Made by a program: the position numbers and the translations under genes | The notes under the pieces: model-generated | Told to the model about the DNA's origin: nothing | The model's input: only the letters and a program-made list of their open reading frames with translations | Databases searched by the model: none | Virus record (IMG/VR): IMGVR_UViG_3300044684_000025 | Span: 1-48,314 of that record | DNA length: 48,314 nt | DNA from: a virus | Strand: one strand, 5' to 3' | Shown: positions 1 to 48,314 of the stretch, in pieces | How the letters are laid out: every line of letters starts with the position of its first letter | How positions within the stretch are numbered: position 1 is the first letter of the stretch

Positions 1-544
1 CACCGGGAGCTCCCGGTGAGCCCTTGTAATAAGTGTGAAGTGCAATTCCTATATCACATTGCCTACGAATTTCCTCAGCAATTTTTGTTGGATACATGTA
101 AGCAATTGTGTTTGGTTGGATGTATTCAAACTCTTTGCCACCAATTTCCGTGGTCTTCCAGTCTTGCAATGACCACATGAAATCGCCTTGGTAGGTCCCT
201 TCCGTGATGAGTGTGTCGAGCCTTACAAATAATGCCGCAAGTCGATCGCGAAGATCAGGCTTAGAATAAAGATGGATTGCGAGCGATCCGAGGTCTTTAT
301 AAACGATCGGTATTTTGTTGAATGCTGCCTTCGTTCCAACAAAGAATCTTCCGTCCTTTGGATCGACACCAGCTACAAAACTGAACGATCCATCCCATTT
401 TATGGATAGAACGTTAATGAAGTTCGGCACTCCAGCAAGCCAGTCATTTACAGAACGCAGATAAGAACAAGCAAGCATGGCTCCCGAAAAGCCTTGGAGG
501 ACCGGAAGGTCCTCCAAGTGTTCCAAATGATCAATGTGATTCAT
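1..544 (-). CDS. Conserved T4-like phage protein with KxDG nucleotidyltransferase-like motif (C-terminus outside window)
   Basis: The frame starts at ATG 544, 15 bases after the stop of the upstream gene, and stays open to the window edge, so about 181 N-terminal residues are visible. Around residue 49 it has IKWDGSFSF, which has the form of motif I (KxDG) of covalent nucleotidyltransferases (RNA/DNA ligases, capping enzymes). A beta-strand-rich stretch with GRFFVGTKA follows, in the place where these enzymes carry motif Ia, and then YQGDFMWS, placed like motif III. I recall similar proteins of unknown function in other T4-like phages. The ligase-like assignment is an inference from motif order; motifs IV and V would lie beyond the window. 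The Shine-Dalgarno sequence is weak. Confidence 0.7.
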   Translation of the reverse strand, partial: MNHIDHLEHLEDLPVLQGFSGAMLACSYLRSVNDWLAGVPNFINVLSIKWDGSFSFVAGVDPKDGRFFVGTKAAFNKIPIVYKDLGSLAIHLYSKPDLRDRLAALFVRLDTLITEGTYQGDFMWSLQDWKTTEIGGKEFEYIQPNTIAYMYPTKIAEEIRRQCDIGIALHTYYKGSPGAPG

Positions 545-559
545 GATATAGAGGTTCCG

Positions 560-1309
560 TCAGTCGTGACCAGCTTTTGCTCGGTCAATGATTTCGTGAA
601 TTGCCTTGAGGTGGTGAGGCTTGAATTCAGAGTGATGCATGGAAGAAAGCTTCTCAATAGCATTACGATGGTGTGAAGCATGTTGTGCTTTTTCGCGCTG
701 TTCATCAGCAACCTTCTTGAGATATTCCTTATGTTCATCATTGGTCAGGCGTTTTGTTGCGCCAATCGCCTTTGATGGATCGGAAACCTCATTATGCATG
801 ATGTGATCGTCATCATACGGTTTCTGACCAACCTGCTTCCCAGTTGTATGCAGATGCTTTGACTCCGAACCATCTTCCCATTTAACATGAGCAATTCTAT
901 CCGTCGCACTATGCACAACACCATGCTTCTTAGCCGAAGCAAAGTTATACGAAGCTCTCAGATGAACATGGTCACCTTTATTAAAGCGTTTTTCAGATTC
1001 AAAGAGTGGTTGATCTACATCTTCTTTGACATTCTTCGGATGATGGTGCGTGATTGTCAGCTCACTCCCTTCTTCACCATTATGCTTCACTGCAAGCTTG
1101 ATGTGACGAGCAGAAGGATTGTGCTTGAGAGCCTTTTCAAACTTACCCTTCAACCAATCAGCATGTTCTGGAGTGGTTGTCTTGTGGACAGCAACATGAT
1201 CTCCGTTGTCCAGCTTGTGAATTTCTGGAGCAGAAATGTTCGCGCTGGTGTGAAGGAGCTTAAGATCGCCTGACTCATTGAGCAGGTCTTTGAAATTGAG
1301 AAGTGGCAT
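560..1309 (-). CDS. His/Lys-rich protein of unknown function, possible internal head protein
   Basis: 249 residues, ATG preceded by an AAGGA ribosome site. It is very rich in His, Lys, Glu and Asp, with His clusters such as THHHPKN near residue 84, and has no signal peptide or membrane segment. The N-terminus, MPLLNFKDLLNESGD, resembles the capsid-targeting peptides of T4 internal proteins (FxxFIxEA) and contains LNE|S, which fits the (L/I)xE cleavage rule of the T4 prohead protease. The composition and N-terminus suggest a protein packaged with the DNA, but this is inference; I do not recognise the family. It lies between the 321-residue unknown protein and the KxDG protein. Confidence 0.75.
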   Translation of the reverse strand: MPLLNFKDLLNESGDLKLLHTSANISAPEIHKLDNGDHVAVHKTTTPEHADWLKGKFEKALKHNPSARHIKLAVKHNGEEGSELTITHHHPKNVKEDVDQPLFESEKRFNKGDHVHLRASYNFASAKKHGVVHSATDRIAHVKWEDGSESKHLHTTGKQVGQKPYDDDHIMHNEVSDPSKAIGATKRLTNDEHKEYLKKVADEQREKAQHASHHRNAIEKLSSMHHSEFKPHHLKAIHEIIDRAKAGHD

Positions 1310-1345
1310 GGCAGAATCCTTGGGTGTAGAAATACCATCTATGTA

Positions 1346-2311
1346 TCAGATGACTTCGTTGATCTTCCTTGATCCAACTGGAGCAATACAGATTCGAGCA
1401 CCCGCAATTCCGAAATCAGAGCGGTCGCCTTTGTACACAGCCATGAACACAGGTTCGTATGGTCCAGTGATATCTTCGCCATTCAAATGAACATGATTGG
1501 CATCCAGATAATAAGAACCACTTCCTTTCTTCAACTTGATTTCACCCTGCAACATGATGTTGACATTTTGGCGACCAAAAGAATGTCCATATTGATTGCC
1601 ATACACAGCCATGTTCTTTAACTGCTTGTCTTTGATGAAACGAACAACGGTTGTTGCAGGTGGCAGAGATTGCGGATACAGACCACGCAAGTCGGAAATG
1701 AACTGCTGCGTTTCTGGATGATTGTGAATCTGAGGCTCATGCTTCAGCGACATGCCACCCCACTGTTGGAAATCACGAGCTTGTTTGCCGTCCTTGTGAC
1801 TGATCCAGACAGTTTCCTTCAAATTGATGTCAAGAAGGTGGAAATCTGATTTCGGATTGTTTGGAGTCGTTGCAGCATCGAAAATGTCGAACGTCTTTGG
1901 TCCAACTTTGATCTTGACTGTCGGTGACTTTTCTTTCACCTTTGCATTATCAATTTGTTGACGAAGTGAAGCGAGTTCCTTCTTCTCCTTCAACGTTTGA
2001 ATTTGCTGACGAAGCGAAGCCAACTGCATGTCTTGTTTCTTCGTCGAAGAACCTGGACCTTTGCCACCAAACTCAGCATTCTTCAGAAAATCAGTGAGTT
2101 TGTAAACGTTTCCACGACCGTCTGTGAAACGAAGTTCCTGGAGTTCGCGCATTGTACCATGATACAACACATCTTCAACTCCAGGCTTTAATTTGAGTGT
2201 AACTTTCTTGCCGTCGAGGAGTTCAAACTTCGACTTTTCTTTTAGCTTCTTGACGAAGATTGCTGGGCGCCAATCGTACTTTCGTAGCTCTGACGCAGAT
2301 AGTGATGCCAT
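1346..2311 (-). CDS. Conserved phage protein of unknown function with short internal repeat
   Basis: 321 residues, ATG with a strong AAGGAG site. The N-terminus is basic (SELRKYDWRPAIFVKKLKEK). A charged helical linker at about residues 95-125 contains LASLRQQI twice (97-104 and 113-120), visible as a DNA repeat near 1952-1975 and 2000-2023. The C-terminal two thirds looks globular and beta-rich (FGRQNVNIMLQGEIKLK, GSGSYYLDANHVHLNG, EPVFMAVYKGDRSDFGIAG). No catalytic motif stands out. I have the impression that similar proteins occur in other large myoviruses, but cannot assign a role. It is the first gene after a 9-base gap from the small gene upstream. Confidence 0.75.
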   Translation of the reverse strand: MASLSASELRKYDWRPAIFVKKLKEKSKFELLDGKKVTLKLKPGVEDVLYHGTMRELQELRFTDGRGNVYKLTDFLKNAEFGGKGPGSSTKKQDMQLASLRQQIQTLKEKKELASLRQQIDNAKVKEKSPTVKIKVGPKTFDIFDAATTPNNPKSDFHLLDINLKETVWISHKDGKQARDFQQWGGMSLKHEPQIHNHPETQQFISDLRGLYPQSLPPATTVVRFIKDKQLKNMAVYGNQYGHSFGRQNVNIMLQGEIKLKKGSGSYYLDANHVHLNGEDITGPYEPVFMAVYKGDRSDFGIAGARICIAPVGSRKINEVI

Positions 2312-2320
2312 GTAACTCCT

Positions 2321-2512
2321 TCAGATGCAAATGCTTAGCTTCTTCTCAACCCGATCTTGTAAATTGAAGAGGAAGTCATACACTTCGCGGACAAGTTCTT
2401 CTGAAACATGCACCGAGTTAGCAGCATAGCGAATAGAAGTATCAGCATCAAGTCCATAGTTGTTGGCTTGAATCAGACGATTCTCAATCTCAAACTCTTC
2501 AATTTTATTCAT
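2321..2512 (-). CDS. Small helical protein of unknown function
   Basis: 63 residues if read from the ATG at 2512, which lies one base beyond the TGA of the SLOG gene. A longer reading from 2584 would run through the end of that gene and is less likely. The product is acidic and predicted helical (EEFEIENRLIQANNYGLDADTSIRYAANSVHVSEELVREVYDF written in parts: IENRLIQANN, SIRYAANSV, ELVREVYDF). The central part has the look of a small helix-turn-helix or UBA-like bundle, but no family is recognised. Tight spacing suggests translational coupling. Confidence 0.55.
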   Translation of the reverse strand: MNKIEEFEIENRLIQANNYGLDADTSIRYAANSVHVSEELVREVYDFLFNLQDRVEKKLSICI

Positions 2513-2513
2513 A

Positions 2514-2882
2514 TCACTCAGACTGTAAGGTGAACAAAGGGATATTTGCTTTCGTACAACGTTTAATGCAATCAGCAGTTCCATTGCCGCCTGGCATCGG
2601 AATGCACCAATCAGGTTTCAGATCTACCATCTGTTGATTTCTGATTGGCCCAGCTCGCTTGCCATGTTTATCCCATTCAGCATCCATGCGAATACGGTTG
2701 ATCTTTCGATCGGTGTTCTCACGAATGTAGATATACAGAATCTCAGCCATGTAATCCGCGCCACGCGCTCCACCATGGATGATTTCTGTTATCTCACCGT
2801 GCTGTTGCTCAAATTTCTCAACAGTATCAGCGAATAGGTCAAAATCAGTGAAATCTCGACCTCCTGTGAATAAGACTCTCAT
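2514..2882 (-). CDS. SLOG-domain (DUF2493, YspA-like) nucleotide-binding protein
   Basis: 122 residues from ATG 2882, which overlaps the previous stop as ATGA; an upstream TTG at 2888 is less likely. The SLOG signature is complete: VLFTGGRDF at the N-terminus (Rossmann-like nucleotide loop), IIHGGARGAD near residue 38, and WDKHGKRAGPIRNQQM near residue 74, followed by MPGGNGTADCI. Proteins of this family (DUF2493, related to LOG and DprA) are thought to bind or process nucleotides and are common in phages, mostly without a defined role. Its neighbour is a small membrane protein, and the operon also contains ThyX, so a link to nucleotide metabolism or signalling is possible but unproven. Confidence 0.9.
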   Translation of the reverse strand: MRVLFTGGRDFTDFDLFADTVEKFEQQHGEITEIIHGGARGADYMAEILYIYIRENTDRKINRIRMDAEWDKHGKRAGPIRNQQMVDLKPDWCIPMPGGNGTADCIKRCTKANIPLFTLQSE

Positions 2883-3022
2883 AACCAATGAATACTCAAG
2901 TGATGAATGAGATAGATGATGAGGTGTTCAATTCCTATCGCTAGTGCAGCAACTAGAACAATGAAAAATATCAAAAACGAACTAAAGGCTCCACTCAAAT
3001 CTCCGATCCAATCAGAAGTCAT
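2879..3022 (-). CDS. Small single-pass membrane protein
   Basis: 47 residues, starting at ATG 3022, which overlaps the thyX stop as ATGA. The stop overlaps the start of the SLOG gene in the same way. Residues about 12-38 form one hydrophobic segment (FSSFLIFFIVLVAALAIGI then IIYLI), preceded by an acidic N-terminus (MTSDWIGDLSGA) and followed by HHLSIHW. It should insert in the inner membrane. No family is recognised. The two ATGA overlaps are the main evidence that it is real; a longer reading from 3097 would lie inside thyX. Confidence 0.6.
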   Translation of the reverse strand: MTSDWIGDLSGAFSSFLIFFIVLVAALAIGIEHLIIYLIHHLSIHWL

Positions 3023-3975
3023 GGTTGATAATCCATACAAACGTGATCCACAATCAATTGGCGGTTCTGAATCCAACCTCGGAAGTTGCCAGACCAAGCA
3101 TAACCGTAGCGATCGAAATGTGTGATACCAGAAGAATCCAATGTATCGTTGTCAGGCAACGTGTACAAAAGCACCTGATCGTCTTCGCGGAACTGATCCT
3201 CAACCATCGGCGTCGCTTGATGCTCGAATGGTGATGCGTGTGCCGGTTTGCTTGTGATCAGGCGATTGTAGATTTCAAGAGCCTTCTCGAGCGAGTCATC
3301 GAGACGACGATAGGAAACCTGGGCGCAACAGGAAGCAGAAATAGCTATTGCTTCATTCAACGTCACGCCGAACTGGTCGCTTTCTTCGCCTTCCGAAGGA
3401 CCTGCTGACATCCAGAATCCTGTGCCATAATACGGCACATGCCATTCACCAGGATAGAGTTCATTTGGAGTGTTCTGGTTACGAGTTTCCCACATCTGGT
3501 TGGCCAATTCTTGAATTTCTGGCTGGGCATCAGGATGACGACGTAGGTAGAAGAAATTGTCAAATTCAGTTGCCGTACAAACCACCTTGATGTGGCTGTA
3601 CGGTTCAAGCAAACGATTCACGATCTGTTTGTGATAGCCAACCTTACCAAAGGCAGAAGCATATCCAATTGCGACGTCTCGAGCTTCCTTCCACCATTCT
3701 TCACGATTACGTCCAGCAATAAATGTGTCGCACTCTTCCTTTGCACTCATGCCTGGTTGGTTCTTTCCCCAATGGATCGGCATTGCCGTGTTCTGCTTGA
3801 TCAATTCGATTGCGCGTTCGACAGGAATGGCGCGTGAGGAAGCCGCATTGCGCGAGAACAAACGATGAGTCATGAACTCTGCATGAATGAAGCGCGGGTA
3901 TTCAAGTTCGTATGTTGTGATGCGCTTTCCAGAGGTGCTGACCGAATCAGCGATGATCTTAGCACTGATCGTCAT
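3019..3975 (-). CDS. thyX: FAD-dependent thymidylate synthase ThyX
   Basis: 318 residues. ThyX makes dTMP from dUMP using methylene-tetrahydrofolate, FAD and NADPH. The signature appears as THRLFSRNAASSRAIPVE (residues about 36-53), the phage-type variant of the RHRxxSxNExSxR motif. Further conserved stretches are HKQIVNRLLEPYSHIKVV and ATEFDNFFYLRRHPDAQPEI, which in the family help form the FAD/dUMP sites. Start ATG 3975 overlaps the upstream stop by four bases. In this phage it would supply thymidine nucleotides for replication and, indirectly, the substrate for the predicted thymine modification at 17723-20656. The motif variant lacks the usual NE pair, but I have seen the same variant in other phage ThyX proteins. 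Confidence 0.93.
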   Translation of the reverse strand: MTISAKIIADSVSTSGKRITTYELEYPRFIHAEFMTHRLFSRNAASSRAIPVERAIELIKQNTAMPIHWGKNQPGMSAKEECDTFIAGRNREEWWKEARDVAIGYASAFGKVGYHKQIVNRLLEPYSHIKVVCTATEFDNFFYLRRHPDAQPEIQELANQMWETRNQNTPNELYPGEWHVPYYGTGFWMSAGPSEGEESDQFGVTLNEAIAISASCCAQVSYRRLDDSLEKALEIYNRLITSKPAHASPFEHQATPMVEDQFREDDQVLLYTLPDNDTLDSSGITHFDRYGYAWSGNFRGWIQNRQLIVDHVCMDYQP

Positions 3976-4415
3976 GCTAGTTCTCCACGCACCAAAATTC
4001 CATAGGCATATTTGTCTGCAATAGGATCAAACCAATTGATCACGGAAATCGTGTAGATTGATCGAAAGCCATCGACATTCCCTTTTAACTCATCAATGAT
4101 GAAATCATTGATCTCTCCATTAACTTCTTCATCATAGATGAATTTTCGGGAGACACAATTCTCGGATGTGTCAACGCCAAGAATGCCGAGCGCGTTTAGA
4201 ATTGTAACAAACTCGACATTGTATTCTTTTGGCTCTTCCACTGGAGCTGCAATGATCGCTTCTGACATTTCTTTGAAGAACCATTCAGAATGTCCTGCAC
4301 ACTTAGCATCCTGTAATGATTCGAGCGTGAAATCAGCTTCCAAAGCAACACGTATCTTTGGTTGAAAAGTCATGGGATCAACCCAGTAGACTTTTCTTGT
4401 TACATTAATCGTCAT
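3972..4415 (-). CDS. Hypothetical protein
   Basis: 147 residues, overlapping both neighbours by four bases (ATGA with thyX and with the HExxH gene), so it belongs to the same translationally coupled string. The product is acidic and mixed alpha/beta. It begins MTINVTRKVYWVDPMTF, continues with an IRVALEADFTLESLQDA segment and ends with a beta-rich SVINWFDPIADKYAYGI. No catalytic or metal-binding motif is visible and no family is recognised. Confidence 0.7.
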   Translation of the reverse strand: MTINVTRKVYWVDPMTFQPKIRVALEADFTLESLQDAKCAGHSEWFFKEMSEAIIAAPVEEPKEYNVEFVTILNALGILGVDTSENCVSRKFIYDEEVNGEINDFIIDELKGNVDGFRSIYTISVINWFDPIADKYAYGILVRGELA

Positions 4416-4990
4416 CGTGTAGTTCCGTTTTGTATAAGAAGATTCACTTTTTCTTTGAACTTAGCGGCATCACCGCGTCCGTTGTATTGCTCTTTACCAC
4501 GCTTCAATTGCAATTCTGGATAGAGTTCGACAAATTTGTTGTACGAAAGCGTCTCTGTGCCGTACGCTTCCGCTTCCCACGGCTGTTTCCAATAGTCATG
4601 TGTTTGTTCAAATCTCTTTCCATACCAAAGATCATAGAACTTCCCTTCTTCGGTAGACTTCGATTGCAAGCGCCCACTCAAGTATTGATCAGCATGACAC
4701 AACTCATGGAACAACGTTTTTAAATAGACCTTGAACTTAACATCCCTGTACCGCTTATCATTGAAGACGATCTCGAAACACGTCGGTGTTGGTTCATCAT
4801 CGTCTTCATCGAAGTCACAATAAGCGATTGTGTCTTCTCCTTCCGTATAACCGCTCTTCAAAAACCGAACCGCAATTTCTTCAACTTTGTCTTTCGATTC
4901 TGGTTGGAAATAGTGGTCAATAAAGAAATTCACCGCAATGGGTGTGATCTTGTATAGATCTTTTGGGATGTTAGATGTTACGAGCTTCAT
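4412..4990 (-). CDS. SprT-like zinc metallopeptidase-fold protein
   Basis: 192 residues. Near residue 95 it has TLFHELCHADQY, an HExxH zinc-binding helix, and further on PWEAEAYGTE, where a Glu or His third ligand is expected in this class. The layout resembles phage SprT-like or putative metallopeptidases that are read together with replication genes. The substrate is unknown; in cells SprT-like proteins (Spartan) degrade DNA-bound proteins, so clearing of DNA-protein crosslinks during phage replication is a possible role. It overlaps the helicase gene by four bases upstream. Confidence 0.75.
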   Translation of the reverse strand: MKLVTSNIPKDLYKITPIAVNFFIDHYFQPESKDKVEEIAVRFLKSGYTEGEDTIAYCDFDEDDDEPTPTCFEIVFNDKRYRDVKFKVYLKTLFHELCHADQYLSGRLQSKSTEEGKFYDLWYGKRFEQTHDYWKQPWEAEAYGTETLSYNKFVELYPELQLKRGKEQYNGRGDAAKFKEKVNLLIQNGTTR

Positions 4991-6381
4991 GTGAAGTCAA
5001 ATTCAGCGGGCTTTGTGGTTGTCCTTTTGAATGAAGCAACGCTCATTGTCGAGGACTGTTGCATAGATGTAGCACGCTCTGTATTCATCACGTCTCGTTG
5101 AGCAGAGCTTTCGACGTCATAGAACCTGAACTTCGGACGGTCTACGCCGATGACCGCGCGAACACTTATTGTCACATCACTATAACGATTCTTCAACTGC
5201 TTGAACAACATCTGATTGATCTGATCCAACTCTTCTGTTCGCATGATCGCAAACATAAAGTCAGCTGTAGCTGGCAAACCAAACGATTCAGAAGTGTCTG
5301 TCAAGTCAACATCGCTCGAATCGTAACCACTTCGCGTTGTTTGCGTTGCCGAGATGACAGGAACATTGAACTCGACCGCAAGACCGCGCAGCTCTTCCGC
5401 AATCGACTTGATGATCGTGTACGAATTTGCACCAGAGTTCGCCTTGATGCGTGTCGAAACACAGATGTTCAAATAGTCAATGTAGATGATATCAGGAACG
5501 AAATTCTTCTTGATCCTGAGCTCATTCAGTAAGTGACGGAAGTGTGCGGCACCAGCCGAGGAAGTTGGGAACTCCTTGACAATCAGCTTACCAACTGTCG
5601 TCGAACGGATATGCTCCATCTTCGACAGGTAGACATCTTTCGGCATCCTCTTCAACTCATCGACGGAAACATCCATGAGGTTCGCGTCGATACGCTCGGA
5701 AATGCGCTCTTCAGCCATTTCCATCGTGATGTAGAGGACGTTCTTGCCTTTCTTCAAGTTGGCTGACGCCATATGCGTCATCAACAAGGTCTTACCCGTA
5801 TTCGTGCCACCCAAGATGATGTTCAATGTTTTCTTAGGTACACCACCGCCCGTCACTTTGTTCAACCATTCGAGATCAAAATCAACACGCTCTTCTAGAC
5901 GGTGATAAAATTCCCAACGCTCGGCAGCTCCATCGAAGTAATCATGACCAACGCGATCATCAAAACAAACTGAAATTGCATCCTGCAATAACTTTGGAAT
6001 AGCACCGCGTGAAACAGAACCATTCTTATCGTCAATGATCTTGATAGCTTCCATGACAGCATTAACGATTGCCTTATCCTGGCAGAATTGTTCAGTCTGA
6101 TCAGTCAACCATTGACGATCAACTTCGTCGCGCTTCATTGACTTCAGAACTTCTTTTGCCTGATCAAACGTCGATTGCGGCAAATTATTCAAATTAGTCA
6201 ACTCCACCGCTAGAGCCATTGGCGTTGGACGTTTGTTGTACTTCTCGACGTAGGATTGGATCAAACCAAACACTACATTCTGAGCATCCTCCCTGAAGTA
6301 CTCTGACTTCAGGAAGGGCATCACCGTGCGAGCAAATTCTTCATCGAATACAATTCCATTCAAAATTTGCTGTTCAATCAT
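4987..6381 (-). CDS. 41: Replicative DNA helicase, T4 gp41-like (DnaB family)
   Basis: 464 residues, close to T4 gp41 (475). It unwinds DNA 5' to 3' at the fork as a hexamer and recruits primase. The N-terminal domain covers about residues 1-165. The RecA-like C-terminal domain has Walker A GGTNTGKT (191-198), the YITMEMAEERISERI helicase motif near 217, Walker B DIIYIDYLN (297-305) and SATQTTRSGYDSSDV near 345. Its start ATG shares one base with the uvsX stop (TAATG). The primase (gp61) and loader (gp59) are not in the window. Confidence 0.95.
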   Translation of the reverse strand: MIEQQILNGIVFDEEFARTVMPFLKSEYFREDAQNVVFGLIQSYVEKYNKRPTPMALAVELTNLNNLPQSTFDQAKEVLKSMKRDEVDRQWLTDQTEQFCQDKAIVNAVMEAIKIIDDKNGSVSRGAIPKLLQDAISVCFDDRVGHDYFDGAAERWEFYHRLEERVDFDLEWLNKVTGGGVPKKTLNIILGGTNTGKTLLMTHMASANLKKGKNVLYITMEMAEERISERIDANLMDVSVDELKRMPKDVYLSKMEHIRSTTVGKLIVKEFPTSSAGAAHFRHLLNELRIKKNFVPDIIYIDYLNICVSTRIKANSGANSYTIIKSIAEELRGLAVEFNVPVISATQTTRSGYDSSDVDLTDTSESFGLPATADFMFAIMRTEELDQINQMLFKQLKNRYSDVTISVRAVIGVDRPKFRFYDVESSAQRDVMNTERATSMQQSSTMSVASFKRTTTKPAEFDFT

Positions 6382-7448
6382 TACGTTCCATCATCCTCAA
6401 TCAGTTCATCTGGATCAACAAATTCCGCAGAAGGATTTTCTTCACCGTCTGGGAGTTGATACTTTCCGCGAATACATTCCGCAAAATTGGTATCGCGGAA
6501 AATAGGATCCCAAAATTCTTTGCATTCCGTTCCATCTTCACGCCAGTTCTTGTCATTCTCAACCGTCGGACGTGTGTACCAACCATTCTTCGGTTTGGTA
6601 ACCAGACCAAACTCAAGAGCGAGTTCAAGAAGACCAGACCATGGTGAAACGCCTTTTTCGTATGTGACGCTGATCGGAATCTTCATCTTCTCGCGCACAT
6701 AACGCGACTTTTCGATGGTCAGAATGAAGTTCCAGCCCGCGATCGTGTCGCCATCCTTTTCTTGCTGACGACCGATGATGTAAATGTTGTCAGCAGCGTA
6801 GTACTGACCTGTACCACCAGAAACCACTGCTTTCGCATACAATTCCTGTGTCATGTAAGTGTGAGCAACCACATGACATGGAATGTCTTTCATTGCAAAG
6901 TGAGGTGTGATGATTCGGAACAGAGACTTGATCGCCTTTGCACGCGTCATGTCAGCAACAGACTTTTGATCCTTTGCGTCTTCGACTTCCTTCTTAGAAG
7001 CAAGGTTGCCAAGCGAATCGATGGCAATAAAGACATGGTCACCACGATTGATGTTCATCAACTGGTTGACTAGATCGAACTTGAGATCCTCAATGTTCGT
7101 GATCGGGCAGTGCAGAATACGTTTCGGATCAATACCATTACGTTTGAAGTATGACTGCGGCGTACCAAACTCGTTGTCATAGAAAATACCGACAGCATCT
7201 GGATATTTGTCAAGATAGGCTTTCAAGTTGAGCAAGACGAAGCCTGTCTTGAAGTGTTTAGATGGACCTGCCCAGATGGTTAGACCAGATCCAAATCCTC
7301 CATTCACATCGCCAGACTGGGCGATATTCAAAGCCGGGATGGAAGTACGAATCAAATTCTTCTTTGCGTAGTAGATTGATTCGTCAAGAATTGCTGACTC
7401 CTTAATGGTGGAGTTCTTTTTGATTTTATCGAGAAGCGGATTTGCCAT
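6381..7448 (-). CDS. uvsX: UvsX RecA-like recombinase
   Basis: 355 residues (T4 UvsX 391). It forms filaments on single-stranded DNA and drives strand exchange in recombination-dependent replication. Walker A is GPSKHFKT (61-68), a close match to the T4 form GPSKSFKS. VGIFYDNEFGTPQSYF (about 91-106) contains the conserved Glu, and HVFIAIDSLGNLASKK is the Walker B region. ISVTYEKGVSPWSGLLELA is typical of phage UvsX. The C-terminus is acidic (DPDELIEDDGT), as in RecA-type proteins. An AAGGA site precedes the ATG. Partner UvsY lies at 29284-29721. Confidence 0.96.
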   Translation of the reverse strand: MANPLLDKIKKNSTIKESAILDESIYYAKKNLIRTSIPALNIAQSGDVNGGFGSGLTIWAGPSKHFKTGFVLLNLKAYLDKYPDAVGIFYDNEFGTPQSYFKRNGIDPKRILHCPITNIEDLKFDLVNQLMNINRGDHVFIAIDSLGNLASKKEVEDAKDQKSVADMTRAKAIKSLFRIITPHFAMKDIPCHVVAHTYMTQELYAKAVVSGGTGQYYAADNIYIIGRQQEKDGDTIAGWNFILTIEKSRYVREKMKIPISVTYEKGVSPWSGLLELALEFGLVTKPKNGWYTRPTVENDKNWREDGTECKEFWDPIFRDTNFAECIRGKYQLPDGEENPSAEFVDPDELIEDDGT

Positions 7449-7475
7449 TTGTTATCCTTATATCAGCAGTGTCTT

Positions 7476-7504
7476 AGTATATTCGTTGTATCAGCCAAAG
7501 AAAT
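7476..7504 (-). promoter_or_regulatory. Candidate sigma70-like promoter for uvsX
   Basis: On the minus strand ATTTCT (-35, 7504-7499), a 17-base spacer and TATACT (-10, 7481-7476). The predicted start lies about 20 bases before the uvsX ATG, leaving room for the AAGGA ribosome site. The -35 resembles the TTTACT boxes seen at 11162 and 27316. It overlaps the 3' end of the polymerase gene. Motif match only. Confidence 0.35.
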
Positions 7505-10010
7505 CACTCAATGAATAGGAACGTTCAACGCGCAGACCAGCAGCTGTTGCCAGGGTGGTCATTGGTTGAAGGAATCCGATTTTGTAGTGCGCTTGGCGAT
7601 CTACGTATACATCCAGACCTAGTTCCTTCGGTAGTTCTCCGTTTGGGAAAGCGATCCACTTGCCAAATGTTGGATTCGGTGATTTCAGTTGCAGGAACTT
7701 GACTTTGTCACCATCACGGATCAACGGATAGATGTTGTCAATTCCTTTTTGCTTAATCATCGCATTGTATGCGAGCGCACCCGCAACATGCGAAGGAACT
7801 GACTTCGCGTCACCAGATGAATACTTCTGCAAATCCTTAACAGAAGAATTACGCGCTATATCTGGATACGAAGCATTGTTAAATTTTTTCTCGAACTGTT
7901 CGATGTAGTCAATGAACTTCTCTTCGTCTAACGTGATGAGAACTTCAGCAGCTTCTTGAATCGCAATACGACAAACCGTTGGCGTCGAGGAACGTACCGC
8001 TTCAATACCAACCATCTTGAATTTGGCTTTCTTGTAACGAACGCCTTCATCATCCCAAACCAACATGATATAGCGCTTACCGCCTGTCCAAATACCACGC
8101 TCGGCAATGGATTCTCGCTTCATGCGCATCTTCATCTCGAAGCCATTCATCATGTCACACAACTCATTGTAGATGCGCTTAATTTCAGGCTGAATTTTCT
8201 TCTCACAAAAAGAATCGAGCATGTTCACAATATCTTCAGTAGAAGCATCTGGCTTCTGCTTCAAGAACATCTTGACTATTTCCTCAAGATGCAGATAGAG
8301 AGAGTCAGTATCTGAAGCAACCACATAATCTCTGCCATTGGTCTTGAGCAAGTTGTTCAAGAAATCATTCAGATTACGAGCTGCCCACTGAATCACCACC
8401 TGACCAGAGAGTGTCACTGCTTCTGCCAAATCGTCGTTATAGAACAAGAACCACTGATTCGACAATGCTCCATAAGCCGAGTTCAAAATAATCTTCATGG
8501 CCATCTGGATATTATTGTACTGAATCTGCTTGCGCTTGAATTCAGTATTGCTCGGGTCGTCGGCGGATTTCTGCTTGAACTCAAGCATCAGCATCTTATT
8601 CTTCTTACGACCGTCGTAATAGTGCTGCATCAAAAACGGCAGAAATCCTTGTTTCTCACGCAAGAATTTGGAACCAGAACCAGCAATTGCATAGTTGTTC
8701 TTCTTAGCTTCATCAATCCAATATTGAGCTCGCATCGGATTGAGCCATTCATCAGGAGTGCAATTGTAAGCACGCTCAACGAACATTTCCGGAGAGATGT
8801 TCCATTGCATGATGATGTGCGGATACAGAGAATCCAAGTCAAAAGAAGCGAACCAGTCGTATTTGCCTGGTACAGGATCCTTCACATACGCACCTGCAAT
8901 CGCAGCTCCCTTATGAGCGCGCTTGCGCGGCGGCATAGCCACTTTGTTGGAATTGAAGTAGTTGAGGATGATCACTTCCCACAGCAACACAGAAGTCACT
9001 GCATCTTCAAAGTTCACATGCGCATCATATGCAATCGCAAGAGCCTGTGAGATGAAGTCCATCTTCTCATCAAGCTTCACCACGATTCGAACGTCGTGGA
9101 TGTTGTATTCTACGAACAATTGATGGTTGCGCAAATACAAGTCTTCCAGGTTAACATAACCAAGTGACTTGTAATCGACCTTGTCAATATCCAATTCAAC
9201 CTTGCCAATGTATCCCAGGCTGTATTGTTCTTGCTTGTGATACGTGAACTTCAGATACAACTGCATATAGTCAAGCGTAGCAATACCATGAATGCGCACA
9301 GCTTGGCACTCACGTCCCATCTTGTCGAAGAACGTGTAACGTTCACAATGGTTCCAAGGAGAAAGTTTGTCAGCTTCTTCTTGACCAATGATATTACACA
9401 TGCGGTTGTACATGTAGATCAAGTCGAACGATTCAACGTTCCAACCTGTGATCACATCCAGATCAAGTTCACGCCACAGTTGAAGAAAACGATAGAGAAG
9501 TTCGCGCTCGTTTGCACATCGAATCACTTCGATGTTTGGATCATCTGTGGTGAAATCATTGGTTACAAGAACCCAATATTTCTTCGCATCTGACAGCGTT
9601 ACAGCAGTGATCTCATCGAGAGCCTTCTCGATGTTCGGAAATCCATTGTTTGATCTCACTTCGATGTCGAGGAATGCCTTGTGGATCTGGTTGAGATCAA
9701 AGTCAACAAAGCCAGCGTATTCGTCTGCCATGTAGACATACTGCCACTTCGTATACCCATGATATTCAAAGCCATTCACATCTTCGTAGCGCTCCATGAA
9801 GTCACGCGCTTCCGAAATGGAATCAAAGATCATCTTAGAAAGCGGCTTTTCGCCATAGAGAGACTTCCAGCCAGAATTTTCACCTTTACGATCTGTTACA
9901 AACAGATAAGGCTTGTAGGGAACACGACGCTGGACTCGCTTCCCATTTTCATATCCACGTACCAGAATATCGTTGCGACGCTGATAAACGTGCGTGTAGA
10001 ATTTCGTCAC
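7491..10010 (-). CDS. 43: Family B DNA polymerase, T4 gp43-like
   Basis: 839 residues (T4 gp43 898). The 3'-5' exonuclease has FLDIEV (D115, E117), GWNVESFD (189-196) and YNIHD (302-306). The polymerase has motif A DLDSLYP (391-397), motif B KIILNSAYG (506-514) and motif C SDTDSLYL (566-573). All catalytic residues are present, so both activities should be intact. The start is GTG, overlapping the stop of the MazZ-like gene as GTGA, with an AGG ribosome site seven bases upstream. If the genome carries modified thymine, this enzyme must copy such templates; with a TET/JBP route it need not incorporate a modified nucleotide. Confidence 0.97.
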   Translation of the reverse strand: MTKFYTHVYQRRNDILVRGYENGKRVQRRVPYKPYLFVTDRKGENSGWKSLYGEKPLSKMIFDSISEARDFMERYEDVNGFEYHGYTKWQYVYMADEYAGFVDFDLNQIHKAFLDIEVRSNNGFPNIEKALDEITAVTLSDAKKYWVLVTNDFTTDDPNIEVIRCANERELLYRFLQLWRELDLDVITGWNVESFDLIYMYNRMCNIIGQEEADKLSPWNHCERYTFFDKMGRECQAVRIHGIATLDYMQLYLKFTYHKQEQYSLGYIGKVELDIDKVDYKSLGYVNLEDLYLRNHQLFVEYNIHDVRIVVKLDEKMDFISQALAIAYDAHVNFEDAVTSVLLWEVIILNYFNSNKVAMPPRKRAHKGAAIAGAYVKDPVPGKYDWFASFDLDSLYPHIIMQWNISPEMFVERAYNCTPDEWLNPMRAQYWIDEAKKNNYAIAGSGSKFLREKQGFLPFLMQHYYDGRKKNKMLMLEFKQKSADDPSNTEFKRKQIQYNNIQMAMKIILNSAYGALSNQWFLFYNDDLAEAVTLSGQVVIQWAARNLNDFLNNLLKTNGRDYVVASDTDSLYLHLEEIVKMFLKQKPDASTEDIVNMLDSFCEKKIQPEIKRIYNELCDMMNGFEMKMRMKRESIAERGIWTGGKRYIMLVWDDEGVRYKKAKFKMVGIEAVRSSTPTVCRIAIQEAAEVLITLDEEKFIDYIEQFEKKFNNASYPDIARNSSVKDLQKYSSGDAKSVPSHVAGALAYNAMIKQKGIDNIYPLIRDGDKVKFLQLKSPNPTFGKWIAFPNGELPKELGLDVYVDRQAHYKIGFLQPMTTLATAAGLRVERSYSLSDFFG

Positions 10011-10423
10011 TGCTTGCCTTTGTTCAAATTATTGTAATCAAACCACTGAGTCGGACGATCATCAAGCTGTGCCTTGATTTCCGGATCAGCTTCACACATG
10101 TTCTGATATTGCTCTAGCATGAGCAAGTTGCAAATGAGGTGACCGATATGACGCTGACCAGAACCACCTTCGCCAGTATCGTAGTCGTTACCACGTTCGA
10201 TTTCTGCGATATGACGTTTGATACAACCGATCACTGCAGAATAAGGCATGCCTTTACACCAATTCCAGGCAGCATATTTCTTTGCACCATGCTCGAAGAC
10301 CCTTGCAGTCGATTCGAGAAGATGTGTCGGGATCAAATCGTAACGAACCTTTCCCGTATTGAAGCGCGCACCAGAACCAACAACGTTTGAATTGACGTCA
10401 CCAATTCCTTCCTTTTTTGTCAT
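10007..10423 (-). CDS. MazZ-like dATP/dGTP diphosphohydrolase domain protein (DUF5664)
   Basis: 138 residues. The pattern ARFNTGKVRYDLIPTHLLE, VFEHGAKKYAAWNW, IKRHIAEIERGND and GQRHIGHLICNLLMLEQY is that of the helical NTP-pyrophosphatase family named dATP/dGTP diphosphohydrolase (MazZ type). Such enzymes hydrolyse purine deoxynucleoside triphosphates and are known from phages with altered purine pools, though the domain is also widespread elsewhere. A GGAG site precedes ATG 10423, and the stop overlaps the polymerase start. No PurZ homologue is in the window, so 2-aminoadenine DNA is not indicated by this gene alone. Confidence 0.85.
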   Translation of the reverse strand: MTKKEGIGDVNSNVVGSGARFNTGKVRYDLIPTHLLESTARVFEHGAKKYAAWNWCKGMPYSAVIGCIKRHIAEIERGNDYDTGEGGSGQRHIGHLICNLLMLEQYQNMCEADPEIKAQLDDRPTQWFDYNNLNKGKQ

Positions 10424-10443
10424 AGATTCTCCATTTTGTGGAT

Positions 10444-10477
10444 GAAAAAGAGGGACACACTAATATAGCATGTCCCT
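10444..10477 (-). terminator. Intrinsic terminator upstream of the MazZ-like gene
   Basis: On the minus strand AGGGACA and TGTCCCT (arms 10471-10477 and 10451-10457) enclose a 13-base loop and are followed by CTTTTTC. It lies between the 81-residue gene and the MazZ-like gene. The short stem suggests partial read-through. The rest of the 10424-10529 gap shows no clear gene or promoter. Confidence 0.6.
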
Positions 10478-10529
10478 GGCACAAAAACCCTAATTGTAAA
10501 CCAACGTCAACTATCCATTTGACAGATTA

Positions 10530-10775
10530 TTATTCGATTGGAAGTCCATATGCGAGGTACCCTGCACGAGTGTCCATGTCGATTTCATCGACACCTACCG
10601 TGGCAGGAAAACCAAAAATATCGTACAAGAGAGTGCCATGTTCAAGCGTAGCAAGTTCTGCGGGCGTGATGAGGGTGATCTGCTTTCCTTCTGGATAGCA
10701 ATCCATTCTTCCCATATCCGCATTCGGATCACGGTGATAGCGACGCTGCACCGTCCAAACGTTGGATGTTGTCAT
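10530..10775 (-). CDS. Hypothetical protein
   Basis: 81 residues, ATG with an AGGA site seven bases upstream, 14 bases after the GIY-YIG gene. The sequence is compact and looks globular: MTTSNVWTVQRRYHRDPN, then DCYPEGKQITLITPAELATL and GFPATVGVDEIDMDTRAGYL. The C-terminal part is acidic. No family is recognised. It is the last gene before the terminator at 10444-10477. Confidence 0.6.
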   Translation of the reverse strand: MTTSNVWTVQRRYHRDPNADMGRMDCYPEGKQITLITPAELATLEHGTLLYDIFGFPATVGVDEIDMDTRAGYLAYGLPIE

Positions 10776-10789
10776 GTGAGATTCCTATG

Positions 10790-11113
10790 TCATGCGCTTG
10801 CCTCATTGAGATGAGGACGCATCTTTTTGATGAGAGCAACTTCTGCTTCGTGAGCAGCAGCTTTTCCTCGTACGATCAGAATCGGCTCGTGCTTCCAGCA
10901 TTCAGCACCGTAACGCCGAATGGCTGCTGGCATTGGCCAATCTTTTTTCTCTACGAAGGCTTTGTAACAATGTCCCCGAAACCTGATCCTGAGCGAAGCC
11001 GTCAGATTGCCGTTGCGGACAACCGTGATGCCGATGTAAAATTCGCCAGTAATCAGATTCGTAAGACGATACACCACGTGGTTCCTGTCGGAACGCGGCT
11101 TTCGCTTACTCAT
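10790..11113 (-). CDS. GIY-YIG endonuclease-fold protein
   Basis: 107 residues from ATG 11113 with a GGGAA ribosome site; an ATG at 11140 would lie at the -10 box of the promoter here. It has VVYRLTNLITGEFYIGIT (the two-part GIY-YIG core), RIRFRGHCYKAF (catalytic Arg and His region), RYGAECWKHEPILI and EVALIKKMRPHLNEA (catalytic Glu helix). There is no extra DNA-binding domain such as NUMOD, so it may be a stand-alone nuclease for host DNA breakdown or a reduced homing enzyme. It differs from the plus-strand homing endonuclease at 20701. Confidence 0.85.
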   Translation of the reverse strand: MSKRKPRSDRNHVVYRLTNLITGEFYIGITVVRNGNLTASLRIRFRGHCYKAFVEKKDWPMPAAIRRYGAECWKHEPILIVRGKAAAHEAEVALIKKMRPHLNEASA

Positions 11114-11138
11114 TGTTGATTCCCAGATTCCCGAAACC

Positions 11139-11167
11139 ATTGTAGCAGTAAGTTACGGGAAAGTAAA
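11139..11167 (-). promoter_or_regulatory. Sigma70-like promoter, TTTACT-N17-TACAAT
   Basis: Minus-strand TTTACT (11167-11162), a 17-base spacer and TACAAT (11144-11139). The -35 is embedded in CTTTACTTT, the same nine bases as at the gp55 promoters. It would drive the GIY-YIG gene at 11113. The remaining intergenic stretch, 11168-11269, holds only a short AT-rich palindrome (TTAAC/GTTAA near 11230-11245) and no gene. Confidence 0.6.
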
Positions 11168-11269
11168 GGACTAAAACATGAGTAAAATCAACAACTTACA
11201 GGCAACTAACAAACAGGCTTAACGGCATCTTAACGTTTAGTTAACTACCCAAAGTCAAGGACAAATCGC

Positions 11270-11863
11270 TCAAAGTACCGTAAGGGAGCCGTTTTCCTCG
11301 TCGTAGGCTGCTTTAAACGTGTGCACGACGCCGATCGAGTCTCGAACCACTAAATCGTACAGCCCTTCTTCCTCAGCTGCCTCTAACGAGAGGATGTCGA
11401 CTAGATCGGGTTCAACCGGTTCGTTGTTCTTAAACAGGACAGAGAACAGATCCGGCTTGAAATAGTTCGGTCCTTTCAGCACCTTTCCATCTTCACGGAA
11501 AATCGGCTGACCATCTTCACCCAACTTCGACATGTTCGAGTCATGCACTTCAGCAAACGTAGCGTCAAGATCAATACCAAACGCTGCGCCTGCTCCATAC
11601 ACGACATACAGGATGTCTGTCAAAGCATCAGCAACTGCAACGATGTCTTTCGCAGCAAGCGCTTCCTTGAATTCATTGAACTCTTCGTCAATTAGATCGA
11701 CGCGAAGCTTCTGGATAGTTTCATCGGGGATGGTCGGAAAGTCATAGACCTGCTGACCGAAGATCTTCATGAACTGAACTACCTTCTCGTAATTCGTTCG
11801 GTGTGGATCAGAGGACTTAGGCTGATCTTCAACGTAGCCTTGTCCGTAAAATTTGTCAGTCAT
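11270..11863 (-). CDS. MazG-like / PRA-PH-fold nucleotide pyrophosphohydrolase
   Basis: 197 residues from ATG 11863; a TTG five codons upstream is less likely. The core has KLRVDLIDEEFNEFKEALA (the EExxE metal-binding helix), VAVADALTDILYVVYGAGAA (second helix with the conserved Asp), and DSNMSKLGEDGQP, KVLKGPNYFKPDL, typical of phage PRA-PH/MazG-like enzymes. They hydrolyse (d)NTPs or (p)ppGpp-related nucleotides and help adjust pools during infection. The last 60 residues form an acidic extension of unknown role. It overlaps the upstream gene by eight bases. Confidence 0.88.
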   Translation of the reverse strand: MTDKFYGQGYVEDQPKSSDPHRTNYEKVVQFMKIFGQQVYDFPTIPDETIQKLRVDLIDEEFNEFKEALAAKDIVAVADALTDILYVVYGAGAAFGIDLDATFAEVHDSNMSKLGEDGQPIFREDGKVLKGPNYFKPDLFSVLFKNNEPVEPDLVDILSLEAAEEEGLYDLVVRDSIGVVHTFKAAYDEENGSLTVL

Positions 11864-12257
11864 CGTGTATTTGTCCAAATTTCTTCAAAATTTCAACTTG
11901 TCGTTCAGTGTAAACATCTGGATGCACAAATCTTGGAACACTGGTCGGTCTTTCGTCGCCTTCTGCAGCATCAGGCTGGCGATGATATGTGTCTAGTCGT
12001 TCAATATCGTGTTTTGAAAAACCTATTCCTCTTGAATATTCAAGAGAAAGCAACGTGATACAGGAATGATAAAGATAGTTGCTATCAAGACCGAGAACAG
12101 ATTTACTATCATCCCTCTTGTGGAGCATATAGAGCACCTTCACACAATTCGCATCAGGATTTTCAGCAAACCCAGATTCTATCTGCGCTCGAAAGATGTC
12201 ATTGTAGTCTCTTCTTGCCAACAGATGTGCTATTTGCGCATCATATTCATCAATCAT
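11856..12257 (-). CDS. Hypothetical protein
   Basis: 133 residues, start overlapping the regA stop by four bases, stop overlapping the MazG-like gene. It is predicted mostly helical: MIDEYDAQIAHLLARRDYND, then ANCVKVLYMLHKRDDSKSV and NYLYHSCITLLSLEYSRGI. The C-terminal part has VHPDVYTERQVEILKKFG. No known motif. Its position inside the replication block and its overlaps support expression. Confidence 0.65.
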   Translation of the reverse strand: MIDEYDAQIAHLLARRDYNDIFRAQIESGFAENPDANCVKVLYMLHKRDDSKSVLGLDSNYLYHSCITLLSLEYSRGIGFSKHDIERLDTYHRQPDAAEGDERPTSVPRFVHPDVYTERQVEILKKFGQIHDD

Positions 12258-12646
12258 GCTTTCTTGCCAATCCTATACTTGGCCACCAACTGCCATTGAT
12301 CTTTTTCCTTGTAAGGAATGACTTTCACCAAGCGCATTGGTGCTTGATCAGCGATCGAAGCAGAATCAACAACCGTCAAAAGACCCCAGTCAGAAAGGAG
12401 TTTCACGATTGTGTTACGACGCTGCACATCTTCATCATCTAGCGATGTTGGTTTGCCATCTAGAGCAAACATCTCTTTGAAGTGGGTGATGTAATAGCGA
12501 CCGCGCTTGTGCAGAATATGGCAAGATTGATAGAGGGTTTTAGTTCTTTCGGAGGCAACGCCAATTCGCGTCAGTGTCTCCTTGATCTTCAGGAAATCAT
12601 CTTCCTGCTTCAGCTTCACTTCTACCATTGTGTCAACAGAAATCAT
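12254..12646 (-). CDS. regA: RegA translational repressor
   Basis: 130 residues from ATG 12646, or 124 from ATG 12628 (T4 RegA is 122). RegA binds start regions of early phage mRNAs and blocks ribosomes. The match to T4 RegA is clear: DDFLKIKETLTRIGVAS, LYQSCHILHKRGRYYITHF, KEMFALDG, then RRNTIVKLLSDWGLL and QLVAKYRIGKK. Location downstream of gene 62 and upstream of 43 agrees with T4. Neither start has a good ribosome site; the ATGA overlap with gene 62 favours 12646 and translational coupling. Confidence 0.95.
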   Translation of the reverse strand: MISVDTMVEVKLKQEDDFLKIKETLTRIGVASERTKTLYQSCHILHKRGRYYITHFKEMFALDGKPTSLDDEDVQRRNTIVKLLSDWGLLTVVDSASIADQAPMRLVKVIPYKEKDQWQLVAKYRIGKKA

Positions 12647-13101
12647 CGCTTGGTACCACCTGTAAATTGTTGCTCCCGAATCCTCTCAAGTTGTGCCGGA
12701 GTAAGGATCGAAGCATATTCTTGCGCGCGACGTATATTGCACTGGTAGTGCTTACAGATCAGCTCAATGACTTCATTTGCCTCAGGCTTAAACCACTTTG
12801 AGAAGCGTTTTTCCTTTCTGACCATATGTAGTGCGCAATCAAATTGCAGCTGTTTATCCAGATAATGGACTTGGTTCAGAATGTTGGCTTCCATGATTGA
12901 CGACATGTGATACGAAAGACCACGATTAGTCAAATATGGATTGTATAGCTTCTCAGCAGCTTCTGGATTCTCAGACTTGCGAATTAAATCAAGCTTGTCA
13001 TAAGAAATGGCATTGATGAAGTCGAATGGGCTATATTCAGCTTTGGCTTTTTCTTGCTTAGGTAGACTTTCCTTCGGTTTTGTTTGTTTCTTTGGTGCCA
13101 T
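12643..13101 (-). CDS. 62: Clamp-loader small subunit, T4 gp62-like
   Basis: 152 residues from ATG 13101, which has AGGA eight bases upstream; a GTG six codons earlier is less likely. gp62 joins four gp44 subunits to load the gp45 clamp. Recognisable stretches are YSPFDFINAIS, YNPYLTNRGLSYHM, LDKQLQFDCALHMV and KEKRFSKWFKPE, all matching the T4 gp62 pattern. It is shorter than T4 gp62 (187). The N-terminus is Lys-rich (MAPKKQTKPKESLPKQEK). Its first 44 bases overlap the preceding unknown gene. Confidence 0.92.
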   Translation of the reverse strand: MAPKKQTKPKESLPKQEKAKAEYSPFDFINAISYDKLDLIRKSENPEAAEKLYNPYLTNRGLSYHMSSIMEANILNQVHYLDKQLQFDCALHMVRKEKRFSKWFKPEANEVIELICKHYQCNIRRAQEYASILTPAQLERIREQQFTGGTKR

Positions 13102-13384
13102 CTTGTAATTCCTGCTCACGTAGCGCGACGATCAAATCTTTCATGATCTGTGCGTCAATTTCTTCAAGAATGTCATTTGACAATCGTCTCACAACATCAT
13201 ATTCAACATTGCGTTGACGAGTGTGCCAAACGTAACGTTTACCTTTGAAGTAAGAGACCTTCCGGAAATAATGAAATTCAAGAATGGGTTCGTTTGGATC
13301 AACCGCAAAACTGATGGTCCATTCTGTTCTTTTCGGCAACAGCCTATACCATTTCCTTGGAGTTGTTGGAGTCTTGAATTTCAT
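13058..13384 (-). CDS. Hypothetical protein between genes 44 and 62
   Basis: 108 residues. The start overlaps the gene 44 stop as ATGA, and the 3' end overlaps gene 62 by 44 bases in another frame. The product is basic and begins MKFKTPTTPRKWYRLLPKRT, then has beta-rich ISFAVDPNEPILEFHYFRKV and helical RRLSNDILEEIDAQIMKDL. No family is recognised. In T4 genes 44 and 62 are adjacent, so this is an insertion specific to this lineage. Because of the long overlap, the Ser/Thr/Lys-rich tail may be of little functional weight. Confidence 0.65.
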   Translation of the reverse strand: MKFKTPTTPRKWYRLLPKRTEWTISFAVDPNEPILEFHYFRKVSYFKGKRYVWHTRQRNVEYDVVRRLSNDILEEIDAQIMKDLIVALREQELQDGTKETNKTEGKST

Positions 13385-14322
13385 ACAAATTCCACTTCGG
13401 TCATCACCTGAGTCAGGAATGCAACGAGGCAGACTTCCGCATCAGCAACGAAGTTGATCTTGTATTGATAGTCTGCGATCAACAGCACCAGCGTTGGAAC
13501 AGAAGAAGGTTTCACAATCTCAAATGCTTCATCGTAGAACTTGCGCATCAGAGCCGTCGGTTCAGAATCCATGTTCTCACCAACCCACTTGCGCATTTCC
13601 TTCCACTTCTTGGACTTCACAAGTTCAACAAGACCTTTGAAGGACTCATCACTCATATTGACCAAGATGCCAGAATCGATCTTACCAGTTGCGCTGTAAC
13701 GCTGAAGCTCATTCAGCACGCGGCGCCAGTCAGGGAAATGCTTTGTGATTACAGCAGCAACAACCTTTGGATCATATTCAATCTTTTCTTGATCCAATAT
13801 CTGCTGCACGCGCTTCATGAACAAGCCAGCAATTTTCGGTTTATCAGAAGCACTGATCTTGAATTCAATCACTGAACAACGGCTGTGCAGCGGTTGAATG
13901 ATGCGATTCTTAAAATTGCATGTCAATATGAAGCCGCAGTTCTTGGAAAACTCTTCCATGAAGTTTCGCAACGAAGCCTGCGTCAACGGCGGCAAATAAT
14001 CAGCCTCATCCAAGATCACCATCTTGCGTCCTCCAGTCAAAGACACACTGGAAGCAAAGTTCATGATCTGTGTACGAAGCGTGTCAATGCCACCGTTCAT
14101 AGATGCATTGATCACAATGCAATCGATACCAAGCTCATCGCACATCGCTCGTGCAATTGTGGTCTTACCAGTACCAGCACCGCCAGACAACATCAAATTT
14201 GGGATATTATTGTTGTCAACGAATGTCTGAAACGTCTTCTTCAGATCATCAGGCAGAATGGTATCAGAAACCTTGTGCGGACGATATTTTTCAACCCACA
14301 AAAACTCTTCTTTCTCAAGCAT
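13381..14322 (-). CDS. 44: Clamp-loader ATPase subunit, T4 gp44-like
   Basis: 313 residues from ATG 14322 (T4 gp44 319), chosen because GGA lies seven bases upstream; ATGs at 14328 and 14334 are alternatives. AAA+ features: WVEKYRPHKVSD, Walker A GGAGTGKT (47-54), Walker B MVILDEADYL near 100, and the arginine-finger motif LHSRCSV near 147. It hydrolyses ATP to open the gp45 ring. The T4-like lid and collar follow (HFPDWRRVLNELQRYS). A terminator hairpin directly precedes the gene, so its level may be set by read-through. Confidence 0.95.
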   Translation of the reverse strand: MLEKEEFLWVEKYRPHKVSDTILPDDLKKTFQTFVDNNNIPNLMLSGGAGTGKTTIARAMCDELGIDCIVINASMNGGIDTLRTQIMNFASSVSLTGGRKMVILDEADYLPPLTQASLRNFMEEFSKNCGFILTCNFKNRIIQPLHSRCSVIEFKISASDKPKIAGLFMKRVQQILDQEKIEYDPKVVAAVITKHFPDWRRVLNELQRYSATGKIDSGILVNMSDESFKGLVELVKSKKWKEMRKWVGENMDSEPTALMRKFYDEAFEIVKPSSVPTLVLLIADYQYKINFVADAEVCLVAFLTQVMTEVEFV

Positions 14323-14337
14323 ACTCATTTCCATTAC

Positions 14338-14366
14338 AAAAGAGAGAGGGAGCATCGCGCTCCCTC
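14338..14366 (-). terminator. Intrinsic terminator/attenuator upstream of gene 44
   Basis: On the minus strand GAGGGAGC and GCTCCCTC (14366-14359 and 14353-14346) enclose a five-base loop and are followed by TCTCTTTT. It sits between the 57-residue gene and gene 44, inside the clamp/clamp-loader operon, and probably lowers gp44/gp62 expression relative to gp45. Confidence 0.75.
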
Positions 14367-14372
14367 AAAATT

Positions 14373-14546
14373 TCAAGCTTCTAGTTCTTCAACATACACA
14401 CCACTTTCTTTCCAAACACAAGTCGTGTGTGTTTCACCAGCCTGAAGTTCGCGCACTGGGTATTTCTTACCATCCTTGTCAATGTTACCAACAACGACAA
14501 CCTGTCCTTTGACACCATTGTTCTTAACTTGTACCGAAATGGTCAC
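14373..14546 (-). CDS. Small conserved-looking protein downstream of the sliding clamp
   Basis: 57 residues, starting at GTG 14546, directly after the gene 45 stop (TGATGTGACC), with AGG five bases upstream. It reads as a small beta-rich domain: VTISVQVKNNGVKGQVVVVG, IDKDGKKYPVRELQAGE, THTTCVWKESGVYVEELEA. The regular alternation and clean position between gene 45 and the terminator make it a likely real gene. Function unknown. Confidence 0.7.
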   Translation of the reverse strand: MTISVQVKNNGVKGQVVVVGNIDKDGKKYPVRELQAGETHTTCVWKESGVYVEELEA

Positions 14547-14547
14547 A

Positions 14548-15216
14548 TCAACCTGCCTTCGAGTGAGCCTCGATCGCGATCCAATAAGTCACGTCTTGTT
14601 TCGTGTTCTTGAATTCGGAAATACCACGAGCACTGATAGTGACGTCATAATCACCAGTAATCAGCTTCAAGTTCTCAGACTTGAAGTAGAACGAGAATGG
14701 CTTGTCAGACTCATGATCAACCGTGATGTTGAATTCATTGGAAGTGCTTTCCTTTGAATTGATCGCTGCGACGCGAGTCTTGCCTTTGCCATTCGACAAC
14801 ACAGCAACTTCTGGGACCTGTAACACAGAAGCCGCCTTGAGCAGACCACTGATATGGTTCTCAACTAAGCTAAACTCAACGTCTCGCGACGGGAGCTTCA
14901 CTTGCTTATCACCTGGGCTCTTAATCAGAGAAGGATCGCTATAGAAATAGCGAATCGAACGGTTGCCGCTCGAGATTTTCACATGAGAAGTATCGAACTC
15001 AAAATCAGGATCATCGAACAGAGAAACTGCGCCGAGGAACTGTCCGAGATCGTAGATCGCAAATGGGACTTCAAATGTTTCCGCAACGTTTGCGGTTGCC
15101 ATCACGTTTCCGAGTGCCGAGATGGTCTTGAATTGTGATCCGGGCTGAACAGAAATGCTTGAATTGATCGTTGCAAAATTCTTCAGTACGTTCAGCGTTG
15201 AAGCAGAAATCTTCAT
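14548..15216 (-). CDS. 45: Sliding clamp, T4 gp45-like
   Basis: 222 residues (T4 gp45 228). The trimeric ring tethers gp43 and also couples replication to late transcription through gp55. The N-terminus MKISASTLNVLKNFATINS matches the T4 clamp pattern, followed by FAIYDLGQFLGAVSLFDD, DPSLIKSPGDKQVKLPS and FNITVDHESDKPFSFYFKSE, then ITGDYDVTISARG and YWIAIEAHS. Upstream lies a 26-codon frame. The nearest ribosome site (CGAGG) is 14 bases from the ATG, so initiation may be weak or regulated; RegA is a candidate regulator by analogy with T4. Confidence 0.95.
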   Translation of the reverse strand: MKISASTLNVLKNFATINSSISVQPGSQFKTISALGNVMATANVAETFEVPFAIYDLGQFLGAVSLFDDPDFEFDTSHVKISSGNRSIRYFYSDPSLIKSPGDKQVKLPSRDVEFSLVENHISGLLKAASVLQVPEVAVLSNGKGKTRVAAINSKESTSNEFNITVDHESDKPFSFYFKSENLKLITGDYDVTISARGISEFKNTKQDVTYWIAIEAHSKAG

Positions 15217-15238
15217 TGTATAACAGAACCTCGATTTA

Positions 15239-15319
15239 TTATTGTGAAGCTGGCACGTTTAGTGTAACATCACCAGGCTGGCAAACGTAACCACTAAGAT
15301 TGAAATTCGGATTGAACAT
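15239..15319 (-). CDS. Possible 26-residue peptide between dsbA and gene 45
   Basis: ATG 15319 lies two bases after the dsbA stop and has an excellent AGGAGAGG ribosome site. The frame reads MFNPNFNLSGYVCQPGDVT and ends LNVPASQ before TAA. Nothing else explains so strong a site here. It may be a leader or a small protein of the type PGDVTL-containing microproteins. Function unknown. Confidence 0.45.
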   Translation of the reverse strand: MFNPNFNLSGYVCQPGDVTLNVPASQ

Positions 15320-15321
15320 GA

Positions 15322-15558
15322 TCAAACCTCTCCTACTACAGCTTCATAGAGTTCGGTGAACTCTTCGGCACTTGCCTTTTCTTCAGTGTAGTTTTGTTTG
15401 TGATAGGCTTTCGCCAGCTTGCGAATCAACTTCTTGCTGACCTGATGTTCCTCTGCAGCAGCATTGATTGCTTCCTTTTGGAAGTCCTTTTCGCCATCAA
15501 CTCGCGTCATAGAGTTGCTGAGTTCCTTGATGGTCTTGAGCAGCTTTTCGTTGTCCAT
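15322..15558 (-). CDS. dsbA: DsbA-like double-stranded DNA-binding protein
   Basis: 78 residues from ATG 15558, which shares one base with the previous stop. The C-terminal half matches the T4 DsbA pattern: helical core SKKLIRKLAKAYHKQNY followed by EEFTELYEAVVGE, where T4 has ALYHKDN and ELYDTVFS. T4 DsbA (89 residues) binds DNA near late promoters and enhances late transcription. Its place beside gene 45 and in a genome with gp55 and TATAAATA boxes fits. The usual partner gp33 was not found. The assignment rests on motif similarity. Confidence 0.7.
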   Translation of the reverse strand: MDNEKLLKTIKELSNSMTRVDGEKDFQKEAINAAAEEHQVSKKLIRKLAKAYHKQNYTEEKASAEEFTELYEAVVGEV

Positions 15559-15932
15559 CACTTCAAAGCTCCAAGCGCAGCAGAAGCATAGAACGTGTTG
15601 ATCGACTTGGTCGTGGTGCTCCAGCTCCAATTATCCATCACATATTGCTGGAAACGATTGTGATCCAGTTCGATGATTTCATCGACACTGAACTCCAACA
15701 TCTTGATCACAACATCATAATCCTTGGTGTGATCTTGTGGAGCAGACATTCCGTAGAACTTGTTGACGTTGGTTTTGCCAGTCTTGCGAATTTCTTTGAG
15801 AGCAGCCTTCAAAGCATCTTCGATCTGAAGCCAATAACCTTTTTCTGCGAGCTTATATTCTTCCGAATGAAGCTCACGATTTTTCTTGAGAGTCTCCAAG
15901 AGATGGAGACGGTTTACCTTGATAATTTCCAT
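15558..15932 (-). CDS. Conserved phage protein of unknown function
   Basis: 124 residues. It starts MEIIKVNRLHLLETLKKNRE and has LAEKGYWLQIEDALKAALKE, then PQDHTKDYDVVIKMLEFSVD and ELDHNRFQQYVMDNWSW. I recognise this layout (VxRxxLLExLxxNRExH ... YDxVIxMLExSVDxxIELDxxxFxQYVMDxWxW) from many unrelated tailed phages, where it is conserved without assigned function. It is predicted helical and cytoplasmic. It precedes dsbA with a one-base overlap. Confidence 0.85.
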   Translation of the reverse strand: MEIIKVNRLHLLETLKKNRELHSEEYKLAEKGYWLQIEDALKAALKEIRKTGKTNVNKFYGMSAPQDHTKDYDVVIKMLEFSVDEIIELDHNRFQQYVMDNWSWSTTTKSINTFYASAALGALK

Positions 15933-15946
15933 TACGAACTCTTACC

Positions 15947-16846
15947 TCACTTTTTCTTTTTGGTTTGCTTGTTGGGAGCAGGAGTCGGAGCAACTCCTTT
16001 GTTCTTTGCAAGCTTGGAAGGATCAACTGTCGCAGAAGCGCCAATCGAAGCGATTGCCATCAACGATCCTCCGAAAGTGTATGTGCCCGTATGACTCAGC
16101 TTCATCCAAGGACACAGATAAGTCTTCAGACCAATCTTGCGCGTCCACTGACAGAACATGTAGTCTTCAGACAAATAACGCTTGGAGTCAGGATCTATCA
16201 CCGCGTCGAAAAACGCGCAAATTTCACGCGAACCATCGAAGTGCTCTGTGCGAGCATGATCAGGCTTGTAGAATTGTTGCGGATACGCGGTGCCGAACTT
16301 TTCGAGCGTCTCACGACGAATCATCATGAATCCGGTACCAATTTCAAGTACCTCTGCTGGTTCATCAAGGCGAATTTCAGTCACACCTTCTTTGAAGACA
16401 GGCGAGAACACATAGTCACCAACGAATTGATCCAGAGCATTCGGATCTTGGTCCGCATAACCTTTGTCAACAGCCTGCTTGATCTTTTCCCAAGCAATGC
16501 ACTTCTTCGGATACGGACCGCCGATGATGTCATATGGAGACTCTTCAGACTGAAGAGCAAGCAAAGCAATCACGTCATTCGGATCAAATCCGATATCTGA
16601 GTCAATGAACATGAGGTGAGTCATGCCAGAACGCATGAACTCATCTGCGGCATAGTTGCGCGCGCGAGTGATCAGAGATTCATTGAACAGATAATAGCAG
16701 CGCATTTGAATACCATACTTCATGCACAGCGCTGTCAAGTCTTGCATAGAACGGCAAAAAGCTCCCGTACACTGTCCGCCGTACATTGGAGTTGCCACAA
16801 ACAAAGATCGCTTTTGCAGATCAGCGATTTCCACTTTAATTTCCAA
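15947..16846 (-). CDS. GT-A fold glycosyltransferase-like protein
   Basis: 299 residues. The N-terminal nucleotide-sugar fold has LFVATPMYGGQC, NESLITRARNYAADEFM (residues about 55-71) and HLMFIDSDIGFDPNDV, with the DxD metal motif at D82/D84. Later, GTGFMMIRRETLEKF and SEDYMFCQW resemble acceptor-site elements of phage glycosyltransferases. The C-terminus is Lys-rich (PNKQTKKKK). The acceptor is unknown: virion protein, host surface or hydroxymethylated DNA bases are all possible given the TET/JBP gene three genes upstream. Start is TTG 16846 with AAGGG upstream; GTG 16834 is an alternative. Confidence 0.85.
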   Translation of the reverse strand: MEIKVEIADLQKRSLFVATPMYGGQCTGAFCRSMQDLTALCMKYGIQMRCYYLFNESLITRARNYAADEFMRSGMTHLMFIDSDIGFDPNDVIALLALQSEESPYDIIGGPYPKKCIAWEKIKQAVDKGYADQDPNALDQFVGDYVFSPVFKEGVTEIRLDEPAEVLEIGTGFMMIRRETLEKFGTAYPQQFYKPDHARTEHFDGSREICAFFDAVIDPDSKRYLSEDYMFCQWTRKIGLKTYLCPWMKLSHTGTYTFGGSLMAIASIGASATVDPSKLAKNKGVAPTPAPNKQTKKKK

Positions 16847-16862
16847 AGTTTATCCCTTGTTA

Positions 16863-17174
16863 TTATTTGACTGGGGTCAGGATCTTTCCGCTGCGTCCTG
16901 GCACAGCAATTTTGCGAGTCGCATTGATGTAGTCGTCGTAAATCGAATCTACCGGATCAAGCGGTTCAAACAGCAGAGCGGTTTCGTAAATCACCAACTT
17001 CTGTGCAGCACTAGTGTACGGCATATAAGGCACAAACACAAGCTTACCTTCGCGCTGATCGATGCCGATTCCAAGCGGATCAGTCACAACCCACACACCA
17101 CCTTCATGCGTTTCCACAGCACCGATGATTTCCTCACCGATAGCAGTCTTAAAGACTTTCACTTCAACAGACAT
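16863..17174 (-). CDS. Sm-like beta-barrel phage protein
   Basis: 103 residues, ATG with GAGG upstream. The N-terminal half looks like a small SH3/Sm barrel: VKVFKTAIGEEIIGAVET, GGVWVVTDPLGIGI, KLVFVPYMPYTSA. A conserved tail follows: ETALLFEPLDPVDSIYDDY. The same order (xxLxxGxxxIAxI, PL, FMxFA, then xxSxIDxY) appears in the protein at 27412-27813. Such proteins are common in T4-like phages; an RNA-binding role by analogy with Hfq is only a guess. Confidence 0.7.
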   Translation of the reverse strand: MSVEVKVFKTAIGEEIIGAVETHEGGVWVVTDPLGIGIDQREGKLVFVPYMPYTSAAQKLVIYETALLFEPLDPVDSIYDDYINATRKIAVPGRSGKILTPVK

Positions 17175-17177
17175 TAT

Positions 17178-17723
17178 TTACCTCGTGAATTGATTGCGAA
17201 GCTTTTGCAACTTCTTTTGTTTTTCTAGTTTCTTGAACGCGATTTTCTTTGCCATCGGACCAGCGCGATCAATGAAATTGATACCTTCTTGGTGATCGTA
17301 TTCATGCTGGAAAATGCGAGAAGTCATTCCAGAATACGTGTGCGTTACAGTCTCACCATTAGGAAGAGTGAAACGGACCTTGATGTTCTTGGGACGCTTG
17401 ATCTTGATAAAGACACCAGGATAAGAGAGACATCCTTCATCCAATACGATCTGTTCATCACCTACATCAACGATGCGCGGGTTGAAACAAACCGTGATCG
17501 GATTCGTTGCCATAGCGAAAACTCGATATGGCAATCCAAGTTGATTTGCGGAAATTCCAATGCCCTTGTGCTTGATCAATGCCTGTGCTAGCGTGTGAGA
17601 AAGCAAAACAGGGTCAATCGGAGGGTTGGAAAAATCAAATGGAACGACAGGTTCGTAAAGTACCGGATCAGTATCTGGCACTAACGCAGGAATTTCAACC
17701 TGCGGAATTGTTTGTTCAGTCAT
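17178..17723 (-). CDS. def: Peptide deformylase
   Basis: 181 residues. It removes the formyl group from nascent proteins using a metal ion. All three motifs are present: GIGISANQLG (54-63; family GxGxAAxQ), EGCLSYPG (96-103, metal-binding C98) and QHEYDHQEG (139-147; H140, H144 ligands, E141 catalytic). The C-terminal helix is Lys-rich. Phage deformylases are known from marine and other myoviruses and may favour processing of phage proteins. Start ATG 17723 overlaps the TET/JBP stop by one base, so the two are co-translated. Confidence 0.95.
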   Translation of the reverse strand: MTEQTIPQVEIPALVPDTDPVLYEPVVPFDFSNPPIDPVLLSHTLAQALIKHKGIGISANQLGLPYRVFAMATNPITVCFNPRIVDVGDEQIVLDEGCLSYPGVFIKIKRPKNIKVRFTLPNGETVTHTYSGMTSRIFQHEYDHQEGINFIDRAGPMAKKIAFKKLEKQKKLQKLRNQFTR

Positions 17724-19051
17724 CAGAAAAAGTCATCAAGTGTTGCAACCTTCTGCTTCACAGCTTCAGGATGATATTGTTCAAGTAGGTTTCTATCTAA
17801 AGCTCCAAGCCAATCATACCACTCTTGGAGTTGGAACATATTAGCAGAGACGCCATTCCACAATGGTCGCCATTCTGGGTGCGATTCATTCAAACGACGT
17901 TCTTCAACGTATCCACGACGAGCTTCTTCGTATTCCCATGAACCCAACTCAAGCATCTTTTCGCGGAAATACGCAACAATGCTCATGCGTTCAATGCCGT
18001 CAGGATTCCCATCAACCGCTTCAATTGGTGTGTTACCATGAATAGCATCATGGTTGGCAATTAGAAGCAGATCGCCAGGACGGATGTTGATAGCAACGCG
18101 ATACTCTGGAAGAACGAGATAGCCGCCCTTGAAATCCTTACCAGTTGAAATAACACCAAGGTTCGAGAATCCAACGCCCAAGTCACCAGCATCGCGATGA
18201 GCTGCCGTGCGAAATGTTTTGTTCACAGTGAGCGTGGTAAACACTGTGTCTTCGCCGACGAGGAAGCGTTTATCAATCCGATTGGCAGCAGCCTGCTGAG
18301 CAGTAAAACGTTGCGGAAGAAGCTTCTTGAACGCATGATTCAGTTTGCGAAGATATGGAAAACTCTTTGCAAACAGTTCCGGATTCTTGGCATTGTAAGC
18401 ACAAGAGCGACCATATGGGTATCTTGGATAACGATCAAAGAACCCGGCAACACCAGAGTTCACGGGATTGGCATACGTGGTCTGACTGATACATGTTTTT
18501 GCATATTCAGCAGCACGCTTTGCACGTTCTGGCGGCGGAAGATCAATCACCGATTCCAACCAACGTTCGAAGAATCCTTCATACTCTTCTCCATTGCTAG
18601 TTATCTTAGATCTCAACCATACTAGACCACGAGAAGAATCATCCTTGAACGATGCTTTTGCTGCTATATGAGCTCGGATCGGATCTTCTCCGTCCAGACG
18701 AGCGTTTGGATTTTGGAGCAAATCTAGCGCTTCCATTTGCCAATCGGTCACCCATTCACGGTTCTGAAGTTTTTCACCTTTCGGACCAGCAGCCAGACCG
18801 CGATTTTGAGTTTCAACAGCAGCGCCGATCAAACCTTCGTATACACCACGCTGATCTTCGGCAGAGAAAACATTTTTCCTGAATTTGAACAAACACACGC
18901 TTTCATCTGCGCCAAGTTCACCATCAAGTGAATTGATGCGTGCATAAGCGTCAGTGTCTGAGTCAACAAGGATATCGTAATGCGATTCGTCAAGAAATTT
19001 GCCAAGCAAATGCTCGCAATCTTGCTTATTGAGAAAGAGCTGTTGCACCAT
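17723..19051 (-). CDS. TET/JBP-family 2-oxoglutarate/Fe(II) dioxygenase (predicted DNA base hydroxylase)
   Basis: 442 residues. The C-terminal half has the double-stranded beta-helix signature of TET/JBP enzymes: NKTFRTAAHRDAGDLGVGF with HxD iron ligands H285/D287, FKGGYLVLPEYRVAINIRPG, the distal ligand in HDAIHGNTP (H338) and RMSIVAYFRE (R355, likely 2-oxoglutarate contact). GRSCAYNAKNPELFAKSFP (about 214-232) is typical of the phage branch. The family hydroxylates the methyl of thymine (JBP) or 5-methylcytosine (TET) in DNA. Directly upstream, and overlapping by 26 bases, is a kinase of the 5-hydroxymethyl-dU type, which argues for thymine as substrate. No cytosine methylase is in the window. 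Substrate is inferred, fold is well supported. Confidence 0.88.
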   Translation of the reverse strand: MVQQLFLNKQDCEHLLGKFLDESHYDILVDSDTDAYARINSLDGELGADESVCLFKFRKNVFSAEDQRGVYEGLIGAAVETQNRGLAAGPKGEKLQNREWVTDWQMEALDLLQNPNARLDGEDPIRAHIAAKASFKDDSSRGLVWLRSKITSNGEEYEGFFERWLESVIDLPPPERAKRAAEYAKTCISQTTYANPVNSGVAGFFDRYPRYPYGRSCAYNAKNPELFAKSFPYLRKLNHAFKKLLPQRFTAQQAAANRIDKRFLVGEDTVFTTLTVNKTFRTAAHRDAGDLGVGFSNLGVISTGKDFKGGYLVLPEYRVAINIRPGDLLLIANHDAIHGNTPIEAVDGNPDGIERMSIVAYFREKMLELGSWEYEEARRGYVEERRLNESHPEWRPLWNGVSANMFQLQEWYDWLGALDRNLLEQYHPEAVKQKVATLDDFF

Positions 19052-19592
19052 TTTGTAGAGCTTCCGTGATTGTTTTTATCAGAATTTCAGTATCTTCCGG
19101 ATTCTCATGCTTGACTTTCTGCACATTCATCATCACGTTGAAATTTGTGAGAATGTTGGCATACTTGGTCTCACGTCCTTTCAAGAATTTTTCATCTTGA
19201 TTGGAACCACGTTCTGCATATCGAGAAGCACGAGTCTTCGGATCTACATCTAGGTAGAAAATCTGTGTGTCATAGTTTTCGAGGCAATGTTCAATGAACG
19301 ACAAATTCGTTAATCGATCACCCTCAAACAACACACCAATCACACCACGTGCAGAACACTCTTTCAAAAAGGCAACGGCTTCTGGCTGAACAGCCATGCT
19401 CATACGATCCGTTCCGGCAAACACTTCACCTTCTTCATATTTGCCCAAAACGACGTATCTGCCGAAAGCATGGAATGGAACAAGCTTCCATTCTGTGAAC
19501 ATTTGCTTCCAAGTTCCCCATCGTTCCATGAATTTTCGGACCAAGGTGGTCTTTCCAGTTCCTGGTTCGCCCATCACAATCACAACATGCAT
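19026..19592 (-). CDS. P-loop kinase, predicted 5-hydroxymethyl-dU DNA kinase
   Basis: 188 residues from ATG 19592 (GGAG six bases upstream; ATG 19595 also possible and overlaps the previous stop as TAATG). Walker A is GEPGTGKT (8-15). Later stretches are WKLVPFHAFGRYVVLGKY, FAGTDRMSMAVQPEAV, GVLFEGDRLTN (Walker B-like Glu/Asp) and TQIFYLDVDPKTRASRYAERG, followed by RETKYANIL. This arrangement, and its fixed position between an aGPT-Pplase-like and a dioxygenase gene, fits the kinases that phosphorylate 5-hydroxymethyluracil in phage DNA as the activation step for hypermodification. A nucleotide-level kinase cannot be excluded from sequence alone. Confidence 0.8.
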   Translation of the reverse strand: MHVVIVMGEPGTGKTTLVRKFMERWGTWKQMFTEWKLVPFHAFGRYVVLGKYEEGEVFAGTDRMSMAVQPEAVAFLKECSARGVIGVLFEGDRLTNLSFIEHCLENYDTQIFYLDVDPKTRASRYAERGSNQDEKFLKGRETKYANILTNFNVMMNVQKVKHENPEDTEILIKTITEALQNGATALSQ

Positions 19593-19594
19593 CA

Positions 19595-20656
19595 TTAACT
19601 CCAAAATTGATCTAGAGAAACTACAGCGGGGCTGTCTTCTCCATAGAGCAAGTATAGACGGTCTATACTGCCAATTTCAACGAATTGTGACATACGCTCT
19701 TCTTGGATTCGCCCAAAAAGCAGATCCGGACGCTTCATCAAGATGGGATGTTCATTTCGTGCATCCCACAGTGGTTTCCAAAAGATACCACTCCATCCAT
19801 CCTTTTCAACTTGACTAATTTCTTCTGCCTGACGATCAAGATAATAACCGAGATAACGTCCGTGCTTCACACGGAAGATTTTCTTGAATGAACACAGGGC
19901 AGTTTCCATGGAAAAGAAATCAACCATGTGAAGATTTTCTGGACGTGTTTCCTTGACCCTATCGTAGACTTCTTCGAGAATGCTTTCCGCCTGCCATTCA
20001 AGCCACGCGTACTCATCCTCAGTCAATTTCTCATCAATCCATTCGTCTTTTCCAAGAGCAAGACACAAGCCATTGCGATGCGAGCGACTTCCGGAATAAT
20101 CAGCCAACAATAACGAGTCAGGAAGTAGATTCATTCCGCAACACTGCTTGAGCGCTTGCATGTAAAACCAAGTGGTGTATCGACCGAACTTGTGTAGATT
20201 CTCGCTCAGTTCTGCATAGAGCGCATTAAAATTCGAGCACCCCGCAGCAACACTGGGATTGACGAATTGACTGAATGCTTCTCTTTGATTATTTCCATGT
20301 TTAAACACCCATTCTCTGTATGAAGCGTATTGAGCTGGGAGGTGTCCTTTGTTGTACTTGGTGTCAGTCTGGTAACGGAGCCGCTTATAGTTGCCAGCGT
20401 TCCATTGTTCCAATCGTTCTTGATCGACGAGTTCAAAGTCTGGGAATTCATTGTATAAAATCCAAGTAGTCGGAAAGTGGTAGGTTGTGCCGTACAACCA
20501 AGAAACCCAAAGTTTTTGTTCAACGTTCAATTCAAACCTATCGAACAAATAATTCGCCATAAACACGGCAGGATCACAATCGTCAAATTGAATTGACCAA
20601 TGCATCCATTTTATGAAAGCTTCTCTCCGGTTAATCAATTCTCTGTAGTCTTTCAT
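19595..20656 (-). CDS. aGPT-Pplase / amino acid:DNA transferase-like protein (thymine hypermodification)
   Basis: 353 residues, almost entirely helical. Characteristic stretches are DDCDPAVFMANYLFDRFELN (25-44), WVSWLYGTTYHFPTTWILY (50-68), RLRYQTDTKYNKGHLPA (92-108), HKFGRYTTWFYMQALKQ (155-171), LADYSGSRSHRNGLCLALG (184-202) and METALCSFKKIFRVKHGRYL (250-269). I recognise this as the alpha-glutamyl/putrescinyl-thymine pyrophosphorylase family described for phages with hypermodified thymine, in which phosphorylated hydroxymethyl-dU is attacked by an amine or amino acid. The adjacent kinase supports it. No ribosome site is visible before ATG 20656, and a candidate promoter ends only 12 bases upstream, so the mRNA may be nearly leaderless. 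The attached group cannot be predicted. Confidence 0.85.
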   Translation of the reverse strand: MKDYRELINRREAFIKWMHWSIQFDDCDPAVFMANYLFDRFELNVEQKLWVSWLYGTTYHFPTTWILYNEFPDFELVDQERLEQWNAGNYKRLRYQTDTKYNKGHLPAQYASYREWVFKHGNNQREAFSQFVNPSVAAGCSNFNALYAELSENLHKFGRYTTWFYMQALKQCCGMNLLPDSLLLADYSGSRSHRNGLCLALGKDEWIDEKLTEDEYAWLEWQAESILEEVYDRVKETRPENLHMVDFFSMETALCSFKKIFRVKHGRYLGYYLDRQAEEISQVEKDGWSGIFWKPLWDARNEHPILMKRPDLLFGRIQEERMSQFVEIGSIDRLYLLYGEDSPAVVSLDQFWS

Positions 20657-20668
20657 CTGGAAATTCGT

Positions 20669-20697
20669 TCAATACCGATATCTATGTTAGGAGGAAA
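20669..20697 (-). promoter_or_regulatory. Candidate sigma70-like promoter for the hypermodification trio
   Basis: Minus-strand TTTCCT (20697-20692), 17 bases, TATTGA (20674-20669). The 11 bases GATATCGGTAT spanning the -10 are identical to those of the plus-strand promoter at 27348-27376 and fall at the same spacing. It overlaps the AGGAGG site of the homing endonuclease on the other strand. Predicted start is about six bases before the ATG. Confidence 0.4.
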
Positions 20698-20700
20698 TTC

Positions 20701-21237
20701 ATGAAAATATATCTCATCACCAACACTATCAACAATCATCGTTATGTTGGCAAAACTAAACACGCTTTGAAATTTCGCTTGAATCGACATTGGGTCAATA
20801 GAAATTCAGGAAGGTATTTGTCAAACGCTTTATTGAAGTATGGTAAAGCTGCATTCCAGATATCATTATTAGAAGAAACATCACAAGAATTAGCAGACGA
20901 AAGAGAAAAATTTTGGATATCGGCACTTTCACCAGAATATAACATGACAAAGGGTGGAGAAGGCGGCAACACAAGCATGTTCATAGATTACCAAACTCAT
21001 TCAAACAGAATGAAAGGTAACGGAAATCCAAGATTTGGAATCAAACTAACTGATGAGTTCAAACAAAAGTTATCTGCATCGCACAATAAAGATTTACATC
21101 GTTCGCAAACGATGTCTGCTATAAAAGAAGGTCGACACAACTCTCAAATTATAGAACAATGCATCTATTGCGGAAAGAAAGCAAATCTTCCTAACGTCAA
21201 AAGATGGCACAATGATAATTGTAAACAGAAACATTGA
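20701..21237 (+). CDS. GIY-YIG homing endonuclease with NUMOD3-like DNA-binding region
   Basis: 178 residues, the only plus-strand gene in the window. It has its own strong AGGAGG site. The GIY-YIG core is KIYLITNTINNHRYVGKT, with RLNRHW (catalytic Arg/His region) and LADEREKFWISALSPEYNM (catalytic Glu). GNGNPRFGIKLTDEFKQKL then matches NUMOD3-type DNA-binding repeats of intron/intergenic homing enzymes (Seg type in T4). The C-terminus carries CIYCGKK and WHNDNCKQKH, a possible zinc-binding pair. Its stop meets the GNAT stop back to back in TGATCA. It is AT-richer than its neighbours. It appears to be a mobile gene inserted in the hypermodification operon. Confidence 0.93.
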   Translation: MKIYLITNTINNHRYVGKTKHALKFRLNRHWVNRNSGRYLSNALLKYGKAAFQISLLEETSQELADEREKFWISALSPEYNMTKGGEGGNTSMFIDYQTHSNRMKGNGNPRFGIKLTDEFKQKLSASHNKDLHRSQTMSAIKEGRHNSQIIEQCIYCGKKANLPNVKRWHNDNCKQKH

Positions 21238-21762
21238 TCATTCAGAGATGCTCGGTTCAAATAATTCAACCACGCCGCCTTTTCCTTTCCGGAAAACAGC
21301 GGCATGTATCACAGGTTCATTCAAAATGTAGCGATGTTTGCCTTCATTATCGAATCTGAAAATGCACAACTGGCAACCGGATTTCTGTTTCCCCCAAAAC
21401 TTCAGACCGATGCTCTCATAAAAAGCAACAGCAGATGGTTCTGAAGAAACACGGAAATAATCACAGGTTTCATGCGCTTGATGCAACATCACGTTCATCA
21501 AGAGACGAGCGGCACCCTTACGGCGATGCGCAGCAAATGTATGCAGCAATTGCAAATTTGCGACGTAAGGAAGGCGCTTGCTGATAGTCATGATCACGGC
21601 ACCAGCCAACTCACCATCTTCTGTAAAGGCACCAAGACACCAATCCCATTGTCCTTGCATGTCAGCCTTAGCTACAAAGGTCTTTGCGAATTTATCGGCA
21701 GGATCGTTTGAAATAGCAGAAATGAATTGCTCGCGTGTGCATGGTCTAATGGAAAATGTCAT
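21238..21762 (-). CDS. GNAT-family N-acetyltransferase
   Basis: 174 residues. The acetyl-CoA-binding motif is HTFAAHRRKGAARLLMNVML (74-93; R/Q-x-x-G-x-A type), preceded by a GELAGAVIMTISKRLPYV beta sheet and followed by YFRVSSEPSAVAFYESIGLK, the usual C-terminal GNAT motif. It overlaps the amidoligase gene by four bases (ATGA), so both are translated together. In this context its substrate may be an amine on a hypermodified base or a product of the amidoligase; that is inference. Amidoligase, class II glutaminase and GNAT genes are known to occur together in bacterial and phage clusters. Confidence 0.9.
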   Translation of the reverse strand: MTFSIRPCTREQFISAISNDPADKFAKTFVAKADMQGQWDWCLGAFTEDGELAGAVIMTISKRLPYVANLQLLHTFAAHRRKGAARLLMNVMLHQAHETCDYFRVSSEPSAVAFYESIGLKFWGKQKSGCQLCIFRFDNEGKHRYILNEPVIHAAVFRKGKGGVVELFEPSISE

Positions 21763-22637
21763 GATGGTAGATAGAATTTGCGGTTCTTGCCAGAAGCGTC
21801 AGCAGTTTTCTTCTTGGTTGCAATCCAACCCCTTGCCAATTCAAGATCAAATTGCATAGGAGGAAAATTGAATCCAGTTGTGCGGTAGATTTCACGCCAT
21901 GAAGGTCCATCATTTAACGCGGCATCCATGAATAGTTCTACAGCAAGGAAGCAAGACTCAAGATGATGGCGTTCAAACGAACCACGAAAGCAACGAAACT
22001 CTACTGTCTTGACATGCTTCAAACAGTACGTGTTGATCGCAGTACGAATGGGGCGAACTGTTGCTACGCCATCCTTTGCCGTGTAATGTTGCTTGATGAA
22101 ACTGTTGAAATCTGTTGCGTGCCTGAGGATGTTTTCCACGCGCCACTCTGGCATCATGCGTGCACCATCAAGTTTGAGATAAGTCTTTGCATCAGGCACC
22201 GTCTTCATCTCAGCCTTTTCATAGAAACCATATGTGGTATCCACGAAATCATGCTGGTTTTCTCCAACATATTTGATAAGACGTTTCAATGCATCAATGT
22301 CATCAATCAACCCTGGCACATGAACATGGCAATGATTGTGAGTTGTAAAAGGAGAAGTAGGCGCATGACCTGCTTCCGCAAAGAAATCACGAATCTGTAT
22401 GATGCGATCCACTTGCTTGTGCCAACCAAGCGTGGGTTTGGTGTTTACTTCACCACCAACAGGGGGATCGATTCCGAGCGGATCTGCACAAACACCCCGA
22501 TAAGGACCACGGGTGTTCACAATGTCAGCTTCTGAATGCTCCCATTCACCAAGTTCAGGAGGAATGATCGCAGAACGCGGCACATCACCCATCTCCATTT
22601 CAAACCCATAGGTGAACGTGTTCTTATTGTAATGCAT
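21759..22637 (-). CDS. Amidoligase (COOH-NH2 ligase family)
   Basis: 292 residues from ATG 22637, overlapping the amidotransferase gene by 14 bases. Features of the glutamine-synthetase-like amidoligase family are TYGFEMEMGD (metal-binding Glu pair near 13-15), VGGEVNTKPT (60-69), SPFTTHNHCHVHVPG (95-109) and VKTVEFRCFRGSFE (near 210), the usual arginine/Glu phosphate-binding element. Such enzymes use ATP to join a carboxylate to an amine. With a class II glutaminase beside it, ammonia from glutamine could be the nitrogen donor, or an amino acid could be added. Acceptor unknown; a hypermodified base, a free metabolite or a protein are all possible. Confidence 0.87.
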   Translation of the reverse strand: MHYNKNTFTYGFEMEMGDVPRSAIIPPELGEWEHSEADIVNTRGPYRGVCADPLGIDPPVGGEVNTKPTLGWHKQVDRIIQIRDFFAEAGHAPTSPFTTHNHCHVHVPGLIDDIDALKRLIKYVGENQHDFVDTTYGFYEKAEMKTVPDAKTYLKLDGARMMPEWRVENILRHATDFNSFIKQHYTAKDGVATVRPIRTAINTYCLKHVKTVEFRCFRGSFERHHLESCFLAVELFMDAALNDGPSWREIYRTTGFNFPPMQFDLELARGWIATKKKTADASGKNRKFYLPS

Positions 22638-23346
22638 ATTGTAAATCTGCCTTTGGCTCACGAATCGTTCGATAATTGATCGTTGAAGGTGAATTTGAAC
22701 TCAAATTGAAAGTGTATTCGACGCATGGATAACAAGGTTCTAGAGAACCTTCATGCTCCGCGCCAGAACGAATCAGTATGTCTTTCGTGCTGCCAATTAC
22801 AAGTCTGTTCTTAGCAGAAGAAAAATACAGAGGACGCTCCTCATTACGCCACCAACGAACCGTTCCGTTGCGTCTATCCAAAACGATACAAGCCTGTGAA
22901 GATGGTTCTACTTCCAAGGGATGACGAACGCCTTCTGCATAAAGCTGCGCAAGTATCTCAGAATCATTGCGAGTCTTACACTTAACGCCAAACAATGTTT
23001 CCCATGTTGAAGGATCAGCCTGACTCACAACACCATTGTGTATTAGCGCAACTTGATATTTTCCATCATTATCAGCAATCATGTTTGGTTGATTGAACTG
23101 AAGGTCGGAAGTGGAATATCTGGTGTGAACAATTGCTGCCAAAATAGGCAAATTTCTAAACAAACTCCAATCAACATCGCTCGCCGGTAATGGAAATTTG
23201 GCATGACCCATACAACCATCAGTTTGCAAAAATGCAATACCCGTGGCATGTTGTCCACGAATCTGTGCTTCTAATGCCATTTTGATCAACAGATCAAAAT
23301 CAAACTCCTTGCGATTCCTAGCAGCAAGTCCAACTAATCCACACAT
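22624..23346 (-). CDS. Class II glutamine amidotransferase (glutaminase domain only)
   Basis: 240 residues. The N-terminal nucleophile is Cys2 (MCGLVGLAAR). Other Ntn-hydrolase residues are IRGQHATG (RG 30-31), IVHTRYST (H74-R76), LIHNGVV (N104-G105) and RNDSEILA (D128), as in GlmS/PurF glutaminase domains. No synthase domain follows, so it must pass ammonia to a partner, most likely the overlapping amidoligase. Start ATG lies directly after the gp46 stop (TAAATG). The last 25 residues are more variable and overlap the next gene. Confidence 0.92.
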   Translation of the reverse strand: MCGLVGLAARNRKEFDFDLLIKMALEAQIRGQHATGIAFLQTDGCMGHAKFPLPASDVDWSLFRNLPILAAIVHTRYSTSDLQFNQPNMIADNDGKYQVALIHNGVVSQADPSTWETLFGVKCKTRNDSEILAQLYAEGVRHPLEVEPSSQACIVLDRRNGTVRWWRNEERPLYFSSAKNRLVIGSTKDILIRSGAEHEGSLEPCYPCVEYTFNLSSNSPSTINYRTIREPKADLQYALQ

Positions 23347-25065
23347 TTAAGCAGCCTTTGCCATAACAGAGAAGTCACCTTGTTTTTCAAACTTGATGAC
23401 CGAGTGGAATTTATCGAACAGCTGATCTCCTCTATGAGAGATGATGAACAGGTTCGTATCTTTGGTCAATTCCTCGATGATCTTTAAAAACTCTTCAGTA
23501 CCAGCTTGGTCCATGGCACCATCAAGCACTTCATCCATGATCAATAGATTGGTAGAAGCAGAGTTACGAAGCTTCGCAATAGCACGCCAGGTGAACAGAA
23601 TTGCAAGATTGATGCGCAACTTTTCGCCTTCCGAGAAGGACTGATAGGAAAACTCATCGCGGAATCTAGACTTGATCACTTCGTTGAACTGTTCATCCAA
23701 TTCAAAATGAACAAAGAAATCCATTGCCGCAAGATACTTGTTAATCAGCTTGTTCATGATCGGAACGTACTTCTTGATCATGTTGGCTTTGATGCCAGTA
23801 TCTTTAAGAATCGACGAAGCGATTGATTGAATGGAAGATTCCTTCACCAGTCGCTCACGTTCCGTTTCCTTTTGAACAAGTTCATCTTGCAATTCAAACA
23901 GTTTGGTCGTATCGGCGTTTACTTCCTGTGCTTTCTTGAGTTCTTTCAGTTCCTGCTCTAACGCAGTCAGGTGTTTCTTCTCTGACTGAATCGAAGCCTT
24001 GATGGAAGCCATCTGAGAATTGATACCGTTTATGTTACGCTGAATGGAAGCAATTTCAACTGATCGCTCCTGAGCAACGCGGTACTTTTCTTCAATGACT
24101 GGAATACCGTTCTTGATTTTCTCAATCTCGACCTTCTTAGCTTCGATCGTATGATCTTTGAAATCATGATCGATGCCTTGCTTACAGGAAGGACAGGTGT
24201 CATTGTTGTGATAGAACAGCACTTCCTTTTCAAGCGATGAGATGCGATCCGAGATTTTCTCACGCATGCCCTGAAGCTTGTTGATGAACGCATTGTTATC
24301 AGCTGCATCGGCAATCGAATTGATCAGTTCAGAAAGCTCAGCCTGAAGATGATATCCTTCTTCATTGAATGTTTCAAGTGCATGCTTGATCTGAGCAATC
24401 TTACTTGTGCGGTCTTCAATCAATGCTTTAGTGTCACGCGAGAGAGTCTCAATCAAAGCTTCCTGCATTGAAATGCGTTCTTTAACGAGATCAATCTCAT
24501 ACTTCGTGGTCTGCTGAGCATCCTTATTCTTTTGAACACGGTCTTTCAACAAACTATTCATCACAGTGAAGACTTGAATGTCGAGAAGATCATCAATGAC
24601 TTCTCGTCGAGCAAATGTTTTCAACTGCATGAATGGGATATACGTTGCCGAACCCAATACAACAACTTGACAGAAAGAACGGTGATTCAACTTGAGAATC
24701 TGTTTCTCAAGAAACTCTTGGTAGTCACGATTGGCAGCGTCCTGATTCAACAGAACATCATCTTTGTATATTTCAAAGATGTGAGGACGCATGCCACGTT
24801 TAACGATGTATTCAGCACCACCAATGTTGAACTTCACCTCAACAACACAATGCTTGTTGTTGATGGAGTTAATCAATTGTGGCTTGTTGATATTGCGAAA
24901 TGGTTTATTGTAAAGCGCAAAACAAAGAGCATCGAGAATGGTGGACTTGCCGGCACCGTTGTTTCCCACGATCAATGTGGAACGGTGTCGGTCGAGTTGA
25001 ATTTTGGTCGGATGATTGCCAGTGGACAAAAAGTTTTGCCAACTGACTTCCTTGAAGTATATCAT
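23347..25065 (-). CDS. 46: Recombination nuclease ATPase subunit, T4 gp46-like (SbcC/Rad50)
   Basis: 572 residues (T4 gp46 560). Walker A is GNNGAGKST (34-42), a coiled coil spans about 170-440 with the zinc hook CPSCKQG at 291-297, the ABC signature is SFSEGEKLRINLA near 475, and Walker B is LLIMDEVLDGAMD near 515. With gp47 it resects DNA ends for recombination-dependent replication and degrades host DNA. The N-terminus MIYFKEVSWQNFLSTGN is the T4 type. It overlaps the upstream small gene by four bases. Confidence 0.96.
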   Translation of the reverse strand: MIYFKEVSWQNFLSTGNHPTKIQLDRHRSTLIVGNNGAGKSTILDALCFALYNKPFRNINKPQLINSINNKHCVVEVKFNIGGAEYIVKRGMRPHIFEIYKDDVLLNQDAANRDYQEFLEKQILKLNHRSFCQVVVLGSATYIPFMQLKTFARREVIDDLLDIQVFTVMNSLLKDRVQKNKDAQQTTKYEIDLVKERISMQEALIETLSRDTKALIEDRTSKIAQIKHALETFNEEGYHLQAELSELINSIADAADNNAFINKLQGMREKISDRISSLEKEVLFYHNNDTCPSCKQGIDHDFKDHTIEAKKVEIEKIKNGIPVIEEKYRVAQERSVEIASIQRNINGINSQMASIKASIQSEKKHLTALEQELKELKKAQEVNADTTKLFELQDELVQKETERERLVKESSIQSIASSILKDTGIKANMIKKYVPIMNKLINKYLAAMDFFVHFELDEQFNEVIKSRFRDEFSYQSFSEGEKLRINLAILFTWRAIAKLRNSASTNLLIMDEVLDGAMDQAGTEEFLKIIEELTKDTNLFIISHRGDQLFDKFHSVIKFEKQGDFSVMAKAA

Positions 25066-25250
25066 GCAGACTTTGCTTTGACAAAAGCATTTAACAATTC
25101 CCTTCCAACGACGCGATGCATTTCAGAGGGATCAACTACACTTGCATCTACAAGTGCTTCAATTGAAAATCTACATTTGGCTTCGAAAATGATATCAACC
25201 GATAATGTATCTGAGTTGAATACAGAAGTGTAATTATCAACGGTTATCAT
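25062..25250 (-). CDS. Small protein between genes 46 and 47 (46.1 position)
   Basis: 62 residues, overlapping gene 46 by four bases and the next small gene by 14. The product has DTLSVDIIFEAKCRFSIEAL, then DPSEMHRVVGRELLNAFVKA. Beta strands followed by a C-terminal helix are likely. Its architecture resembles its upstream neighbour (FxxxL ... P ... GxEL ... KA), which suggests old duplication, but the identity is low. T4 also has small genes here (46.1, 46.2). Function unknown. Confidence 0.65.
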   Translation of the reverse strand: MITVDNYTSVFNSDTLSVDIIFEAKCRFSIEALVDASVVDPSEMHRVVGRELLNAFVKAKSA

Positions 25251-25485
25251 TTGATTCTCTCAATAAATCATGATATTTCTGCATATTTGCTTTAATGCTG
25301 GTTATCAATTCAGCACCAAGCAACTTAGCAAGTTCTGCTTCAAAAATATCGGGGTTGTGAACAGGACTTTCCAATTCCATCAATAATAAAGTTGAAAGTG
25401 TTAATTCAAACCTATATCTGAATTTAGGAAAGAAATCATCATTGCGTAGAACTTCAACATCTACAACTTGACATAAATCGCTCAT
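25237..25485 (-). CDS. Small protein between genes 46 and 47 (46.2 position)
   Basis: 82 residues, start overlapping the gene 47 stop by four bases. It reads DVEVLRNDDFFPKFRYRFEL, TLSTLLLMELESPVHNPDIF, AKLLGAELITSIKANMQKYH. A two-strand plus helix layout similar to the preceding-listed 62-residue protein is visible. It is acidic, cytoplasmic and without a known motif. Coupling to both nuclease subunits suggests co-expression rather than a defined role. Confidence 0.65.
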   Translation of the reverse strand: MSDLCQVVDVEVLRNDDFFPKFRYRFELTLSTLLLMELESPVHNPDIFEAELAKLLGAELITSIKANMQKYHDLLRESNDNR

Positions 25486-26567
25486 TCAGCATATCCTACG
25501 GTAAGAGCCTCGTTATACAGAGAAGTGAGCAGAGCATCTAGTTCAGCAGCTGCAGAGGCATTGTCATTGACGTATGAGGAAGCATAGCGACGCATCATGG
25601 TGAGCGTGTCCTCAACCTCATTGATTATACTGTCAGCATCTTCAAACTCAAGTGATAGAGAGTCATCAATCACTTTCAGATCATTGACGCCAAGCTTTTC
25701 TATTCTTTCGACAAGAAGATCGAACCAATATGGATTGGTCTTATTGTTCACAACCAACTTGACATATCCATCCTTCACATGATCAATAGGCAACGTCAGA
25801 ATATCATCAAGAGTTGAGTTCTGATCATTGTAATGGATTTTGTGAAACAGATTGAATGGATTCTTGATGAATGTCAGTTCGCGGGTTTCGGTGTCGAACA
25901 CATGGAACCCGCGTGGATCATCGTAATCCGACCAAGTCATTTCATACGGAGCACCAAGGTAGTTGATATTCCCACGCGTAGACTTGTGGTGGAAGTGCCC
26001 TGAACAAACAACCTCAAAGCGAGAGAACATGTTTGGATCATAACCATGCTCGGTCGGCGATCCTTTGTACATCTCGAAACCAGCAACTTCCAAATGACCA
26101 AACAGAACCTGAGCATCAGTACTGTTGATTAGATCTGTTGCCTCTGTGAAATTATCAGCACAGATCCAAGGCATCATGACGATCTTGGTGCCGTCTATTT
26201 CTTCAACGGTTGGAGATGCGTACCATTTGAATTTTTCGTACGAGTGGCCACGAAATAGAACATCCATTGAATTAACTTCATTGGTGTTCTTATAGAACGT
26301 ATCATGGTTTCCAACAATGACGCCAACATCAAGATCACGTTCAATGCAAGGATCAATGAAATTAATCCGCATGTTACGAGCGGTGACATAATTGATGTAT
26401 TTACGTCTATCAACGATATCACCCAAATGCCGAACGTACTTGATTTCATGTTCATCAATGTATGGAAAGAAAACCTCTCGATAAAATTTTGATTGATGGG
26501 CAGCAATGATCTGATTGTCATCACGAACACCCCAGTGTGTATCAGTAATCAGCGCTAACTTGGCCAT
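25482..26567 (-). CDS. 47: Recombination endonuclease subunit, T4 gp47-like (SbcD/Mre11)
   Basis: 361 residues from ATG 26567, which has AGGAAGG upstream (T4 gp47 339). It is the metal-dependent nuclease partner of gp46. Phosphoesterase motifs are ALITDTHWG (D9, H11), HLGDIVDRRKY (near 47), VGNHDTF (near 84), GHLEVAGFEM and SGHFHHKSTRGN (metal-binding His cluster), and NYLGAPYEMTWSDY. The order and spacing match SbcD/Mre11. Its start overlaps the end of gene 55 by 26 bases. Confidence 0.95.
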   Translation of the reverse strand: MAKLALITDTHWGVRDDNQIIAAHQSKFYREVFFPYIDEHEIKYVRHLGDIVDRRKYINYVTARNMRINFIDPCIERDLDVGVIVGNHDTFYKNTNEVNSMDVLFRGHSYEKFKWYASPTVEEIDGTKIVMMPWICADNFTEATDLINSTDAQVLFGHLEVAGFEMYKGSPTEHGYDPNMFSRFEVVCSGHFHHKSTRGNINYLGAPYEMTWSDYDDPRGFHVFDTETRELTFIKNPFNLFHKIHYNDQNSTLDDILTLPIDHVKDGYVKLVVNNKTNPYWFDLLVERIEKLGVNDLKVIDDSLSLEFEDADSIINEVEDTLTMMRRYASSYVNDNASAAAELDALLTSLYNEALTVGYAE

Positions 26568-27258
26568 CACTGCCTTCCTGTTGAACATATTCCATGATCA
26601 AGCCTTCGTTCATCTTATACATCACATCAAGCTCAGCGAACGAAGAAGCACGTTCTGTGCAACGTTCAACTACTTCATCCAAAGCGCTATCTTCAATAGC
26701 CTCTTCTTCCTCGATGAATTGCTCAACACCGCGCTTCTTTTTTGCGCGTTTCTTCTTAGCATTTTCATCACGGGTTTCAAAGTTGCGAACGAACTCTTGC
26801 ATGAATTCATTCTCAGGATTCACTTCGATGCCAAAATCATCACCCGTATCATGATCAGAAATTTCTGCCAACCCTTCCTGAATCATGTTCTGCTTGACTT
26901 TGTATTTCGTGTACGTTTGAACCTTCTCGCGATGAATGCGTCGCAAGAAGGCATAAAAGACAATTTGTGTGAAATATGAAAACGGCTTGCCTTTCGATTG
27001 ATCGTAGTTGTGTGCATATAGCAGACAATTCTCAATCCCATCAGAGATCATTTCCTCGATATACCAATATTTGTTGAGGAAATTCTTGTGACGCGCTAAG
27101 CGTTGCGCAATTAGCAATATACACTTGCCTGCGTATTCAGGCAGGCGTGGTTTCGGCAGACCATTTTCTTTCGCGTGATTATACTTGTTCTTATACTCTA
27201 TCATTGATGCCATGAATTTATCAGGATCAATGTAGTAGTTCGACGGCAGTTCAGACAT
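26542..27258 (-). CDS. 55: Late-transcription sigma factor, T4 gp55-like
   Basis: 238 residues (T4 gp55 185). The sigma-like core is KCILLIAQRLARHKNFLNKY, WYIEEMISDGIENCLLYAHN and KGKPFSYFTQIVFYAFLRRI (region 2-like), matching gp55. A charged extension at about 165-205 (KKKRAKKKRGVEQFIEEEEA) is longer than in T4. The acidic C-terminus could bind the gp45 clamp as in T4, but no clean motif is seen. It should direct host polymerase to the TATAAATA promoters found before genes 22 and 23. It is preceded by its own sigma70-like promoter. Confidence 0.95.
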   Translation of the reverse strand: MSELPSNYYIDPDKFMASMIEYKNKYNHAKENGLPKPRLPEYAGKCILLIAQRLARHKNFLNKYWYIEEMISDGIENCLLYAHNYDQSKGKPFSYFTQIVFYAFLRRIHREKVQTYTKYKVKQNMIQEGLAEISDHDTGDDFGIEVNPENEFMQEFVRNFETRDENAKKKRAKKKRGVEQFIEEEEAIEDSALDEVVERCTERASSFAELDVMYKMNEGLIMEYVQQEGSDGQVSADY

Positions 27259-27293
27259 CCAAATGTTCCATGTGAAACAACTTCATTCACATG

Positions 27294-27321
27294 ATCATAC
27301 TGATTTTATAAACAAAGTAAA
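27294..27321 (-). promoter_or_regulatory. Sigma70-like promoter for gene 55 operon, TTTACT-N16-TATGAT
   Basis: Minus-strand TTTACT (27321-27316), 16 bases, TATGAT (27299-27294); start predicted about 30 bases before the gp55 ATG at 27258. The -35 lies inside one arm of a 12-base inverted repeat. Confidence 0.55.
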
Positions 27322-27356
27322 GCAAAGAAAATATTGAGTTCCAATGCTTTACTTTG
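27313..27356. repeat. 12-base inverted repeat between divergent promoters
   Basis: CAAAGTAAAGCA (27313-27324) and TGCTTTACTTTG (27345-27356) are perfect complements separated by 20 bases. Each arm contains a TTTACT -35 box, one per strand. It could be an operator or simply two promoter copies arranged back to back. The arms are AT-rich and no T-run follows on either strand, so a terminator is unlikely. Confidence 0.7.
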
Positions 27357-27376
27357 GCTCGTGATATCGGTATAAT
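27348..27376 (+). promoter_or_regulatory. Plus-strand sigma70-like promoter, TTTACT-N17-TATAAT
   Basis: TTTACT (27348-27353), 17 bases, perfect TATAAT (27371-27376). Transcription would run antisense into the Sm-like gene at 27412-27813; no convincing plus-strand gene follows. It shares GATATCGGTAT with the candidate promoter at 20669-20697. Confidence 0.55.
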
Positions 27377-27411
27377 CGATCATTGTGAGCGTGAGTTAAT
27401 ATAAGTGAGTG

Positions 27412-27813
27412 TCACTGCAACGTCTTACATTCAGGAAGTAAACTCCAGGGAGAAACCGAAGAATCGTCCAAAGATGGATCATGGGCAGCACGCAACATTG
27501 TTCGTTCGAGTTCTTCAAATTCCTGTGGCTTCCTCGCCTGTTGCCATTTCACATAGTGATCGATCAAAGATTGTTTTGGAGATGAAATGGCAACAAAGTG
27601 TCGCTTGTCAATAGCGACGATATCTCCCTGAGCGAAATGCATGAACTTCGTCGCAATGACGAATACTTCTCCATCACCTGCATCTTGAAAACTGAAGACT
27701 AGCGGAAGTCTGACTTTCAACACATGGAGATCCTCTTCTAGAATCTCTGCAATCATAAACGAAGAACCAGACGCCAGTTTAAACAACAAAAAGGTTGGTT
27801 CGTGTTCGTTCAT
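27412..27813 (-). CDS. Sm-like beta-barrel phage protein
   Basis: 133 residues, start overlapping the uvsW stop by one base. The N-terminal barrel reads FLLFKLASGSSFMIAEILEE, LKVRLPLVFSFQ, EVFVIATKFMHFAQGDIVAI, followed by KRHFVAISSPKQSLIDHYVKW. The order is similar to the protein at 16863-17174. The C-terminal 35 residues are acidic and probably disordered. RNA binding is conceivable because of the Sm-like outline, but no direct evidence exists. A plus-strand promoter lies just beyond its 3' end. Confidence 0.7.
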   Translation of the reverse strand: MNEHEPTFLLFKLASGSSFMIAEILEEDLHVLKVRLPLVFSFQDAGDGEVFVIATKFMHFAQGDIVAIDKRHFVAISSPKQSLIDHYVKWQQARKPQEFEELERTMLRAAHDPSLDDSSVSPWSLLPECKTLQ

Positions 27814-29273
27814 CAGATCTCCTTAGTAACGACTTTGTGTTCAAAGTTCTCTGCGTTGTAAATTCGGAAGCGCTCACCGAAGTGTTTCAGGGTGTAGTTC
27901 AGTTTTGACTTCCAAGAGAAATCGTCTGCAATGTCATACCAAGTGGCCACATCTTTTCCTTCACCGAGTCGCAAAATTCGACCGATCGACTGGAGCAGAC
28001 GGATGATCGATTTTGTTGGAGAAGCAGCGATGGCATTGTGAAGCCGCTTGATTGAAATACCTGTCGAGAACACGCCATAGGATGCAACTATGATAGCGTC
28101 CTCTTCAGTTTCAACGATCTTTCTTACGTATTCGCGTTGGTCAGCATCCGTGCCGCCAGAAACAAAGAAAACTTTACGTTGATCATGTGCTAATTCCTTG
28201 ATTTTATTGAAGAGAGGCTTGCCATGCTTGTCCACGTACTGGAACAACACTAGTGTGTTGCCAGTTCTTGTGAGTGCGAGCTTAGCAACGAAATCGAGGC
28301 GACGTGGATGCGTCACGAGATAATCGATTTCTGCCGCGTAATCCATCTTAGAGACGACTTTCTTTTCTTCATCCGGATATTTCAAGACTATACAACGAAC
28401 TTGCAATTGTGAGACTTGTTTGTTTGCCATCAAGTTAGCAGTCTTTTCTATCTGGACAACTGGACCGAACAATCCTTCCAGAACGAGCTTGTTCACCTGC
28501 GAACCATCAAGTGTTCCCGTTGTACCGATCTTCAACGGACAATTCTTAAACTTCTCCATGATTTTAGTCAACGACTTCGCTTTCCAAGTATGAGCTTCGT
28601 CACCAATCACTGTGGTGAATTGCTCGAACCACTTTGGTGGAAGATCAACAATGGACTGCCAGGTGGTGATGGTGATGGGTGCTTCGATTGACTTGCTCTT
28701 GCCACCAATGATGGTTTGAATCATGCTCTCTGGACAACCATACTCAATGAAGTCGTCTTTCATCTGATTCACAAGTCCAATGCTTGGAACAATGACAATT
28801 GCCTTTTCTTGCTTCTCCATGATGAGTCGCCACATTATCATCATGTAAATCATGAGTGATTTTCCTGATGAAGTTGGGCTTAAAAACACATGTCTGCGTG
28901 TTTTTATTGCATAATACAGAGCTTTTAGCTGATAATCACGCGGTCTTAGAGGTAATTCAAGCTGTTCTACAAATGATGTAAATTCATCAGCGTTTACCTC
29001 TGTTATCATGCTTATCTGGTCATCTACGTGCACGAAATAATTGCGTTCTCGTGCGAAGGTGAGAATGTGCGAAAGCAATCCTCTGTAGATGATTCCAGTG
29101 TTAACATTGAACAAACGAAATTTTCCATCCCACATCCGATTCTTGTAGGAAGGCATGAATTTGGCACCAGGAACTGTAAATGTGAAGAACTCACTCAGTT
29201 CATGAGCAAGTCCAGGTTCACAGATCACTTGAATGTGTACGTCGTTAAGCGCGCGAATATTCAGATCAGCCAT
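27813..29273 (-). CDS. uvsW: UvsW-like ATP-dependent helicase
   Basis: 486 residues (T4 UvsW 502). It remodels branched DNA and R-loops and supports the switch to recombination-dependent replication. The N-terminal domain (1-105) includes MPSYKNRMWDGKFRLFN. The helicase core has Q-motif-like RPRDYQLKALYYA, Walker A SPTSSGKS (132-139), IVPSIGLVNQM, DEAH (225-228), TGTLDGSQVNK, and in domain 2 ILRLGEGKDVATWYDIADDF with SIGR as motif VI. Located beside uvsY as in T4. Confidence 0.96.
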   Translation of the reverse strand: MADLNIRALNDVHIQVICEPGLAHELSEFFTFTVPGAKFMPSYKNRMWDGKFRLFNVNTGIIYRGLLSHILTFARERNYFVHVDDQISMITEVNADEFTSFVEQLELPLRPRDYQLKALYYAIKTRRHVFLSPTSSGKSLMIYMMIMWRLIMEKQEKAIVIVPSIGLVNQMKDDFIEYGCPESMIQTIIGGKSKSIEAPITITTWQSIVDLPPKWFEQFTTVIGDEAHTWKAKSLTKIMEKFKNCPLKIGTTGTLDGSQVNKLVLEGLFGPVVQIEKTANLMANKQVSQLQVRCIVLKYPDEEKKVVSKMDYAAEIDYLVTHPRRLDFVAKLALTRTGNTLVLFQYVDKHGKPLFNKIKELAHDQRKVFFVSGGTDADQREYVRKIVETEEDAIIVASYGVFSTGISIKRLHNAIAASPTKSIIRLLQSIGRILRLGEGKDVATWYDIADDFSWKSKLNYTLKHFGERFRIYNAENFEHKVVTKEI

Positions 29274-29283
29274 TTATGTCATC

Positions 29284-29721
29284 TTATCCAATTCCCTGCT
29301 GGAACTTCATGAATGCGATGGCGTTCGAGATCTGATATGATCTGTTGTGAATCGCCTTTAAGATGTCCAGGAGTGCTTCGACTTTCTCAGTCTGATAAGC
29401 AACTTTCAGGGTCATACTGATACAATCCTTGTCCGCCTTCAATGTCTCATCAACGTTGGATTTAACGTGACGCTTCAATTGGGGTTCCCAGCCAAGGCTC
29501 TTGAGTTCTTCTGACGAAAGCTCACCCATGAGCCATCGTTTCTTATTGTCATAGAGAATATCTGCGTCAGCTTCCATCTTGCGAAGAAGGAGCTTTTCCT
29601 GACTCAGCATCCTGTAGTATTTATGGTGCAGTTTAGGGATGGATAAAGCAGCATCGTCGAGCGCAACTTTTGAAACGTGTGAGTCAACGCTCCACTGTTC
29701 GAAGATTTCATCGAGTGTCAT
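29284..29721 (-). CDS. uvsY: UvsY recombination mediator
   Basis: 145 residues (T4 UvsY 137). It loads UvsX on gp32-covered single-stranded DNA. The helical pattern MTLDEIFEQWSVDSHVSK, LSIPKLHHKYYRMLSQEKLL, LKADKDCISMTLKVAYQTEK and LLDILKAIHNRSYQISNAIA, ending near a KFQQG tail, matches UvsY in order and length. Lys/Arg residues in the middle may bind DNA. Position next to uvsW is as in T4. Confidence 0.92.
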   Translation of the reverse strand: MTLDEIFEQWSVDSHVSKVALDDAALSIPKLHHKYYRMLSQEKLLLRKMEADADILYDNKKRWLMGELSSEELKSLGWEPQLKRHVKSNVDETLKADKDCISMTLKVAYQTEKVEALLDILKAIHNRSYQISNAIAFMKFQQGIG

Positions 29722-29736
29722 GGCGAAAGATTCTGT

Positions 29737-30309
29737 TTAGATCGAAGATTGCAACGGATTTTGCAATGTAAATGAGGTGTAGTTGAAACCAACTGTGCAT
29801 TCAACGAACTCAACATCAGAAGCGGTTGAGTCGAGATCTACTGGAGAAAGCGAAGTTGGGATCAGGTCTTGGAAATTGAAATAGACGTTTGGGTTGCGGC
29901 TGTTAGTTAGGATGACCAACTCACCGTCTGAATACAGACCTTCTCCGATGTTGTTCTGAGAAACCAGTTGTTGGCGCTGAGAGAAATCGCGCGGCTTGCC
30001 GATTCCGATCATCCAGTTATAAAGTTCCATCCATGTTTGCATGTCTTCATCCACCTTGAAGGTGATCTGAAGTTCGCCGTAATCAACATGATCGGCAGGT
30101 GCATAGAACTTTGCGAATGGATTTTTGACTGGTGGATTTTCGAGTGTCAATCCTGGCAGAACTGCCTTTGTGACAAAAAAATTGACAGTTGGAAGCTTCT
30201 TTACGGAGAAGCGAAAGCCGATCTGTGAAAGGAAGCTCTGGTTGGGCGATTGTTTAGCGCCGCCGAGAGCTTCCTTATCACAATCTGGAGCAGTATTAGC
30301 AGTGGTCAT
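29737..30309 (-). CDS. Tail-tube/baseplate-like structural protein
   Basis: 190 residues from ATG 30309, with GAGG six bases upstream; an ATG at 30333 is less likely. The body resembles the tail-tube fold: FRFSVKKLPTVNFFVTKAVL, PFAKFYAPADHVDYGELQIT, TFKVDEDMQTWMELYNWMIG and VEFVECTVGFNYTSFTLQNP. The pattern (small Pro-rich loop, then IxFxVDEDxxxWxxLYNW) is known from T4-like tube and tube-initiator proteins (gp19, gp48/gp54). In T4, baseplate genes 25 and 26 follow uvsY, which fits a virion role. A late-type promoter box (TAAATA) lies 26 bases before the start. Confidence 0.75.
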   Translation of the reverse strand: MTTANTAPDCDKEALGGAKQSPNQSFLSQIGFRFSVKKLPTVNFFVTKAVLPGLTLENPPVKNPFAKFYAPADHVDYGELQITFKVDEDMQTWMELYNWMIGIGKPRDFSQRQQLVSQNNIGEGLYSDGELVILTNSRNPNVYFNFQDLIPTSLSPVDLDSTASDVEFVECTVGFNYTSFTLQNPLQSSI

Positions 30310-30334
30310 GGGAATCCTCGGTTGGTTTCCCATG

Positions 30335-30342
30335 TATTTAGG
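30335..30342 (-). promoter_or_regulatory. Candidate late promoter, CCTAAATA
   Basis: Minus-strand CCTAAATA (30342-30335), six of eight bases of the T4 late consensus TATAAATA, 26 bases before ATG 30309, the same distance as for genes 22 and 23. Confidence 0.4.
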
Positions 30343-30936
30343 TTACAGAATACCAGCGTCCCGCAACACCAGAGTTTCAAATTTCACATCAGATACAGCG
30401 TCATGTTGCTTGTATCCAGGAATCTGGGCACGCAGCTCTTCTGTGTTGTCTGGATATCCATTCAACTTGCTGGACATACCGAGAATGTCAACAACAGTAC
30501 GAATGTCACGGACCTTGTTGTATTGCAGAGGAATCTGCTTGAAGATCCATCCGTAATCAAGGAACAACGAAGTGAGCCAGTCATTATCCTTAGAACCACG
30601 CTGCCAGATGAAGTCATTGCGCTTGTCGAACTTGTTTTCCTTCAACCATTCTTCGAAGTCAGTCAATGCAACTTCTGGGAATAAATCTGTTGGTGCTGGG
30701 ATAAAGGACTGCTTCTGAACATCCATGTGTTGTTCACGCCACCACTTCACAGTGTCCGGATCAACGCGTCGACCAATGTCTACTTGGTGCTTTGCTTGAA
30801 GTTTGTAGTTCTTGATCTGAAGTGACTCAAGCAGGGTATCACGATTGTCTGTGTTATGCAGAGCAGCAGTGAATTGGAGAATTACAGCGTCCTGATGAAT
30901 GCTGAGAGTTTCAACGTCAATAATCAGATGGTTCAT
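30343..30936 (-). CDS. dexA: DexA-like 3'-5' exonuclease (DEDD fold)
   Basis: 197 residues from ATG 30936 with AGGA six bases upstream (T4 DexA 227). It starts with MNHLIIDVETLS (catalytic D and E), has VDPDTVKWWREQH as in DexA, IWQRGSKDNDWLTSLFLDYG with the third Asp, RDIRTVVDIL, and GYKQHDAVSDVKFETLVL with the HDAxxD motif that completes DEDDh. T4 exonuclease A degrades DNA from the 3' end. Here it probably helps host DNA breakdown or recombination. It is preceded by a TATAAT box. Confidence 0.88.
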   Translation of the reverse strand: MNHLIIDVETLSIHQDAVILQFTAALHNTDNRDTLLESLQIKNYKLQAKHQVDIGRRVDPDTVKWWREQHMDVQKQSFIPAPTDLFPEVALTDFEEWLKENKFDKRNDFIWQRGSKDNDWLTSLFLDYGWIFKQIPLQYNKVRDIRTVVDILGMSSKLNGYPDNTEELRAQIPGYKQHDAVSDVKFETLVLRDAGIL

Positions 30937-30983
30937 GTAGTGTCCTGTGGTTAATGTTCTATCACTCAACGCGACAATGCTGT

Positions 30984-31012
30984 ATTATACCGACTGAATA
31001 CTACAAAGACAT
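30984..31012 (-). promoter_or_regulatory. Candidate sigma70-like promoter for dexA
   Basis: Minus-strand ATGTCT (31012-31007), 17 bases, perfect TATAAT (30989-30984). TCGGTATAAT is shared with the plus-strand promoter at 27348. The -35 is poor (three of six to TTTACT). Confidence 0.45.
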
Positions 31013-31015
31013 CTA

Positions 31016-31441
31016 TCATTGAATCCTAGTGACAACCTCATACATTGCGTTAGGACTGAAGCGCCAAGCATGATCCATATCAAACGCTGCCTTCAGACAA
31101 GCTTCGCTACAGAACCACTTGGATTTTGAGCCACCGACTGCTGGTCGAATCACAAACCCAAACAATCCAGCATAGTAGTATTCCTCACCATCATGTTCCT
31201 TGAACCACTCAATTACTTTCGAAGCGCTGACTGAAGGAACGTCAACTAAATCCCAGAGATCAGCTGGTAGTGTTTGATTGACGAGAATACGCACACCTTC
31301 TCCTGGTGCGGAAGAAGCAATGTTGTATGTGCCATCTGCGTTTTCCGCAATAACGCACTCTACATGTTCATATGGACCGCGATCCCACCACTTGATGATC
31401 TTTCCTAGAAGGTTGTTCTTTTTACAGAATGCAAATTTCAT
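31016..31441 (-). CDS. Papain-like (YiiX/C92-type) cysteine peptidase or amidase
   Basis: 141 residues from ATG 31441 with GGAG upstream; reading from 31489 would run into the upstream gene. It has GPYEHVECVIAE with the His (H26) that comes first in permuted papain-like enzymes, and KWFCSEACLKAAF with Cys111 in the CSE motif typical of YiiX-like peptidases. No signal peptide is present. Members may cleave amide bonds in peptidoglycan peptides or lipoproteins. In a virion context it may assist lysis or entry; the role is not evident. It overlaps no gene and follows the sulfotransferase stop by one base. Confidence 0.75.
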   Translation of the reverse strand: MKFAFCKKNNLLGKIIKWWDRGPYEHVECVIAENADGTYNIASSAPGEGVRILVNQTLPADLWDLVDVPSVSASKVIEWFKEHDGEEYYYAGLFGFVIRPAVGGSKSKWFCSEACLKAAFDMDHAWRFSPNAMYEVVTRIQ

Positions 31442-31442
31442 G

Positions 31443-32015
31443 CTAGTCTCCGAATTTGTAACAGAACAGTTTGATTGGCACGTGGTCAAAAGTTCCGACG
31501 GTTTCTATTGTGGATTTCTTCCGGTAGTATTCGGTGTAATGCTTTTGACGCTTAGAGTCATTGGTTCTAATCCCTTTCAGCTCAACTCCGATTCTCTTTG
31601 AGATTTCGGATAATGATTTTGCACGCTCCTCGTACAGGTACACATGATCTACGTCCATCCAATATGATTGAGGTACGAATCCATCCGTTTTCAAGAATTT
31701 GTTCATGGACAGATAAACCCATTCATCAAATTGATAACGAGGAGCTGGTCCTGAATTGGATTTAGGTCTCTTAGCAAACTCATTTGAGTATTGGTGCTCA
31801 TACAAGCTCACCATGCGTTCCCATGGATTGCGTACGAATGAGAACTTCCAATAGTCATACCATGTATCTTGAAAGATCCATTCTCTCGCAGTGTTCGGCA
31901 TACAGTGTTGTAGAGGACAAACTGCTTGATCCAATCCAAGCTCTTTATACAAAGCATTGCCGCCTGTACGTGGATTGTGGAAGAAGACGGCTTTTGATTT
32001 TTGAAAGATGATCAT
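31443..32015 (-). CDS. Sulfotransferase-like protein (copy 1)
   Basis: 190 residues, start overlapping the stop of the upstream paralogue (ATGA). It has VFFHNPRTGGNALY (residues about 10-23, PAPS 5'-phosphosulfate loop, family KTGGT type) and YWKFSFVRNPWERMVSLYEH (3'-phosphate-binding motif RxxxxxxxSLY). SYWMDVDHVYLYEE and IRTNDSKRQKHYTEYY follow as in sulfotransferase family 2. It probably transfers sulfate, or is a homologue with a different nucleotide substrate. No CysD/CysN/CysC is nearby, so PAPS would come from the host. Confidence 0.88.
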   Translation of the reverse strand: MIIFQKSKAVFFHNPRTGGNALYKELGLDQAVCPLQHCMPNTAREWIFQDTWYDYWKFSFVRNPWERMVSLYEHQYSNEFAKRPKSNSGPAPRYQFDEWVYLSMNKFLKTDGFVPQSYWMDVDHVYLYEERAKSLSEISKRIGVELKGIRTNDSKRQKHYTEYYRKKSTIETVGTFDHVPIKLFCYKFGD

Positions 32016-32587
32016 CCGAACTTGTATCCAAACTGTTTGATGGTCTCTCGATCTATTTCTGCAACGATACCAACCAAATCTTTGTTGTAGTAATCTTGAT
32101 ATGGTTTGCGGACTGTCGCATTATCATGCATCAATGGTTGGATTGGTGGCAGATGTTTGGAAATTTCTTCAACCGCCGTGTCAAGCTCTTCAAACTTGAA
32201 CACACAATCCATGCCTTTCCACCAAAGCGATTGCGGATCACCCCACCAAGTGGCAAAAATGAAGCGATTTCTGTTGTAGAACATCCATTCACGGAAACTG
32301 TAAGCACGAGCTATTTGCTGGCTTTTCCAATTGTACTTAGCGATGTATGGGCTCTGTTTGTGAAACTCATACAGACTGACATAGCGATCCCATGGATTAC
32401 GAACAAATGCAAATTTCCAATAGTCGTTCCAAGTTTCCTGAAATATGGTGGTTTTCGCTTCTTCAGGATAGAAGTGAGAAAGACGTATGTTTTCGCCTTC
32501 TGAAAACCCGAACGTCTGAAACAACGAACGTCCAGCTGTTTTTGGATTATGGAAAAATAAGACTTTGTGACGTTGATTAACAAACAC
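32012..32587 (-). CDS. Sulfotransferase-like protein (copy 2)
   Basis: 191 residues. It starts at GTG 32587 with AGGA seven bases upstream. Motifs are VLFFHNPKTAGRSLFQTF and YWKFAFVRNPWDRYVSLYEF, aligned to those of copy 1, with RKPYQDYYNKDLVGIVAE near the end. The two paralogues share order and length but differ widely in sequence, so the duplication is old or the two were acquired separately. They lie just beyond the gp23 terminator. Acceptor unknown: host surface glycan, virion decoration or a small molecule. Confidence 0.88.
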   Translation of the reverse strand: MFVNQRHKVLFFHNPKTAGRSLFQTFGFSEGENIRLSHFYPEEAKTTIFQETWNDYWKFAFVRNPWDRYVSLYEFHKQSPYIAKYNWKSQQIARAYSFREWMFYNRNRFIFATWWGDPQSLWWKGMDCVFKFEELDTAVEEISKHLPPIQPLMHDNATVRKPYQDYYNKDLVGIVAEIDRETIKQFGYKFG

Positions 32588-32600
32588 AATCTAATCCTGA

Positions 32601-32633
32601 ATGTAATAAAGGGGCAGCTTTCGCCACCCCTTT
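32601..32633 (-). terminator. Strong intrinsic terminator after major capsid gene
   Basis: Minus-strand stem AAAGGGGTGGC / GCTGCCCCTTT (32633-32623 and 32618-32608) with a GAAA tetraloop and two G-U pairs, followed by ATTACATTC. It ends the head-gene transcription unit. Confidence 0.8.
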
Positions 32634-32637
32634 ATAT

Positions 32638-32679
32638 AAGGTTACTTTCGTAGGTTTAGTAGGTTTAGTTATTAACCTT
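32638..32679. repeat. Small repeats in the gp23 3' untranslated region
   Basis: GTAGGTTTA occurs twice in tandem (32650-32667), flanked by a seven-base inverted repeat AAGGTTA / TAACCTT (32638-32644 and 32673-32679). It lies between the gp23 stop and the terminator and may fold into an mRNA 3' hairpin. Confidence 0.45.
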
Positions 32680-32693
32680 AGAAAGTATTCCTC

Positions 32694-33998
32694 TCACATC
32701 AAGTTCTGAACCAAGAATCTACGGTAGTAGACGTTCGAGTTGGCAATCAGAGCACCGGACTGAACCGCAGCACCACCAGCATATGGGTTTGCAACGATAC
32801 CGTAACGGGTCTTGAAACCAATCTTCGGCTGGAACGAGTCCTGGCCAACTGCGCGAACCATCTGCAGCGGAACGTATGGGCAGTAGAACAGACCAGCGTC
32901 CATGGAGCTTGCGCCCTTGTAACCGATGGTGATGTAGTTACCGATAGCATACGGATCGATGTAGACGCGGATACGTCCGTTGAGAACACCAGCAAAGGTG
33001 TTACCAGTGTCATCGACTTGAAGGTTGTTGGAGTTCAGAGCCGGGGTGTAGTCAAGAACACCAGCCATCTGCAGAGCGGAAGCAACGTCCGAAGAGCAGA
33101 TGAGGATGTTACCCTTACCACGACGGGTTGCCTTAGCAACAGCGTTTGCATCACGCTCGAGCTGGAAGTGAAGACCCTTGAACTTTTCAACAGACCAACG
33201 ACCGTTGGAGTCGGTGTCAAGGTCGAACACACCTGCGGTTGCAGTGTTGTCCTGTGCACCCGGAGAAGCAGTGACGTTGATGGTACGGATGACTTCGCGG
33301 TTGATTTCTGCCAGGATTTCCGTGGTCAGAATGTTTGCCAGCTCAGTCTCGGCATCCAGACCATGAATTGCCTTCAGGTCCTGAGCCAGTTCCATCGTGT
33401 ATTCAGCTTTCAGAGCACGAGACTGTGCAATGACGGTGACCTTTTCGATGGAGAATGCCATCTGTGCGAAGGCAACGTTGCTGTCGGAACCAAGAGCTTC
33501 AGCCTGCGCAGTGGACATACCCTGTGCGTAGTTGTAAACCGAGGTGTTACCTGACGGCAGAGAACCAACCTGACCCTGACCGATTGTGGTGTTACCAGAA
33601 ACGACAGTAGAGAAGTTGGTGTTGACTTCGTTGTAGAAGGTTTCAGTACCAGTCTGGTTTGCGTAACGCGAACGCATTGCGAAGATCAAGCCGGTAGGAC
33701 CAGTCATCGGCTGAACGCCGCAAAGGTCATACGCGACAAGGTTCGGCATTGCGCGGCGAACGAGGGTAATCAGAACTGGATCGTAGTTCGAGATACCAGC
33801 GCCAGTTGCGTTTGCTGGAACCGGATCTTCACTCAGAAGGGATGCTGGAGCGAAAGCGCCCTGGGAACGAATGTCATTCAGGGTGTTTTCAAGAACGACA
33901 CCAGTAACGTCACGAGCCTGAGCCGAACGGAACGATGGCATCTCCTTGTCATCAAGAACCACGCCCCACTTCTGGTTGAGTTCTTCGTTAAGATACAT
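32694..33998 (-). CDS. 23: Major capsid protein, T4 gp23-like
   Basis: 434 residues (T4 gp23 521). N-terminal MYLNEELNQKWGVVLDD, then RDVTGVVLENTLND, AGISNYDPVLITLVRRAMPN, LVAYDLCGVQPMTGPTGLIF and AMRSRYANQTGTETFYNEV are HK97-fold features of the T4 family. SRALKAEYTMELAQDLKAIH and RKVIRTIN-like stretches (VIRTINVTA) follow, then FQPKIGFKTRYGIVANPYAG near the C-terminus. Precursor cleavage by gp21 is expected as in T4. A perfect late promoter and AGGAG site precede it, and a strong terminator follows, as expected for the most abundant virion protein. Confidence 0.97.
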   Translation of the reverse strand: MYLNEELNQKWGVVLDDKEMPSFRSAQARDVTGVVLENTLNDIRSQGAFAPASLLSEDPVPANATGAGISNYDPVLITLVRRAMPNLVAYDLCGVQPMTGPTGLIFAMRSRYANQTGTETFYNEVNTNFSTVVSGNTTIGQGQVGSLPSGNTSVYNYAQGMSTAQAEALGSDSNVAFAQMAFSIEKVTVIAQSRALKAEYTMELAQDLKAIHGLDAETELANILTTEILAEINREVIRTINVTASPGAQDNTATAGVFDLDTDSNGRWSVEKFKGLHFQLERDANAVAKATRRGKGNILICSSDVASALQMAGVLDYTPALNSNNLQVDDTGNTFAGVLNGRIRVYIDPYAIGNYITIGYKGASSMDAGLFYCPYVPLQMVRAVGQDSFQPKIGFKTRYGIVANPYAGGAAVQSGALIANSNVYYRRFLVQNLM

Positions 33999-34024
33999 TA
34001 TTGCTTCTCCTAGAGATTGTACGC

Positions 34025-34032
34025 TATTTATA
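34025..34032 (-). promoter_or_regulatory. Late promoter TATAAATA for gene 23
   Basis: Perfect T4-type late box on the minus strand, 27 bases upstream of the gp23 ATG. It should be read by polymerase carrying gp55. Confidence 0.85.
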
Positions 34033-34049
34033 CGAACCCGATTTTTGGC

Positions 34050-35138
34050 TTACTTCGCAGCTGTTTGAGCGCGGCGACGAGCGTAAGCTTCAATGAATGG
34101 GTCAGTTGGCTTCGGTGTAGCTGCTGGCTTTCCAGTGTTACCCTCATCCAACTGGACCTCTTCGTTCAAGTTGGTAGCGGTGGTTGCCGGTGCTGCAGGC
34201 TTCTTCACATATCCCTCAACGATCGTCTTGAGCTTTTCTTTGTACTCATCAACGGTTGTGAAGGTGATCGATTCGGCAAGAGTAGAAAGCTTATCAATTT
34301 GGGTGTCTGTCAGACCTTCAGAAACTTCCTTGAAGACAGCTTCTTTCTGGGCAGTCAGAGCCATTTCAGCAATCTGCTTCTGCTGTTCGATGAACTTGTT
34401 TTCAGACTCATTCAACTTGGATTCGAGTTCTTCGACCTTAGAAGTCAGAGACTCAACCACGTCAACTTTGTCTTCTGGGATTTCGATGTAGTGCTCTGTG
34501 AAGAGAGACTTCATGCCACCCAGGAATGATTCGAGAATGTCAGCTTTGATGCCAGATTCAACAGCCAAGCGGTTTTCTTCCAGCCACTGTTCAGCAACAT
34601 GGTTCAGATACTTGTCGACCTGACCAGAAACATCCTTGATGCACTCTTCAATTGCTGCCTGAAGATCAACAGCAAACTGCTCTTCGAGCTGTGCTTGGAA
34701 CTCCAGAGAACGAGCGTGTACTGCTGCTTCAAAGATGGTTGTAGCACGAGCCTTGAATTCTTCAGAAAGTTGCTGACCATCGAATACAGCGTCGATGTCT
34801 TCCTTAACGCGCTGAAGCTTTGGCATAGGTGCCGAAGTGCTGTCCTTACCAGCAGAACCGATGGTTCCGAGGTTGTGAGCGAGAGTAGCATCACCACCCT
34901 TGCCAAGCGACTCGAAATGCTTGTAACAAGCATCGAGTTGCGGACCAGACAGAGTGTCTGCCAGCTTAGCAACCTTGGTTACGAACTCCGACTTGGACAG
35001 AGTTGGCATCGCCAGTTCGCCTTCCGGCTTGTCTGCTGGACGATTCTTGTCGCCTTCACGATCAGTGCCGACAGGTCCTGGGACCGATGCGTCCACACCA
35101 AAAGAAGACTTGAAGGTCTCGTCGATCTTCTGTGTCAT
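34050..35138 (-). CDS. 22: Prohead core scaffold protein, T4 gp22-like
   Basis: 362 residues (T4 gp22 269). It is acidic, almost wholly helical and low in aromatic residues. Long coiled-coil stretches occur at about 150-260 (for example VVESLTSKVEELESKLNESE). Typical features are LQRVKEDIDAVFDGQQLSEE, FKARATTIFEAAVHARSLE and DPFIEAYARRRAQTAAK at the C-terminus. It forms the internal core on which gp23 assembles and is cut by gp21. The N-terminal 120 residues, with PGPVGTDREGDKNRPADKPE, are an extension not seen in T4. AGGAG and a perfect late promoter precede it. Confidence 0.92.
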   Translation of the reverse strand: MTQKIDETFKSSFGVDASVPGPVGTDREGDKNRPADKPEGELAMPTLSKSEFVTKVAKLADTLSGPQLDACYKHFESLGKGGDATLAHNLGTIGSAGKDSTSAPMPKLQRVKEDIDAVFDGQQLSEEFKARATTIFEAAVHARSLEFQAQLEEQFAVDLQAAIEECIKDVSGQVDKYLNHVAEQWLEENRLAVESGIKADILESFLGGMKSLFTEHYIEIPEDKVDVVESLTSKVEELESKLNESENKFIEQQKQIAEMALTAQKEAVFKEVSEGLTDTQIDKLSTLAESITFTTVDEYKEKLKTIVEGYVKKPAAPATTATNLNEEVQLDEGNTGKPAATPKPTDPFIEAYARRRAQTAAK

Positions 35139-35166
35139 TGGTTAACTCCTAGTAAATTGCAAACTC

Positions 35167-35174
35167 TATTTATA
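35167..35174 (-). promoter_or_regulatory. Late promoter TATAAATA for gene 22
   Basis: Perfect late box on the minus strand, 29 bases upstream of the gp22 ATG, between genes 21 and 22. Confidence 0.85.
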
Positions 35175-35186
35175 AGATCGGTGATC

Positions 35187-35852
35187 TCACAAGGTGGACA
35201 TGAACTTTTGGAACAGATTAATGCCAACTTGTTCAAAAAGCTCTTTGTTTGGATTACGAGCAGCAATATTTAGCTCGTACTTTGCTTCTTGGATTTGTTG
35301 TGGCTTCCAGATGCCACCATCATTGATCCACTCTACTCCCTCCATCAATCCATTGACGAATGCTTCTGGTGCAGAAGGATCTGAAACGATGTCTGCTGCA
35401 GTGGCAAGCCAGAAGTCATTTTGAACTTCCATCAAACCACCACGGTTCTTTAGAGAACCGAGACCGCGAGAAGAAACACCAAGGCTTGCTCCAAGATTGA
35501 CAAGACCAATTGCGATCTTTCCGCAAGGAGTGTCTTCTGACAACTGTGCTTTGCCAATCCAGTTGTTTCCATCTTGACGAAGCTCCTTGATCATGTGGGA
35601 AACACGATCAAGGTTGATCTTCGGTCCCTGTGGGTGCTCAAGTTCACCGTATGCGCGGTTCTTCTTGATTTTTTCTTGTGTGTAACGATGCACTTCCGCT
35701 TCCATAATTCCGGTCGGATAGACACGGCGATTACGATTTGGAATGCCTGCCTGAAGGAAGATGCCCTCAATGAAATACTTCTTGGTTGCATCGGTTCCGA
35801 CCGCTTCAGTCAGAACTTTGACATCTTCATTGAGTTCGCAAATAAGACGCAC
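35187..35852 (-). CDS. 21: Prohead maturation protease, T4 gp21-like
   Basis: 221 residues (T4 gp21 212). Serine protease of the herpesvirus/prohead type. GELEHPQGP contains catalytic H73, GVSSRGLGSL the Ser (127 or 128), and ATAADIVSDPSAP the conserved Asp region. YFIEGIFLQAGIPNRNRRVY is the family N-terminal signature. It cleaves core and capsid proteins after (L/I)xE. Start is GTG 35852 with AGGAG; the C-terminus (FEQVGINLFQKFMSTL) probably mediates scaffold association. Confidence 0.95.
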   Translation of the reverse strand: MRLICELNEDVKVLTEAVGTDATKKYFIEGIFLQAGIPNRNRRVYPTGIMEAEVHRYTQEKIKKNRAYGELEHPQGPKINLDRVSHMIKELRQDGNNWIGKAQLSEDTPCGKIAIGLVNLGASLGVSSRGLGSLKNRGGLMEVQNDFWLATAADIVSDPSAPEAFVNGLMEGVEWINDGGIWKPQQIQEAKYELNIAARNPNKELFEQVGINLFQKFMSTL

Positions 35853-35864
35853 GACTATCTCCTA

Positions 35865-36185
35865 TCAGTAGTTCTGATCTACTGTTGTGTTCTTCTTGTA
35901 GACAATGATGATGGAACCATTGCTGTTATTTGTAAGAGTAACGTCGCCTGTGTCTTGTTCCTTCAAGAGTGTGACGCCTTCGAGGAACCAGTTGTCACCA
36001 CCAACAAGCTGAAGGATGGTGTTACCGTTACGCGTGAGCGTCCAACTACCACACCAATACACCTGGGCGATGTCAACTGAATTGACAGTTTCACCGGTAA
36101 GTTGAAAGCTGGCAAGGTTGTATGTTGCGTTGGCAGTGTCACGAGTGACTGCGCGCGTGTGGAGTGAATTTTGAATGACTGGCAT
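35865..36185 (-). CDS. Hypothetical beta-rich protein in the head-gene block
   Basis: 106 residues, ATG with AGGA upstream. It is rich in Thr, Asn and Val and predicted all-beta: SFQLTGETVNSVDIAQVYWC, GSWTLTRNGNTILQLVGG and NSNGSIIIVYKKNTT. Between the core-protein genes and the protease gene, it is probably a virion or assembly component, for example a decoration protein. No family is recognised. Confidence 0.7.
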   Translation of the reverse strand: MPVIQNSLHTRAVTRDTANATYNLASFQLTGETVNSVDIAQVYWCGSWTLTRNGNTILQLVGGDNWFLEGVTLLKEQDTGDVTLTNNSNGSIIIVYKKNTTVDQNY

Positions 36186-36187
36186 TG

Positions 36188-36811
36188 TTAGAATCCTTTG
36201 TGGGAAAGTTCGCGCATTCGCTTCCTTACAATAGGACGAACGTCAGCGTGTGGGTCTTTGCCGGCGAAGTGTTTAATGTCACGAAGCAAGCGATCATCTG
36301 GAGCGTGTGGTTTAACTTTGTCATGAGCTTCACCAGCTTTAAGCGGTTCGCGCATCAAGCGACGAAGTTGACCAACTGCTTTTCCTTTGCGAACAGGATT
36401 GGTGGAAAAGATGCCACCCACTGCTCCATCTTCGTCGATCACCTGGCCATCGGAATCCCCCATGCCATCATCCCAACCGTCATATGCGGTTTCAAACAAT
36501 TGAGGATTGTATGCACGAACAAATGCTTGGATGGATTGCTTTAGAGAAGGCATGATCTGATCATCTGGCTGTTTGTCTTTCAACATTTCTCCAAGATGAC
36601 GACCACCGCGAGAATCCAAGAAATGGCCAATCACGACATCATTGAATTTCAGCTCTTTGATTCCGACAGAAGCTTTCTTGATCAACGAAACTGCATGATC
36701 GAGAAGTCGATGTGATTCGTTGCCAGCAGCCATTAAAAATCCACCGGAGGTGTTCTTTGGAATGGCTGCTTCGGCAACTAGCTTCTTTTGGAAATCAAGA
36801 AACGATTGCAT
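36188..36811 (-). CDS. Probable prohead core/internal protein of unknown function
   Basis: 207 residues. The N-terminus MQSFLDFQKKLVAEAAIPK resembles T4 capsid-targeting peptides (FxxFIxEA), with VAE|A at the position where the prohead protease would cut. A helical middle (SHRLLDHAVSLIKKASVGIK) and basic tail (VRPIVRKRMRELSHKGF) follow. Position among scaffold and protease genes supports packaging inside the capsid. In T4 this place is held by gene 68; similarity to gp68 is not evident. Confidence 0.72.
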   Translation of the reverse strand: MQSFLDFQKKLVAEAAIPKNTSGGFLMAAGNESHRLLDHAVSLIKKASVGIKELKFNDVVIGHFLDSRGGRHLGEMLKDKQPDDQIMPSLKQSIQAFVRAYNPQLFETAYDGWDDGMGDSDGQVIDEDGAVGGIFSTNPVRKGKAVGQLRRLMREPLKAGEAHDKVKPHAPDDRLLRDIKHFAGKDPHADVRPIVRKRMRELSHKGF

Positions 36812-36812
36812 T

Positions 36813-37907
36813 TCAGTCCTTCTTCATGTACTTGTCATGAGCGCGAAGGATTCCTTCATCACGCTTGACTGACTTGTTATCATGATGAGCGGTTGCTTTC
36901 TTATCGCCACGCTCATGTGCTTGGTTAGCAAGATCATGATGAGCGGCTGCTGACTTGGAAGCCTTCTTCATGTAGCGACCTAGAAGACTCTTTGAGAGTT
37001 CTTGTAGAGAATCGACTTCTTCAGAAACGGAACCAAGGTGCTTGTCCAGAGAAGTATGATCTTTACCAGTCTTGCGTTCGCCGTGCGCAGAAGTGTGGTG
37101 CCAGTCGCCATGTTCACCTACGCGAACACGACCACCAGAAGACTTAGCATAAGAACTGCCGCTGCGAGAAAAGCCATGCTTACTTAAAACAGACTTGTAG
37201 TCTTCATTGACCAACTCTTCAGCAATGCAACGAGCATCGAGCTGCTCTTCTGTCAATTCTTCTTTGACAAGCTTGTCTGTTGCACGTTCAATTCCCTTTG
37301 TGCGATTCTTCATCTTTCTAGATGCTTTCTGATAACGCTCTATTGCTCCATCTTTATCACTTGCACCTGCATGACCTGCATGCCATCCATGAGAAGCGGC
37401 ACTAACACCAGCTTTCTTGATATATGAGCTTAAGACTTTCTTGGAAATTTCCTGAAGTTCTTTAAAGTCTTCGTGCACAAAGTGCTTTGATGCCTTGGCA
37501 AATTCAGCCATTTTTGCAGCATGTCCACCAGCTGCTAGACCTTTCTTGATGTCAGCAGCAGTGATTGGCTCATCTTCAGACTTTCCGAGCCACTTATGGA
37601 AAGCGCCCTTCTTGATGTGACCAAATGCTTCGTCAATATCTTGCTTGGTGTGATACTTTCCTGCAGTATCCAATCCAGTTTCTGCTGCTGCATCATCGGC
37701 ATCATCGTCGCCAGTCCATTTATCGGCACGACGAGTGGTATCCTTCTGTGTAGATCCATTGTAAACAGCATCACCATTTCCAGCTGGATCCGCGACAACT
37801 TGTGTTGGATGCGCGTCAGAAAATTCTTGATCTGCTGGTGAACGAGCGTTGATCACTGGATAGATGATCTTCGCTTCTTTAATAAATTGTGAGAATTTCT
37901 TTGCCAT
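36813..37907 (-). CDS. Probable internal head protein with duplicated KKA-H repeat
   Basis: 364 residues from ATG 37907, seven bases after the upstream stop with GGAG ten bases away. The N-terminus MAKKFSQFIKEAKI matches a capsid-targeting peptide; IKE|A fits the gp21 cleavage rule. Two copies of a helical module are visible at about 151-215 and 301-363: LQEISKKVLSSYIKKAGVSA and LQELSKSLLGRYMKKASKSA, each followed by His-rich linkers and then KGIERATDKLVK or EGILRAHDKYMK. Between them lies KHGFSRSGSSY and VGEHGDWHHTS. Such modules recur in large myoviruses without known role. Probably DNA-associated inside the head. Confidence 0.78.
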   Translation of the reverse strand: MAKKFSQFIKEAKIIYPVINARSPADQEFSDAHPTQVVADPAGNGDAVYNGSTQKDTTRRADKWTGDDDADDAAAETGLDTAGKYHTKQDIDEAFGHIKKGAFHKWLGKSEDEPITAADIKKGLAAGGHAAKMAEFAKASKHFVHEDFKELQEISKKVLSSYIKKAGVSAASHGWHAGHAGASDKDGAIERYQKASRKMKNRTKGIERATDKLVKEELTEEQLDARCIAEELVNEDYKSVLSKHGFSRSGSSYAKSSGGRVRVGEHGDWHHTSAHGERKTGKDHTSLDKHLGSVSEEVDSLQELSKSLLGRYMKKASKSAAAHHDLANQAHERGDKKATAHHDNKSVKRDEGILRAHDKYMKKD

Positions 37908-37914
37908 TGGAGAA

Positions 37915-38085
37915 TTACTCCGCAGACTTTGTCTGGATAGAATCAAAGAATTGCTTGATCACGCCTGGGGTTTCGTCTTCGATCAAGGTCGCAACGCGTT
38001 CTGCGATCAATGCGTTAAATGCTTCCTGGACGTCAACTGGCTTGCCTTCTTGGCAAGCTTCGATGAGGGAAAGGATGTTGGACAT
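37915..38085 (-). CDS. 67: Small prohead core protein, T4 gp67-like position
   Basis: 56 residues, ATG 38085 with AGGAG upstream. Sequence MSNILSLIEACQEGKPVDVQ, then EAFNALIAERVATLIEDETP and VIKQFFDSIQTKSAE. It is acidic and helical. It directly follows the portal gene as gene 67 does in T4, and AFxxLIAERVAxLIEx is the pattern I know from small core proteins of T4-like phages. T4 gp67 is 80 residues and required for head shape. Assignment is by position and pattern; sequence identity to T4 is low. Confidence 0.7.
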   Translation of the reverse strand: MSNILSLIEACQEGKPVDVQEAFNALIAERVATLIEDETPGVIKQFFDSIQTKSAE

Positions 38086-38109
38086 TGTGGTGCTCCTAAT
38101 TGAACTTTC

Positions 38110-38117
38110 TATTTATT
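38110..38117 (-). promoter_or_regulatory. Late promoter variant AATAAATA
   Basis: Minus-strand AATAAATA (38117-38110), one mismatch to TATAAATA, overlapping the portal stop and 25 bases before the gp67-like ATG. Confidence 0.6.
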
Positions 38118-39780
38118 GCTGCTGAAATTTGGACGGCTTGCTGCCTTGTTGATCAGGCTGTTGTGTCATTCCGTCTGGACCACCAGCAGTCATTGCTATT
38201 GCTGCTTCATCACCAGATTGTCCTTGTTGTCCGAATCCATCCTGACCGCCTTCTGGATTTAGGTTGGATTGAACAGCATTGCCATTCATGCCAGCAATTT
38301 CATCTTCGTCCATTTCTTTCTGCATCTTCTCAATCAAGTCATCATCCTGACGCAAAATGTGACGTTTGACCCATGGGGTAGAAAAATACTTTCCGACGTA
38401 TTGGTCTGCGTCATTCAACAGAGCAAGGCGTTCGCGAAGAATTTCAGTCTCCTTCAATTCAGCAAAGAAGTTGTCCTTCGCAAAGATGAACTTGACCTTC
38501 TGGAACATTGAAGGTGCTTCTTCTGCGCTGATAACACGCTTCAAAACGAGCTGTTTTTCCAGTGTTTTATAGAAGATGCCAGAGAAGCGGAGACGAATAC
38601 GGTCAATGAATTTCGAGAACTTCAATTCGTCTCGACTGATTTCAGTTGCGCGTCCAAGATTGAATGCGCCGCCACCATCGTCAGAAAGGCGGGAAACTGG
38701 AACTTGAAGCGCATGATACAGACGCTGTTTGAAGTAGTTTACGTCTTCCATTTGTCCAAGATTCTGGCCACCAGGAAGCGTTGAGATTTCTGTACCACGA
38801 CCACCTTCACGACGCGGTAGCCAGAAGTCCTCGAGCATGGTTGCATAGCGACGGTCATCGCGAATTTCACCAGACTGTGCATCATACACAACCTTGTTCT
38901 TGTGCTTGACCATCATGTCACGCAGGTATTGTTCCGCCTTCATCTTAGGCAGAGAACCGACGTCGATGTAAAACACACGACGTTCAGGCGCGCGCACGAG
39001 ACGATAAATGACAGCAGCGTCTTCCATAGCACGCAATTGATTCAATGGCTTAATTGCTTTGTGCAAATAACCAAGAACCATTTGATTGGTTGGGTCCATC
39101 AACCCAGAAGTGACTGCAACAATCGAATCATCAGCGATGCGCATACCTGTGGCATTCTGATATCCGCTCGTTGAAGTTTCCTTCAAAGCAAACCCACGAT
39201 CGTTGTAGATGTAGTATTCGCTCTTGGTTTGAATGGTAGATGCCAAACCTTTCGCTTGAGGAATACGGCGGATTTCACGAACCTTGCGCAGTTTGCGAGG
39301 ATCGATGTAGCGCATTTCAAGGATGCCATGATCTGGACGTTCTTCGTCAATAATGACGTGGAAGTATAGACGTCCGTCGATATACCAACGGCGACACAGA
39401 TCATAACCATTCATATTGAAGTCGAACAGACGAACGACTTCTTCAAATTCTTTACGAATGCGTTCCTTGACCTTTTCTGAATAGCCATCCAGCTGATCAA
39501 GATTGATCTGCACAAGATCTTCGTCTTCTGCAAATGCGACCATTTCATTGACGATGTCGTCAATTGCCGACTCAACTTCAGGCTGAATCGACATTTCACG
39601 ATAGCGTGTTACGAGTTCAGACTCTGTGCGAACAGCACCTTCTAGATCGAGATATGTGCCAACGACACCACCTTCTTGGACAATGACGGCGCCATCATCC
39701 TTGACTGGTGGTGCAAAAGATTGGATTTCTTTTTCCGGCTCTTTCTTTCTAAGAATGGAAAAGCCAAACAGATCTGCCAA
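38113..39780 (-). CDS. 20: Portal protein, T4 gp20-like
   Basis: 555 residues (T4 gp20 524). Dodecamer at the capsid vertex through which DNA passes. Family stretches are VTRYREMSIQPEVESAIDDI, VNEMVAFAEDEDLVQINLDQ, RRWYIDGRLYFHVIIDEERP, LEMRYIDPRKLRKVREIRR, VRAPERRVFYIDVGSLPKMK and DDRRYATMLEDFWLPRREGG, all typical of T4 portals. The C-terminal 60 residues are Gln/Gly-rich (NPEGGQDGFGQQGQSGDEAA) and probably disordered. The start is TTG 39780 with GGAG seven bases upstream, unusual for a structural gene. Confidence 0.96.
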   Translation of the reverse strand: MADLFGFSILRKKEPEKEIQSFAPPVKDDGAVIVQEGGVVGTYLDLEGAVRTESELVTRYREMSIQPEVESAIDDIVNEMVAFAEDEDLVQINLDQLDGYSEKVKERIRKEFEEVVRLFDFNMNGYDLCRRWYIDGRLYFHVIIDEERPDHGILEMRYIDPRKLRKVREIRRIPQAKGLASTIQTKSEYYIYNDRGFALKETSTSGYQNATGMRIADDSIVAVTSGLMDPTNQMVLGYLHKAIKPLNQLRAMEDAAVIYRLVRAPERRVFYIDVGSLPKMKAEQYLRDMMVKHKNKVVYDAQSGEIRDDRRYATMLEDFWLPRREGGRGTEISTLPGGQNLGQMEDVNYFKQRLYHALQVPVSRLSDDGGGAFNLGRATEISRDELKFSKFIDRIRLRFSGIFYKTLEKQLVLKRVISAEEAPSMFQKVKFIFAKDNFFAELKETEILRERLALLNDADQYVGKYFSTPWVKRHILRQDDDLIEKMQKEMDEDEIAGMNGNAVQSNLNPEGGQDGFGQQGQSGDEAAIAMTAGGPDGMTQQPDQQGSKPSKFQQQ

Positions 39781-39790
39781 GTTACATCTC

Positions 39791-39827
39791 CAAATAAAGT
39801 GGGCTACACGAAACTATGTAGCCCACT
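39791..39827 (-). terminator. Intrinsic terminator between tail tube and portal genes
   Basis: Minus-strand perfect 11-base stem AGTGGGCTACA / TGTAGCCCACT (39827-39817 and 39808-39798), eight-base loop, followed by TTATTTGG. It would limit read-through from genes 18-19 into 20. Confidence 0.8.
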
Positions 39828-39833
39828 GTTCAG

Positions 39834-40376
39834 TCAGTTCAAATCTGGGCGACCATCCAGAGTCCAGTAATCGAGTGAAAACTCAACCGTGAACTCTTCG
39901 ATAGCATTGTCATTTTCCCAGTTCAATTCAATTGCGCCGACGGTCAGAGGGAAAATATTCTCGAACGTGTAGGTGCAAATGACATTGCCAGTTTGACCAT
40001 ACTGAATGACCTGAGCACGAGACTGGTATTCAGCAGGAGCAGCAGTTCCGAATCCACGGATGTTGCCCTGGAAGGTGTTGATCTGAGAAGACCAGGTTTC
40101 CAATGCTTGACGAATCAGGAAGTCTTCATCGTTGATGACGGTGACAGACCAGTTTTCGTATGTGCGGCTTGTACCAGCAACCTTGGTACGACGACCGAAG
40201 TATGGAACTTCGATCGCCGGCATTGTGGATTGCGGAAGAGAAGCAGCACGGCAAAGGAACGGGACTTTGATGTCAGCTACTGCAGTTGCAGGATTCGTAA
40301 AAGAAACCTGGAACAGAGAAGGACGAGCACCACCAAATTGAAGGTTGCTCTTGATGTCCTGTACGTTAAACGCCAT
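39834..40376 (-). CDS. 19: Tail tube protein, T4 gp19-like
   Basis: 180 residues (T4 gp19 163). Forms the inner tube of the contractile tail. It starts MAFNVQDIKSNLQFGGARPS, with FQVSFTNPATAVADIKVPFL, CRAASLPQSTMPAIEVPYFG, RRTKVAGTSRTYENWSVTVI and NDEDFLIRQALETWSSQINT, all characteristic of gp19. It ends with EFTVEFSLDYWTLD. AGGAG precedes the ATG. Expressed with the sheath gene upstream and followed by a terminator. Confidence 0.95.
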   Translation of the reverse strand: MAFNVQDIKSNLQFGGARPSLFQVSFTNPATAVADIKVPFLCRAASLPQSTMPAIEVPYFGRRTKVAGTSRTYENWSVTVINDEDFLIRQALETWSSQINTFQGNIRGFGTAAPAEYQSRAQVIQYGQTGNVICTYTFENIFPLTVGAIELNWENDNAIEEFTVEFSLDYWTLDGRPDLN

Positions 40377-40400
40377 TGTCGTTTTCTCCTAAAGGCTGTA

Positions 40401-42428
40401 TTAGAACTGACCAACAACTTCGTTGAAATCGACGCCAGATGCAACAGCGACGAAGTTCAGACGGATGAAGTTGATGGAACGTTCCGGCTTGATGTAGATG
40501 TCGCCTACGAAGCTGTTGGAGTCAACAACCTGAGGGGTGTTGTTCGTACCATCGCAAACAACCTTGAAGTCGTAGATACCACGACGACCCTTGATGTCAC
40601 GCAGGTATGGTTCCACCATGTTTTTGAACTGAGCTTGTGTGAAACTGTCGTTGAACTCGAACAAGGTGAACTTAGCCGCAGTCGAAATTGCCTTCTCGAG
40701 AACAATGAACAAACGACGCACGTTGATACGGTCGAATGCAGAAGACTTAGTCTGCAGAGTCTTATCTCCATAGAGGACAACACCCTGGCCAGGGAAGGAA
40801 ACGACCGGGTTAACACCAGCAGAATAGAGGTCGTCACGTGCATCCGCGTTCGGATTCCATGCTAGCTTGACAACATTCTTGAGCTGACCACGGTTGAAAC
40901 CAGCTGGCGACCACCAAGGATCACGAGTTTGATCAGTGTATGCGCACAGACCAGCAACATCACCATTCAAAGGAACCCAACGATACTTGTCATTGTACTT
41001 GTCGTACATGTACTTGTATCCAGAATCCATGACGGTGTACGAGGTGGACGAAAGACGATTGCGGAATGTAACAACTGCGCTGTCTTCGTTGCCCTTGTTG
41101 TTAACAACAGCAGCAAGCGGAGGAGAAACGAAGTTGATACAATCCTTACGCTTAGTGGTAATGTTGTCTGTGATGTAGTTTGGAACTTGTTCGCCAGAAA
41201 CACCACCTACCGACTTGCCACCTAGGATCAACGCAACGTCGATGGATTCTGCATCAGCAAACACATCATATGCGTTAGTGATAGCAGAAGGAGCGATGGT
41301 TGATTCGGAAGCAGAGTCAGTACCGCCAGACATGGTCTGCGAAAGAGGCAGAACATTAGTGGAAGGAACGACGTTTACAGTCGTGTTAGAAGCTGCGCCT
41401 GGACGGTCAGAACCCCAATACAAGTATGCAGAACCCTGATTGATGACATGAGCGTAGTAGTTAGAACCACCCTGATCTGCCTGTGCGTCTGTGCCACGAG
41501 AAAGACCAACCCACTTCTCAAGGACGGCACCCTTTGTGCCAGTAAACACACCGTTCTGGTCAACAACGACAACGTGCAGCTCATCGCCAGTTACACCAAG
41601 ATTGTTAGCGTAAGTAGAGGTTCCTGGTGGCACCCCAATGATACCAGAGAACTCCCAAGTACGTGTCACCAGGGTCTGAGAAACGTTTGAGTTAGTTGCA
41701 ACGCGAGAACCAAGAGTCAGAGTTGCAGTAACAACACCGTTAGAGATGATGACCGGCGAAGACTTGGAAGTGACCTGAACCGTTTGAACACCAACAGCGT
41801 TGTTACCAATGATGAGGTAATCGCCGACCTGGATCGAGCTGAGAATGTTCGTTGCATCTGCAGAAGCGTCAGCATTTGCAGTGTTAGAACCACTGGAGTT
41901 GGTGATCTTCAGAGTACCAGATGTGGAGCCGACACCAAAGTCAAATTCGACTGTGTTGTTTGCGTTCGTAGGTGCACCAACAACCGACTGGTACGCACTG
42001 TTGCTATCGCAAACGGAAACGCGCAGGCTGTTACCAGCAGCACCAGGATAACGAGCAAACCAGAGAACATTATTAGAGAATGTTCCTGAGAGAGCTTCGT
42101 ATGCATCCAGGTTCTTAATCTGGATCGGAGTGGTGGTGCCAGTGTTAGCAACTGCGTTGTAGGTGTTCGAATCAACTGCACGGGAAATGTACAGCTGCTG
42201 AGAATATGCAAGATATGACGCAGCCGTCAACCAAGTTTCAAAGTTGGTATCGGTTGGCGTAAGGAAATTATTGCGTAGGTCGATTTCGGAACTAACCTGC
42301 ACTGCCTGGTCGGCTGGTCCCCACGAGAAAACGCCAGCAATAGCTGCTTTTGTGGTGGACACTGCCGGCACGACGGTGGTCAGGTCAATTTCCTGCCAAT
42401 CAACGCCTGGTGAAACTCGGAAAGTCAT
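40401..42428 (-). CDS. 18: Tail sheath protein, T4 gp18-like
   Basis: 675 residues from ATG 42428, with AGGAG eight bases upstream (T4 gp18 659). N-terminal FRVSPGVDWQEIDLTTVVPA and AVSTTKAAIAGVFSWGPADQ are the sheath signature. The variable middle domains are Thr/Ser/Asn-rich and surface-exposed. The C-terminal domain has PWWSPAGFNRGQLKNVVKLA, QGVVLYGDKTLQTKSSAFDR, INVRRLFIVLEKAISTAAKF and TLFEFNDSFTQAQFKNMVEP, strongly conserved in contractile tails. It contracts to drive the tube through the envelope. Confidence 0.97.
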   Translation of the reverse strand: MTFRVSPGVDWQEIDLTTVVPAVSTTKAAIAGVFSWGPADQAVQVSSEIDLRNNFLTPTDTNFETWLTAASYLAYSQQLYISRAVDSNTYNAVANTGTTTPIQIKNLDAYEALSGTFSNNVLWFARYPGAAGNSLRVSVCDSNSAYQSVVGAPTNANNTVEFDFGVGSTSGTLKITNSSGSNTANADASADATNILSSIQVGDYLIIGNNAVGVQTVQVTSKSSPVIISNGVVTATLTLGSRVATNSNVSQTLVTRTWEFSGIIGVPPGTSTYANNLGVTGDELHVVVVDQNGVFTGTKGAVLEKWVGLSRGTDAQADQGGSNYYAHVINQGSAYLYWGSDRPGAASNTTVNVVPSTNVLPLSQTMSGGTDSASESTIAPSAITNAYDVFADAESIDVALILGGKSVGGVSGEQVPNYITDNITTKRKDCINFVSPPLAAVVNNKGNEDSAVVTFRNRLSSTSYTVMDSGYKYMYDKYNDKYRWVPLNGDVAGLCAYTDQTRDPWWSPAGFNRGQLKNVVKLAWNPNADARDDLYSAGVNPVVSFPGQGVVLYGDKTLQTKSSAFDRINVRRLFIVLEKAISTAAKFTLFEFNDSFTQAQFKNMVEPYLRDIKGRRGIYDFKVVCDGTNNTPQVVDSNSFVGDIYIKPERSINFIRLNFVAVASGVDFNEVVGQF

Positions 42429-42467
42429 TAGTGGATCTCCTGTCAAGAGGATGCGAGATTCGACAAC

Positions 42468-42475
42468 TATTTATT
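42468..42475 (-). promoter_or_regulatory. Late promoter variant AATAAATA for gene 18
   Basis: Minus-strand AATAAATA, one mismatch to the late consensus, 40 bases upstream of the gp18 ATG, between genes 17 and 18. Confidence 0.65.
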
Positions 42476-42486
42476 AAATCATTGTT

Positions 42487-44181
42487 TTAGAAATCACCAA
42501 AGAAAGATTTGTCAAAATCGCTCTTAAAGGCGTCCGGTAGATTGGTGATGATTTCTTCTAGAGAACGACCATCGTCTAAGAAACCAAGAGGAAGCATTTC
42601 TTCTTCCATTTCGTTCGACTTGATTTCAATCATTCGCTGACGAATATCAGAATCAAGAAGATCCTTAAAATATGTCTGCGTGGTTGCCCATGAGAACAGA
42701 ACCAAACACATCACGAAGTCGTCATGTTTACCGACTTCCGCGTTGTAGCTGTTGCCATCTTCGACGTAAGAATACAGTTCTTCTACGATTTCTTCAGACT
42801 GAACCAACAGCTGGTGGCTTTCAATCAAGTGTTTGAGGTTGAAGCAACCCATACGCTTGACAGGAGGTGTAGTTTTGACACCAGGACGTCCACCCTTACC
42901 GAAACCGCCGCCGAGCACCCAACCCTTACGACCTGTTGATGTACAATAGAGAAGGTTTTCGACTTCCAACTCATCGTTAAGAAGCTGAGCGACCTGGCCA
43001 CCAATATCGTTGATTTCCACTAGGATTTGAGCGTTGTTGTATTTCTTAGCAGCCTGGGCGATGAAGTTTGGAAACACATGCGGAGCAACCAAGTTGTCTC
43101 TGTACGTGCAGACAACTTTGTATGGGAACTTCGATGTGTCGACGATGACAAACGCTGAATAGTCGCCACCACCACCGCGAGCAACGTCGACTGTGATGAA
43201 ATAACGACCTTCAGGATTTGGTTCTTCGTAGATATTGATTTTGCCACTTCGAGCAATTGGCTTGATCCAGAACAAGCTTTGGAGCGCGTCTGCCGAGATA
43301 AGCGTCGACGATGAACCGATAAAGTTCGTTTCAAATTCTTGGCGGAACTGTTCAGGAGAAGTGTTGTTGATAGTTTCCTGTTTCCACTTCTCATCACGCC
43401 CAGGTACTTCTGACCAGTGTGCTTCAAATGGAACGTAATCATTCTTTCCTGGCTCACCCGGAGCCTTGACAGCATCATGCCAGAATTTCGCGAACAAGTC
43501 GAAACCGTTCGGCGTTGAAGTCATGATGACCTTCGTCTTCGTACCAGAAGTGATGGTTGGGTATGTAGAAGTGAAAAACTTCTGTTGCAGGTTACGCTCG
43601 ATGTGAGCGAACTCGTCCAGATATACCAGATTGATGGATTTACCACGGATCGCGCTGGATGAAGTAGCAGAAGCTAGAACCTGTGAACCATTCTCAAGTA
43701 CAATGCGTCGCTTGTTCCAAATGTGAACACCTTGTTGCATCCACTTAGGCAAGTTTTCATATGCCATCTGAACACGCTCAAGAATTTCTTGAGATTGATC
43801 AAATTTGTTGGCAAGAATCGCAACGCGGTATTGTGGATTGAAAATGATGTACCAGAGGATCAATGCTGCTGTCGTTGTGGTCTTACCAACCTGACGTGGA
43901 AGTTTCGCAATCGTAAAACGATTTTCATGCATCGTCTTGATCATCTTCTCTTGGAATGGCCACATATTGAATGGCACGATACCATCGTCAAGCGAGATGA
44001 TCTTTACATAGTTCTTGACGAAATAGATGATGTCTTCCGAGCACATCGCCATTTCAAGCGCTTGCTCGCGTTCAAGTTGGATTTGAATGCCAGCAGGCTT
44101 AAGATTAGGGTTGCCTGAATACGAAGAGCCTTCATCATAGCCTAATTCAAATACGTCTTCTGGATCTTTCTTTTTAACCAT
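42487..44181 (-). CDS. 17: Terminase large subunit, T4 gp17-like
   Basis: 564 residues from ATG 44181 (T4 gp17 610), overlapping gene 16 by eight bases. ATPase: Walker A LPRQVGKTT (94-102), Walker B NLVYLDEFAHI with D189/E190, coupling motif MTSTPNG near 219. Nuclease: FITVDVARGGGGDYSAFVIV with the first catalytic Asp, LVEINDIGGQVAQLL and KHDDFVMCLVL with further acidic residues of the RNase H fold. It cuts and pumps DNA into proheads. If the DNA is hypermodified, it must package modified DNA. Confidence 0.97.
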   Translation of the reverse strand: MVKKKDPEDVFELGYDEGSSYSGNPNLKPAGIQIQLEREQALEMAMCSEDIIYFVKNYVKIISLDDGIVPFNMWPFQEKMIKTMHENRFTIAKLPRQVGKTTTTAALILWYIIFNPQYRVAILANKFDQSQEILERVQMAYENLPKWMQQGVHIWNKRRIVLENGSQVLASATSSSAIRGKSINLVYLDEFAHIERNLQQKFFTSTYPTITSGTKTKVIMTSTPNGFDLFAKFWHDAVKAPGEPGKNDYVPFEAHWSEVPGRDEKWKQETINNTSPEQFRQEFETNFIGSSSTLISADALQSLFWIKPIARSGKINIYEEPNPEGRYFITVDVARGGGGDYSAFVIVDTSKFPYKVVCTYRDNLVAPHVFPNFIAQAAKKYNNAQILVEINDIGGQVAQLLNDELEVENLLYCTSTGRKGWVLGGGFGKGGRPGVKTTPPVKRMGCFNLKHLIESHQLLVQSEEIVEELYSYVEDGNSYNAEVGKHDDFVMCLVLFSWATTQTYFKDLLDSDIRQRMIEIKSNEMEEEMLPLGFLDDGRSLEEIITNLPDAFKSDFDKSFFGDF

Positions 44182-44680
44182 TCTCAATTACCGTTGCTTC
44201 GACAGTGATCGCAGCAGCTTGTGCACGTTTTGTGCGCAATTCATTCAGGAAGTCTTCCGTTGTTCCAATGAATACATTGCTGTTGCTAATCGTAGCAACT
44301 TCCTTGCTCTCTTCTTTCTTTGGAATGACTGGAAGGAGTTGTCTACGTTTCTCGTGAAGATCGATCAGCTGTTTGTTGGAATCTGTGAGAGTCTTGATCA
44401 ACGTTGATACAATTTCGAACGCTCTTGGCTGTTCAGTTTGTTTTGCGATAACAAGAAGTTCGTCTAAAGCATCAACGCCTTTTTCGATAAGTTTCTTGAC
44501 ATTCTCTCTCGCAATGGCAAAATCTTCTTCGCCATCCTTTTCTTCTTGAGTTAGCTCAACAATCTCTTCAACTGTTTCTTCCAACTCAACCGGAAGCCGA
44601 GGAGTCTCTTCCTCTTTTTCGATCACCAGTGGATTCATACCAAGTGCATCACTAATGGACTTCATCACTTCTTGTGTCAT
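44174..44680 (-). CDS. 16: Terminase small subunit, T4 gp16-like
   Basis: 168 residues (T4 gp16 164). DNA-recognition partner of gp17. Acidic N-terminus (EELEETVEEIVELTQEEKDG region), central helices EDFAIARENVKKLIEKGVDA, LDELLVIAKQTEQPRAFEIV and STLIKTLTDSNKQLIDLHEK, then FIGTTEDFLNELRTKRAQA. RAFEIVSTLIKTLTDxNKxLxDLH is the pattern of T4-like small terminases. It overlaps gene 15 by four bases. Confidence 0.92.
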   Translation of the reverse strand: MTQEVMKSISDALGMNPLVIEKEEETPRLPVELEETVEEIVELTQEEKDGEEDFAIARENVKKLIEKGVDALDELLVIAKQTEQPRAFEIVSTLIKTLTDSNKQLIDLHEKRRQLLPVIPKKEESKEVATISNSNVFIGTTEDFLNELRTKRAQAAAITVEATVIENG

Positions 44681-45480
44681 TGTTTATCCGTTACCGTTAC
44701 GATAAAGTTGTAACATCCATCAGGGTCGACGCTATTTGGAGGAACAGTGAGAGATGAATTTGAAGTTGGGTTGCCATTGGCATCTTGACCAGGAACAACC
44801 TGAATGCTAGAAAATTGAGTGTTTGAATCTGGATCCCAGAAATTCACATTCGATACAGTGATAAGTTTGCCAGAATTTACTGGTCCGTAGAAGTTTGCTT
44901 TGCAGGTGAAGCTCAGTGTCCAAATGAGGGCACGGCGTTCGCTGAAATCACCTTCGTAGCTGTCCTGATTCATCACAGAGTTGAGGACATACGGCACGTC
45001 AACAGAAATTCCCATCTGATCGATCATCTTGATCGTCACTGTGAAATCTGGCGAGAAGAATGGGAGGATTTGTTCAAGAATCTGAGAACCATCGTCCCAA
45101 GAACGCACCAAAATACTCAGTACAAAATTTATATCGTAAGGAACTGGGTTGTAGACCGCCAGAATGTTGCGCGGATTAGTTGGATCCGGAACTTTAATTT
45201 GGCTAGTTCCATTCAACTTACGATCACCAGCATACGTCATTCCTTGAATTTCAAATGACATGCGAGGTAGCTGTGTTGCAACTGCCTTATCAAAATCAGG
45301 ATCTTGGCGTAGACGCATCAAATACTTTTCAGCAGGACCATACGCAATAGGCACGTTGACGGTCTTGCTTATGGTGCCGTCAGCAGATTTCTTGACAATT
45401 TGGATGTCATTGAACAACGTGCCGAAGACGATGATGTATCGGCGAAGCAATTCATTGTAGAATGGGCTGTTACCGAGCAT
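44677..45480 (-). CDS. 15: Tail sheath stabilizer/completion protein, T4 gp15-like
   Basis: 267 residues (T4 gp15 272). Caps the tail and joins it to the head neck. N-terminal MLGNSPFYNELLRRYIIVFG, then TLFNDIQIVKK, VPIAYGPAEKYLMRLRQDPD and LPRMSFEIQGMTYAGDRKLN, all diagnostic. PVPYDINFVLSILVRSWDDG and QILEQILPFFSPDFTVTIK follow. Start overlaps the gene 14 stop by one base. Confidence 0.96.
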   Translation of the reverse strand: MLGNSPFYNELLRRYIIVFGTLFNDIQIVKKSADGTISKTVNVPIAYGPAEKYLMRLRQDPDFDKAVATQLPRMSFEIQGMTYAGDRKLNGTSQIKVPDPTNPRNILAVYNPVPYDINFVLSILVRSWDDGSQILEQILPFFSPDFTVTIKMIDQMGISVDVPYVLNSVMNQDSYEGDFSERRALIWTLSFTCKANFYGPVNSGKLITVSNVNFWDPDSNTQFSSIQVVPGQDANGNPTSNSSLTVPPNSVDPDGCYNFIVTVTDKQ

Positions 45481-46223
45481 TAGAATTTACCACTCGTCAT
45501 TGGGTTCTGATCAGAATAATCAATGAAGGTTTGACCTTCCCAACCAATATCAGTGACTTCAGAACCTGGATCATTGGTATCTGGATCGTCATCACCATAT
45601 GCAATAGTTGTGCCATCTTCGCCTTCGATGAAGCTACCATCTTCGCCTTCAAGCTGTTCTGGCGAATTGTTGTTGCCAGGCACAACATATTTCTGGAAGA
45701 GCTGATCGATGAAATCGTATCCAGTTGAGAACAATTCGTTGTTGTATTCAAACACTTCACATGTCAAGTCATATGCCTGAAGCGAACCGAACTGATACAT
45801 GACTGGCTTGTAATCCACGAACGTGATCTCAAACAACTTCCCAGTCATTGGGAAGTAAATGAGATCTCCCTCTCGCGGTCGCGTTGGCATGAACAGACTA
45901 TCTTTGTCAAGGACTTCAAATTTGAATTCACGCTTTGACAAAGAAAGGATGACTTGATCGCGAATCTCTACACCAAATTTAGATAAGAACTGCCCATCTC
46001 CTGTGAATCCATCAACTGTCTTGATGTAGCAGGCAACAGGATATGCTGCTTCAAACTTTGACAGTTTGTCATCCACAATGACTGTATCAGGGTTCAATTG
46101 AACGCGCTTGATGTAATAGAGGTCCGCAGCATACATTTTGAGTGCTTCGTGAACAAGGCTCTCGATAAGATCCTGTTCTGTCGAAGAAGTGTAGTTGCGA
46201 AAATATGGATTAGAACCCATCAT
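45480..46223 (-). CDS. 14: Neck protein, T4 gp14-like
   Basis: 247 residues (T4 gp14 256). Head-completion protein that with gp13 closes the portal after packaging. It starts MMGSNPYFRNYTSSTEQDLI and has ESLVHEALKMYAADLYYIKR, DKLSKFEAAYPVACYIKTVD, GQFLSKFGVEIRDQVILSLS and REGDLIYFPMTGKLFEITFV, then KPVMYQFGSLQAYDLTCEVF, as in gp14. The C-terminal acidic stretch (EGEDGSFIEGEDGTTIAYGD) is probably flexible. It overlaps gene 13 by four bases. Confidence 0.95.
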   Translation of the reverse strand: MMGSNPYFRNYTSSTEQDLIESLVHEALKMYAADLYYIKRVQLNPDTVIVDDKLSKFEAAYPVACYIKTVDGFTGDGQFLSKFGVEIRDQVILSLSKREFKFEVLDKDSLFMPTRPREGDLIYFPMTGKLFEITFVDYKPVMYQFGSLQAYDLTCEVFEYNNELFSTGYDFIDQLFQKYVVPGNNNSPEQLEGEDGSFIEGEDGTTIAYGDDDPDTNDPGSEVTDIGWEGQTFIDYSDQNPMTSGKF

Positions 46224-46960
46224 CCCTCCATGAATGCAGGAGGCAAGCTGTAAGAGAAAATCATTTCATCTTCAAGCTTCTTGCGTTCTTCGCTATATCG
46301 CGCGAACAATTCATCGGCATTGAATTGTATTCCGCCCGCAAGTTGCATTCCTTTGAATTTTTGCAAATTGGTTGCCCATTGGATTCCAATGATCGTAGTT
46401 GCATAGCGGAGCAACCAACGATCTGCCCAGAGTTTAGGATACTGCACTGGATCAATTACGCTGTAGCATTCGACAACGAGATACTGACCTGGAACTACTT
46501 TGTTCCAGTCCATATCAATCCAGAGCTTGTTGGACAAGCGATTGTAGCGGATTCGTTGTGAACCAACCAATAGCTGTTGCAACAAACTGACATGCTGCAT
46601 TGCCATGAAGAATGGCACCATTGATTGCGATGTCAGTGTATACAGGTCGTTTAATGCGATCTGATACTGAATGTTGAAGATGCCGCCCTGTGTAATTGAA
46701 GAACCGATATCAAAAATGGAAACGGCTCCGATAATATTCGGCGGCAACGTGATGTATTTGTTGTCGATATCAGTTTGTTGAATCTGATATTTGTAGTATG
46801 TCTTATCAGTTCCATCGAAGTGATAATCAGCGTAATACTGCAAAGCTTCGTCGATTCTGTCTTCAACCTGATCGTCATCCACGTTGATCTCTACTACTGG
46901 TGCACCCAGCTCACGTAGGCACCATTCCTTGAAAGATTGACGATCGACTGGCAATGCCAT
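46220..46960 (-). CDS. 13: Neck protein, T4 gp13-like
   Basis: 246 residues (T4 gp13 309). Head-completion partner of gp14. MALPVDRQSFKEWCLRELGA, PVVEINVDDDQVEDRIDEAL, QYYADYHFDGTDKTYYKYQI and RIRYNRLSNKLWIDMDWNKV, then GQYLVVECYSVIDP and RWLLRYATTIIGIQWATNLQ are all typical of gp13. CGGAG lies before the ATG, and a late-type TAAATA box 23 bases upstream. Confidence 0.96.
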   Translation of the reverse strand: MALPVDRQSFKEWCLRELGAPVVEINVDDDQVEDRIDEALQYYADYHFDGTDKTYYKYQIQQTDIDNKYITLPPNIIGAVSIFDIGSSITQGGIFNIQYQIALNDLYTLTSQSMVPFFMAMQHVSLLQQLLVGSQRIRYNRLSNKLWIDMDWNKVVPGQYLVVECYSVIDPVQYPKLWADRWLLRYATTIIGIQWATNLQKFKGMQLAGGIQFNADELFARYSEERKKLEDEMIFSYSLPPAFMEG

Positions 46961-46982
46961 GATTTTCTCCGATTAATCTTTG

Positions 46983-46990
46983 TATTTAGC
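46983..46990 (-). promoter_or_regulatory. Candidate late promoter, GCTAAATA
   Basis: Minus-strand GCTAAATA (46990-46983), six of eight to TATAAATA, 23 bases before the gp13 ATG and overlapping the stop of the upstream gene. Confidence 0.4.
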
Positions 46991-47858
46991 TGATAGCTTT
47001 ACGAAACGCTGCTGAGTATTCAGAACATTCGGTTGCATTTTGTTTGATACGATGTATTGTAACAGATGGAATCAGCCCATGACATTTTTCAATGTATGGC
47101 AAATACACTTCTAGGGGATATCCATAGAGTTGGTCAACAGGAAGGTTCGGAACCATTACTGTTGACCAATAATCTGCCACATTGCATTTCGATGCCTTGT
47201 AGGCATGATCAAGAAGCTGTTTTCCATTGAAGGCATATTCCACTAACTCTTCGGGATTCGAGAACGCATGAACAGGAGCAGATTTGAACTGTTTGTTCAA
47301 CATAGCTTCTCGAATTAAAAAGAAATCGGGATACACTGCAGCAGGGATATTTTCTGCATTCATGATGAATGATTGTGTGTTTTGCTTTTCATGCAGGTCA
47401 GGGTTTGGTTGACCAAGCATAGCATACATGTCAAGGCTCTTCGATCCTTCGTAGCAACGCATCGGCGACATCATGAGGAAGTATGATTTCATTTCCTCAT
47501 ACGATGTTTTGCCTGGCATCTTATTCAGAATCGATCCAGCGCATATCTGCAGCCAGATACCCGAAGCCTTGATTTCTCTCAGAAATTCTGCTGTCTGAGA
47601 AACGCGACGAAACACGTCAAATTTAGCAGTGAAGACCTTTGCTGTTTTCTTCAAAGACTTAGTTTCTTTAACAATCAAGTTCTGGTAATTGGCGAACTCT
47701 TCGCCAACCATTTCTTTGTATTTTTCAATCTTGTCTTCAGGAATGACTACGATCAGTTCTCCAATTTCTTTCTTGAATGGCTCTAGACTCTTCAACGTGA
47801 CGAAGAATCCGTGATGAGACGCAATTAAGATGACGTTGAATTTTTGCGACTTAGCCAT
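46986..47858 (-). CDS. Hypothetical protein upstream of the neck genes
   Basis: 290 residues, overlapping the upstream gene by eight bases. It begins KFNVILIASHHGFFVTLKSL, a Rossmann-like first strand, followed by GELIVVIPEDKIEKYKEMVG, FDVFRRVSQTAEFLREIKAS and IWLQICAGSILNKMPGKTSY. Later stretches are PAAVYPDFFLIREAMLNKQF and ADYWSTVMVPNLPVDQLYGY. The alpha/beta start and its partner, which looks like a sugar-polymer transferase, suggest a role in glycan or nucleotide-sugar work, but no catalytic motif is seen and I do not recognise the family. Confidence 0.7.
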   Translation of the reverse strand: MAKSQKFNVILIASHHGFFVTLKSLEPFKKEIGELIVVIPEDKIEKYKEMVGEEFANYQNLIVKETKSLKKTAKVFTAKFDVFRRVSQTAEFLREIKASGIWLQICAGSILNKMPGKTSYEEMKSYFLMMSPMRCYEGSKSLDMYAMLGQPNPDLHEKQNTQSFIMNAENIPAAVYPDFFLIREAMLNKQFKSAPVHAFSNPEELVEYAFNGKQLLDHAYKASKCNVADYWSTVMVPNLPVDQLYGYPLEVYLPYIEKCHGLIPSVTIHRIKQNATECSEYSAAFRKAIS

Positions 47859-48314
47859 GTGGATACTTTTTCATGTGTTCAAAATAACGAGCAACATCAG
47901 CTTCTGGATCTTTAGAAAAAGTCGTGATGATGCCTGATTCTGGATGACTGAATAAAGAAGTGAGTTTATCAATCAATTTCATCTTAGCTTTGCAATTATC
48001 AAGACCACGATACACATGTTCAAAGTTAGACCAAGTCTTCTTTCCAGAAACCAGACCAACTTTTTTGCCGAGCAACGTTGCTGCAATTCCAGTTTCAGAA
48101 GTCATGGTGAACCAAACTTTATCTGAATAACGCATGATGTCATACAATGGGGCGTCTGCTGGAATTACACTTCCTTTCCATCGGCGAGAAAGCATAGTGC
48201 GCCAAACTTTGGACGTAATTGGATGCAGCTTAACTTTTGCTCCCTTTGCCACTAGATCATCAATTTTCAAGAAATCAACCATTTCTTCTTTGGCTAACAC
48301 ATTTGTGCCAGGAA
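47851..48314 (-). CDS. Partial protein resembling capsule/GT-B type transferases (N-terminus outside window)
   Basis: The frame is open through the window edge (no stop before 48312), so the GTG at 48300 is probably internal and only the last about 154 residues are seen. DLVAKGAKVKLHPITSKVWR, then APLYDIMRYSDKVWFTMTSE and TGIAATLLGKKVGLVSGKKT resemble the C-terminal nucleotide-binding half of capsule-polysaccharide and glycerophosphate transferases (TxxSTxGxEALLxGKPV). SNFEHVYRGLD follows. This is an inferred similarity and the donor or acceptor cannot be predicted. Confidence 0.6.
   Translation of the reverse strand, partial: PGTNVLAKEEMVDFLKIDDLVAKGAKVKLHPITSKVWRTMLSRRWKGSVIPADAPLYDIMRYSDKVWFTMTSETGIAATLLGKKVGLVSGKKTWSNFEHVYRGLDNCKAKMKLIDKLTSLFSHPESGIITTFSKDPEADVARYFEHMKKYPHG

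Follow-up and report, generated by a model that had tools for sequence, protein, structure and literature searches.

A candidate post-replicative thymine hypermodification cassette with a TET/JBP dioxygenase in a T4-like phage

Introduction

The IMG/VR record IMGVR_UViG_3300044684_000025, an incomplete 48 kb virus sequence from a T4-like phage (its whole 48,314 nt stretch is called the window here), contains a cassette that probably builds hypermodified thymine after replication, by TET oxidation within the DNA, phosphorylation, amino acid transfer and, tentatively, tailoring; from comparative sequence data we put the chance at about three in four. The TET/JBP dioxygenase would hydroxylate the 5-methyl group of thymine in phage DNA to yield 5-hydroxymethyluracil (5hmU), a P-loop kinase would phosphorylate the hydroxyl to form a leaving group, and an amino acid:DNA transferase (ADDT) would exchange the phosphorylated group for what is presumably an amino acid. 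The kinase is placed before the transferase because this order is established for the ViI and M6 phages, where the kinase acts first on 5hmdU. More tentatively, a glutaminase may release ammonia from glutamine, an amidoligase may couple ammonia or an amine to a carboxylate of the adduct at the expense of ATP, and a GNAT enzyme may acylate an amine. The end product would shield the phage DNA from restriction.

Layout and Distribution of the Cassette

The genes considered are listed in descending order of coordinates.

22624..23346, minus strand: stand-alone class II glutaminase (PF13522, E 5e-10; motifs MCG and HTRYST/HNG/NDSE)
21759..22661, minus strand: COOH-NH2 ligase, Amidoligase_2-like, 300 aa (PF12224 matches of homologues; model fold)
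21238..21762, minus strand: GNAT acetyltransferase, 174 aa (PF13673, E 6e-10; recurs in relatives' cassettes)
20701..21237, plus strand: GIY-YIG homing-type endonuclease (PF01541, E 8e-11)
19595..20656, minus strand: ADDT, aGPT-Pplase family, 353 aa (PF18724, E 4.2e-22; phrog_3271, E 5.7e-59)
19026..19604, minus strand: P-loop kinase, predicted 5-hmdU DNA kinase, 192 aa as listed (PF18751 Ploopntkinase3, E 2.8e-9; Walker A)
17723..19051, minus strand: TET/JBP Fe(II)/2-oxoglutarate dioxygenase, 442 aa (PF12851, E 8.7e-22; model compared with TET2)
17178..17723, minus strand: peptide deformylase (PF01327, E 3e-31; motifs GIGISANQ, EGCLS and HEYDH)
15947..16846, minus strand: GT-A-like protein (phrog_1574, E 3.5e-62)
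3019..3975, minus strand: ThyX-type thymidylate synthase (PF02511, E 1.3e-11; phrog_85, E 3.5e-104)

The original prediction described three overlapping genes at 17723-20656, and the ADDT, kinase and TET/JBP reading frames were indeed found there on the minus strand, overlapping by 10 nt (ADDT/kinase) and 26 nt (kinase/TET). Its limits proved too narrow: the conserved cassette spans about 17178-23346, and the same operon starts with the glutaminase, amidoligase and GNAT genes (21238-23346), which lie ahead of the trio and had been left out. The GIY-YIG frame breaks the cassette between GNAT and ADDT; in a 99%-identical contig this junction has no insert and the two genes overlap by 4 nt. The peptide deformylase gene, which shares 1 nt with the TET gene and also adjoins TET in phage DLP6, probably belongs to the T4-like surroundings and not to the cassette proper. 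Relatives of the GT-A-like gene occur near many cassettes, and the ThyX-type enzyme, whose presence is consistent with dTMP synthesis, is presumed to be the source of dTMP.

A near-identity DNA search of phage records gave no match. The order of the trio is kept in relatives with 74-84% TET and kinase identity, and the cassette is widespread among the IMG/VR records surveyed. In 77 loci whose anchor gene had 6 kb or more of sequence upstream, we found ADDT in 74 and the kinase in 70, both counts being high by design since either gene served as the anchor, together with TET (66), glutaminase (65), amidoligase (42), GNAT (33) and a C5-methyltransferase (1).

Proteins of the Cassette

The assigned families, the gene order and the intact HxD...H and Arg residues of the original prediction were all upheld by Pfam and by alignment to TET2. 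The dioxygenase matches Tet_JBP (PF12851) at 78 bits against a cut-off of 35, and phrog_24024 along its whole length (E 5e-188). Its iron ligands H285, D287 and H338 and its 2-oxoglutarate-binding R355 align with the TET2 motif and are invariant across 25 aligned relatives. The protein also has an N-terminal region and an insert that shorter relatives are missing. The predicted model (pLDDT 89) has TET2 as its top structural match (Z 21.5, rmsd 3.7, 265 residues aligned), closer than the best AlkB-family chain (Z 13.7), and on this model the protein has a TET-type double-stranded beta-helix fold. Solved structures searched with the single sequence gave no TET match, and TET was matched only by profile. 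Five distant, short TETs were found in bacterial genomes, with no ADDT or kinase detected in the DNA examined. The residue three past HxD, considered as a marker of substrate specificity, was dropped: it is Asp in the window TET and in most presumed 5mC-type TETs, so that no residue was found to separate thymine from 5mC specificity. Genomic context is the basis on which we infer a JBP-type thymine hydroxylase converting T to 5hmU in DNA.

The ADDT matches PF18724 at 79 bits (cut-off 26) and has relatives in 376 phage records, mostly ViI-like. The kinase, which adjoins ADDT in most loci, matches PF18751 at 37 bits (cut-off 27) and carries the Walker A motif GEPGTGKT; it gave no match to the HMUD2 family PF18747, to which the kinase of Det7 belongs by profile. 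The ATG at 19595, which overlaps the stop codon of ADDT, is a more probable start for the kinase than the TTG at 19604. Phosphorylation of 5hmU in DNA is its predicted activity, from a hypermodification-linked family and a position beside ADDT.

In NCBIfam, TET, kinase, ADDT, GNAT and amidoligase all lacked a family match. The glutaminase showed weak NCBIfam matches to GlmS/PurF, confined to their glutaminase part, and is of class II, with the catalytic Cys2 in its N-terminal MCG and the glutamine-binding motifs HTRYST, HNG and NDSE. The amidoligase has no Pfam match of its own; PF12224 was matched by 10 of 20 aligned homologues (best 2e-8). Its model (pLDDT 91) resembles the folds of glutamine synthetase and YbdK/Glu-Cys ligase (Z ~10), and E21, E23, E71, H110, H112, R206, E221 and R223 are invariant. 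With a glutamine-synthetase-like fold in the model and conserved acidic metal ligands, it is assigned to the COOH-NH2 ligase superfamily. Together with GNAT, these enzymes may amidate or acylate the attached amino acid. It is conceivable, though less likely than not, that glutaminase and amidoligase act on an amino acid already carried by TET-oxidised thymine; a DNA base of the phage would then come to bear an amide or a short peptide-like chain, begun by a JBP-type thymine hydroxylase. We know of no earlier description of DNA-linked amide synthesis.

Thymine or Cytosine as Substrate

Among ADDT-bearing phage records, 30 carry TET only and 10 a ThyA-family gene only, while 2 carry both and 3 neither (Fisher p = 5e-6, a value that ignores kinship and comes mostly from fragmentary contigs). 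The two with both, Cr30 and G002, have high-scoring, thymidylate-synthase-like ThyA-family proteins. A ThyA-family dUMP hydroxymethylase was found in all 8 ViI-like or Glutamicibacter records tested. The prediction that the window holds no dUMP hydroxymethylase agrees with the lack of a PF00303 match, in what is a fragment; since absence of a gene from an incomplete record is weak evidence, larger relatives were examined. PF00303 had no match in the nearest relative (G001, 166,771 bp). Four TET+ADDT contigs of 147-167 kb and the complete genome of Lolalove yielded no gene of the thymidylate synthase family.

The main competing reading is that a C5-methyltransferase encoded elsewhere produces 5mC, which TET converts to 5hmC for the kinase and transferase to build upon. 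Phage TETs characterised to date reportedly oxidise 5mC; a C5-methyltransferase, TET and a related kinase are grouped in Melnitz-type phages, and TET-associated glycosyltransferases occur in two relatives, L009 and DLP6. We nevertheless regard this route as unlikely. The search for a cytosine methylase that had been proposed as a check, run on relatives with the PF00145 profile, gave no match in any TET+ADDT record searched, including G001, the 147-167 kb contigs and the genomes of Cr30 and Lolalove, both complete, and none of the window genes was recognised as a C5-methyltransferase. A C5-methyltransferase-like gene occurs in two ADDT contigs, G015, which is without TET, and L073. The Melnitz-type TETs, with an adjacent C5-methyltransferase in 66 of 71 loci, form a clade separate from that of the window TET in the tree, and ADDT belongs to known thymine pathways. 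The alternation of TET and ThyA, with the lack of C5-methyltransferase matches in TET+ADDT records, supports thymine as the likely substrate. For in-DNA oxidation as originally predicted, the support gained is comparative and not biochemical.

Still less probable is that the ThyX-like protein or an undetected gene supplies hydroxymethyl-dU as a nucleotide, with TET doing another job such as further oxidation. The window is a fragment without most of its genome, and its ThyX is of a divergent form shared with DLP6 and G001 (36-39 bits to PF02511, where others reach ~140-150); yet the ThyX of most other cassette phages is ordinary, and in some records no ThyX was seen, which disfavours ThyX as the hydroxymethylase, and the TET/ThyA-family alternation holds whatever the ThyX status. 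That oxidised thymine is instead mainly glycosylated, in a base-J-like manner, with ADDT and kinase minor or defunct, is very improbable: DLP6 and S-CBWM1 carry TET and TAGT without ADDT or Ploopntkinase3 matches and the GT-A-like gene lies close by, but the window ADDT and kinase genes are intact, overlapping and conserved, and the cassette genes scanned with Pfam (part of the window ORFs) gave no TAGT match.

The TET of DLP6 is 68% identical to that of the window, and DLP6 has no ThyA, C5-methyltransferase, ADDT or kinase matches; a review describes its DNA simply as restriction enzyme resistant (PMC8228603), a property that speaks for the main reading but does not tell which base is modified.

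Comparison with Known Systems

In-DNA thymine oxidation in the window phage would replace substitution in the nucleotide pool, and a clear, testable prediction follows from the way TET and ThyA-family hydroxymethylases alternate in ADDT phages. The ViI/M6/phiW-14-type thymidine hypermodification systems likewise combine ADDT with a 5hmdU-DNA-kinase-like P-loop protein, but use a ThyA-family dUMP hydroxymethylase where the window cassette has TET. Tailoring enzymes of ViI/M6-type systems are said to include acetyltransferases; we know of no glutaminase/amidoligase pair described in the ViI/M6/phiW-14-type systems.

The three-gene core is an already known combination and is not unique to the window. 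Adjacent TET/JBP, ADDT and kinase genes are present in the Mycobacterium smegmatis phages Cooper, Lolalove and Prince, where one Cooper-type record labels gp2 'thymidine hydroxylase', and the combination has been noted in Rhodococcus phage Tonitrus (PMC11955845). The Cooper-type TET is shorter and very divergent from that of the window, the gene order differs and includes a ParB-like gene, and the stretch examined contained no amidoligase, glutaminase or GNAT gene.

Phage 5mC-TET systems (C5-methyltransferase, TET and TAGT) share the TET/JBP fold and family with the window; they differ in having an adjacent C5-methyltransferase, of which none was detected in the window cassette, and a separate TET clade. 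Their characterised TETs are reported to act on 5mC, and we know of no proof of thymine oxidation by a phage TET. As far as we know, JBP-type thymine oxidation has been demonstrated as a dedicated pathway step only in kinetoplastids.

The window also shares a TET/JBP dioxygenase with the base J pathway, thymine hydroxylation being predicted for the phage. In kinetoplastids, JBP1/JBP2 hydroxylate thymine in DNA before further decoration (PMC11065753). JBP systems go on to glucosylate 5hmU, marking eukaryotic chromatin, and have neither the kinase nor the amino acid transferase found in the window. If our reading is correct, a phage thymine hydroxylase feeding an amino acid transferase pathway would link the 5mC-TET and JBP stories, lend support to a phage origin of the base J type enzyme and provide a phage counterpart to the first step of base J synthesis.

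The virus and its predicted modification genes

The IMG/VR record (48,314 bases) represents an incomplete virus whose translated genes include recombination endonuclease subunits, a late sigma factor matching phrog_234, clamp and clamp loader, DNA polymerase, helicase, terminase and capsid and, judged by this gene content, it is a T4-like myovirus. Its nearest contigs are the IMG/VR fragments L008 and L015, with DNA 99% identical to the window across most of the overlap, and G001 (166,771 bases), whose TET/JBP dioxygenase (TET) is 84% identical to that of the window; the nearest named TET is from Stenotrophomonas phage DLP6 (68%). Two adjoining sulfotransferase-like genes occur at 31443-32015 and 32012-32587; DLP6 likewise has an annotated gene of this kind.

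Genes of the predicted modification cassette
17723-19051, minus strand, TET; Pfam match above curated cut-off
19026-19604, minus strand, P-loop kinase; Pfam match above curated cut-off
19595-20656, minus strand, amino acid:DNA transferase (ADDT); Pfam match above curated cut-off
20701-21237, GIY-YIG endonuclease ORF, between GNAT and ADDT
21238-21762, GNAT, upstream of ADDT
21759-22661, amidoligase, upstream of ADDT; homologues' Amidoligase_2 matches and modelled fold
22624-23346, class II glutaminase, upstream of ADDT; N-terminal MCG and usual motifs

The ADDT, kinase and TET genes overlap and retain their family motifs which, together with the Pfam matches, bears out the original prediction of three overlapping genes. 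As modelled with AlphaFold2 (mean pLDDT 89.4), the TET most resembles human TET2 (Z 21.5, rmsd 3.7 over 265 residues); AlkB-like chains score far lower (Z 13.7 or less).

Thymine or cytosine as substrate

Since no C5-methyltransferase (PF00145) match occurred in any of the TET- and ADDT-carrying records searched, and ADDT is known to act on 5hmdU, thymine is favoured as the substrate of the window TET. The control was the TET clade of Methylophilales phage Melnitz and its relatives, which branches apart from the window clade: 66 of its 71 loci carry a C5-methyltransferase gene, and the other five have TET at the upstream contig edge. Both main TET classes have Asp three residues after HxD, a position that does not help to distinguish the substrates.

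Locus L073, with ADDT and a short divergent TET, carries a C5-methyltransferase-like ORF (L073:766-1815) in the part of its record searched, and the ADDT contig G015 (L057), in which no TET was detected, shows a partial C5-methyltransferase match. Other phages (L007:3281-7361 and L198-L268) carry adjoining C5-methyltransferase and TET genes, often with a kinase related to that of the window, suggesting phosphorylated 5hmC.

Source of the hydroxyl group

ADDT-bearing records were scored for Tet_JBP and for PF00303 (ThyA family). Thirty carry TET without ThyA (the records G001, G003-G014, G016-G018, G021, G023, G024, G026-G035, and Mycobacterium phage Lolalove) and ten ThyA without TET (eight ViI-like or Glutamicibacter phages, G019 and G022), while Caulobacter phage Cr30 and G002 carry both and G015, G020 and G025 neither. 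This alternation gives a Fisher p of 5e-6, with kinship ignored and many contigs being fragments, and p = 0.007 for near-genome-size records alone, kinship again ignored. TET matches fell under the Pfam cut-off for Lolalove and two others; Lolalove is a Cooper-group phage, and the gp2 protein of Cooper has been aligned with TET/JBP (PMC12730594).

The ThyA proteins of Cr30 (373 bits) and G002 (206 bits) are probably dTMP-makers, because they score highly and retain thymidylate-synthase-like PPCH and Asn-containing motifs, unlike the ViI-like proteins (35-57 bits), of which the one read for motifs lacks them. A divergent ThyX (3019-3975), adjoining a SLOG-family gene (2514-2888), is common to the window, DLP6 and G001, with PF02511 scores of 36-39 bits, where other cassette phages reach about 140-150.

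The wider cassette

Dozens of contigs share, in varying order, a recurrent group of genes for TET, glutaminase, amidoligase, GNAT, ADDT and kinase. In 77 loci, many being near copies, the contig extends 6 kb or more upstream of the anchor (kinase or ADDT); of these, ADDT occurs in 74, kinase in 70, TET in 66, glutaminase in 65, amidoligase in 42 and GNAT in 33. The window glutaminase has no synthetase domain. Its amidoligase alone yielded no Pfam match; half of the homologues match Amidoligase_2 and the model adopts a glutamine synthetase/Glu-Cys ligase fold (Z about 10). The GIY-YIG ORF is an insertion into a continuous operon, since GNAT and ADDT overlap by 4 nt in L015, which lacks it.

Tailoring genes vary. 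L009 and L011, among the cassette's closest relatives, replace GNAT with LMW phosphatase-like and TAGT-type glycosyltransferase genes (L009:5229-6424, L011:4442-5643), flanked by amidoligase and ADDT; Pfam matches for both were obtained in L009. In L108 (6504-7631) and Cr30 (L002:12150-13331) a myo-inositol-1-phosphate synthase gene adjoins those for TET and ADDT-like proteins, a hint that the adduct may be of inositol type. Between GNAT and ADDT, L036 (6463-8004), L144 (5694-7034) and L022 (6650-7999) each have a large ORF that begins with a GIY-YIG-like part, with weak ParB-like matches in L036. Lolalove, Tonitrus and HTVC112P also have ParB-like genes flanking TET.

Proposed pathway and known systems

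TET would oxidise thymine within DNA to 5hmU, the kinase would phosphorylate it and ADDT would put an amino acid in place of the phosphate. The glutaminase may then supply ammonia for ATP-driven ligation by the amidoligase, yielding an amidated or extended adduct, which GNAT could acylate. The kinase-then-transferase order is known from ViI/M6 work. A 5hmdU DNA kinase followed by transferases has been described (PMC6449724).

DLP6 encodes TET, TAGT and an NTP-transferase/APH fusion (L001:7030-11320), a candidate base-J-like system; its genome gave no family match for ADDT, ThyA, Ploopntkinase3 or C5-methyltransferase.

The pathway classes of the window cassette are already known. Iyer 2013 reportedly predicted TET/JBP-initiated hypermodification. 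No experiment is known to show that a phage TET oxidises thymine. Cooper-type mycobacteriophages carry TET/JBP, ADDT and kinase together, as in the window, and the same three in Rhodococcus phage Tonitrus were noted as a thymidine hypermodification system (PMC11955845). As far as can be told, the T4-like version of the cassette with glutaminase and amidoligase, and the test of TET/ThyA alternation, are new.
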